Positions 1-64,000 of a stretch of 64,000 bases of DNA are shown one piece after another (position 1 is the first letter of the stretch; each line of letters opens with the position of its first letter). This DNA comes from Hoplostethus atlanticus (lineage: Eukaryota; Chordata; Actinopteri; Trachichthyiformes; Trachichthyidae). A program made the translations under genes and the position numbers. The stretch lies in the NCBI GenBank assembly GCA_034670405.1, contig JAXDDX010000014.1, positions 4,259,001 through 4,323,000 of the forward strand. Direction: 5' to 3'. A model generated the notes under the pieces. That model had not been told where the DNA came from. It was given only the letters and a program-made list of their open reading frames with translations, and made no database searches.

Positions 1-1180
<1,180 letters not shown>

Positions 1181-1184
1181 GATA

Positions 1185-1572
1185 GTCTAGTCCAGATTTG
1201 ACAGGTCTAGGTATAGTGGTTTTGGGTCTGGACCTGGTCCAATGTGGTCTAGATGTGAAAAAAGCAGCGAAATGTCCCTTTTTTGCATATTCACAAATAG
1301 AATAAAGGTTTCACAAATCTAAAACTGTGTCTTAAAGTGTCTCTGGCCTCTCTGGGATAATAGTCAGGATTTGACAGGTCTAGGTATAGTGGTTTTGGAT
1401 CTGGACCTGGTCCAATGTGGTCTAGATGTGAAAAAAGCAGTGAAATGTCCCCTTTTTTGCATTTTCACAAATAGAATAAAGGTTTCACAAATCTGAAACT
1501 GTGTCTTAAAGCGTCTCTGGCCTCTCTGGGATAATCTAGTCCAGATTTGACAGGTCTAGGTATAGTGGTTTT
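1185..1572. repeat. tandem repeat, ~175-bp unit, about 2.2 copies
   Basis: The word GATTTGACAGGTCTAGG recurs at 1195, 1368 and 1544, giving periods of 173 and 176 bp. The sequence between is near-identical between copies, including a TGGTCTAGATGTGAAAAAAG stretch and a CTCTGGCCTCTCTGGGATAA stretch. The third copy is cut off after about 30 bp. It looks like a local satellite-type duplication with few substitutions, so fairly recent. Confidence 0.9.
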
Positions 1573-1640
1573 TGTAAGAGGTGCAAAAAACGGAGGATAG
1601 TCGCTCAGCAATAAACGTCCACTGGAGCCGGCGGAGGGAG

Positions 1641-2385
1641 TATAGACAAGTTTTTCAGCTCTGACCTAGGGCGCCGCCATTGTTGTGTTTTTTGTGTTCG
1701 GTGGGTACAGAACTTCCGATTATAAACTACAAGGACGGCAGACACATTTACACAAAACGCTGTTTTGTTAAATTGTTTTGTTAACATGTTAAATTAACCT
1801 TGTATCTAAAATGGGTTCGGGGACATATTGTGCGGTGCGTGGCTGTCCTAATACATGGAAACGCTTGAATTAGTGGTTGGAAAGAGTGATTTGAGCATCG
1901 GCCCGCCACAAAACTGCAATGTCCCTGCACTGCTACACAACTGCATCCTGCGGTCTCCACCTCTCCTTCCTCCGTTACCACAACCCACGCATTATGCCAG
2001 CTGTTTTTAAGACACTGGCTTGGTTCAACAATAGATTTCAAATAGACAAATCTGTTGTGTTTGTAGGTTAGTACACTACCAACTTTGTTGCTGTGGAGAT
2101 ACTGATATGCCTCTGAGCTTTTCAGATTTTCCATCGCGTTACCGCCATCGATTCCACGAAGTACGAACATATTTGGCCATATTATCCTCCCAGGTGTGTC
2201 CTGTGTCTTGGTGTGGGATAGACACAGCACCTTCCCTTATCGGGAAAGTTGATGAATGTTGCCACTGCATTTGCTTTGACATTTAACTTTGGCGCTTACA
2301 CGTTAAGCTATATTGGCCCGGAAGTTGTTTACCCACTACCGGAAATGAACCGAAAATGGGGGCGTGGTCGAAAAACTTGTCTATA
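1641..2385. mobile_element. short ISL2EU-type DNA transposon relic (THAP and SWIM/YqaJ fragments)
   Basis: Perfect 16-bp terminal inverted repeats (TATAGACAAGTTTTTC at 1641-1656, its reverse complement at 2370-2385) bound a 745-bp unit. If the outer AT belongs to the target site, it has the 2-bp AT duplication expected of ISL2EU elements. Inside are the start of a THAP-type zinc-finger reading frame on the plus strand (1811-1873, CAVRGCPNTW) and, convergent to it, a minus-strand frame (1781-2230). The latter resembles the N-terminal part of the YqaJ/SWIM protein common in fish genomes (YLHSNKVGSVLT, SIVEPSQ, AGCSCVAVQGHC). ISL2EU elements are known to carry a THAP protein and a YqaJ protein. 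Here both are truncated and fused by internal deletion, so the copy is non-autonomous. Confidence 0.75.
1781..2230 (-). pseudogene. truncated SWIM/YqaJ transposon protein
   Basis: The 149-codon frame matches in style the fish YqaJ/SWIM-domain transposon protein: a conserved YLHSNKVGSV block, then a SWIM-like CxCxxxxxxC run (AGCSCVAVQGHCS). It then runs into unrelated sequence that is the antisense of the THAP exon. The YqaJ nuclease domain is absent, so it cannot be functional as written. It lies wholly within the TIR-bounded element 1641-2385. Confidence 0.6.
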
Positions 2386-3789
2386 GATTTAATGCGAATT
2401 GGCTCAAAATGTTCCCATGGCTAGAGTTTGAAAACAACGTCATATTCATACATATTGAAATATTCAAATATATTCATACATATATTCATATTAAAATATG
2501 TATGTAATAAATTGTTTGTTAATAAACTGTGTTACTTGAGTTACTTTAATTTTTCACTGTGTTCCTAAATTTCTTTGTGTGCTCCTAGATTTTTTCCATT
2601 TAGGAGCACATGTACTCCTTGGGAAAAAAGTTAGCGTAGAGCCCTGAGCTCACCCGTACTGGCTGGCTCGCCTATCAGTAAAGCGCAACTTAAATCTCAT
2701 GTCTAGCCTACATTGTGTTGATATAGCATTTGCTCTATGCATTTAGTTGTAGCAAGAGCGCCTTGTGATATGCACGTATGAGGGTAAACAGAAAATACCA
2801 AGTGGGAGTCGTGTATGTGTATGTTTGAGACATCTAGTCAACTTCCTCTTTGGCACACTGAGCGATAGTTCATGCTGTTAGCCTTATGCCTCTCCAGCTG
2901 GACTCTCTCCTTCTCACTGCTACAATACAGTGTCACATTTCCACGATACTGAAATTCAAAGTTCACCTATTTGCACAAGTTTGTAATCTAAAAGAAACGT
3001 GAATAATATGCTTTAATCTGAAACGTTTTGTGTTTGTTATAATATGCTATGAAATGACCAGAGAGACAGTGAGTTGTCCACATTTAGGCTGCAAGAGTGC
3101 TGATACGGCAGGTCTACTAGTCTGCCAAGTGGTCTGTACACTATGCCAAACAACGATAGTTACAAAGGTATAATCTGTGTATATTCCAAAGTTACCACGT
3201 CTTTATCCTTTGTTTTGGCTTTATATCATAGTGCTCCTCTGTGGCTATTTTGTAGCCCTAGTAAACATTTGATTTATTTTGATTCAGGATGCAAAATGGG
3301 CAAGCAACCCACTTTGAACCAGAAGCAATGTAGAAGGACTCTTGCCTTTAAAATGCCAGATCTGTAACTATTAGTATGCCACCCTTTGTTGAAACACTAT
3401 CTTTGTTTCTAATCTAATTTATTGGATATGGGATTTTTTTCACTCTGAAATGTATTGCCTGAGAGTTTGATACAAGAATTGACAATACGTGACTAAAGAA
3501 AAAAAAAGAAAAATCCATCTGCGATTAAAACTCTTCAAGAACATATGTGAATACATCTTTACCCAAAAGAACAGAGAAAAAGGATCTGAGCTAGGCTTCA
3601 TATTACAATCCAAGCTACAAGCACATTAGTCTCATTGTAGCACAGCAAGAGAAATAATGCTAGTGCTAACATAATTTTAGGAACCAAGCCTTCATTCTCC
3701 ACACCATTACTGAATGACAGAGAGGCATGAGGAATCGCAGAAAGAAGAATTTTAGCATGGGTCCTGAGGTTTGTATCGCAACTCTTTAC
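2386..3789. other. slc39a13 intron, no feature seen
   Basis: AT-rich sequence without recognisable exon, TIR or microsatellite. A minus-strand open frame continuing past the exon at 3790 reads through a splice donor and is not coding. Confidence 0.5.
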
Positions 3790-3879
3790 CTTTTTGCTGA
3801 CCAGGAAACTCCCTGCTACAGCCAGTCCATGGGTGAAGTTGTCAATGCAGTTGGCCAGTAGGTTAAGGTATCCACTTGT
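3790..3879 (-). CDS. slc39a13: slc39a13 coding exon 5 (TM4)
   Basis: 90 nt, phase 0 at both ends. Encodes TSGYLNLLANCIDNFTHGLA and on to FLVSKK, near-identical to vertebrate ZIP13 TM4. Acceptor TGTATTACAG, donor GTAAAG. Confidence 0.95.
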
Positions 3880-6800
3880 CTGTAATACACAAAGCACAAT
3901 GCAGTTCAAAATAACAATCATTAACAGCAATCTGATGATTTATTAGATAGTCACAGCGTAGAAACAATCATGGATGAATTTCATGAGTTGAAATGGAAGC
4001 TTTAATACATCTACCCCAGTTCCTATTACTAATTAGGTCTTGTCATGTTGTTAGTTAAAGCTGCCTTCAGCTTTATATTGAGACCACTCAATCAGAATAC
4101 AAATTCTATCCTCCTATCTGACCTTTAAAAAAAGAAGAAAAAAAAAGAACCTGGAATAGTCCAGGATATTAAAAAGAAAAAAAAAATCTACCCTAAAAGT
4201 AATTCAACTTGGTAATTTGCTCCAATAGGTCACATTTAACACAAATTTATAAAAAGTAGAAATCAGGGAAATTAGATCTCCTTTTTGAAGCAATATATAA
4301 GTAGTAATTTCAGAAATATGTTTCTTGTCTATACAGCATACACATGGTTGGCTTTTGGAACCTGACTAACTGTACTTATGGGAAGCTATGGAAGTCAGTA
4401 CTAGAAGTTAGTACTAGAAGAAAAATAAATAGATAAATAATGACCAATAAATAATGAACGCAGATATATACACAGGTATAGAGTACTGCACTGGGCTCCA
4501 GATTATAAATCTCCGACAGCAGAGAATCTCCACTGAACCTTTTTGGTGATGGAATTGATGTTTTCCTCACACTTAAGGTCCTCAGAGATGTGGTTCCCAT
4601 GAACTTGAATGACTCCACAGTGGTGACTGCTGAGCCATTGATGTTAAAGGGAATAAAAAGAGGGGGGCTTTTCCTGAAGTCCACAGTCACTGTCTTCAGG
4701 GCATTTAGCTCCAAGTTGTTGGGGCTGGACCAGGACCCCAGGTGCTTGACCTCTGCCTGTGTGGTGACTCGTCACGATCAGAGTTGTGTCATCAGCCAAG
4801 TTGAGGAGCTTTACAGAGGGGTCCTTAGAGATGCAGTCATTGGTGTAGAGAGATTAGAGCAGAGGAGAAAACAGACAGCCCTGTGGTGTAGCAGTGCTGA
4901 GAGTCAGTGTGTGTGGTGGGTGCTTGCCCAGCCTCACATGCCATTTCCTGTCAGGAAGTCAGTGATCCACAGACGGGGTCAGGCACGCTCAGCTGGGAAA
5001 GGTTGGCCTATAGGAGCTCTGGTATGTCTGGTGTTAAATGCAGAACTAAATCCATAAACAGTGTCCTTGCATAGGTTCCCGGGCTGTCAAGGTGTTGAAG
5101 GGCAAAGTGTATGGGCCCAATTTGTTGTTTGGTGGTATATTTTTCTTATTCCCACAAATGGGAATGGCCATATGCATTTGACCAGGTTTAATCAGGTTTT
5201 GGTGTCAGCCCCTCAGAATCAAAGACCAAGGGCTTCTTTCTAGACTTCTTCTTTCCACCCATGTTAAAAAATTAAGCAATGAATGCAATGAATATCACAA
5301 ATTGATATTTAATACTAAGAATATCTGAGGGTGGATCTCTCCTTTTCCCTTTACTTTTGTGAGCAGACAGATGGCCCTTGCTTCTTCTGGGCTCTGCATT
5401 CACTCTCAGTGCAACAGACTGCGCGTCCAGTTTCTTTTCACTTTTTCACCCAACAACCAACACTGGGGGTCCATTTCAGTTATCTCACTCTCCATCGATG
5501 CTCAGCTAGGGCTTCATGTGTTATAGGCTACGTGAGAAAATTAGTTCTGATCCAATTCTGTTTATTCCCATTTATAGATGAAGAGGCAACAAAATTAAGA
5601 GGTATCTCTATCAAACAATATCAAACCCATATCAAACATTTATCCCATTTGATGCTCCTTTTTCATTTGTTTTCTTTTTGTTAAATGTTTTGTTTGCCAA
5701 CATACCTTGATTTTCTGTGATCTTTCCTGGAGGCTGATCAGTGAGTTGGAGGAGTTCCATGACTCGGCGTGGTGCCCATTCTTGAGTGATGCCACTTCCT
5801 TTCCGCTGAAAACTGAACTAGACAATGTCTATGAAAAAAACGAAAGAAAAACAAGGCAAAAATAAACATGTTTCTGGCAGCTGAAAAAGTGCAGAAGGAA
5901 ACAAAACACAAAAAGAGAATGGAAAAAGTCAAGTTTAGGACTCTTTTAATAATCTTAATGAATCAAATGTGTGGTGCTCACTCTGATCTGTTGTCTTCCG
6001 CTGAAAACTATAGCTTCAAGAAAGGGTCCAGACCATGTGAATATGCTCATATTCCTACATAGTAAAAGCAACGCTCCTGTAATGTTTAGAAAAAAATATT
6101 TTTGAAACATAATGGCACATAGTAGTAGTGGAATTAATAAATACAGTTTATGATTTATTCAAGATAGGCTTGTTATTTTACCTTACTCTTTTTGTTGTAT
6201 TATTTGCGTTTCAATTTTTATTTTATTTGTTTGTTTTCATATGTTTACATTTTAAAAGTCTTAATTTAGGTTTATTGGTCTTATTTGACAGATGCCACTG
6301 TATGGAACTTTTATGCACCTATCATTAAGGCGATATTTTGACTTTAAATACATTTTGTTACAATTACATGTTGAACAAAATGTGTGTTCTTGATTATAGC
6401 TTATTAAAACACTCAATGTAGGATTCAATAGATTTTAAAATGAAAATAGTAGTTAAAAAACTGGAGTTTCCAAACCTGGAGTTCAAAACATTATTGCAAG
6501 ATATAGAAAAAAATGGGACTCTAACAACAATGCAAGACCTGGTAGACCACCGAAACTATCACCATCAGATAGATAGTACTTAAATCATCAGCTTTCATCT
6601 TTGAGAGATAGGGACAAAAATAAAATCAAGCTCCACTCCACAGGCGTTTCTGTCGATCCTTCCATAGTGAGAAGACAACTCAATGCTATGAGTCTGAAAG
6701 GATGTGTAGCTGTCAAAAAGCCGCTACTGAGAAAAAGAAAGAAGAAAATTTGCACTACAACACCGAAACTGGACATGTGGAGTATGGTTTTATGGACTGA

Positions 6801-7350
6801 TGAGTCTAAATTTGAGATTTCTGGAAGTAACAGAAGGCAGTATTACGCAGCCGAAGCAATGAAAGACCACATCTGCAACCATCAGTCAAGCATGGTGGAG
6901 GATCAGTGGAAGTTTGTACAACAACATCTATAGTTGGTGATTTGTTTTTGATTGAAGGCATCATGAATGCTGATAAATACGAACAAATCTCAGTAAATCA
7001 TGCAATACCCTCTGGAAAACGTTTGATTGGGAACAAATTAATTCTACAGCAAGATAATGACCCCAAGCACACTGCTAAGAAGATGTTTTCAAAACATGAA
7101 TCAGATGTTCGTAGAAACGTTCGTATGAACGCTTTACGATCATTTCAGAAAATGCAACTTCTAAGACTGAACTTTGGAGGTGTTTACAAGCATGGAAAAA
7201 TATCCCTGCAGATTTCTTTGAAAAACTCAAAGCAAGTCTCTCGAATTGAATGGAAGCTGTAATTAAGCCGAAGTCTGGACACACTAAATATTGAAAAAAA
7301 GAATAATATTAGGTTTTTGTGTAATTTTGTATATGTATTTGTAGTTTCCA

Positions 7351-7386
<36 letters not shown>

Positions 7387-8777
7387 GAAAAATAAATAAC
7401 TTGCACTTTGTGACTGGAAATTAATTAAATGAAAGGGTGGTCTATGACTGACACAGTACTGTATATCTGAAGATAAAGAAAACCAATACCATATATATAT
7501 ATATATATATCATCATATTGCCTGAACTGCATGTTGTGTGATGGCCTAAATACTGTACAAAAGTGCCAGAATATTTTTGCTAACTTCCTTATAACGCAGT
7601 AACAAGCAATCACGTGTATTTTCATTTTATTTTCCAGACAATGTATGATCCTTAAATTCCAGCTCTGGTGTCTACAAGTTTTGCATGTTTTGAATATAAA
7701 CTTATTCACCCCAGGCGATTCTCCTTTTCCGAGAACAGGCAAACTTCCCTGTTCCCTCATATAGAAACCACTTACATTGCCATTTAGACTAATAGTCAAA
7801 TTAAGTGTGAGGGAAATAGCCTGCTGTCTTCTGGATGTTGTCAGGAGATGTTTGTTCCATTTCTGTGATTGAAGTATGAGGAAGTAATAAAGTGTGTCAG
7901 AACTACCAATCTCCTTCTCTAAAGCAGCCTGGAGCTAAATTGACAATGCATGACACCTAGTAAGTTATTATCATTAACTAGTTTGGAAGTGAAATTCTAG
8001 CGTTAAAAAAAAAACAAGTGATACAATTTTATAGATTTGTGACTTACAGATTGTATCAAGAGTCCTTTACATTAACTAGGTCTCATTATTTGTACTATGC
8101 ACTGAACTAATGCAAGTATCAAGACTGGTTTACATTTTTGACAGTAATCCAATCTATTTCCTTTTAAAAGATTTAACATTTTTGAAAGGGAAATAATAGA
8201 CACATGCACACACCTTGTGTCAATTGTTCCCTCTGTCCACAAGAGAACACTCAGCTCGAGTGTTCTCTTGTGGACACTCTAAAGTGGCTAAAGCAGCTGC
8301 TTCACCCCAGCTCTATAAATAGACACAACATTGGATGAGCCCAGACATCGGTGCCAATTTTCCTCCTCATTGGCACAACAAAGACAGGAGGGAGAATGAG
8401 ATGTAGGTCTATACAAGGATACCCAGCCATTTATTGTGTACAACCAGCAAGTGGAAAAAAAGAAAAACAGTGTTGTGTTGAAAAGTTTTGCTTGTGAAGC
8501 TGTCTTTCAGATCTGGATAAGTCTTATTTTATGAAATTACACTGAGTATAAAGTATCATTTTTGTAAACAACTTAAGAGGAATTTAATCTCCACCACAGG
8601 GTGCCAGTGACTGTGACAAGCATCTTAAAAATAAATCATAAAAAATCTGAACAAGGGGAGGGAATTTAGAGGGACGTTTGGTCTCAATGATCAATTCCCC
8701 TGGAAAATAAATGAGGGACTTAAGGTACTCTACCTGATTCTGAAGCTGCACAGGCAGAAGGGCATGTGCACTTGAAT

Positions 8778-8816
<39 letters not shown>

Positions 8817-11800
8817 CTTATTCTTGATCATCGTTTTAGGTTTTAGATTTGTTCCCGCCTATGTGTTATGTTTATATCAAGCAATAATAAGTGCCCATAC
8901 ATGGAGACGCTCTTGTGTCTTGTGTGGAAAGCACTGAGGTTGTTGTGAAGCTATCTCTGCCACTGACCATGATTATCTCTTTGGAAAGAAAACTGTGTGC
9001 ATAGCCTAGCCTATTTCTGTTATTACTACCAGTAGTGTCTATAATCATCCACCCCTCACTTTGTCATTGTCGATGACATTACTGTTCTGTTTCAAATACA
9101 ATCGCTACAAGAGCAATTATTATGGGCCCAAGGACCAAAGGTGCTGGAACCCTACTGTTTTTGTTAGGATTCTTCTTCTTTTTCATCTGCCTTAAAATAA
9201 TCTATACCTCAGATATCTTGATTCAATCTCAATTAAATTTTGCACACAGCATATATGGACGTCTTGATTATGGCTATTACCCAAGGAGGTGTTATAGAAG
9301 ATATGGAGGATGAACGGAAAAGTTGCTCACCCAGAGCATACACCAAAAAAAAAGTTCTTTGTTTCAACATGTTTTCATCATGTTTGCTTCAGTACTGTGT
9401 GGCTCGTGGAACATGCACATGCATTAATGTCTGCTTAGATACTGCTGCCAGTAGTAACACGTCCATGAGCAAGCCTAGTCCCACTCTCTTAATCATGTGA
9501 GCGGGTCGGGCACGAGTGGGAGGAGCAGCTGTGTATGTTGAGCAGAGCAGAGAATCAGAGTTGAGAGCTGCTTTGCTTGGAGAGCTTTGTCTTGCACATA
9601 TTATAGTAAATACGGGAATCTCCTGAAATTCTGTCCCTCCGTTACTTTAATGTTCATTCCTAGACTCAACAAGTAGATCTAGATTTGTTACAATGGCCAG
9701 TTACATTTGACAATGCATTGTTACAATGGCCTTTTCAACTTTTGTAGATTTTTTCATATTCATATTTCAACTGCCTACATCACCTTTGTATCACAGAATC
9801 TTAATACTTGGAACCATTTGACCATGACACACAAAATAAGTTGATGACAAAGACACACAAACAGGAAGGGATGCATAATATCTCAATGTTCAAGTAACCA
9901 AGAGCTTAAAAATGTGCCAGACCACATTTGGTTGCACTCTTCAGCTTTACCATAATTTCCACATTTCACCTGCAGTTGCAGAACACTCACTGAAATCTTT
10001 GAGATGTAGAACTTTTCCAAAATGATGAATCAAGCTTATATTCTCACTGTCAAAACATTTCACCCATGGGCTGGACCCCGCTTGTGGCTATATTTATTAT
10101 TAGTATTATCATTATCATCACCAAAATAATAATGATAATAAGAATAATCTAGAATCTGTGTATCAAATTGTATAGTGTTGATAATCTTGATCAAACAAGA
10201 TTTTAAATGGAACCATGACCCCAAGAACTAAAATAAAACCATGCGATTCCCAAAGATTCCCACCCCTACTTACAGTGGAGTTAAAATAAAGGCCTGGAGA
10301 TGGGGCAGGATCCTCATGGTTGCCCTGGCCTGGGAACATCTTTTCCAGAAGTAAGAAGGACAGTAGACCAATGATCACCCACAGACCCTCGGTCATGTAG
10401 TGGTTTTGGTTACCAACTAGACAGAGAGGGGAAGGGGGCAGAAGAGAGACTGAGCACGCAAGTAAGGGCTAGGGTTGTTGTTCACTTGTCAAATTTTGAC
10501 AAAGTAAAATGCAAGCTTTAAATGTTACTGACATTGCTGTGGTCTACATGAAAATGTCCTGGGAAGATTACTAGGGGGTGAGCGATGAGGGATGTAAAAA
10601 TATATATATATATACATGATGGGGCAAGTTCCCAGTTCTTTAAAGCTTTGTATCCTCTCGCCACACAGCAATGTTTAGAATTAGCGGAGTGGCTGAAGGT
10701 GGTGATATACTAGTAGAGAGGTGACCCACCTGAACAGTGAGAAAGGGCCCATGCCTCAGGAAGGAGGTGAAGAAACACATCGCCTAGGAGGCCTCCGATA
10801 GCAAAGCTCAAAAGCTGCTTCAGCTTCCGGCATCCAGCTGAGGGAATGCAAAAAGTGAGCTTTTTAAAATTTCAACTTTTCTACTAAAATATGTTGCCAT
10901 ACATATTAGCCTGATTTCTCTATTCATGAATGAGGACACACACAAAACCAGAAAATGATCTCTGCCTCAACCTACCAATATACACCATAATTATTATACA
11001 AGTCTGCCACATAACCTTAGTAATGCTTTGTTTATGAATTCCCTTGGTAACCAAATAACCTCAGGTCAGTATGCTCCTAGAAAACCCATGGCCTGAAATA
11101 TAAACTGGAATGCTGTGTTCCACTGGGTGGGGCCACTCAAGAGCCCAGAGGCTTCAGGTTGATCTGACTGGCTGCGGTTTTTCACCACAGAGGAAAAACG
11201 AAGTCCCAATGATCAACATTTCATAGGCAGAATAACTACTAGCTTTAGTTAAAATATAAATTTTAGAAAAAAGGTCAAGTCTAATATAGCTCATAAGTAC
11301 AGCAGGAGACACTGGTTTCTCTTCTTTCCACTGACTAGAATACTAAAAAAATAAGAAAAAATAAGGTTAAGGTGTATGGTACACATCACGGTTATTTAAA
11401 CAGATATGTAGATGAGGTTGTGGTGATCACTTAGTCCATGTTTCCCTAAAAAGCATCTTGTGGCTTTGGATATGGAAAGTTGTACACTGACTGCCAGACC
11501 CCATTTACACCTGGTATAAAAGTGCAAACTATCTGGATATCATATCTGGATGAGGAAAAATACATGTTAATGTCAGGTGTAAATGCACCAACGACAAACT
11601 CAATGTTTGCTAGCAGTGTGGAGTGGCACAATTGGCCAGTTGCTATAGACAGAGTCCTATAGAAGACAACCTCTTCCACAGGCCATACAATAACATCACT
11701 TCTAGTGACCCAATACTATGCATAGTGTGCAAGAAAAATGAGATCTGATATACTATACTACTACCAGATATACTGTTTTGCAATTACTGATATGCTCTTA

Positions 11801-12301
11801 ACACTACATATCAAAAGTTTAGGATACAGAGTAATTTCATTCCAATTGCCATCCTGTCAGCTTCTTATCGCCTTTGACTCAGTTTTCTATGGTAGCTTAG
11901 CATCGATGGCTAGGTATCCTGATTTCAGTCTTTAATCTGAAGCCTTAAACATTCTATACACATTTCAGTCTCTTACCTTCTGTTCTGAGGGCTGCTCCAG
12001 CTTCGATGGGAATGACGAGCAAAGGGAAAATCCCACTGAGGCCTACTATAACAGACCCCACCAAGGAGCACAACCAAACATGAACATGTTCGCTGGCAAA
12101 GAAGTCTGTTGCTGCCTGGAAGCCTAGGAAGTCATCTGTCAGGCTAGGACCCGGTCCTGCAGCAGTGGCTGTAGCATGAGCCATAGACGTTTGTGTCATC
12201 TTTTGGCTGCTTGATGCACCCCTGGAGGTCACACCCAGGAGGAGAACACTGAACACTGCAGCTATAGCCCAGCTGGGCTTCCCAGAGCCTCCTCCTTTCA
12301 T
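3790..12301 (-). CDS. slc39a13: zinc transporter ZIP13 (SLC39A13), partial gene, 5 coding exons
   Basis: Encodes the N-terminal 263 residues of a ZIP-family zinc transporter; ZIP13 sits in Golgi/ER-derived vesicles, moves zinc to the cytosol and is needed for connective tissue in mammals. Coding exons on the minus strand, in order: 11977-12301, 10730-10837, 10274-10416, 5706-5828, 3790-3879; all joins are in phase. The chosen start gives a signal-peptide-like leader (WAIAAVFSVLLLGV). Then come TM1 (WLCSLVGSVIVGLSG), TM2 (LLSFAIGGLLGDVFLHLLPE), TM3 (GLWVIIGLLSFLLLEKMF), a variable loop and TM4 (NLLANCIDNFTHGLAVAGS), which carries the N/D/H zinc-site residues. The exon with HEIPHE and the last membrane spans are off the left edge. 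An alternative in-frame ATG lies at 12406. The gene runs head-to-head with spi1, as in human. Confidence 0.93.
4376..5060 (-). mobile_element. decayed LINE reverse transcriptase fragment (Rex1/CR1-like)
   Basis: Minus-strand frames read KTVTVDFRKSPP, FNINGSAVTTVESFKFMGT and LADDTTLI, the order DD motif, DFR, ING..V..SFKFLG that is typical of Rex1/CR1 LINE reverse transcriptases. Frames are broken by shifts and stops. The long plus-strand frame at 4590-5057 is its antisense shadow. It sits in a slc39a13 intron. Confidence 0.75.
5706..5828 (-). CDS. slc39a13: slc39a13 coding exon 4 (variable cytosolic loop)
   Basis: 123 nt, phase 0 to 0. Begins TLSSSVFSGKEV, contains a short His-bearing LKNGHH stretch and ends ERSQKIK, which leads into TSGYLN as ZIP13 proteins do. 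Acceptor TTTTTTTCATAG, donor GTATG. The loop diverges fast in this family, so identification rests on the flanking joins. Confidence 0.85.
6440..7467 (+). pseudogene. dead Tc1/mariner-type transposase gene
   Basis: Broken frames carry hallmark Tc1 transposase blocks: GVSVDPSIVRRQLNAMSLKG and KKPLLRKRKKK, then VLWTDESKFEISGSNRRQY (first catalytic D), GDLFLIEGIMNADKY, and ILQQDNDPKHTA (second D). A stop lies near 6580, a frameshift near 6930 separates the two main frames, and the C-terminal DD34E region is scrambled. The right end near 7437-7467 resembles a terminal repeat (GTGGTCTATGACTGACACAG); no clear left terminal repeat is seen. Inactive insertion in a slc39a13 intron. Confidence 0.85.
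7350..7377. repeat. poly(T) tract
   Basis: Uninterrupted T run of about 27 within the 3' part of the Tc1 relic. Confidence 0.9.
8235..8275. repeat. perfect 18-bp inverted repeat (hairpin)
   Basis: Arm GTCCACAAGAGAACACTC, 5-nt spacer AGCTC, then the exact reverse complement. No flanking transposon ends were recognised. Confidence 0.9.
8783..8812. repeat. (CA)n microsatellite
   Basis: About 15 CA units. Confidence 0.9.
10274..10416 (-). CDS. slc39a13: slc39a13 coding exon 3 (TM3)
   Basis: 143 nt, entering in phase 1 and leaving in phase 0. Encodes VGNQNHYMTEGLWVIIGLL and continues to LLEKMF, matching ZIP13 TM3, then a loop ending FNST. Acceptor CCCTCTCTGTCTAG, donor GTAAGT. Confidence 0.93.
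10730..10837 (-). CDS. slc39a13: slc39a13 coding exon 2 (TM2)
   Basis: 108 nt, phase 1 to 1. Encodes KLKQLLSFAIGGLLGDVFLH followed by LLPEAWA, the ZIP TM2 signature with the HLLPE motif. Acceptor TTCCCTCAG, donor GTGGGT. Confidence 0.95.
11977..12301 (-). CDS. slc39a13: slc39a13 first coding exon (signal peptide and TM1)
   Basis: 325 coding nt from the ATG at 12301-12299 to donor GTAAGA. The exon probably extends 5' to 12339, where CATCTTACAG forms an acceptor, making upstream sequence 5' UTR. This start gives a hydrophobic leader WAIAAVFSVLLLGV, then a Ser/Thr/Ala-rich luminal part and TM1 ending LLVIPIEAGAALRTE. If the acceptor is not used, the in-frame ATG at 12406 would add 35 residues. 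Confidence 0.88.
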
Positions 12302-12415
12302 CTGTCCCAAGGTCCAAAAAGCACTTGCAACCAACAAAGCTGTAAGATGAATAAAGATTAATTTACTTATAGGAGCTTTTTTGTTGCCTACATCAGTTTT
12401 GTTCATGATCTAGAC

Positions 12416-12611
12416 CAGGGATGGGCAACCATGTGCCACAGAACACCAAGAGTATGTAGGTTTTCATTCCAACCAAACAATACAGAAGGAGCTTCACTGA
12501 TTAGTTCCTCCACACTGGTGTGTTAACGAGTGAAATCACCTGCTGTAGTGTTTGGTTGGAATGAAAACCTGTATACTCTTGGCCCTCGGTGAGACATTGG
12601 TTGCCCATCCC
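12416..12611. mobile_element. foldback MITE, copy 1
   Basis: A ~195-bp near-palindrome: GGGATGGGCAACCA at the left pairs with TGGTTGCCCATCCC at the right. The arms continue through AGAGTATGTAGGTTTTCATT and its complement. It is the same family as 29490-29692. It sits about 75 bp 5' of the first slc39a13 coding exon. Confidence 0.88.
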
Positions 12612-14360
12612 CTTATACTTCAGGCAATAAATAGGTCAAGTATCAAATTGCAACCAAAACCCTGGCTCCAAAACCCTTGATAAGGATCATGTTAGGGTGA
12701 TCTACAGTAGCTTCCTTTATTCAACAGGGCCTATGGACTGACTCCCCCTGGCCACCAGTGTATGGTGGTAAATGTGAATTGTAGACTTGTTACCCAGGAT
12801 TCTTTTGAAACGCATATAATTTAATATGAATTTTGGGAAATTACAATTCTGAAGAAGTATCACGATATTTGCTCAGCCTCCCTAATTACCCTAGTCTTTT
12901 TGAAAGAGCAAAATAATTGATAGTCACATGTAAGTCATCCCTTTTTCTATAATGCATAGTTAGGCATCACCTTAGCAGCTATTGAGAGTTTCAATAGGTG
13001 TAAAAAGTAGTTAAACACATAGCGACACAAATTGTGGAATTATGTCCACAAAGGTGGCAAACACTGCAGCAAATCCACTGATGTTGGCAGTCCAAGACAA
13101 TAAAAATCGAAATTATCAGTTATATTAACAATAATACAATAAACTTTAATTACAAAAAGTGAGTAATGTCTGCTGCAGGTCATTTACGCTTGATTTTAAA
13201 TTCATAAATAAAAAATATTTTGGATGACTCCACAAGTTATGCATGTGAATGCTTCCGACTGGCAACGAGATGTAATCCTTTTCTGTCACTTCTGACATGA
13301 ACGCGGCATCAACATGACCATCAACAACCACACTGACCAAAAAAAAACGACCAGCAGCTACAGAAAGTCAAACTTCATCAACAGAAAATCCAAGGAAAAA
13401 AAGACACTGGCGAAGGATCTGTGGGAGGTGCAGTGCAAAAATACCACAGCAATGACTGCTTATGACCGAAGATGTTGCCAAAAGAAATCTGTTTAAAATT
13501 CTACAGGATTACCACTTTAATTACGGCTACAATGTCACCAAGTAAACAGTGAGAAGAAACAGCAACACCAAAAGACAATTTAAGCAAACCTGTCTAAAAT
13601 CAGAAACTGATAACTTTTTCATTGTCAATCCAGATGCAATTTATCAGTAGCCTGACCTACACTGCTAACACATGTTCAAGTCACATGTGTCAGGGAAAGA
13701 AATCACATAATTTAGGGATGACAAGCTGAAATGCTTGCTACCACTCTTTTTCATTATTCAACTGCCTCCTGACATTTAGACATGCCATAGACTTTAAGTA
13801 CTAGTATATAAAGCAGCGTTAGCCCGTTCAAATTGCAACTGACTTACGTTACCTGCATCTTTTGCAAAAAAAAAGTTGCACCAGAACTACTATTGTTTAT
13901 GCCTGTTTGAACTATACTCAAACAGATCAGCTTTACCCTGGCTGGGCTATAGCAGGGGCAGAGTCAGCGAGATGAATAGTCCTTAACAGTTGAAATGCGA
14001 TGGAAACAGAAAAACTGCCGTTACTGTGCTAAACGTACATAGGAGCAAACAATAATTTGCATTGGAAAGCGTGGTTTTGGTACTAACTCATACTCAATCC
14101 TTGTAAACAAAAGTTAGCTGGCTAACGTTAGCTGGCTAACATCAGAGCCATGTAGACACTTTAGCTAGCCTTATTAAGGTTGCTATGGTTAGCTACCACG
14201 CAAGCAATCACAGCAAAACTAACGCTAACACGGCTACCGTTACAAACTAGCATCTGTTGAAGTCAGTGCCACGGGGTGGAAAATCTTGCTAAAGAGCATA
14301 TCCAATGGAACAATTCACGTAACTTATGACAAGATATTGTGCATGTGATAATTTTTTAAA
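12612..14360. other. slc39a13 first intron or 5' flank
   Basis: No exon or transposon recognised. A stretch at 14105-14230 is made of GCTAGC/AACGTTAGC-like words, a pattern often seen near fish 5' ends. A Lys-rich open frame near 13314-13496 has no recognisable relative. Confidence 0.4.
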
Positions 14361-14362
14361 AC

Positions 14363-14540
14363 CTTGTGATTCCGGCAGTCTTCGCACCAGAGTGTCCCTG
14401 CCATCCAGGCCAGCTCGGGGAAGGCAGGCTTGCGCCGTTGAGTTTCTTCAGGCTCCCAGCTGAAGACACTGATCCGCTTGCAGTCGTACAGAAGTAACTA
14501 GCGGTCACCACGGGTTTCCAAAGAGCCACGTATCACGGTC
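14363..14540 (-). other. possible 5' non-coding exon of slc39a13, or gene fragment
   Basis: Minus strand: acceptor-like TTTTTCCTCCAG at the right edge and donor-like AAG/GTTTTA at the left bound 178 nt of GC-richer sequence. One frame is open for 45 codons (LLLYDCKRISVFSWEPEE, then PAFPELAWMAGTLWCEDC). It is protein-like, but preceded in frame by TAG and not recognised. It lies where the 5' end of slc39a13 is expected. Confidence 0.3.
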
Positions 14541-15095
14541 CTGGAGGAAAAAGCAGGAGAAGGCAGTCAGGATTGAGATCCCGCCCAACCAGTGATTTCA
14601 GGAAGTGTTTCAACCCAGTGGTACCCAAACTTTTTCATATTAAGACCCCAAATAGATACGGGCCCCTGTTTGAAAAGATTGTGTCCCAAGCATAGTTCCA
14701 TTCCAAAGAGCCCCATCTGAGAAGATTGTTGTTGTTAGTCCTGATTTAGCGTAAAATTGAGGATGGGGTGATAATCAGTGGAGAGAGTCAAACCTATGAT
14801 CAAATAAGTCAAATCCTTGTACATGGTCTCGCTGTCCTAACTTCCAGCTGCAAGACAACTTGCACTTTTTTTTACAGGATCCGTGATGATTAAAAAATAA
14901 TTCCTAAAGGTTCATCTATATTTAGTTCTTGAATATCATATAAGCCTTTGTAATGTGACTAATGAAAAATCAATTATCTGTTATAGATTACATTTTACAC
15001 CGGATTGTATGCCATTCTAGTGACAATGGTGTTTATTTACACACTTAGGTAGGTCTAATTGGAATCTGTCTTTGCATATCCTTCCTAGATGCACA

Positions 15096-15099
<4 letters not shown>

Positions 15100-15145
<46 letters not shown>
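15100..15145. repeat. (CA)n microsatellite
   Basis: About 23 CA units directly beside the left end of the long-TIR element. Confidence 0.93.
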
Positions 15146-15150
<5 letters not shown>

Positions 15151-15279
15151 CTACAGTTGTTTAACCTAAAGTTTGTGAACCCTTTTAAATTGCCTGCATT
15201 CCTGCATAAATGGCCTAAAATGTGGTCTGATCTTCATCTAAGTCATAATAATAAATAAATCCACCTGCATTGTCCGTAG

Positions 15280-15589
15280 CCTATCTCCCAGGAGTATGGG
15301 CTGGATGGTATTAAAAGCACTAGAGAAATAAAAAAAACATGATCCTCACAGTGCTGCCCGCTCTGTCCAGATGGGAATGGGCCCAATGAAGCACGTAGAT
15401 GATGGCATCCTCCACTCCAATGTTAGCCTGGTAGGCAAATTGCAGTCCTTCCTTCACCAGGGGTCTGAGGTGAGCCAGCACGAGTCTTTCCAGGGTCTTT
15501 GTGATGTTTGAAGTCAATGTCATAGGTCTGTAGTGGTTCAAGACACTGGGATGCCCGTTCTTAGGTACAGGGACTGGGAAATCTTCCAC
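15280..15589 (-). mobile_element. LINE reverse transcriptase fragment (Rex1/CR1-like)
   Basis: Minus-strand frame reads PVPKNGHPSVLNHYRPMTLT, KTLERLVLAHLRPLV, LQFAYQANIGVEDAIIYVLH and AHSHLDRAGSTVRIMFFLF. This is the palm region of a Rex1/CR1-type reverse transcriptase, truncated at both ends. Confidence 0.88.
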
Positions 15590-15611
15590 AGCCCTGAGAC
15601 CCTTTCAAGGC

Positions 15612-15866
15612 TCAGGGTCTGAGGACCCAGGGCCTGCTGCCTTGCCTGCATGGAGCCTGCATATATGACAACACAAGCCCATGCAACACTTTATAAGTTA
15701 GTAGCAGTTCTTTGAAGTTAGATCTGGCCTGGATTGGGAGCCAATGAAGGGAGGCCAAAATAGGTGTAATGTGGTAACATTTTCTAGTTTTGGTCAATAT
15801 TCTAGCAGCAGCATTTTGAACAAGTTGGAGGTTTTTAACACTGGAGATTGGCAGGCCAGAGAACAA
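15612..15866 (-). mobile_element. LINE (L2/CR1-like) reverse transcriptase C-terminal fragment
   Basis: Frame reads NLQLVQNAAARILTKTRK, HITPILASLHWLPIQAR and FKELLLTYKVLHGLV, the conserved thumb region of L2/CR1 LINEs. No catalytic part is present. Confidence 0.88.
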
Positions 15867-17758
15867 AACATTACAACAGTACGAGAACTAGACACCTAGA
15901 TTCTTCTAGGTTCATGCAAGACATCCCGAAAATATGAATGAACTGAAACCGTTCTGTAAGGAGGAATGCTCCAAAATGGTCTGATCAGCAAATTACAGGA
16001 AACGCATGCTTTTTCCAATCCAAGCTGTGTGTGTTTGTTAAATCACATTGTGTTTATCGATTTTCATGACTTAGATGAAGATCAGACCATTTTTTAAGAG
16101 CCATTTATACAGGAATGCAGGTAATTCAAAAGGGTTCACAAACTTTTTCTCACAACTGTATACAAAGTCGTATACATTTCATCAGACCACAAGATTGCCC
16201 ATAGAGCAGTTTGGGTTTCAGTGCCTTGCTCAATAGTAGCAGCCACACAACAGCTCACAGCTGGAGTACACGTTCTACACACAACGACTCACAACTGGTG
16301 TGTCCTCAATCTCAACCCAGATAGCAGGCTATGCATCAATGCAACTAACACTGATTCAACATCAGTTTTGCACCTTGAATTAATGTTGATCCAACAACAA
16401 TGTTCAATCTAATTCAGTAATTGACTTAACATCAAATGAATATTGAAGCAATATAAATATATGTATGTAGCTATATGTACAGCAGGATTCTATGGTGACT
16501 TGCTAGTAAAATATCTTGTCAATCTCTGCTCAAGTGTAGCTGCAACTCAAGAAAAGGAAATAAAACCTCTTTAAATGGTAATTAGCTAAAATATAATTGT
16601 GACTTGTTAGCTGGAAAACGTGTCAATTGCAGCACCACTTAGACAAACTGGATTGCTGCTTTGTATGACACCAGAAACCCATGTTGTTTTGTTATTGACA
16701 GATAATGAGTGGTCCTATCAACGGGCATATTTCTACAATCTCAGCAATATAGGTTGTTAAATTGGATAAGCCACACCATTATTATGACCATTTTACACAT
16801 TTCTTCCTCTATTCTTTATTCTCTATTCTTTTCTATATTATAATTAGATACATATGAGATACATGTGAGGTGGAGAAATTGAGGTGTATCAACAAACTTA
16901 AGCTACTGTTTCCGAAAGGATTTGTATCACAAATGTCCACACATCTAATAGTCAGCCAAAAGGGAAATCATCCTTGCCAAAGGAGATATCTAGGATTGCC
17001 AGGTCTCAGGAACAGCTGTAGTTAACATATGTAAGGTCCTACACAGTATGTCCACTGATTGTACTGCCTTACCACAAGGTGGTGCATGTGACAGAAATGT
17101 CATAACCTACGTGATTACTGTAGGATTGTTACCCTTACGAAAAACCCAGAAGATATGACTAAATATCATCATGGAAAATGATGTCTAGCTTCTTTCACAG
17201 TGTCATCTATAGTAGTTGTATTTGTTAAGCCTTGTGGCATTAAGATAAGTAATAACTGTGATCCACTTGAAGCTCCTTACATTAACATTGTCCACTTGTA
17301 CCTTTTGGCTCAGTGGAACAACAATTATGAGAAAATAAGGCCCAAATGTTTAAAGGGAGTTTCAAGTGGTTTCAGGATGTATTGTATGATGTAGAACTAC
17401 ATTTTCAGATACACTTGACACCCATTGTAATAATGAATAGCACAAAATGGCTGCCATACATCATGGAAGAAAACACTGAATAGTAATCTAAGGTATTAAC
17501 TCCTGTCAAGGTAAAGATGACATAGGATTCACACTGTGTAAGTGTTCTTTAAGGAACATTAAATTGATTTTAAGGTTTAAGTAAGCCATCAACCTAAAAA
17601 GGGCACCGAAAGGCAGACTTTTGGTGAATGATTTGTGACGATAAAAAAAAACATGATTAATATCCGCACTCTGAGTCATCCTTGTCTGACTTGAGCAATA
17701 CATAGAGAAAGAGGAACTTGGTTATTCGGTGGGATAGGGTCTCAAAGGCCTTATATGA

Positions 17759-17777
17759 CTGTGTGTGTGTGCGTGTG

Positions 17778-17816
<39 letters not shown>

Positions 17817-17860
17817 TGCGTGCGTGCGTGCGTGTGCATGTGCGTGTGTATATGTGTGTG
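17759..17860. repeat. GTGC/GT microsatellite
   Basis: Alternating GTGC tetranucleotides with GT flanks, over about 100 bp. Confidence 0.93.
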
Positions 17861-18945
17861 TTTTGGGAATAAGGACGTTCAAAAATCTAATAGCCTAACT
17901 CAGAAGTTATTGATAAACAGGTTGGGAGAACAGAATAGGCCTATTATTGTTTGTACATGCAGTACTTTTCCTTTAAACTCTTACATAAAAAAACAATTCC
18001 ACTGTGAGTGATTGCGTACATGTGTGCGCGTGTGTGTGTGTGTGTCCATGCGCCTTGTGATTCACCCTTGTCTATTAATACCCACAGCCTAGTCTGATCG
18101 TTGATCTTATGGAGTCCAGTGTCGTATCAGAGAAAATGAGGAATCAGGAATAAGAAGTGAGAGGGCTGGATGTCCCCTTGCACGCATGTCAAGGGGCTGC
18201 TCCATGTCATTGTGAAAGAGATCATGGCCACTGAAACCTCTGTAGACTATCAGCCAGGAAATATAGGCCTTGTCTGTGGACTGTCCACCCACACCCCTGA
18301 AATATTCTATCTTCTTAAGTGTTATTGTTATTGTTATTGTTACTGTTACTGTCTTGTTTTATTTATGTTCCCAGAGAATGTGTGACACAGAATGCATTTG
18401 CAAGTGCATTTTGAGTGCTAAACATATGCTAAGCTCTCAGTGCTTTCCACTGAAATCAGAGGTTAACAGATGCTTGTTGCTATGCACCTATTGAAAGTGT
18501 GGTGTGGAAGGTGTGGCCATTCAAAGTGTAGTGTGTTTTTGCTAAATGTTGTAGCATTTTGAATGCTAAAGCATTCAAGGCACGTAGCACTGTCAGTGAG
18601 GTGAGACAGCATATCCTCTCCATTGAAAACAAGAAAAAGAAACCAGTGCTGTTAAACCAGGACATGAAGTCTGTCCTATAGTGTTGACATTCAGAAGTCA
18701 CTCTCATTATGTCTAATCAAGGTATTCTGAAATTAAGTATACAATCTATTAAAAAAGCCATTTGCAGAGGACTCATGTCAATGGGACTATGGAGCATTAG
18801 AGTCTAAAGCAGGCCATGGGCTTTATCACTAATAGGGTCAACGGAGATATAACCAATTGTTATGAACTCAGGCACATTCAGAGTTCTCATTGGACCACCT
18901 TTTTAAGACTTGTTTTCTAGTTTGTCATCTTCTTGTTTTAATAAG

Positions 18946-18981
18946 GAAGAAGAAGAAGAAGAAGAAGAAGAAGAAGAAGAA
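18946..18981. repeat. (GAA)n microsatellite
   Basis: About 11 GAA units. Confidence 0.9.
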
Positions 18982-21900
18982 CAAGAAAACCCTTAAATTG
19001 GTAGATTTAAGGAAGTTTTTAGTTCCCCTGTTAATTCAGTGATATATAGAAAGCCTTCATTTTTGAACCATCTTTGGCAATTTGCTTCCACCAGTTCAAC
19101 AACTCCCTGGTGGACACTTGATACAAATCAGATCAGAGTACAGCACACACTATTGCAACGGTAAGACTGAAGCAGATTTGTTCTATGTGTGAGAATGGGG
19201 GCGTTTCCTGACTTTCCTTATAGAAGCACTCTTTTATGTAGCCTGATATGCCATGATGTTTAAGCATAACTTTGTGTTTACTGTAGGTATACAGGATTAA
19301 TCTACAATGTCTACTAACTTTCAGTTTAGATTTCCTTCTATGTATAAATAAAGTGCCACTACTACTACTACTACTATTACTTATGAACATATATTTTTTT
19401 AGGAATTTATACAGGTAACTACTCTATGTATATCTGTGTATAGTCTACTTTAGATCTATACGTATATTAATTCACTAGAAATGCTGGAAAGTTAGATTAT
19501 TTCCTTGTAACACAACGTTAAAACAACAGTTAAATCAAATTATTTCATGTTATATCCTATGCAAGTGTGTAGTTTAAAAATAGGGTATTTAAATGTTTGA
19601 GTTTTGCAAGAATGAAATATATCTGCTTGAAAACAATAGACTGCATCAGTAGAAAATGGTCCATGGTATGTTTCCTTCATTTATTTAGGGGTGGTGTCCA
19701 TTGTTGTAATTTAATTCAATTATTTGACAGAAGCCTACTTAATATAAAGTCTGGAATACTGCACATAATGTACTTGGATCTGTTTCACTTTTACATGCTG
19801 TACACAATAAACCAAACCAAAAGTAATTCTCTGTATGCACCAACATGGAGAATGTTACAGGCTGTGAGATTTTTCTTGATGAAAGCAACTTGTTTTAGCT
19901 GTATTACTCAAGTACCAAACAAGAAATGGTGAGCGAAGAAGATGATTACGAAACATTAATACTGCCGAAGGAGTTACAGAGTGTGGACATCAACCTGCAG
20001 TCATTCTGGTCAAACTGATGTTCTGCAGAGGAGTGCAACACTTCCTGTTGCGACGTACTCTGTATCCTGTTTTCCACAGTCAGTGGTCATGCGTGTCATT
20101 CCCCTCTCAGAGGTTCTGTGGGCACAATCTTGTGACCCTGCGCTGTGAGGCTTCTGAGACTGAAAAGAATGAGACGCAAAGGGGGAAATTCTGTATGTCA
20201 GCAAAAACTGTGTATTATATCACAAGGAAATTACCAAAAGTCTGTTTAGAAACTGTGAGTCTAATGTACCCTGTTAATTGTTGCTTGGTCAGAATAAATA
20301 ATTGAACTCTTTACAGTAAGTGTCATCTAGTCAAATGTCAAAAGTTGTCACAGTATAATTTGCTGCCCAGAGAAGATTGGTAGATTCTCTAAATAAGTGT
20401 GTACAAAGATAGTCATGAGACTACTGACACCTCTAAACGGTAGGCCTACAGGGGGCAAGCTATGTGATTGTGCAGTAAGAGGTGTCAAAGTTGTTTGTGT
20501 GCATGGGGTTTAGCCATCACAGATATGTATCTTGTGACTGCATTCAGACATAGAAAACTGTGAAGTGCTCAGTCACACCCTTTGGTGGGAAAAGACAAAA
20601 ATGCGTACATACAAGCACTTGTTGCCTGCAGGGCACAAATTAATTCTATTTTCACAGTATGTTAGGTTCCCTTGTAGACAAATATAGCAATGATGGTCAT
20701 TTTGTTCAATACGTTCAAGCCTCATTTGACACTGTTTTTGTCAGAGATAAACTCGAGTTGAGTTTGAGTTTGAGAACTTGAGTTTCTTGCATGTTAATGA
20801 AAACGTGGTTAATATCAAATGAGGCAACACAATATATAGGAAACATAATAAACGCATTGGGGCAATACTAAAAGAGTATATAATATAGGGTGAAGATATA
20901 GTTCAGGTTTTTACCCATCTGATTTACCATGAACTGGCCTTTTCAGCCACACTTCAGCAGTGCATACAGCATGTACATGTACAGTATGCTTGCTGACATG
21001 GGGGCTTGAACCAAGGTCCCATCGTTGAAGGACATTCTCTGTACTCACTATGCCTCTCTGCTGATAATGCTTGCATTATTCAGAGTCCCTGAGACTAAAA
21101 GCAATTTCTACATAGTCATGATTAAGTCCTATATAACAAACTGAACCAGTTTGGCCCATGGCAATTTTTCAGGGTAATGGTTTTCATGGTCTTTTTTAAA
21201 TTGATTACATTGCATTGCTAAATATGTTAAATTCTGCCTCCAGTGTCACAAAAAAAAAAATGAGATAACGGCTTAACTAAATACACTCCCAGTTTATGAT
21301 GAATCAGTTACAGTTACACTACAAATGTAAACGATGATTTGTGAATAGAACTGAGTTGTGCGGAGTCGTGTTGAATGTAATAAAGCAAAGTGTAGAGAGA
21401 AAGCAAAAAATTACCTGCCATACTACCTGTGTGTTTCTGTTTAGTGTAATATGCATCTTACACAATCTATGTTCATGTCATGTGTATTTCATTTCATACA
21501 CAGCTATGTTTGTGTTTTGCATTAATATACAGTGTCATTAAGAATATTCTTTAACAATATCTGCTTGTCTTCTTCCAATAAGAGCATAAGAAAGTGTGAT
21601 CAAATAAAAGTAACGTGAGACTTCATTGATCCTCGTCCAAATATTCTCTTTTTGCTTGCCCCTCCATAGGGAGGTCAGAGCGCAGGGTCATCTGCAGAAC
21701 AGCGCCCTGGTAGGGTTTTAGTGTCTTTTTGAAGAACTTCAGCAGGGCAGATGCTTGCTGACACTGGGGCTCAGGTTGAAGGACTATCTCTTTTGCCACT
21801 AGGCCACAAATTCAAAATGGCAATGGAAAAGGCCCAATGGATCCAGCATAAATCGACTCTCATCTGGATCACACTGAATACAGGGCACGTAAGTGCAGTC

Positions 21901-23913
21901 ATTTAAAGGCAGCCTTCAAGGAACCGAATCTAAAAGAGAATTTCCCAGTTCCTCTTTTGTGTGTGTACATATATGTGTGTGCATTTCTTAGTCCACAAAG
22001 ACTACGATACTTATATGTACAAAATCAGATCTCAGGGCATCTCAAAGGTCTTAATGCATTATAAAGAGAGGAAGCTTTATCAAAGTAAAGATCCAGAAGA
22101 GATAAAATATTAAGAAAATAGTTAACATCCCTATTTCTATTTCTAACTCTCATTATAAAATGTCAACACATGATTGGTGTATCCTCAGTAATATGCACCA
22201 AAACAGGTCCATATAAATTGTGATCACAGGCAGTGGTTTATTAAAGAAGAATTAAGAATTATTAAATCCAAGTTCTCTAAGTTAATACAAGCAATCAATG
22301 ATTGAACATCATTGAATTGAACGCACACGCACACATACCAAGATGCGATCCTTGTAAAAGTTGTAAAATTTGAAAATAATATATTTGGAAAATAGTAAAA
22401 AGTCAGTATGTATTCTTGTGAAATAATATTTTCAATATTTTATTTGTTTTTCCGGTACCTAACAATAATAACTAAGAGGGACATTCTTCACTAGTTGAAA
22501 TGTTTCCCTCAAAGTAGTGCACATACACAAAATAAAAGACAGGAGAAGATCACCAACTACATAGTAACCGGGGAGCTCCGTGGTTACCGAGAGTTGACAT
22601 AGCCACCTATTCCTCGTCAATGCATCAGATTTCTTGGCTAAAACTAACATAACGTATAATGATATTTTATCCACATGTTCTGCACATAAGAACTGTGAAA
22701 ATACTAGACAAGACACCATTTGCAAAAATTGTAAATGCAGCATTATGTCTATCTGTATCTGTGCAGTATGTATGTATAGTAGAACTGTGTTTATACTGAA
22801 TTACTTTATCATTCAACACATGAACAATACTCACCCTGAAATAAAAAAAAAACAACCAATGTTACTTGGGTACACTGAAAATAGTTGTGGTGGAACTGAG
22901 CTTGCTGCAAGACACTCTGTATATTAATATACTTGGAAAATGCTAAATGTCATCAGTTTTGCTCAGACAGCTGTGATTAACATGGGGGCCAGCCAGGGTA
23001 GTGTGTGGTTTTAATACCTCCTCAAACGGAGACAATGACAATCATGGTCTACCATCAGTTAGCCATGAAGGCAAACTGATATACTGATCAAAAGCCTTTT
23101 AAATTACAACATGAAAATAGAATTGTCAGCAACCAACAGGAGAAACTAACCATTTTGCAGTATAGTAATTCAGCATTAGTGCCTATACACAATGCACCCA
23201 AAAGAAAATGTTTTCAATTACAATCATTCTGACCAGTCATGGATTGGCCATTATTAATGTTATTAGCAATGTACCTGACTATGTTGCATGCAGTTGACCA
23301 TGTTTTTAATGTGTAACTGAGATCTCCGCAGCCATGGGAATAAATTACTCACCTTGGTCAGAAGTTAAACATATCTTCAGTATGATTTTGATCTTCAGAT
23401 AGTAATATTTTGAGCATGTTGCCTTATCAGAATGGTGCAGTCTTCCTCTTAAAAAGACAGCTACAACGATATAGTTTCAGATTGGCCCTTTTGAGGTTAT
23501 TTTTCAACAGGTATTGTGCTATGTGGAAGAAATTAGTTCTCTAACACTCTCATAGTAAAACATGTCAAGAGATTTCCAGAACTTGAAAACAAAATGCAAT
23601 TACCAAAATATGAAATACTCTAGCATATCCTTTTGAGGGTGATGACCACTTAGCATGAGAATGGTGCAGTCTCAACATAGATGTCAAGAAACATCCATAG
23701 TATAGTGCATCATAGCATATAACCTAACCACAAACAAAATATATGCTGTCAGTCAAAAAGTCAGGAAAGATAGTTGACAAGGCTTTTGTAGTTGCTATCA
23801 GAGTCATTATCGGTTTTGTGCAGAAGGACAGTATTTCCCCCAGGAATTGTTTAACAGTATCTCCTCCTCCTTCTGTGGGGTTACAAAACAGATACCTTCA
23901 TCTACACTTCTAG

Positions 23914-23914
<1 letters not shown>

Positions 23915-23971
<57 letters not shown>

Positions 23972-23977
23972 GTGTGT

Positions 23978-24016
<39 letters not shown>
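23915..24016. repeat. (TG)n microsatellite with short interruptions
   Basis: About 100 bp of TG with AGG/GGG interruptions near 23970. It lies about 1 kb upstream of spi1. Confidence 0.95.
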
Positions 24017-24020
<4 letters not shown>

Positions 24021-24599
24021 CCCAGGGAACCACAACTGTTCTTATACAGCAATAGTAGAAATGTCCCCTGTGTCTCATCACATCATGATAACTGCCATGG
24101 CAGCTCACCAGACATGAACCACTTTGAACAAACAAGTGCCACATTTTAAAACAATTGATTCTCTGGAACATTTGGAAGTTACAGCGAAATTCCATAGAGT
24201 CAATATAGACTACTTAGAATAAAATAACCATTTCCAAATCCTCCAAATGTGTCGTACATGTAAATTCTACATTTTGGCATATATTCATTTAAATGTGATT
24301 AAATGTATCAATGTTTTATGATTTACTAGAGTCATCAAAAAGGCTATAGCAAAAGCATATGTCATACTGTGGGAGGTATATGATCTTGAGTATATTATTG
24401 AATTTGAATGCATGAAGACGAGTATGGCAATCATCACATTTTGCACTAGATGACTGAACTACTGTGGAGCCCAAAACATGTTATAACTAAACCAAAAATA
24501 TTTTAAAAGCACATGGAATTAATAGAATTAATCAGAGCTGAAAAAGTAGACACCTTTGAGCAAATATGTAGCAATGCTAATCCTCTTTAAGAAAGACTG

Positions 24600-25014
24600 A
24601 CCAAAGATACTTCATTATGATTGGCTGCTAAGGGAGGGGACAATAACAGGAGAGACCTTAAATGTGAGGTTTTATGGTCTCCCCCTGACAAATCATCAAT
24701 GGCCAGGAACCTTTACCAGACACACTCTAATGCTCCCACCCACACAAATTTACAGAAGTCAAAAGTTCCTTTTTCATTTTACAGTCAAACAGTGGGCATT
24801 GTTTATTTCGTTGTATTAGATACACTGGAAGGCCCCGAAGAATAGTGAAGCTTACAAGTGTTGACTGTGCAAGGACAGAGGGAGAGACATTTTTGGTTTT
24901 CGTTGAGAGGAAATTTTGAAACATTGTGCAATGGTGCCGCAAAAGTTTTGAAAGATTGTGAGAGAGTATTGCCAGCAAAGACCCTGAGTGTCGGTCCGTT
25001 GGAGAAGAGGTCCC
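24600..25014 (+). promoter_or_regulatory. spi1 5' UTR and proximal promoter region
   Basis: Lies immediately 5' of the spi1 ATG. An inverted CCAAT box (GATTGGCTGC, about 24619) and ETS-type GTTCCTTTTTC (near 24765) are visible. No TATA box is evident and the start site is not determined. PU.1 genes are known to autoregulate through ETS sites; its operation here is inferred. Confidence 0.4.
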
Positions 25015-31107
<6,093 letters not shown>

Positions 31108-34100
31108 ACAGGAGGGATAATGATGTATCAAAAGGAAATGCATGAAATGGGTTGTCACCGGAGTTAGTTTGTGTATAAGGCAGATGTCAATGTAGATGCT
31201 TTTAAGTTGTTTAATCAACCTTGCTGATCTTGTAAATAATTCTACTTACATAACTGCTGTAGGAAATGATCTTTGAGGTTGTTGGCTAATACAGCGTGAA
31301 TCATATGTTTTTTCACAGAAATATAATAGGGAGAGAATCTACCACTCACTCTGAATACCAAGTCAGTCTGGCCTGTTTCTCGGAAAAATTACTTTTGATA
31401 AGAAAATGTTCCAGAATAGCAAGCCACTAGATGTCCTCAGAGAGCTCGTAGGTTTGACACTTTGCAATATACCTTGTCATTCCTCCTACATACACTACCG
31501 GTCAAAAGTTTTAGAACATCCACATTTTTCCAGTTCTTATTGAAATTTAAGCAATTCAAGTCCAGTGAATAACCTGAAATGGTACAAAGGTAAGCGGTAA
31601 ACTGCTAGAGGTTAAAAAAAAAAGTTTAGGTCAGCAAAAACTGAAAGATGTAAAGCCAAGAGTACAGTTTCCTACACCATCAAAAGGCACTGGAGAAAGA
31701 AACTGGAGGAAAGGAAGAGGTCTGGCAGAGCCAAAGCCACAACAGAATCAGAAGATAAGTTTCTGAGAGTCAACAGCTTGCGTGATAGGTAGCTCACAGG
31801 ACAACAGCTTCAAGCACAGCTTAACACTGGTCAAAGTAAGCAAGTCTCAGTTTCAACTGTGAAGAGAAGACTTGGAGCTGCAGGTTTGACAGTTCGAGTG
31901 GTAGTAAGAAAGCCATTGCTAAGATGGCAAAATGAGAAAAAGAGGCTTGCCTGGGCCATGAAGCCACCGCCAGTGGACTACTGAAGACTGGAAGAAGGCC
32001 TTATGGACCGATGAATCAAAATTGGAAAAATGGGGGTGTTCTAAAACTTTTGACCGGTAGTGTATATGTACTGTGTTTGGCTCTCCTAGTGTTGGACTTA
32101 TGCAAAGTTTTCTTTTGGATCACATATGGCTGATATACATATATTTAAAACAGCAAGTAACTCAAGCTAAATCCACAGATAGCAATACGATGGACTGACT
32201 AAGGGCCTCCACTGTTATTTGGTTACCTACCATGTGGCGTATAACAAAAATATCACAATTATTTGCATTACAAGGAAAAAAAAAATGTTTTGTGCAAATA
32301 CATAACAATATGTATGTTATAGTTAAGGAATGCATATAATGGAATTTTAATTGTTCACCAACATATGTTTATAGTGACTAGTGATAAAGATGCTACGTAA
32401 GTGATAATATCTCAATTTACAAGTATACAAATGTTTTAATCACCCTTCTCATTGATTACCTCTATTGAGATAATTGTGTTACGAGGAGTATTGTAAGTCC
32501 TCAGGGCTTTCCCCAATTTTCCTTCTCCCCAAGCCCAGGTCAATCCAACACATCATATAGAGGGCTGAGGGTGAAGTGGCCTTTCACCCAATTCTCATAT
32601 CTGCCTGTGTACTCTGACACACCACAGGCTCCAACTATGCTCTCGTAATGGGTGCAAACTATTCTCAACCAACGTTTAAAAGTGTCACTTTCACACAATG
32701 TTTTAATTTTGATAATCTGTACACCAGGTATGTAGTAGTTGTGTTTGTTTGTATCAAATGTTTTATCTTGAAATTGCTTAATCATGTGACAATATCTTTG
32801 CATATTTGTCATTGTCTGTGTCCTATTTATGACAAGCATTTCATTCAATTCATATTGTTCCAGAACAATGCTGGGTTGAGCTAATTGTCTGGAAATTGCA
32901 GTCACATACAGAGAAACCCAGCAGTGAATCATAGTGGTATCAACACTAGAGCCAGCAGTAGTGCATTTGTCTTACTAGCAACATAGAGAGCCACTCACCC
33001 AGTAAGCATGCCTACACAGAAAAAAATATACATCTCAACAAGTCATTTAATCTATTATTGGGACCTAAAATATGATTTTTCTTAAAATAAGGGAAACATC
33101 TGCAGCTGGGGGATAATTTAGCTTGTTTTCAAAGTTTCAACACTTTTCTAGAATCATGTGACAATGTCTTCAAAATATGTCAGATCACTCCACTGGCATT
33201 CATCAATACGCAAGACAAGATGTTGCTATCCCTTGTGCCATAATCCAGTGCAAACACTCATGAAGCCCAAGCCCAAGTCATTCGTAAGATGGCAATGACT
33301 TTTTATATTGAGTTGTTTTCCTAGAAGGCACTAACCTGCACACCGAACAATTCTCCAACTTGCTGTTACACCCAAAGACATAGTTCCTATGACTATCCCC
33401 AAAATTCCTTGGCCCGAGATGCATCAGTCCACCACATTGCATGGATATAAATTTATATGATTTTGAGATATTCTGCTGACAGACAGACAGACAGACAGAC
33501 TAACCAAGAGGGGTGAAAATATTAACCTCCTTGGTGGGGCTTATAATAGACACACCCATATAGGTAAGGTAGTACAGCACCTGGTGCCCCAACAGCCAAC
33601 AGCTCCCCTCAGTGGTCAAGTTGTAATTGCTACCCTGAAATGACAGATGACTATTGGGACCAAGAGAGAGCATAAACATAAATGGCTTTAATTGGTAATG
33701 ATAAAACTCACTCAACTTAAACATCCATAAAAAGGCAGGATGAAATGTGTCTTAGATGTTTGTGGAAAACATGCCAGGAAAGACTAACACATTCTTAGAT
33801 GTAAGGCTCACTCTGCAAAGAGGATGTTGCTACTTGTACCCCCTCCCCCTTCCTGGCGTCACTCCACGTGCACTTGTTTTGAAGAGCAAGAAAAAGAAGA
33901 CCCGATAAGATAACAGTGAATAGGCATTCCTACAAGGTAAGCTAATGTGAAGTTGAAACTCTGAAGTTGTAACAGTGGAAATGGAATAACATTACTGTTA
34001 GTACTGTTTTGTGCCGTAAAGCAATCCAGCAGAATTCCCCAAAAATCCGATCTGGTGGTAAGCAATGTAAAATTGCCTGGTCTCATTCGTTTATAGTAAT

Positions 34101-34849
34101 TATATTAATGTATCAAAATCATGGTATTGATTTGTTGATGCTACAATGCTATATGTAGCAGCTTCAGTACGTTTATTATGTCCTGAATAACCCATCCAGA
34201 TATGGGACACAGAGGCCCATACTCATTAGTTAACCAACATGCAAAGTCACAACAGGGACAAAGGGGTTCAGATACACATCATATTCTTGGTTCATCTGTT
34301 TGTATGATACACTTTGTAGTGAAAATAACCAACTTACCACACATGTTATCATATTACAAATGTGAGGCCTGTTACAGTGGCTAGATGTTTTTCTCGTTAA
34401 GTGAAATACTAGCCAAAGAGATGAGAGAGGATGGAAAGCTAAAGTATAATAGGTGCACGGCTTTGAAAGCATTCCTGGAAGGCCTGGTCCACCAGAGGAA
34501 AAGCACTCGCTTTCCTGCCAAAAAATGAGGAATACTCTGGCCTCCTACTCTGAACCACCTTGGGTTTCTTATTCATTTATTTTTACAGGGCTGTGTGACA
34601 GGCAGCAGCACAGATCTGGGGAGACCAAGCAGACTTTATCATCTAAATTTAACCCCTGCCTTCCATCCCATCCCCTCCCTCTCAAGGTCTATCATTCAGC
34701 TGAGGTGTTGGAGGAAAGGTTGAAATATAGTCAGCCTGAGGTCAGACGTGTCTGGGGGGTTGCTGCTGGGATGGGCGGAGATGGAGTGGGGAGGTGTATT
34801 TCATTGTCGTTTGGACATGGGATTGGGCCTAGACAGTGTGACAGGAGAG
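31108..34849. other. spi1 3' flank and spi1-mybpc3 intergenic region
   Basis: The first part is presumably spi1 3' UTR; no clear polyadenylation signal was pinned down. Apart from the Tc1-like element at 31493-32062 and a short (GACA)n run at about 33478-33500, I see no further gene or repeat. Confidence 0.5.
31493..32062. mobile_element. internally deleted Tc1-like element, copy A
   Basis: Inverted ends CACTACCGGTCAAAAGTTTT and AAAACTTTTGACCGGTAGTG lie inside TA at 31491-31492 and 32063-32064. The interior keeps scraps of a transposase gene (GAAGAGGTCTGGCAGAGCCA, ACCGATGAATCAAAATTGG). A shorter relative lies at 37671-38112. Lies just 3' of spi1. Confidence 0.92.
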
Positions 34850-34932
34850 GTGGGTTGGTTTATAAAGGGAGGGGAGGCTATTTGGGACCCCACTATTAAA
34901 GGCAGAAGGGTGAGCTAGACACACTGTGGAGG
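34470..34932 (+). promoter_or_regulatory. mybpc3 promoter region
   Basis: Upstream of the mybpc3 ATG there is a TATA box (TATAAAG, 34861-34867), 83 bp before the ATG's C of CDS context, implying a short 5' UTR. A CArG-like GCTATTTGGG lies at about 34878 and an M-CAT motif CATTCCT at 34470-34476. These are typical of striated-muscle promoters. Motif presence is seen; activity is inferred. Confidence 0.55.
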
Positions 34933-34949
34933 GGAAGAGATAATTCAGG

Positions 34950-34974
34950 ATGCCAGAGCCAACCAAAAAAGCAG
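34950..34974 (+). CDS. mybpc3: mybpc3 exon 1 (start)
   Basis: 25 coding nt, MPEPTKKA plus one base, then GTAAGT. Same length and nearly the same residues as human exon 1 (MPEPGKKP). Confidence 0.95.
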
Positions 34975-37900
34975 GTAAGTGTGCTTGATCACGTTCAGCT
35001 GGTTTTGATTTGGGAGCACCATTTCCCTCATGACATTGTTTATCGTCTTCAGGATTGCAATCCATCAAGGTCTATATATGACTTGTCATTAAATGGGTGA
35101 GCTCTTAACTCCACTCATCCTTACCATATACTGCAGCTGCATATTCTTGTACTGTTCTAGCCTTAGTGTAATCTTGTTCTAATAGGAAAATTGAGAGACA
35201 CTGCAAACAACATTACCATATATGTGAGAAAATAGTCCACTTTCTTGGGCCACACCCCTTTCAAGAGTATGGCGCCTTCAAGTTGACTATAAACTGTGGT
35301 TCTTAGCGGGAACCACAGTTGACAAAACAGCTAAGCACAGACCTGTACATTATCCTTATGATAAACAGTTCTGTTTACAAAATACCCCGAGTGTTGCCTT
35401 TTACATTACACAATATGGAAGGGTATATTATGTTTTATGTTTAGTCATGTGACCAAAGTGTTTTGACAACCACAAATGGTTATACCTGCCATTCTGTCAT
35501 AAGTAAAAGCTAGCTAAAAGCTAATTTCCTGTTACAGTTAATATGTGCACAATGTCATGAACATGGTAACACTTTAATTTACAGGTTAATTATTTGTAAA
35601 TTCTACAGTAACCTCTGTGAATTTTTTTGGAGATATCAATACATTTTTTGCAACACACCTCATAATGTAACATCTACATTGGTAGCCATAATGTAAAACT
35701 CCATCACAGTCCCCCCATGGATAACTCAAAGATATTTCACAGCTTAATAAGGTGGCAGCAGTTGCTTGACAATGTAATCATCCCAATAACTATGCAGCCT
35801 ACAGAATATGGTATCTATGACAACAGCCCAAATCACAACATATATAATTATCCGTCCAAAGTTCTAGGTGATTTCCAGGGTTACAAATAAACTGGTGTGA
35901 TAGTTAATCGAAGCCCTTTTGGCTGTGTGATTAATAGGCAAGCTAAGCTATAAATCAGCTCAGCTACTCAGAGACACTTCGCAAGGTTCAGGGGAGCAAC
36001 ATCATCTGGCATAAAACTGACACGGCTACATTTCCAGCTTCACTGCATCACTGCATTCACAAAGTAAGCATCATTCATTCGGCACCGCTGATCCAAAAAT
36101 GCCTGACAGGATTCCAACTTGACACATGGTTTCCCACAGTTATTTTTCCTCAATGGAAATGTATTGCTGTTCGTAGAAGCTCACCATATCAGATAACACA
36201 ATGCAGCCTAAATAGTCAACTTGTCTGTGCTAAGACCTTCAGCATTCAGGATTTGCCAAACAATAACAGTTATGATCTGGTTGAACCTGTTTAGCATTAT
36301 CATCAATACCTTGCTATTAACAGGATGTTTCTCGGTCGTTAACAGATTTTTTTTTTTGTTTTTTGCTTAGTAAGAAATACTGTAATAAACAGATGATTTG
36401 CTTTATTAAGTTTAAAGCAAATAAAATCATGGTGTAGTAAATACAAAATAATGATTCAAATGTAAGAAACTCTGTACTTAACTCTCTTAAGTGTGTCTTG
36501 AGAAAAAATTAAAAAGATGATATTGATTTTACATGTGTAAGCTCCACAGGCAAGCTACAAAGTCTGGTTGGCAAAGTAACTGCAAGAAAATGTGTCAGTC
36601 CGTGGTTTGCTTTTTGTCTTTAGTCTAGATTTGGAATGGCAAAAAGGGTCTGGTCAGAAGACCTGTCCCAGTGCAGAGGTTTGAGGGGTCTGCAATATAG
36701 ATAGGGGTCAGACCCAACTAGGCCAGACCCTTAAGTAATTAGGAAATTCCTAAATTGGTTCTAAAACTAGAACCGATTTACTGCTCAGTTGGTAGAGCAT
36801 GAGACTCTGAGTCTCAGGGTCGTGGATTCGATCCCCACATAGTGTCAAGTACCTTTGTACGTCGCTTTGGATAAAAGCGTCTGCTAAATGACTGTACTGT
36901 ACTACTGTACTATACTGTAAAACTAATAGGCAGCAATGTTACAACTGAAATGTCAAAAGTGTGATGAAGGGATTTACCAATATAGTGCAAGTTAAAAGCC
37001 TTATTAATACATTTTATATTAGTTGAAATTGTGGGAGAGACAAAGGTGGGAAGGGAAAAGAATCATGGCTGATTGAGAGGAGAAGATGAGGAGAGAGAAC
37101 ACAGACTGCAGGCATATCATTCTTTCTGTGCTTCCACAGTCCTAAAATAGAGCCAAACTAATCCCTCTACTATGATACCTGTGCCACTGTTGCAGCTGAA
37201 GCCTGCTGAGCTAGTTTATTAGTGTGGTACATATGCATTCTATATTTAAACTCATAGGGTCATCTTGCATCACGTGGAATTTATTTGTTTGATGTGGTTT
37301 TGTTTTCGTGGAATTGTATTGCATTCATTATATAATTGCATACACCTGGCATTAAAATGTCTGTCTGGTGCCAGTCATTATTTTTTAGATGACAAGTGTT
37401 TGGGAATCACATTGTTATGTACACTTTTCATTACTTTGTAAAACAGAGAAAGAAGTTGTCTTAGGCAACAGCTGAGGATAAGGCAGTTTTATACAGTTGT
37501 GTGTAAAACTATTAATAGTTTGTTAAAGTGACAGCAGACACCCTGTCTTGCTTGCTTCCTGTCCATAAGTACCCTGACTAGCCAAGTGCAATTCTCTGAG
37601 CTAGTTACTAACTTTGCATGCATATCCTAGTTGAATCCACGGACGAACAGTTATTTCCGTTTAAGTAACAAAGGTTTTAGAACATCCCCATTTTTCCAGT
37701 TTTTATTGAAATTTAAGCAATTTAAGTCCAGTGAATAACCTGAAATGGTACAAAGGTAAGCGGTAAACTGCTAGACGTTTAAAAAAAAAGTTTAGGTCAG
37801 CAAAAATTGAAAAATAATGTAAAGCCAAGGTGTCAGTGAGTACAGTTTCCTACACCATCAAAAGGCACTTGGAAACTGCAGGAAATTCTGACAGGAAGAG

Positions 37901-39587
37901 GTCTGGCAGAGCCAAAGCCACAACAGAATCAGAAGACAAGTTTCTGAGAGTCAACAGCTTGATAGGTGGCTCACAGGACAACAGCTTCAAGCACAGCTTA
38001 ACACTGGTCAAAGTAAGCAAGTCTACTACTGAAGACTACTGAAGACTGGAAGAAGGCCTTATGAATCAAAATTTTAAAAATGGGGGTATTCTAAAATTTT
38101 TGACCGGTAGTGTAAGTTTGTCATTGATGTGTAAAATGTGTCTCTGGTCATCTCTGGAGGTGTTTTGGGTGGTTGGATCTTCAATGCATCTTAGGTGCAT
38201 TTACACTTATTTTTATCCAGCTGAGTTCTAGCTAGCACTTGGCTATTTGTCTTCACTTATTTGTCTGAGCCCTTGTTTATTAGCTCTTGTTTATTAGCTC
38301 TTGTTTATTTGCTGCACTTATTTGTCTCATTTGTTTAAATAAAAAGTAGGTAGCTAACTTATTGCACTTTTACCTTAGCACTGGTTCTGCTCTTAGATGC
38401 ATGTTTAGGAAGGAAATGCACTTACGATTTCTGGTGACTAGTAGTTCTCTTGCCTACCTATGTTGAATGCACTTATTGTAAGTCGCTTTGGATAAAAGCG
38501 TCTGCTGAATGACTGTAATGTAATGTAATGTAATGTATCCAAATACAATTGGAACATCCAAGATGCATGTTAATACAACGCGTAAAAGGAGTCTCATTCA
38601 CCACCTGATTAGACGATAACAACAGTTGAAGCAGGTTATCATCGATAGCTACTGTAAGTAGTAAGTAGTGTGTGTACTACAGATATTGTTCACCGTGTGA
38701 AGAAATCTCTTCAGTACTTGCAAGGATGTACAAGCCACTAAAACACTGATTAAATTATAACTAACTTCAGACCTCAATTAAATGAGAATTTCAGCCTTTT
38801 GTAACAATGTCTTCAATTTAATAGGAGAATCATCATTTCAAAAGAGGAAAAACTAAGAACTACCCCCTTATTTGAAAGGGGTGTATCAAACCACAAGCTG
38901 GTTCAGGGTGAGCTGGGTCAGAAAGTGAACTTATAGAAATGTAAAGCTCAGAGATTCTCAAGCTATTATATTTGCACAGTCTGTTAGACTCTAAAGAAAG
39001 GAACCACTTTACCATAGCTGTGTTTAAAGCTTGAGTTAGGTTAATGGAAATCATTGGATATTTCACAGTATGTGTACTTGTGCCCTCTATGATGCATTTG
39101 ACTAATATCTAACAGCCCAAGCACGATTCCAAAACAACGCCGTAGATGGAGGACAAAAACAAATAAAGGAAGTTTACTTGCCAAAGGGCGAACAGATGGT
39201 GAGCTGGCTGACGAGAACAAATGAGAAGCCCCAAGATTCATTGAGAACGACGCATCACCTCCAACCGGTGCCATAGTCAGTAGTACAGAGCCAGTTGAAT
39301 CAGCTGGAAAAATGAACACCTGTGTCTTAACTGATCGTGAGGCCTCAAGGACACAGCCCATCTCAAACTATATTATTTACTGATGCTACTCTGTGTTCTC
39401 TCTCTTGAGAATCTTGTTCTCATCAAGACAACTTGGAAAGAAAATTCTCCACAAGGACACAAGTATCAACTTGGCATTCTTGGTATTGAGAAATACCTTT
39501 TATGATTTGTTGTGAATAAGTTGTTATTGACACTGAACAAAATATAGGTTTTCAGACCTTGGAACTGCTCTTGCTCATCTCTCTCTG

Positions 39588-39634
<47 letters not shown>

Positions 39635-42600
39635 ATATCTCTCTCTGTCACTCAATTTGAGACTTGACTATTGTTCTATGATTATTCTGAAACTTCATGT
39701 GTGCTATTTGTTGGAGTTGTTTGTTTGCAAATAAATGTTGGATCTCAGTGGGAGAAAGATAAGGTTCCAACAACATAAAAATAAAAGAAATGTGTGTTAT
39801 TTCACTTCACAAAACAAATGACATAAATAATTTGCTAGCTTATTATTTGATTTTATTGGAATATGACAAATGCCTCATCAATCAACACTGAGCAAGTCAA
39901 TAATAGTATCTCTGCTTTCTCCCATTATCAGGAAAAATGAAAACAAATCAAATGGACATAAAGGCCTTGTTTTTATTTTGAACATCTCTCCCTATTTAGT
40001 GTCAGCGTTTGTCAAAAAACCAAAGACTCAGGAGGCAGAAGAGGGGTCCTCTGTGGTCTTTGAAGCAGAGACTGAGAAGCCTGATGCAAAAGTAAAATGG
40101 CAATGCAGCACAAAGGATATTGCCAATGACAACAAATATGTGGTCGCAGCAGATGGAAACAAGCATTCCCTTAGCATCAAAGCTGTCACCATGGCAGATG
40201 CCAATGTCTATGCAGTGATTGCTGGGGGGTCAAAGGTCAAGTTTGAGCTGAAGGTCACACCAAAGCAAGGTAGGAGACTTTGATGCTGCAGCTGTGTGTT
40301 TGGGGTCTCCACTCACTCATCTGTGTGCTACATAGCCAAAACAGAGCACAAAGCAACATGGAGCACTCCATAGAGAACCACTGAGGGAGTAAACACTTTA
40401 TGTGCTCATGTATTTTAAGTTTCTGCACATTAACTCACTTCTGCACTGAGTATTGATGAGTACTCAACACAGAGGCCGCCAAGCACCATACTCTGGAACT
40501 GCTTTATGTGATCTAGCTTTGTGAACACTGCTCTATTTAGGCATTGCATATGGGCAACCACTGCCATAATCACAATCATGTTGTCAAGCACTCATTTGTT
40601 AAAAAGAAAATGCACAGAGCACTGCATGTTACAATGACTGTGTGCTAAGTATGTCATAGGGCAACACTTGTGCTGTTAGTCTGTCAATGTGACCTGTTTG
40701 GATTTGATAAGTGACAACAAATCTAAAAGAACAGAGAGAAAGAATGTCAGTAGACTGATGGGCTTCCTGTACTACAAGTGACTACTGACTGCACACAGCT
40801 GTCTGTGGCTCATATCATAACCACCCTTGCTCTGTCTGTAAGGTGACCTTGACCCTCACACCGGCAGATTATTTCCTCATGAGTAACCACCACTTGACTG
40901 GGCCTCAGGATAGGCATGAGAAGCAGCTGATAACACATGGAAAGTTGGTCAGACATTTAAAGATGATAAGACAGAAACATTTGGGTGATAAAAGTTTTGA
41001 AAGCATGCCAAAAAATATTTGGCTCTGATGAAACAATGTTTAAAAGAATCTGAAACGGGTCAAATGATGTGTATTGTACATAGCAAAAATGATGCAAATC
41101 TGTACTGCCCCTGGTGATTTTGGATTTCTAATGCTTTCTGTTTGCCGTAGTCCACCAAAACCACCAAGATCTAGTACAATTCACTGGTATAGTACACTCC
41201 AAAAATGTCCATCTTTACAAGTCATTGACAGTAAAGTCCTAGACTATTAAACAAGTGTAAATCTGCCAAATGAGTGATTTCACCTTTTTGCAAAGCAATC
41301 AACTTATTTTTGTGAATCTAGTGACATTATGATAATGATAAAAAAAATGTATTAATTAATAAAATTAAGATTTTAGGATGTAATTCTTGATTTGAATGAC
41401 TTCTTAAGAGGGACATTTTTTTTGCATTATGTGGCCACCATTTTTGCCATTGAATATCTCTCACTTGTGCCTCTTTGTTTCTATGATAATGGTAATACAG
41501 CAGCCCCTAAGCCGGCAGGGACAGCCACACCAGCTCCAATCAAGGCAACTGTAAAGGAAGCAGGAGAACCCCCTGTATTAATGGAACAGGTCCCTGTCCC
41601 ACCGGCAGCAGAACCCAAACCCACAGCAGAAGACACCCCTGCCCCAGCACATGAGGCTCCTCCAGCTGAGGGTGGGTCACACAGCACAAGTCCAAGTGGA
41701 TTAATTCATTCTTCATCTGTGGGGGATGTTTTATTTTATTTGTAATATTTAAAAAAAAAAAAGGTTCTGAGTCAATTACATGTGAGGAGAAATGTTAAGT
41801 CATCAAATAAGAATAACTTTGCTTAGCTTGTTGAACAGTAAAAGCGACCGCACTACAAACAGTTCTTAGAAACTGGACATAGTAATATTAGTCATTCATA
41901 AATATAGAAAACCATTGCAATGAAATCAAATACATATCGCATGACATTAATGCTTTTATAGTATCATATGTATCAGTTTTGGTTTAGATACCTATTTGTG
42001 TTTAAATTGGTCATGTTCAAAAGATTTTGATAATCGAAGTACCTTGAATGATTTGAAAATATCATGATGTTCAATATCTCAAAACTTCTCTGAATGCAGA
42101 AGGAACCTTTAAGTCCAAGCTTGTACTGTGGAAGACTGTGTCACAGGTTTACTGAATGAATTTGAATGAATGAATGAATGAAATTTATAACATTATGAAG
42201 TTCTTTGACTTTGACTCCTCAACTTCAGTTATGGCATTCTGTATTATCAACCTGTTGCATTTCCAGATGGCCAGCCTCCAGACACCAGACAGGACCTGAC
42301 TGGCCTCTTCACAGAGAAACCCCAGAGTGGAGAAGTCACTGTAGGTGAGCAGCCCCAAAATACCCAGTAAACAGTTCTTTCTTGGATAGGGTGTCTTGAA
42401 AAAAAGTAAATAAACCATCCTACCTTTTAAGTTTTTATATGTTACATGAGAAAAAGATAAACAAACTAAAATGCAAAATAAATAAATATATAGTTCTAAA
42501 TTACAAATACTCATTAAAGAAATCTATCAAAATAAATACAGAAATACATTGTTAACAAATGTGAATGTCTCAATTCTGCTACAGCATATAAGCACCGATG

Positions 42601-45600
42601 TCAGGTCATGCTGCTCAAGAGAAAGTCACGGGATTGGTTATAGATAATAATTTTTTTTGATAGCTTTTAGTAGTTTATAGTTTTATCATTAAATCTTTCA
42701 TCAACCTACATGTAATATCAAACAATGAGCTATCCAAGGTGTGTAAATAGGTTTTGTAAATAATGTGTTTTATCATTGAAAACATATAATCTTGCCATAT
42801 CTATTTTCCAAATAAAAATATTCCTTGGAGCCATTTTGCAACAATTTATTTTACTGCAAATACAAATTTCAAATGTCCATGTGATTAAGTATAAGATGAA
42901 GTGTATTATTTATTATTTATTAGTGATAAAACATGGAGATGAAGTGATAATAAACAGACCAAATATGATGATAAAAAAACATAGAAAGTGATAGATAAAG
43001 ATGCAATCAATAATCTGTGCAGAAGAGATAAACAAGGATTTAATGAAAACATCAAAAATCAAGTTGAGACACAACTGTAGTGGATACCGGAATCTAAATG
43101 ACATTGTGTTTAAAGATATGGCAGTCTATGGGCGTCCTGTGTCGCATGTCATCATTCCTCTCTCTTGCTCGATCCTTCCTGTCTCTCTGCTGCTGACTGT
43201 CGAATAAAGGCAAAATGCAACAAACATTTAAAAAAATATATGGAAATCTATTTTTCTCTGCAGGTGAAAACATCACGTTTGTGGCTAAAGTGAATGCTGC
43301 CTCATTGCTGAAGAAACCCACCATCAAATGGTTCAAAGGGAAGTGGATGGACTTAGCTAGCAAGTCTGGAAAACACCTGCAGCTAAAGGAGCTGTATGAC
43401 CGCAACACTAAGGTAAGATTGTAATGTGCAAAATATAACAGACACATAATAGCTTGCAATGTGAAATGCAATGTGGCATTTGAACAAATAAAGTTTTAAT
43501 AACACTTGTGATTTTTGTTTATTTTAACATTTTAGACCAACCAAAGGAAGAAAGAAGAATCGTTACCTTTGTTTTGCCTTTGTTTTACCCTGTTTTTGTT
43601 TTTGTTTTTGAAACTGTTATAAAAGGCAGTGATATCTGTGTGATTCTGATTCTGTGTGATTCTGAAAGATACACAGAAAGAGAGCAAGAAATAACAATGG
43701 CACAATCTGTCCAAATCAAACACCTACATGGGTGACCTGGCCTTTTTCGCCAATCCAGACATATGATAATGGTCGGGATAGCACATAGAAAATCAAAAAT
43801 GACAAAGCCTCACTAGATCACAGAGATTGTGTTATCCTTCTTATTTCTCCTCCTGCAACATGTGGTTACAGGTCTACACCTTTGAGATGCATGTCATCGC
43901 AGCCAAGGCTAACTTTGCCGGGGCTTATAGGTGTGAGGTGTCATCTAGGGACAAGTTCGACAGCAGTAATTTTGAATTGACTGTATATGGTGGGTGCATC
44001 TATTATTGGACTACTTTGATTTGTTTGCTTATTTATTAGTTTGTTTTTAGCCCTGATTATTGTTGTTTCTAATCTCATCAATTTAGCCAACAGCATGGTT
44101 CAGAATTTGAAGCTTTTTACCCAAATTATGGTAATATCGTTAAATATTATTGTTGTCTTGTATCACAATTAACTCTCTGATTCTTGTATTGCATTCCAGA
44201 GGCTTGCGCTGTTGAAGGTTTGGACATAAGGGCAGCTTTTAGGCGCACGTAAGTTATACATATATATATATATATATTATGTTTTTAATTATAGTGATTG
44301 TACACATCTTACCTATAGTTACTATAGCATGAAATCTGGAAGCAAGGGAGAGTATCAGGGTGTGTTGGTGTACAATCTTGCTGTACTATCTTGTGCAAAA
44401 CACAAACACCTTTGGTCACACTTTACATTATACTCTCCTTGATTTATGCTTATATGCTGGTTAATTAAGGATCAATGAAGCATAACATGTTGGTTACTTA
44501 TTTGCTTTATTTTGTTTACCATTTCATATGCTGACGAATGTACTTAGTTAACACTTACTAACAGGTTAGAGAATTTTCATATTAGGTGCTCATTGAGGGT
44601 TTGATTGTGAAACCCTAGGCTCATATGTTTAATACTATCCCACAGATATGAAAGTGGACCGACATGTTCCCTCTTCATAATGGGGCTAAGCTATATTTTT
44701 GATCAATTTTTAACTATTTTTAACTAATATTCCTCTTTTAAGAATGCATTAGGTCTGGTCTTACTGTCATCTTTGATGCAGAGTCAAAGGTACATGATAC
44801 TGTCAGTTTATTGTTAGCTGCCCTAAATTGGTATTTTAAGCACAGAACACAATGCATATTTTATATTTTTTTCCCAAAGAGAATTCCACATGGTTCAATT
44901 CAAGGCCCTGTGCTATTTTCCATCTATACTGATAATATTATGTTGTTCATGATTATGAATCTACATGAAGAAGATATGGTCATCTGTGCCAATGCATCAT
45001 CAGGTTAATTGGCCATTTTAACTCTCTGCAAGGTTTTAATTCTAATAAAAAAAATAGCCTGCTAATCTCAAATTAGTTTAAAATGAAGTTTCATTCCCAA
45101 ATGAGATAGCCACCAACCAAAAATGGTTATGCAAAATGGTTCATATCACAAAAATAAACCAGTTATGGCCCCTTTTAAAGAATGATGTAACCAAGAGATT
45201 AACACTTAAATTGACCACCCCAACCTCCTTACTTTCCAGCTGAGCTATTTCAATATCTCTCGTCAGTCACGTGAGCCCCGCCTCCTGTTTCACTCGATTC
45301 ATAGAATATCATACTAAATTAGGCTGCACTACTTTTTGTAACTTTAATTTTTATATGAGATCAGGCTGGGAAGTAATACATTGAGACAAGGTTAGTTGCT
45401 TAATTAATGAACTGCATTGTAGTGTTATCATGTTGTGTGTAAGGAGTAACTGTATAAATGCTAACTTGTCAGGAGTGAAGCTGCTATGAAGAGAAGTGGA
45501 CCATCAACAAGGTAGTGAGGAGGGTTTGTTGCAACAATGGAGGCTCATATTCAAGCTCTGTGGACTGTGGAAAAGCAAAGAGAATTCAGGACAAGGATCA

Positions 45601-48600
45601 GAGGCTTTCTCTCTCCTATGACCTGCTTCTTCTCTTCTGAGTCAAACAGGACCAGTGGTTGGATGATGCAGCCTCCATCTGCTCGTTTTTGAGAGAGCGA
45701 CCACAGAAGATAGATCGAGAGAGGACCAAACATGTTGATTTTTACAGAGAACTTAAATTCCACCATATTCGGTGTCAAATTAGACGTGTTAGCTCACTAG
45801 CTGTCTTTGTGTTAACCTTTGACAGAGGCAGATCCATTGATTTGGATAAGATTTTATAATCTGGTCTGGTTAAATGAACTGCTTAGTAACACATTCTGAT
45901 TTAAGGTCAGTCATCACCTCTCTCTGATCTACGACAAGGTCTCAATCAAAAGAGCAGAGCCAGCTGCACAAACAGCTACCCGGTAGAGTGAGCTTTGGCC
46001 CTGGTTTGATTGTATTGAAAGTGCCGGATGTGCTAAGACACACAGGCTTTTCAGTGGTATAGCCCCCCCGAGAGGGCTGCCACATTGAGGAAGTGCAGCT
46101 ATGGTGCGCTGTAACTTTACCACATAAACCAGACACTCACTGTCTAATCCTACTGTGAGATCAGAAGCAGGAGACAAACACATAACCAAATCGATGCCCT
46201 TGCCTTTATCTTTCATCCCATTGATCAGAGCGGAGCAGACGTTTCACACTAGGATTGTGACCAGGTGCTTTCTTTAACCTGGAGTGCTTTGTTTCGTTCT
46301 TGTTTGGAGGATTGCTGCTGTTGCCCATGGCTGGAACATGGCAAACATCCATCTCTCCAACAAGACTTCACTTCTTTCATCTATCTTTTTACCCATTTCA
46401 TCTTGCAGTCTCTTTATATTTATATACACACTCATGTTTCTCTCCACCGATTTCTGTCTTTGTCTTTATCTTAGCCAAAAGTTTGCCTTTGCATTTTTAT
46501 TAAGGACCATCTTTCCTTGCCCTCTTGCTATCTCATTCTTTCTTGCAATAAACAGTTGTATTATTCCCAAAAAAACAAAAAGAAAAAAGCAACCCACTGT
46601 GTTGTTGATGCTGATGCTCTGTTGCTGATATTTCTACAGTAGTACAGATGGAAAGGAAGGAGGAGAATTGGACTTCAGCACCTTGTTAAAGAAGAGGTAA
46701 TTTGTTACAAAATAGTAACTATAGGCTGTAGACTTTGAAACAAAAATATTTTTTTCTCTCACTGATTATTAATTTCTCTCTCCCTCTCTCCCTCTCTCCC
46801 TCTCTTCCTAACTCTTCAGAGAGTAAGCAACTTCTGCATTTTCAGATTGGAATGATTGCCCTCTAGTACTAACCTGATCCCAAATGAGCCTGAACGTCAA
46901 CGCACAATATGAGTTAGGGTGACTAGATGGCCCAGTTTGAAGTTTTGTTATATAATGCCTTTGACTTATTTTGAGTTTGCAAAAACTTCTAGTAATATAT
47001 CCAATATGTCTGCAAATGTGCCCACACAAGACCCTATTTATTGCCATGTGAGGTTTTGAAAATCTAGTCACCCTATCATGAGCTCACTTTTAAGATAACA
47101 CTGATCCCATTGTAGACTATATCACACCTCCTGTGTTGAGGACCATCTCACAGTTACTACAAACCACTGAAGTGTGAATACACCCATTATACTTTACAGA
47201 CAATGAGTTACTATTGTTTTTCAGAAAATTAACAACATTCTTGTTATTAGCTTTCTGACACTTGACTGATTCACAATCTTTACTCTGCAATACAAAGTCA
47301 CCATCCCAACTCATCTAAAATCACTTGTATGTAGCACACCCTATTACAAGAAAACTATTGTCCCATATCCACCAGGATGGCATAACCCAAGTTTGCATGA
47401 AGTTTGCATATTGTTTTTTTGCTTGACTGAATTGATATTTAGCACTAACTGGTAACAAGGTTCCTTTCATTGCAGTTTTACAGCCACTACAATATTAAAG
47501 GTATACAATGTAAGATTTATGTAAAATAGCACCCCCTGGAGGTACAAAGATTATTGACAAATCTAAATCAAAACAAAGACAAAGACAGAACCAGCCTCCA
47601 CCCCTTTGTCCAAACAGCGCTGCATAGGTCACTGAGCGAAACAAATGTAAACAATTATCAAACAATTCAACACTGATTGTGATAACTTCTAACAACACCA
47701 GTCAGTTAGGAGTAGTGTATTTATGATAGGACCTGAAGAAATTACTCATGGCCACCTGGCATGATTTCTATAATAACGTTACTAGAAACATGGTGCAAAG
47801 TGCAACACAGCTAATAGTGAAACACAGTAATGACTGGGGATCAGTGTGGGTGAGCTATAGATTATTACTATCATAAATTTGCTATGTCACATCAAAACAG
47901 ACCACGTTGACCAATTATTGATGTGTGTTAACCAAAGGTCCAGAATATCATCAGAAATAGTGAATTGGTCAGCTAAACTTTGCAGCATAATCGCCGAACA
48001 GTTTATAATGTTAGTAGTATCCAGCCACTACAGCAGTGCAGCATAGCAACATAATGTTAGCCTGGTTAGCTCTCTATATAATGGAAACACATTACAAACA
48101 CACGGTTCTTTGCGTCTATCAGGCTCAGCCTTGCACAGCTCTATATGGCCTTAGATGGCCCTAATGGGAATAATGGGAATTACGTAATTAGATCTCATCA
48201 GTAAAACGAGGCTAGTTTCCCCAGTAGCAATAGTTCAGATTACAAACATTAGATGATGTAAATTGTGCTTAACTGTAAAGGAGAAAAACATCCATTAATT
48301 TTAATTCCTCTGCCCTGTCTCAAGTTCCTCCTTCTTTCAATGGTAATACCGGTTTAGTAGTACCAGTTTATTCTTGTTTATGATTTTGCTCTATCAAAGG
48401 CAATTTGGGAGGCAAAACAATGGTGGAGGAGAATCAGTCAGTCAGTCGAGCCTGGACGGTTATAAGAGATGGGAGGGGCTCCAGCTATAGGGGAGGAGCT
48501 TTATTGTGGCTAGTAAAAATACATTGAGCTGAATACAGGGGTCAAACAATGAATCAAATGGGGAATGAATAGATTCATATTAATTTCCATTTGTATTCAT

Positions 48601-51600
48601 GAATAGGCTCACCTCTCCATCACATCTTTTGACCTACTGAGAAGATTGTAGGCTAGATTAAAGAGAAAATCTTACATAGACTGCCTTTAAATTGTTACAA
48701 AACTCACATTCCTAATCTGTTGATTGTTGTTTCCATGCTGCTTTTGAAATGCTATGCTTTCTTGTAGTGTGTTTTAATCCATCTGGTTTGTTTTACCATA
48801 CTTGCCACCTGCCTATGAATGAGCAGCAGTTTTTTAAAACCTTCGAAACGGTAAGAAACTGCTGACATTGTTATGCCGTCTGGTTATCATATATTTATTT
48901 GTCTGCTTATGGTGTGTGCATCTTTTAGTGAATATATTGGATATGGATTGTAGTGGCAGCTTTAAATTAATAAAATGAAAAATGAGTAACACTTTGCAAT
49001 AAGCATCATTAAAAAATTTAAAAATATCAAAAGGTTATGAAATCTTCAATTATGTTTACAAATCCACTTGTTAACCACTTTGTTAAACATTGTAGACATC
49101 ACCTGTAGCTATATAATAAGGGTCATGGTAATATTCATTGATGTTTCACAAACCACTTAAAACATTTAATGACTAAATAATGTACACTATATGATTTAAA
49201 ATGAGTTGTGAGTTAACCATTAAAAAGTAATTAATATATTTAATAATGATTAATTCACCATCTGTTAATGATGGTTATTGCAAAAGCTACCAAAATTATA
49301 TAGTATTACTTGTATTATAAATGTATGATGTATAAATCCTAAAGTCTCAATTAAGTCCTTGGTTTATTTCATTCCTCTGGGCTGATTTACCTGTACCAGA
49401 GCCACACAGGTGAACACAGAGCCTGACGTGGATGTGTGGGAGATTCTCCAGAAAGCCCCTCCTTCTGAATATGAGAAGATTGCCTTTCAATATGGCATTA
49501 CAGACCTGCGAGGCATGCTCAAAAGATTGAAGAAGATGAAGAGAGAGGAGAAGAAAAGCACAGGTTGGTGCAGGATTAATAAGCCACAACTGCTCTAATT
49601 TTAATAATTACAACAGCAACAAAAATACAAAATGCAAGGTATAATGACAATTGATTTTTGTAAAATGTAGCTTTCCTGAAAAAGCTGGATCCTGCCTACC
49701 AAGTGGAGAAGGGGCATAAAATTAGGCTGGGAGTTGAGGTGGCCAATCCAGATGTTGAGATGAAATGGCTGAAGAACGGACAGGAAATTCAGCTGACAGG
49801 AAGGTTAGAATTGGGAGAAGGGCTGGTTCCTATTCACCTACTTTCCTTAAAACAAACCTGCCTGTACAACATGAAGCATTAAACAAATACAGTTGTGACT
49901 CTCAATTATGTTAATGGCATCTTTTCACCTCTCTCTCCCTCATCTCTGCTCTGCCTCTCCCTTCAATATGTGGATGGACTCACTATCTTGTCATTTCATT
50001 TACACTACTAGCAAGTAAGTGTCCAAATGAGGGTGAAGCAAATAACATTAATAAGATGTTTAAGTTCAGATGGCTCTAGATCAGTCCGGATCCTGCGTTA
50101 TGGACAAGTTATGGACATTGATGGTTTAGGTAGCTCTAGGTGGTTTCAGTTGTCTGAAAAATACCATGTTTTATGTCCAAAAAATAATTTTATGCTGCAA
50201 ATATGGCAAGAAAGCCATGACCTTTTGAAACAATCAAAAGATTTCTGTAAGGTTTATGATTTGTGTCCTTTGTGAAGGTACATTTTTGAGAGCGTTGGCA
50301 ACATGCGCTACCTCACCATCAACCACTGCTCCTTGGCAGATGACGCAGCATATACCTGTGTAGTGGGAGATGAGAAGTGCACCACTGAGCTCTTTGTCAA
50401 AGGTACGTATCATTCATATGTAATTCACAACATAGAAATAAGATAGAGAAGGCAGCTGCAAGATCCACCGCACATTAAGAATCACCATTGGAACTTATTC
50501 TTATCTGTTGTTTCTAGAACCTCCTGTCCTGATCCTGAAGAATCTAGAGGATCAAATGGTCATGAAGGGTGAGCGGGTGGAGTTTGAGTGTGAGGCGTCA
50601 GAAGAAGGAGCTCTTGTAAAATGGTTAGACATTCCACTTTATTTCACAAATCATGCTACAAATGAAACTCCGTCAATGTCTACTCCAACCGATTAGGTTT
50701 ACAAGACGGTCAAGGGGAGCCCATATGCTGACAGGGTCTCTCAAAAGAAGTGAAATATATGGTTATTGAGCCATGCTTTATATTATTTAAACTAAATACT
50801 ACAAATGATTTAATGTTTTCATTCATCACTACAGACAAACAGACATAAATGTACAGGTGGGCTGTCAGGTTAACTGTCACTAATATCACTTCTGTTCTGT
50901 TAAAACTTGGGTAGAATTCATACATTATATTAATTTAAACCAATTTTTCAGTTAGTTTTGCATAGTGCGCATTGCTTAGACACCCAGTAGATGGCATTTG
51001 AGCCAGTCATGGAAGCCCTCATTGCTTCCCGGACTGACAGACAGGTGCCAGTCCATTGAGCAGTCTCTGTCACAGACTAAAACAGTCTTGTATCACTGCT
51101 AGCAGTAAATTATCAGGCCAATGAAAAGGTCACATGGGCATTTTAGTATGTCCTATGTGACCTTTAACTGAAGGGGAAAGTCATGGCAAATACACATTCA
51201 TGATCATAATAATTTTCTTGGAATAGAGGCCAACAGAGACCTACATTTTTTTTAGCTGCAACTACCACGGAAACTCAACTGAGTCTTATAATAATATTAA
51301 ATAATAATAATAATAATAATAATAATAATTACTCTCCACTTTCTAAAATGTATTATATATTTTTAGTATTTGCTGAGTTATTAACAAGTAAATCAGAACT
51401 ACCCAATATGTCGATAATTTTGGTGTATATTGATATATGAAGGGAGAAAGATGGCGTGGAGCTGACCAGAGATGAGTCCTTCAAGTATCGCTTCAAGAAA
51501 GATGGCTGCAAACATGTACTGATCATTAATGAGGCCACAAAGGAAGACTGCGGTAACTACAAGGTTAAAACCAATGGGGGCGAGTCTGTGGCTGAACTCC

Positions 51601-54600
51601 TGGTGCAGGGTAAGTCATATTTCGCTCTGGCCATGAAACACTATTGTCATAAAAGAAGTTAAACATTCCAAATACACATCCTCATACCCTACCAATAGTC
51701 ATATGGCCTTGTCACACTGCTCTTGGCATGTTGCCTAACCTTGGGATAAGGGGCCGCTTGCCATTACCCACATCATTATGCCAAGGTTACTGCCCAGACC
51801 TAAGTCCAAATGCCAGCTAAAGTTAGACGACATGGCCCATATTTTATCTGAAGGGCACAGGTCTGCACAAGTCACCCTGTTTCTCTGTTCTCTGTTCCCC
51901 TTCTCTCCTGTGTATTGTTTTGTAGTGCTGTTGATTCACTGTTGCTTGCTGCACTGTATATATGTATTTTTTGGTTTATAGGTAATAAGGTATATCATGA
52001 AATGTAAGAAAACCATAGCAGCCAAAAGCAAAACAAAACCTGAGGATTACAATGAGGAACACATTTGCCTGTAAAATCCAACATATTTTAAAGGCATATG
52101 CCTGATGATAAGGGAAAAAGTTTTTTAAATCATTCACAAGGATGTAGTGTTTCTGACATAATTTGTCCCCAAAAAAATCTATATAGATAAAGGGTAAATC
52201 ATGCTCTAAAAGTATGTTTTATTGATAGATGGTAGAATACCCTCTAGTACCATGGCACAACAGCCTGGTGATGCTGATGAAAGATCTGCACTCGGCCCAT
52301 CAGGATTTTGTAAGTTTGACTAGTAGATATTTGACTAGTAGATTTTCTGCACATAGATAATATTAAAAACATTTTTATATATATTTTTGATATTCCTTGT
52401 GATACTCAGTTCCACAACTGGAGAATGTTTGCAGAATGGATATGCTTAGAAGTTTCAATTTCAATCCACAGGTAATCGTTTAAGATTGGTGGATGGGGAC
52501 GTTTCAAACTCATCCCTACATGGACGTAGGAAAAATATAAACATCTAAGAAACCATCAGCTAGTTTCACCCTCTTAGTGACTACCAAGTAACCATGTCAT
52601 CTTGGCATCATTAATAGTACCATGGCACATGGTACTATTAGTACTATTAGAGCAGAAGTACTCATTATGGTACACAAAAACCCTTTCGATCATCACTACC
52701 ATCCAACTTTTGTTATATTTTGAGTTTTATGTGTTTTCATGTTTTCATTTACACACTATAATTTAGCCCTGGCTATGTTTGAATATATATACTCACTTGG
52801 ATACTTACTTGGATGTTTGCATATATATTCATGTGCTGTGAATATCGGTGTAAGTATGTGTGTGTGTGTCCCAGGAGTTGTTGTGCGTAGATCATCATTT
52901 TAAACCTGATTCTTGCCCCTGATCTCAGTCCAGTTAAGTTTATCTGGCTCCGCTAATTAAACACTGAGCCTGCCAAGAATTACCAGCTGCCAATGTGCAG
53001 CAGGTATCAACACCTCAGTCCACAGCAGAACTCCCATTATATTACCATTGACAGCTCATTTGCCCTCCCTGGTGGCAAGCTAACTTCAAACTTGTAACTT
53101 TTACTAGGAGTGTGGTGTGAGTTACATAGTCCAGATATTGGTTTCTTTGAGGTAACTTTAATAACTCCCACGTAAATTATTTCCTGTGATTTAATAGTCT
53201 CAGGCTCCCACATCTGGTGTTGATAACCTCGCGCTTTATTTTCTGCCATAAATCCAATTAACTAGTCCCCTTGTATCTGTTGCTAAGATACAACACACAA
53301 AGGCTGCAGTCAAGATAATGAACATCTCTCACTCTAACATATTATTACCATATTATCCTCACCCCCAATAGTTGCATCTCATTTCATCTTCTCATACCAC
53401 CTCCAGTACACGTACTCAAGGCGTCCATCATGCAGTGTGAGAACCCATAGTTTCCGTTTCCTGTACTCTAAACTTTGTTTTTTTTGACAATGTAGAGAAG
53501 GAGCTTGAGGTCTACCAGAGCATTGCCGACCTCACAGTAAAGGCAAAGGATGAGGCCGTCTTCAAGTGTGAGGTGTCAGATGAGAATGTGAAGGGCACCT
53601 GGTACAAGAACGGAGTTGAAGTCAAACCTGATACCAGAACCCACATCACACATATTGGCAGGTGTGTATGGTATTGTGTATGTGTCTTCTGGATATTTGT
53701 GTTTGTCGAATGTGTTGTGTACAGCCAATGACACAATTGAGTGAACCTTTGGACATTTTGGACCTTTAAAGGATCCACAAACTGACTATTGATGATGTCA
53801 AACCTGAGGATGAGGGAGACTACACTTTTGTACCAGATGGCTACGCTTTCAACCTCTGTGCCAAACTCAATTTCTTGGGTAATACTGATGCTTTCACATA
53901 AACTACTGTACACTATACAATTAACGTCATTTATAGTTCTACAAGGTAATTATGCTTGAATGAATTTGTCACTGTCAATTTCTTTCTTTATTTTTCTCTT
54001 ATTTTCCAAGAGGTGAAGATTGATTATGTGCCACGCCAAGGTAAACAACATCAAATTTGCATTGCATAGACTGAAGCACATTATAAGGATAATAGCGGTT
54101 GAAATACAAGCATTTGTTAAATTTAACCCTTTGTCATATGTCCTAAGATCCTCCTAAGATCCACCTGGACTGTATGAGTCACACTCCTGAGTCCACCATT
54201 GTGGTGGTGGCTGGCAACAAACTCCGTCTGGATGTCCCTATCACTGGAGATCCTGCGCCCACAGTGGTCTGGACCAAAGGAGAGAAGGTAAACCAGACAT
54301 AAAGCCCAGTGTTATTTATCAGCTACATGCCTATTGCCTTTCATCTGTCCAGACTACAGTGGGTAAGGCTTGCAGTTAAACAAATATTTGATGGCCTTTC
54401 TAATACCACAGTGTTACATTAAGCATTCTAAAACCATTTATATATTTCTAAAATATGTAATGCAAGTGCAATATCATCACAAGCTTTTTTCATTCAACCA
54501 TAAATAACCATAAAAGATACACAGATTAGCTGTGTACACTTACTGATGTTATAATAACTAATGTCGGCATTTCTCCCTGCTAAAAAAGTTGGCTGGGATA

Positions 54601-57600
54601 CGTAGGTCTTTTGGTGAGAGTATTCTGACTATTCTCACCCATCTGAACAGGTAGGATGCCACTAACATCTTAATTGCCCTCAGGTGCCTGGTAGAGCACT
54701 GGTCTTCTTTTACTGCTTTGCTCTGCTCAAATGTAGGCTAGTTCTGTAAAGCCGGAGGGAGAAGAGAAAGCAGTGCCAGCGTCCTCTTGGACCCTGAAGG
54801 ATGGGGAAGTGAGTGCAGACCTAAGCATATACAGTTCTCGTGGCCTTGTGCATGTCTCTTAGAAATATGTACATCTTTTTTATTGCGCCTCTCTGTAGCA
54901 TCTGGATTCTGAAATTCACCAACTCCACTCTGTGTGTTGATGCATCTTTATTTTATGCTGTCCCTGTTTTTCAGGCATGGTCTTTCACTCCTGACACCTT
55001 TGTCTTTCAACTTGTGTTTTGCACCCATCCATCCATGTTACACAGGGAAAACATGCTGCATGACTAACCTGGCCAGTAGCATCTAAGACATACAGATGTC
55101 GCCATCTTAGAAGTGCCACTTTTTTCTACATGCATTGCATTGATGGAGATAAACAATATATCTATTGATTTATTGATTTACATCACTAGAGAATGAAGAA
55201 GCTGCAGCAGTAGATATGGAGGATAGATGCAGACAGATGCATGAAAGTCAACTTCTGCAGTGGTTATATGCTTTGATTGTGATTTTACTGCCATCAATCT
55301 TTAAAATGTCACACAGCAGTCAGTGCAAGGTAGATGCTGCATGTGGCATTACTCTATATTCATCCATGTCCCTGAGGTAAGAGCATGTTCTGAATCTTCC
55401 TTCAGACAGACACTTCTCAGAGGAAACTCTGAGCTAGACAGTAAGTATGTGTAAATAATTTCCTGGATTGCATAATAAACTACTACTAAAATTGAAGTAG
55501 CTATAGTAACATTCTGGGATTTGCATTGAATTAATGATACATTTTGGTTCTTGAAAGAGAAAAAAAAAAAAAAAGCCACATATAACTGACTGCCCCTTTT
55601 CTGCAGTGTTTTTGAAGATTTGTCTTTGAAGGGCAAACATTGTGTGAGATAATTGTAATGGTCAGTTACTGTGACACATGTACATAGACATAACCTGAAT
55701 GAATTTTCAAACAATAAGCATATAGACACAAAAGCAGCTCAGGCCAACTCAATTTAAAACACTGTCCAGCACTGGTCCTGCATCTGCATGGTGACATCTG
55801 GAGTTCTTTTTTCAAGTGAACATGTTCTGTTGGCTTTGAAAAGCATGATCTGTTCAACTACTCTCAGAAAGATTGTGTTGAAAAGAGGAATGTTCATCTT
55901 CTTTGCAAATGTAGATACAAAATTAAAAAGAGTGGCATTCTGTGAATATAGACCCCCACAGAAGGGGGTTTATTAGTGCCTCAGTAGATGATCTACTGTA
56001 CCATGTGCTCAGCCAACAGTATGAGCAGCAACACAATACCATGTGTGACTCACTCATACATAATCTACTGAGGCACAATCCAAAATATTGGTGCCATGGC
56101 TGTTCTACGGATATCTCATGTTCTCTCGTGTTCTGATGGTCTAGATGGTCACAGAGGGAGATGGTAGGGTCCATGTGCAAAGCACCAAAGGCCACTGTAT
56201 CTTCACCATTGAGGGAGCTGAGAGGCAGGATGAGGGAATCTACTCTGTTGTGGTTCGCAATGCTGCTGGAGAAGATACTGCCGAAATCAATGTGAAAGTT
56301 GTTGGTAAGATGAAGCTCTCTCATTCATTTTTAATTCTTTGTAAGATAAGCAGTCATTTTCATCATCAGGTATATAGATATCATTACCTTACATTACATT
56401 ACATTACATTCAGCAGACGCTTTTATCCAAAGTGACTTACAATTAGTGCATTCAACATAAGTAGGCAAGAGAACTACTAGTCACCAGAAATCGTAAGTGC
56501 ATCTTCTCCCCAAACAAGCATCTAGGAGCATAACCAGTACTAAAGTATAAATGCAATAAGATATATATATTTATTTTGTAAACAAATAAAACAAATAAGC
56601 AAGCGCTAAGAGGAAGGGTCAGGGTAGTATTTTTTGAAAAGGTGGGTTTTCCGCCTGCGGTAGAAGATGGGCAGCGACTCTGCTGTCCTGACATCAGTGG
56701 GAGACATCTCTGTGGGGCAAGGACAGAAAAGAGCCGAGACTGGGTAGATCAGCTGCAGGGGCCTATGAGCGACGGGGCAACAGTTGCCTTGAGGCAAGGT
56801 GGGGTTGGGGATGTAGGGCTTGGCCATGGCCTGCAGGTAGGAATAGATGGATGCGAGCTGCTACAGGGAGCCAATGTGGAGAACGGAGGAGGGAGGTTAT
56901 GTGGCAGAACTTGAGAGGGTTGAACACCAGACAAGCTTTCTGAACAAGCTCCAGAGGTCTGATGGCAGACGCCGGGGCACCAGCAAGGAGGGAGTTGCAG
57001 TAGTCCAGGCGGGAGATGACAAGAGCCTGGATGAGCACCTGCGCTGTCTCATCAGTGAGGACGGGGCAGTTGGTCATCCAGGGTCACAACCATATTCCTT
57101 GCAGTCCCAGTTGACATCACCACAGCATTGTCAATGGTGATGGCCAGGTCTCGGTGCAAACAACCCTTCCCCAGGAGGAACACCAGCTCAGTCTTGTCAA
57201 GCTTCAGGTGGTGCATTGTCATCCACACCGAGATGTCTTCCAGGCAGGCAGCAATGCTTGCCTCCACTTGTGTGTCAGAGGGGGCGAATGACAAGATCAA
57301 TATCAATCTCAACACTGCCAATAACCCCATCCCCCCCCCCACCCTTTCTTTTTTCTTCAAAAAAGCTGTATGTCTATCTGACCCATTAGTTCAGACTACT
57401 CCATATGTATGTATATATATTTTCTGATCATATTAACAATGTTTTCTGGCAGATGTTCCAGATCCTCCCCAGGCTCCCAGGATCCTCAGTGTAGGAGAGG
57501 ACTCCTGTGTTGTCCAATGGGATGCCCCTCTGTTTGACGGTGGACAGCCAGTCATTGGTAAAAACATATCAGGGTTAATTTGCTAAAATTACTATTTAAT

Positions 57601-58311
57601 TGCTTTTTTCTAACAAGCAGAGATGTCTAAAAAGTCCTGAAAAAGAATGCTGAATCAAAAGAACATCAAGTGCTGCTTCTCTTTTACTTCTCAGGCTATG
57701 TGCTGGAGAGAAAGAAGAAGAAGAGCTACAGGTGGATGAGACTGAACTTTGACCCTTACCCTGAAACAACCTATGAAGCCAAGCGGATGATTGAGGGAGT
57801 GGCATATGAGATGCGGGTTTACGCTGTCAACGCCATCGGCATGTCTCGTCACAGTCCTGCCTCACAACCTTTTGTTCCAGTTGGTGAGTCTCTTCTCAAG
57901 GGTTTTCACTGGCCCTTACCCCATTTGCTGTATTCAATTATTGTCAAACATTTTCCATTGGATATTTAACTGCAAGAGTTGTTCACTGTTGAAATCATAG
58001 AAGACCACTGGGGAACTATGAACTAATAAAAATGACCCATCATTGTTTTAAACATGCTCTATACTACAGTTCAGTAAAGACACTGATTGATGGCAAGTCT
58101 GGGCGAACGGAGGGTAGAGGGTGATGTGGTTGATATATATCACTCTGGGGTTGGGTCATGCCTGGTTTGGTCAGTCTAGAATTTCACTGGGGTCAGGCGT
58201 GGTTGACTTGTGGTTATGGCACAGCAGGGTCGTACTTGTTGTACTCTGAGATGTCTGTGGATCTTCCCTCTGTCACAGAGATATAAGCTACAAATAGATG
58301 ATTGATTATGT

Positions 58312-58373
<62 letters not shown>

Positions 58374-61300
58374 ATAATACACATAATTCTGTGGACCTTA
58401 AGAAAATCGTAAGGTCTACCATCTACCATGGATTGTTTTGGGATCTACATAGATTCAGTGTGCTATAGGATTTGTATGTCAGAACTGCAATTAGAGACAA
58501 GAGGAGAAATAAACATGTTCAGGTGACCAACATAAAACCAGAACCCTGTGACCTGGGGCACAGGCACTTTTTACCTACCTTCTCATCCTCCACTGGGATG
58601 TAACCATGAACATCATTGTATCCAGATGGCCCGTCGTTTGTAAGACAGCTGATTAGGAAACTATCCATGGCATCCTTTTCTATAAATAATGGTCTTTAAG
58701 TGTGCAGCTCCCCCTGTGTGCTGAACACACAGGGGCTTGCTGCTACTGTGGAGGCTGCTCAGGAGGAAGCTTTGCTGTGGCTACAGCAAAGACAATAGAA
58801 AGAGAAAGAAAGAGTGAAAGAGTGAGCGGGCGTGAAAGCAAAGGGTAGAGCAAGGCATTTCGCAGGACAGGTGGAACAATCGCCAACTTCAATCAGCAGT
58901 AGGACGGCCATACATGAAAATAAGCAGGAAGAATGACAAAGCCTATGCTCCCAAAGACCGCTGAAAAGAAACCAGTGGCAGAAGAGACATCAGTGGACGC
59001 TCCAGTGACGGCACCAGCTCAAGATGAAGCCAAGGAATCTAAGACAGCAGAACCCCAACCTCCTGCAGAGGAGGCCAGTTGTGAACCAGCAGCAGCCCCT
59101 GCAGAAGCAGCTCCCACTGGGGAAGAGGGAGCTGAGATTGGGGCACCACCAGCTGAGAATGGGGCACCATCAGTTGAGAATGGGGCACCACCAGCAGAGG
59201 ATGTCCCTCTGACAGAAAGTGGGCCCTCTGCAGAAGCAGGAGCTGCACCCCCAGCAGAGGGGACCCCTATGGAGCCCGCTCCTGCTCCTGAACCTGAGCC
59301 AGAGCTGGAACCTGTTGGCAGTAGGCTTTATTCATTTTAAGATCTAGGATAAACACATAGGATTGGCATGGTTTAAAATAGAAATTAGCATGACTGAATT
59401 TTGTTTGGATGACATTAAGATATGATGGAAACATTGGCTGAATTTTTCTTTGTACTATATAATTTTTCACTCTTTTATCCAAATTGTTTGTCATTTTTTT
59501 CAGTGGTGTATATGTTTCAGATGGTTAAGCATGATTTGGTATTCATTGCTTTGAGGTAGCTGGTGGTCAGTCTTGTTTGATTATTAGAGGTTGTTGCATT
59601 GCTGAAACAATGCTCATAGGAATAGAGCATGCTTTATATAGTAACTTATTAAATTAGAATGAAAAAATATCCTTCTGTTTCTTAATAGAGAATCTGAAAG
59701 AGACATTTGCTGTGCACCTTTTGTCTGTACTACCCTGAGCTTCCCCTATAGACATTCCCTCCTGCTGTGACTAACTACACAAATGGAAACCCTTGGCCCC
59801 TGACAGCTGTTTACATCATTTGCTTGTATGGCTAACCTGTGACATGGAGTCAGCCTTAGATGGGACAAGGCCACAACTGAAATCCAAGACCTTTGGATGG
59901 ATAATGACAATTTAAGTCCTGTTTGTTGTTACATAGCTTTGTGATATAGTTTGCTATGTAACACTTAGCAATTAATTTCTACTACTTATTTATCAATTAA
60001 TTCTGCATTTATTCCTATAATATGCTCCAACTGACAAACATATTCAATGTATGCCCCTCCCCTGTCTCTCCCTCAGCCCCTACTAGTGAGCCCATTGGAC
60101 TGTGCATAGATGACATCAGTGACACTTCCATCTCACTGAAGTGGAGGGCCCCTGAGAGGATGGGCTCAGCTGAACTTGATGGATATGGGGTTGAGTACTG
60201 CAAGGAGGGCAGTAAGTGCTGGTGCCACCTTACTACATGATTTTAATTGGGGTTTGACCATATTTTATGCAAGGAAAATGTATTCCTAATGCAGAGCTGT
60301 AAAATCCCGTCCAGCTGTAATCGTCCAACCAGGATTTTTCTCCACCTGTCTCTTAACAAGGTGATAACAATTATTAGTCACTTCCACTGCTGTAGAATGG
60401 AACTAATACAAAAAAAATCAATTAATATAGATTGTTAGGTAGAGGAAAGTCTGTTAAACCCAGTCTTCAAGAGACTTGCTCTTTCACTTTCAGTGTAGAC
60501 TCCACCTAAATATAGCTGAGCTTTGACAGTGATTAGCAAGACTTAAAAAATAAATCTAAAACTCAAGCATTACATGTTAGCAAATAGAGCGACAGTATGA
60601 TGAATAAAAACATTTAAAAGCATTGATGGCTTTCAGCCTATCAATTCAGATTACCAGGTTTGGGATAAACAAGCTCTCTGCTCTCTCTGTTTAAGGTCAC
60701 ATTACATAACATTGTTGTTCAACCCAATTCAAATATTGTTAAAATAGTGTTACATGCCATTATATATTATATACAATATAACCAAGCATAACCAGCATGA
60801 CCAAGTTTATTGCCATGGCAAAACGTGAGTAAGCATCTACATGTTGTAAAAGCCTGGCCTCTCAACATTAATCTGGAGCTTCTTCCTATCAATCTTTTTA
60901 TAGTGGGCCATTATCTACTTTGCTCTGGCCTCAGGAGGACACTCTAGGCCGTTAGCATAGTGATTGTATGATTATATTAACTTCCCTAGGGGCTGCCATA
61001 ATCTAAGTGTCCTAAATGGATGCAGCTTTGCCTGGTACTTCAATCTGAATACCTGTATGCTGGTATGGAGATTAAGTCAACAGTTTCTTACTGTTATTGT
61101 TTCTGTTATTGGTCAAGAAAACCACAAATATATCAGCTCTACAAGATATTAGATATCTGTCAATAAAACTGATATAAGTTCAGCTGAATTTATATGTTTA
61201 ATTTCTATTCCATTGTAACATTTGATGTCAAATGGATATTGAATTTAATTGCCACTGCCCCAATGTTATGGCCACAGCGGATGAGTGGGTGCCAGCTTTT

Positions 61301-62881
61301 GAGGGTCTGACAGACAGGACATCCGTCACCATCAGAGACCTTACCACCGGAGACAAGCTGCAGTTCCGTGTGCGGGCCTACAACATGGCAGGGCCTAGTA
61401 CCCCTGCCACCATGGCACAGGCTGCCACCATCAGGGAGATTATGCGTGAGCATTTATGGATTTATTTCTTTTGCCGTTTCTCCATTCCACTGATTTATCT
61501 CAGGATTGTGGATGTAATCAATATTAATGTTCCATTTCTGGATTCAGTTCCATTAGTAAATGAAGTGAACCTGAGAGGAAACCTGTCCTGCTCTTCTTCT
61601 GAGAATATGTAGTCTCATATAGCCAAACCTTTCTCCTCATTTCCCAATGATTACTGATCCTTGACCTGTGAGCTTATTTGTTTTTATTGCACTCCTTCAA
61701 GCTGTCACCAATTGTATTGCACTGAAAGTGAAATTTGGTTACTGTTATTATTAACATATCTTTTCTGTGTGTGTGTGTGTGTCTTTTTCTTGTCGGTTTT
61801 CATGCACAGAGCGCCCTAAAATTTGGATCCCCAAAAATCTCCGCCAGACTCTGATCAAGAAAGCTGGAGAGACTGTCAATCTTGTGATTCCATTCCAGGT
61901 GCAGCAGAATGCATGGTGCTGAATCAGCAGGCCAGCCAGAAAGCTTCCCAAAATCAGCACATTAAAACATCAAGATGCTATACTTATTTCTGCATATAAG
62001 CAATGATGTGGAGAATAGTTTGAGAGAATAGTATCATTAGAAGCACTCCATTATGCCATATAACCCTGAGTGATAGAGAGTGTTACAGCATGACAATAAC
62101 ACTGCCCTGGGTTTTAAATTAATTAATTATTTGTGATTGAATTATATTATGAGTTAGTTTACAAATTAAATTTGTTATTTCTTAGTTAAGTAATTGGAAC
62201 TGATTAACAAATTATTTATGAGCATTATGTAGGCCGTTATTAGTTACCAATATTTTTTCCTCCTGATGCAGGGTAAGCCCAGGCCCAAGGCTACCTGGAC
62301 TAAAGACGGGGAACCACTAAACCCCACACTTGTCAGCGTGAGGAACAGTGATACAGATAGCATCCTCTTCATCCGCAAGTCAGAGAGAAAACACTCTGGG
62401 AAGTATGAACTCCAGGTGCAGATTGAGAATGTGGAAGACACGGCAGTTGTCACATTACAGATTGTCGGTAAGGAGGGTTAGACTTGGATAGCTGGGTGTG
62501 GGTGTTAAAGCCTTGGAATAAGTAATTCAGAGAATGGATAGCTACAAACTCCCTAGTAAGCTATGAGAGCAATCAATAATAATTTAATTGACAAATGAAT
62601 TATGTCCTGTTCTGGTAACTGCAAAATCATTAAAACATTGCAAGTTTTTGATATAATAATTTCTTTAAGTTATCAACTTACTAACATACAGCAGTTTTTG
62701 GAAATGGTTATTTTATCAGGATTCACATTTCTCCTCTGTAGATCTGCCAGGGCCCCCTGATGGACTAAAGATCATGGATGTGTGGGGCTTCAATGTGGCA
62801 CTAGAGTGGAAACCCCCTAAGGACAATGGTAACTGTGAAATACTCGGTTACACCATTCAGAAAGCTGACAAGAAGACCATG
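34950..62881 (+). CDS. mybpc3: cardiac myosin-binding protein C, partial gene, exons 1-30
   Basis: Thick-filament protein of the sarcomere C-zone that binds myosin and actin and tunes cardiac contraction through phosphorylation. Thirty exons join without a frame break to 3378 nt (1126 aa, counting the 39-nt candidate exon). Domains: C0 Ig (about 9-98, present only in the cardiac paralogue), Pro/Ala linker (99-181), C1 (182-270), M-domain with phosphosites (271-327), tri-helix (328-382), C2 (383-469), C3 (470-560), C4 (561-661), C5 with inserted loop (662-785), C6 FN3 (786-883), C7 FN3 (884-984), C8 Ig (985-1079) and the start of C9. C10 is off the right edge. Most exon lengths equal those implied by human MYBPC3 c. 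coordinates. The exceptions are exons 2, 3, 4, 8, 9, 11 and 22. Confidence 0.97.
36779..36917 (+). mobile_element. tRNA-derived SINE with LINE-like 3' tail
   Basis: An RNA polymerase III A box (TGCTCAGTTGG) and B box (GGATTCGATCC) are spaced as in a tRNA. They are followed by TCGCTTTGGATAAAAGCGTC and a short CTGTA repeat. The tail matches the 3' end of the LINE copies at 38536 and 56390, which implies mobilisation by that LINE. It is not an intact tRNA gene: no acceptor stem pairing is seen. Confidence 0.88.
37671..38112. mobile_element. internally deleted Tc1-like element, copy B
   Basis: The same sequence as 31493-32062, including TTTCCTACACCATCAAAAGG and AGGTCTGGCAGAGCCAAAGC. It is shorter internally and its left terminal repeat is lost; the right end TTGACCGGTAGTG is intact. 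Confidence 0.88.
38220..38536 (+). mobile_element. L2-type LINE 3' end
   Basis: Contains TTTCTGGTGACTAGTAGTTC and GTCGCTTTGGATAAAAGCGT and ends in a (TAATG)n tail at about 38513-38536. The same sequence occurs inverted at 56388-56560. No coding part is retained here. Confidence 0.82.
39577..39632. repeat. (TC)n microsatellite
   Basis: CT repeats with two GT interruptions. Confidence 0.92.
40000..40269 (+). CDS. mybpc3: mybpc3 exon 2 (C0 Ig domain)
   Basis: 270 nt, phase 1 to 1. Encodes [20 protein letters not shown], the core WQCSTKDI and [16 protein letters not shown], close to human C0. Acceptor CTATTTAG, donor GTAGGA. C0 distinguishes the cardiac from the skeletal paralogues. Confidence 0.97.
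41501..41671 (+). CDS. mybpc3: mybpc3 exon 3 (Pro/Ala-rich linker)
   Basis: 171 nt, phase 1 to 1; low-complexity Pro/Ala/Glu (for example [30 protein letters not shown]). The acceptor is a tandem CAGCAG, so a form one codon shorter is possible. Human exon 3 is shorter (about 114 nt), as expected for this variable linker. Confidence 0.93.
42267..42344 (+). CDS. mybpc3: mybpc3 exon 4 (linker to C1)
   Basis: 78 nt, phase 1 to 1; [18 protein letters not shown] parallels the human IGLFVMRPQDGEVTVG. Acceptor CATTTCCAG, donor GTGAGC. Confidence 0.95.
43264..43412 (+). CDS. mybpc3: mybpc3 exon 5 (C1, first part)
   Basis: 149 nt, the same length as in human. [20 protein letters not shown] then [18 protein letters not shown], the Ig C1 strands with the conserved Trp. 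Donor GTAAGA. Confidence 0.98.
43872..43989 (+). CDS. mybpc3: mybpc3 exon 6 (C1, second part)
   Basis: 118 nt, the same length as in human. [20 protein letters not shown] then [18 protein letters not shown]. Acceptor GGTTACAG, donor GTGGGT. Confidence 0.98.
44200..44248 (+). CDS. mybpc3: mybpc3 exon 7 (M-domain start, RRTS site)
   Basis: 49 nt, the same length as in human, phase 1 to 2. [17 protein letters not shown], with the Ser of the RRTS kinase site coming from the next exon. Acceptor GCATTCCAG, donor GTAAGT followed by a (TA)n run. Confidence 0.95.
44750..45010 (+). mobile_element. LINE reverse transcriptase fragment in mybpc3 intron 7
   Basis: Frames read HRTQC, then [19 protein letters not shown] and a decayed YADD-like box ([14 protein letters not shown]). 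This is the RTQC...GSILGPLLFxIYINDI...YADDT order of LINE reverse transcriptases. Truncated and degraded. Confidence 0.7.
45473..45511 (+). CDS. mybpc3: mybpc3 exon 8, candidate 39-nt M-domain exon
   Basis: Acceptor GCTAACTTGTCAG and donor AAG/GTAGTG enclose 39 nt, phase 2 to 2, open in frame: [12 protein letters not shown]. It supplies the Ser of RRTS and a further KRSG basic-Ser site. It lies where human exon 8 (30 nt, carrying RRIS) would be. Skipping it also keeps the frame (RRTSTDG), so it could be alternative. Confidence 0.55.
46640..46696 (+). CDS. mybpc3: mybpc3 exon 9 (M-domain)
   Basis: 57 nt, phase 2 to 2; [18 protein letters not shown], matching human ILDFSSLLKKR. Acceptor ATTTCTACAG, donor GTAATT. 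Confidence 0.93.
46820..46822 (+). CDS. mybpc3: mybpc3 exon 10, 3-nt microexon
   Basis: Three bases AGA lie between a long CT tract ending CTTCCTAACTCTTCAG and GTAAGC. Inserted in phase 2 they complete Arg and start Asp, so exons 9-10-11 read LLKKRDSFLKP, restoring the KKRDSF phosphosite. Human MYBPC3 exon 10 is also 3 nt at exactly this place. Confidence 0.9.
47495..48690. mobile_element. probable non-autonomous DNA transposon
   Basis: The ends TTAAAGGTATACAATGTAAG and TTAAAGGCAGTCTATGTAAG (right end, reverse complement) are imperfect inverted repeats of a type common in fish genomes. An AAAATAGCACCCCCTGGAGG stretch lies just inside the left end. No transposase. Boundaries are approximate and no clear target duplication is seen. 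Confidence 0.5.
48827..48850 (+). CDS. mybpc3: mybpc3 exon 11, 24-nt microexon (phosphosite)
   Basis: 24 nt, phase 2 to 2: SFLKPSK plus split codons, then GTAAGA. Human exon 11 is 18 nt and codes SFRTP. The acceptor is the first CAG of a tandem CAGCAG; the other would shorten the exon by 3 nt. The upstream tract is weak (CCACCTGCCTATGAATGAGCAG). Confidence 0.82.
49400..49563 (+). CDS. mybpc3: mybpc3 exon 12 (tri-helix bundle)
   Basis: 164 nt, equal to human exon 12. [40 protein letters not shown]: the actin- and calmodulin-binding helical end of the M-domain. Confidence 0.98.
49671..49803 (+). CDS. mybpc3: mybpc3 exon 13 (C2, first part)
   Basis: 133 nt, equal to human. [20 protein letters not shown] then [16 protein letters not shown]. 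Acceptor AAAATGTAG, donor GTTAGA. Confidence 0.97.
50012..50014 (+). CDS. mybpc3: mybpc3 exon 14, 3-nt microexon
   Basis: CAA between TTTCATTTACACTACTAG and GTAAGT. In phase 2 it completes Ser and starts Lys, so the C2 join reads TGSKYIFES, exactly the human GSKYIFES. Human exon 14 is a 3-nt exon at this codon. Confidence 0.93.
50278..50402 (+). CDS. mybpc3: mybpc3 exon 15 (C2, second part)
   Basis: 125 nt, equal to human. [20 protein letters not shown] then [20 protein letters not shown]. Non-CAG acceptor TTTGTGAAG. Confidence 0.97.
50518..50623 (+). CDS. mybpc3: mybpc3 exon 16 (C3, first part)
   Basis: 106 nt, equal to human. [20 protein letters not shown] then [16 protein letters not shown]. 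Donor GTTAGA. Confidence 0.97.
51300..51329. repeat. (AAT)n microsatellite
   Basis: About 10 units in the intron before exon 17. Confidence 0.9.
51443..51609 (+). CDS. mybpc3: mybpc3 exon 17 (C3, second part)
   Basis: 167 nt, equal to human. [20 protein letters not shown] then [20 protein letters not shown]. Acceptor ATATGAAG (AAG), donor GTAAGT. An (AAT)n run precedes it by about 110 bp. Confidence 0.97.
52229..52309 (+). other. candidate 81-nt cassette (possible poison) exon
   Basis: Acceptor TTTTATTGATAG and donor TTTT/GTAAGT bound 81 nt that are open in the mybpc3 frame. Joining to exon 18 would create TAG across the junction. No homology recognised; could be chance. Confidence 0.2.
53496..53661 (+). 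CDS. mybpc3: mybpc3 exon 18 (C4, first part)
   Basis: 166 nt, equal to human. [20 protein letters not shown] then [20 protein letters not shown]. Donor GTGTGT. Confidence 0.98.
53772..53878 (+). CDS. mybpc3: mybpc3 exon 19 (C4, second part)
   Basis: 107 nt, equal to human. [20 protein letters not shown] then [15 protein letters not shown]. Only 110 bp of intron separates it from exon 18. Confidence 0.98.
54011..54040 (+). CDS. mybpc3: mybpc3 exon 20 (30-nt exon)
   Basis: 30 nt, equal to human: [10 protein letters not shown]. Acceptor TTTTCCAAG, donor GTAAAC. Confidence 0.95.
54148..54287 (+). CDS. mybpc3: mybpc3 exon 21 (C5, first part)
   Basis: 140 nt, equal to human. [29 protein letters not shown] and [12 protein letters not shown]. 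Phase 0 donor GTAAAC. Confidence 0.97.
54737..54808 (+). CDS. mybpc3: mybpc3 exon 22 (C5 inserted loop)
   Basis: 72 nt, phase 0 to 0: [20 protein letters not shown] then KDGE. Human exon 22 is 81 nt and carries the cardiac-specific C5 loop. The residues differ as expected for a variable loop, while the W near the end is shared. Confidence 0.85.
54809..56144. other. mybpc3 intron 22, nothing further seen
   Basis: 1.3 kb without recognised exon or element. Open frames on both strands show no family. Confidence 0.6.
56145..56304 (+). CDS. mybpc3: mybpc3 exon 23 (C5, last part)
   Basis: 160 nt, equal to human. [20 protein letters not shown] then [20 protein letters not shown]. Acceptor GATGGTCTAG, donor GTAAGA. 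Confidence 0.97.
56388..57345 (-). mobile_element. L2-type LINE 3' portion in mybpc3 intron 23
   Basis: Minus-strand frames read [71 protein letters not shown] and [11 protein letters not shown]. These are the reverse transcriptase connection/thumb region of L2 (Maui-like) LINEs, with a frameshift near 57060. The element ends in an (ATTAC)n tail at 56388-56412 and the shared GCTTTTATCC 3' motif. It lies antisense to mybpc3. Confidence 0.9.
57453..57557 (+). CDS. mybpc3: mybpc3 exon 24 (C6, first part)
   Basis: 105 nt, equal to human. [20 protein letters not shown] then [15 protein letters not shown], an FN3 start. Acceptor TTTTCTGGCAG. Confidence 0.98.
57695..57883 (+). CDS. mybpc3: mybpc3 exon 25 (C6, second part)
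   Basis: 189 nt, equal to human. [40 protein letters not shown] and [13 protein letters not shown]. Donor GTGAGT. Confidence 0.98.
58314..58370. repeat. (GT)n microsatellite
   Basis: About 28 GT units in mybpc3 intron 25, upstream of the nested promoter. Confidence 0.95.
58660..58932 (+). promoter_or_regulatory. putative internal muscle promoter and 5' UTR inside mybpc3
   Basis: CTATAAATAA at 58680-58689 fits both a TATA box and the MEF2 consensus, an overlap found in many muscle promoters. An initiator about 30 bp downstream would give a 5' UTR of about 220 nt. That UTR would contain a 10-bp-stem hairpin (CCCCTGTGTG and its complement, 58711-58735) and an E-box CAGGTG at 58868-58873. An in-frame TAA at 58921 precedes the ATG at 58933. 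No transcript evidence is available. Confidence 0.5.
58933..59320 (+). CDS. candidate alternative first exon, MyBP-H-like short isoform of mybpc3
   Basis: Open frame starting [18 protein letters not shown], rich in Pro, Ala and Glu for 129 codons, with three copies of an 8-residue ENGAPPAE-like repeat (about 59150-59200). It leaves in phase 1 at GGCA/GTAGGC, the phase required by exon 26, and would read [12 protein letters not shown]. The product would be a Pro/Ala-rich head plus C7-C8-C9-C10 (FN3-Ig-FN3-Ig), the architecture of MyBP-H. It sits in the 2.2-kb intron directly before the C7 exon. The composition resembles the exon 3 linker. The reading frame, in-frame upstream stop, TATA/MEF2 box and phase are seen; the transcript is inferred. 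It could instead be a chance frame in low-complexity sequence. Confidence 0.65.
60077..60211 (+). CDS. mybpc3: mybpc3 exon 26 (C7, first part)
   Basis: 135 nt, equal to human. [20 protein letters not shown] then [20 protein letters not shown]. Acceptor TCTCTCCCTCAG, donor GTAAGT. Confidence 0.98.
60212..61277. other. mybpc3 intron 26, nothing further seen
   Basis: About 1.1 kb of AT-rich intron. No element recognised. Confidence 0.65.
61278..61445 (+). CDS. mybpc3: mybpc3 exon 27 (C7, second part)
   Basis: 168 nt, equal to human. [20 protein letters not shown] then [20 protein letters not shown]. Donor GTGAGC. Confidence 0.98.
61810..61898 (+). CDS. mybpc3: mybpc3 exon 28 (C8, first part)
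   Basis: 89 nt, equal to human. [20 protein letters not shown] then TVNLVIPFQ. Donor GTGCAG. Confidence 0.98.
62272..62467 (+). CDS. mybpc3: mybpc3 exon 29 (C8, second part)
   Basis: 196 nt, equal to human. [40 protein letters not shown] and [20 protein letters not shown]. Donor GTAAGG. Confidence 0.98.
62742..62881 (+). CDS. mybpc3: mybpc3 exon 30 (C9, first part); last exon in the window
   Basis: 140 nt, equal to human. [40 protein letters not shown] and KADKKTM, then GTGAGA. The rest of C9 and C10 lies beyond 64000. Confidence 0.98.
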
Positions 62882-64000
62882 GTGAGACTCAACACCCTGG
62901 GTGGGGTTCTCAGTGACAAAGCTTACATCTGTCTTTGTAGTACATTCAAATGAGGCAGAAAACAAGCAATTGATATTGGTCGCAGGCAAAATTATAAAGG
63001 CACAAGATCTTAAACCAACTAGCCTAGAGAAAAACTCATTTGCCAATTGCGCTAATCATTTTTGTCCAAATGACATCCAGAGGTCATCCTAGAGGGAGCC
63101 CATATGGTTTCCATCTCATAATAGCTCATAGTATTCTGTCTCACGGTGATTGCGCCATGCCAGTCCTTTTGTTTTACCTCTTGGTCTAACAACTGAACCA
63201 CTGCTACGCCAAGTTAGCTAACCTCCCCTTTATATGGACATAAATGAGCAATGTATGTACACTATGTGAGAGGAGGAATGCTACTTGGACACAGAGGGAT
63301 ATTTTAGCCTGCCCTGAGACCCAGATACTGTAATCAGCCAGCGCTGGGCAGAGTCTCCTTTGTGGGCCAGGAGAGATGCATTATGGGCCCGTTTGCAAGA
63401 GCTCCAACTGCCACCATCCACCACCTCTTGCTGCCAGGGACCATGCTGGCCAGGAATGTCCTAATCTTAGCCTCGTAGCCGTGACCTGACAAGGATTGTC
63501 TGTACAGTGACGCAGGACCATTGTTCTTCTGGTCCGCACTGCTAATGGCATGCTAGTCATGTTTCACCACAGTCGTTATTAGATTCAATTAATTTCTCTT
63601 ACATCTCATTATAGCAAGCTTTGGGATGTTTGATTATCATATTGCTAACAACAATAAATCTCTCTTGGATGTCAGAGATGCCCCTATTGCTAAATATAAA
63701 AGTGCTGGGGCCCCTGTGCTTTTATGGCACTAATTCATAAACTCATGTAACCTACTTTGAGTCTATCCATAGTATCCAAGTCGCCATGTACTTTAAGTCC
63801 ATTCATGGTGAATACATAGTGAAAGTATTTCACTCTTGTGCCTCACCAACCCAAAAACTATCTATTTCTATTATCTCACATCAATTACACAGTTTCATCA
63901 GTTTCACTGGGTAGGTCAGGAGTATTTTTTGAAATCAAATCAGCTGTACAGCTCAACAATTAATATCCTATTTGATGTCGGTGGCATTTAAAAGTACTAG
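62882..64000. other. mybpc3 intron 30 (runs off the window)
   Basis: No exon or transposon recognised up to the right edge. Confidence 0.65.

Follow-up and report, generated by a model that had tools for sequence, protein, structure and literature searches.

A candidate alternative first exon in the C6/C7 intron of mybpc3 of Hoplostethus atlanticus, predicted to encode a protein with the plan of MyBP-H

The window analysed here (the whole stretch of 64,000 nucleotides, on contig C14 of the 632.8-Mb genome of Hoplostethus atlanticus) contains, from about 40 kb onward, the gene encoding cardiac MyBP-C (mybpc3), represented by the C0 exon, the Pro-Ala linker, the M domain and the C1-C10 exons (domain names were given to the exons by eye). 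The exon encoding the second half of C6 (57697-57883, plus strand; 57697 is the start of the query peptide and not the exact splice site) ends in phase 1 with a gtgagt donor at 57884, and is followed by a C6/C7 intron of 2,193 bp (57884-60076, plus strand). The exons placed downstream, all of them on the plus strand, are: the first exon of C7 (60077-60211), entered in phase 1; the second exon of C7 (61278-61445); the two exons of C8 (61810-61898 and 62272-62467); and the first exon of C9 (62742-62881). The second half of C9 and C10 were placed past the end of the window, in the 3' flanking sequence (L002). The C6/C7 introns of the three other MyBP-C-type genes of the same genome measure roughly 630, 160 and 125 bp.

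Other features of the neighbouring sequence were an Ets-domain exon upstream of mybpc3 (30766-31104), which we take to be probably spi1; a GC-rich block in the C5/C6 intron (56580-57430, minus strand), whose overlapping minus-strand frames resemble a decayed non-LTR retrotransposon reverse transcriptase, and whose three plus-strand frames were scanned and gave no Pfam match; the longest plus-strand open frame of the window (4509-5054, 182 codons), also with no Pfam match; and a 159-codon open frame approximately 6 kb downstream of the last placed mybpc3 exon (L002:9107-9583, plus strand), again with no Pfam match.

Inside the C6/C7 intron lies a predicted alternative first coding exon (58933-59320, plus strand; the head), Lys-tipped and rich in Pro, Ala and Glu, whose coding sequence of 388 nt (129 codons plus one nucleotide) ends in phase 1. 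The initial annotation had described an in-frame stop ahead of an ATG and a 129-codon Pro/Ala/Glu-rich frame, and both were found: a TAA at 58921-58923 (plus strand), the ATG at 58933, and no stop up to 59320, the open frame extending from stop to stop over 58924-59337. Four of the six lysines among the 129 residues of the head fall within the first 13 (P about 9e-4; P 0.005 for the first 20), both cut-offs having been picked after the sequence was seen. The head includes an in-frame, imperfect 21-bp tandem array of 3.5 copies (59130-59203, plus strand). At the DNA level it matches a single place in the genome, namely itself; an E = 1 match on contig C67, considered as a second copy, was judged to be due to chance. 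No relatives were confirmed in the prokaryote and viral collections, and no similar frame was present among the frames listed for the C6/C7 introns of the three other MyBP-C-type genes.

The strongest evidence for the head is its three-base periodicity, a measure that requires no training set. It reaches 0.226 bits, a value not attained in any of 657 equally long windows outside the mybpc3 exons (the sampled sequence starts at 30 kb of the window and extends 18 kb past its end; the Ets exon was left in and gave their maximum, 0.057). In windows of 150 bp, the periodicity is 0.012 at 58813-58962, lies between 0.18 and 0.31 in five windows, the first at 58933-59082 and the last at 59173-59322, and is 0.033 at 59293-59442, with two later windows climbing to 0.075 and 0.058. 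The value of the head is 0.216 bits when the 21-bp array is removed, and the periodicity of its first 86 and first 129 bp was in each case reached by none of 2,000 intron pieces of mybpc3. Among 5,609 windows of 300 bp covering 170 kb (82 kb from the window with its 3' sequence, plus 88 kb from five paralogue loci), the four highest places were: the nested head (0.275); the heads of two mybph genes, on contigs C35 (0.261) and C27 (0.172); and the mybpc3 Pro-Ala exon (0.123). Seventeen of the next 21 places overlap known exons, and the other four (C35:241, positions 53791 and 57061 of the window, and C281:7381) do not exceed 0.077. The codon-position entropies of the head are 1.59, 1.66 and 1.87 for positions 1, 2 and 3; position 3 is the loosest, as expected if the protein rather than the DNA was conserved. 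G+C contents by codon position are.79/.61/.36 in the head and.74/.66/.35 in the mybpc3 Pro-Ala exon. The signature of coding sequence spans the head from near its ATG to near its donor, and the head is very probably a coding exon, either present or recent.

Upstream of the head, the claimed combination of a TATA box and a MEF2 consensus was located in the C6/C7 intron as CTATAAATAA (58680-58689, plus strand). The pattern CTATAAATAR has two occurrences in the 64-kb window, at 8313 and 58680 of the plus strand; the looser MEF2 consensus YTAWWWWTAR has 21 on each strand. Nearby there are an E-box, CAGCTG (58646-58651; 41 in the window), and a TTAAGTG (58696-58702, plus strand; 11 on the plus and 12 on the minus strand of the window), labelled NKX2-5-like according to a consensus that we assume; both are motif matches only. 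From the spacing to the TATA box, the transcript would start near 58706-58712, giving a predicted 5' UTR of 58706-58932 (plus strand). The suggestion of a plausible 5' UTR stands in that the 222 bp from the TATA box to 58914 are free of ATG, which occurs in 102 of 6,370 windows of that length; but an upstream ATG at 58914, out of frame and in a poor start context, opens 16 codons (58914-58964, plus strand) that overlap the main start. A perfect 10-bp hairpin lies near the predicted 5' end of the transcript (58711-58735, plus strand); the whole predicted 5' UTR folds hardly better than its shuffles (z -0.81), and no RNA family matched the C6/C7 intron at gathering score. The ATG-poor leader, together with the MEF2/TATA box and the E-box, points to a first exon; the promoter inside mybpc3 is putative, being suggested and not proved by these motif matches.

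The head was also said to end in a GT donor in the phase accepted by the C7 exon. The phase and the stop-free join were correct for the GT at 59321-59322 (GCA|gtaggc, phase 1, plus strand), but this donor is weak: its score (2.7) is lower than those of all 101 reference donors (median 7.5) and is equalled or exceeded by 292 of the 1,258 GTs in the 43-65 kb region. A better phase-1 GT (59219-59220, plus strand; score 5.6) follows 59218 and would give a head of 95 codons. The same scoring gives 5.3 and 3.9 for the two mybph head donors. Periodicity is present up to 59320 (0.23 bits over 59206-59319), so the longer, 129-codon exon seems to be coding too. The acceptor of the first C7 exon, which the head would share with the C6 exon, scores 16.9, the top of 98 reference acceptors, itself included (median 8.2). 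The reference sites were chosen automatically, and some of them may be wrong; one of 102 donors and three of 101 acceptors were dropped from the splice matrices under simple consensus limits.

Joined in this way, the head and C7-C10 give a stop-free translation of 533 amino acids as far as the last exon placed. The C7-C10 part of this predicted product contains two fn3 and two I-set stretches, that is, the Fn3-Ig-Fn3-Ig ending, and residues 117-533 align along C7-C10 of human cardiac MyBP-C, the top match among the 73 solved chains matched. A search of the genome with C7-C10 gave three MyBP-C-type loci (contigs C13, C44 and C281), two mybph-type loci matching from C7 on (C27 and C35), titin-like repeats, including large arrays on contig C197 that we take to be titin, and a few single weaker matches. 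No separate MYBPHL-like locus was among the results of this search, and the two mybph-type loci form one clade. The head exons of both mybph genes start with MPAKPAPIKK or MPSKPAPMKK, are rich in Pro, Ala and Glu, and end in a phase-1 donor. Between these heads and C7 there are small separate Pro/Ala-rich exons, read by eye: one in C27 (L042) and two in C35 (L044). The initial annotation had likened the predicted product, a head followed by C7-C10, to MYBPH, and the two mybph genes of the same genome bear out the comparison: in all three, C7-C10 follows a head exon that is Lys-tipped, rich in Pro, Ala and Glu, and closed by a phase-1 donor, and a low-complexity head replaces C0-C6. The product, as predicted, is MyBP-H-like in plan. 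The mybph genes differ from the nested unit in being separate genes, in having the small Pro/Ala exons before C7, and in lacking its MEF2/TATA box; the full MEF2 consensus is absent from the 400 bp upstream of both mybph ATGs, and a TATA-like box near the start is present in C27 only.

A coding-type periodicity bounded by the ATG and the donor, an in-phase join to C7, a single genomic place and the plan of mybph are all present at this locus, and we consider it likely that the segment is an alternative first exon with a muscle promoter of its own, and that it is in use. A muscle promoter in the C6/C7 intron (the E-box and the combined MEF2/TATA box) would start a short transcript; its first exon would comprise the 5' UTR and the 129-codon head (95 codons via the upstream donor), with a lysine-rich tip and a Pro/Ala/Glu-rich stalk; this exon would be spliced in phase onto the C7 exon, giving head-C7-C8-C9-C10; and the product, estimated from its length at about 57-60 kDa, would sit on the thick filament via C7-C10, without the C0-C6 arm, as MyBP-H does. 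The transcription, splicing, tissue and function of the head isoform are predicted here from sequence.

The same coding exon might instead be used as an internal cassette of full-length cMyBP-C, forming a long Pro/Ala hinge between C6 and C7, a reading to which we give little credit. The Pro/Ala/Glu composition fits a linker, and splicing at an AG before 58928 would leave the reading frame unbroken between the C6 donor and the C7 acceptor, both of phase 1; however, no other acceptor just upstream of the ATG keeps the frame, and this one scores -3.1 (median of the 98 reference acceptors, 8.2), which makes the cassette unlikely. Frame-keeping AGs with higher scores (6.6 at 59069, the best, and 5.9 at 59105) are located within the frame, and their use would remove its first third; the cassette also fits poorly with a periodicity that starts at about the ATG and with a TATA box upstream. 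It is likewise improbable that the head once served as a coding exon but is now dead or scarcely used, its codon structure being left from an active ancestor: the weak donor after 59320 and the overlapping upstream ATG would suit such a relic, but 129 codons have remained without a stop or a frameshift, and the promoter box and the alternative donor are intact.

Less credible still is a GC-rich, low-complexity intron stretch that happens to be open by accident. Plus-strand frames of at least 138 codons arise in 37 of 2,000 dinucleotide shuffles of the region, and three plus-strand frames in the window are longer than that of the head; frame length (about 0.02 locally) was therefore rejected as proof of coding. 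Codon usage was rejected as well. When the training set was small and local (exons of mybpc3 versus non-exon sequence nearby), the codon-usage likelihood of the head came to 0.59 bits per codon, the other two plus-strand frames scoring 0.03 and 0.23; this was the highest score among 60 plus-strand frames of at least 80 codons in 82 kb. The result failed, however, once training was extended to 103 exons taken from six genes: the value was then 0.262 bits per codon, against 0.265 in another frame, and was reached by 818 of 5,000 shuffles. The synonymous-only codon score of the head was -0.185. Chance would also be compatible with the presence of the 21-bp array, but it does not account for the periodicity: no other window in 170 kb is as high, the signal remains when the array is left out, and it declines at the ATG and at the donor. 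A frame on the minus strand (59019-59327, 102 amino acids) is hardly conceivable as the source of the signal: it is open, owing to the GCN, CCN and GAR codons of the plus strand, and by its position it shares the third-codon wobble of the plus-strand frame, but it contains no Met, stops at 59019 and omits the periodic first part of the head (58933-59018).

The plan shared with MyBP-H does not imply shared descent, the heads being unalignable beyond composition. C7-C10 of MyBP-C is described as homologous to MyBP-H (PMC7427331), and the MYBP family has been placed in a 2R paralogon, human MYBPHL and MYBPH being assigned to a more recent local duplication (PMC6298421). The proposal that the nested unit bears on the origin of MyBP-H and MyBP-HL was not supported. 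Local alignment of the nested head gave z 0.42 against the C27 head and 1.80 against the C35 head (the latter reached by 48 of 1,000 shuffles), whereas the two mybph heads gave 8.22 with each other; the nested head thus showed no similarity to them above composition. The same applied to the mybpc3 Pro-Ala exon, the C0-C1 linker (41506-41700; z 0.52), which is similar to the head in codon-position G+C and in the choice of Ala and Pro codons, but is an internal exon with no match to the head past composition. In a C7-C10 tree of 10 rows, three of which were titin-like segments serving as distant rows (one on a long branch), the present mybpc3 groups with human MYBPC3 (96/95) and C27 and C35 form a clade of their own (100/100), which does not include C7-C10 of the nested unit; this tree does not settle how mybph branched relative to mybpc3, and it gave no backing to a descent of mybph from mybpc3. 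Upstream of the two mybph heads, no C0-C6 remnants matched at E 0.01 or better in 2.9 and 5.3 kb. It is conceivable, if doubtful, that the nested unit is ancestral: a pre-2R MyBP-C gene would already have carried, between its C6 and C7, the promoter together with the head exon, and after genome duplication one copy would have kept only the short transcript, becoming MYBPH, while mybpc3 of this fish kept both. If this is true, MyBP-H would be an isoform turned gene.

There are known systems of a similar kind. Telokin, like the predicted mybpc3 product, is a short C-terminal Ig protein produced from an intronic promoter in a muscle gene (that of MLCK); it differs in consisting of a single Ig domain, in belonging to smooth muscle and in the absence of a Pro/Ala/Glu head exon. 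In titin (TTN), an internal promoter yields a C-terminal isoform, Cronos, that softens the effect of upstream truncations, for which evidence from zebrafish, mouse and human has been described (PMC4720518). What the mybpc3 unit, with its putative promoter, would have in common with Cronos is a start inside a sarcomeric Ig/Fn3 gene and a C-terminal isoform spared by upstream truncations; Cronos was documented by 5'-RACE, chromatin data and mutants (PMC4720518), whereas the mybpc3 unit is predicted here from DNA sequence. In both, the predicted or demonstrated start exon lies within the host gene and is in phase with the downstream exons; unlike Cronos, the mybpc3 unit has an intronic, low-complexity exon dedicated to the head. 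In the accessible portions of the open-licence literature we found no previous description of an internal mybpc3 promoter.

If the head exon is transcribed, a MyBP-H-like protein is a further product of the cardiac MyBP-C gene in at least one fish, and a mutation truncating that gene ahead of C7 would not give a complete null. In zebrafish, mybpc3 has been knocked out via a stop in exon 2 (PMC9408294), and such an allele would spare the short form, if zebrafish has the exon. For human mutations the implication is an extrapolation from one fish, as would be the presence of the exon in human. In human tissue, MYBPHL has been reported as mainly atrial, MYBPH as skeletal and MYBPC3 as mainly ventricular (PMC6620353); as no MYBPHL-like locus was found in the C7-C10 search of this genome, we speculate that its place could be taken by a short mybpc3 product in the heart. 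If transcribed, the nested unit would also provide a concrete path, open to testing, by which MyBP-H could have arisen: as an isoform that separated from its gene once the genome had been duplicated.
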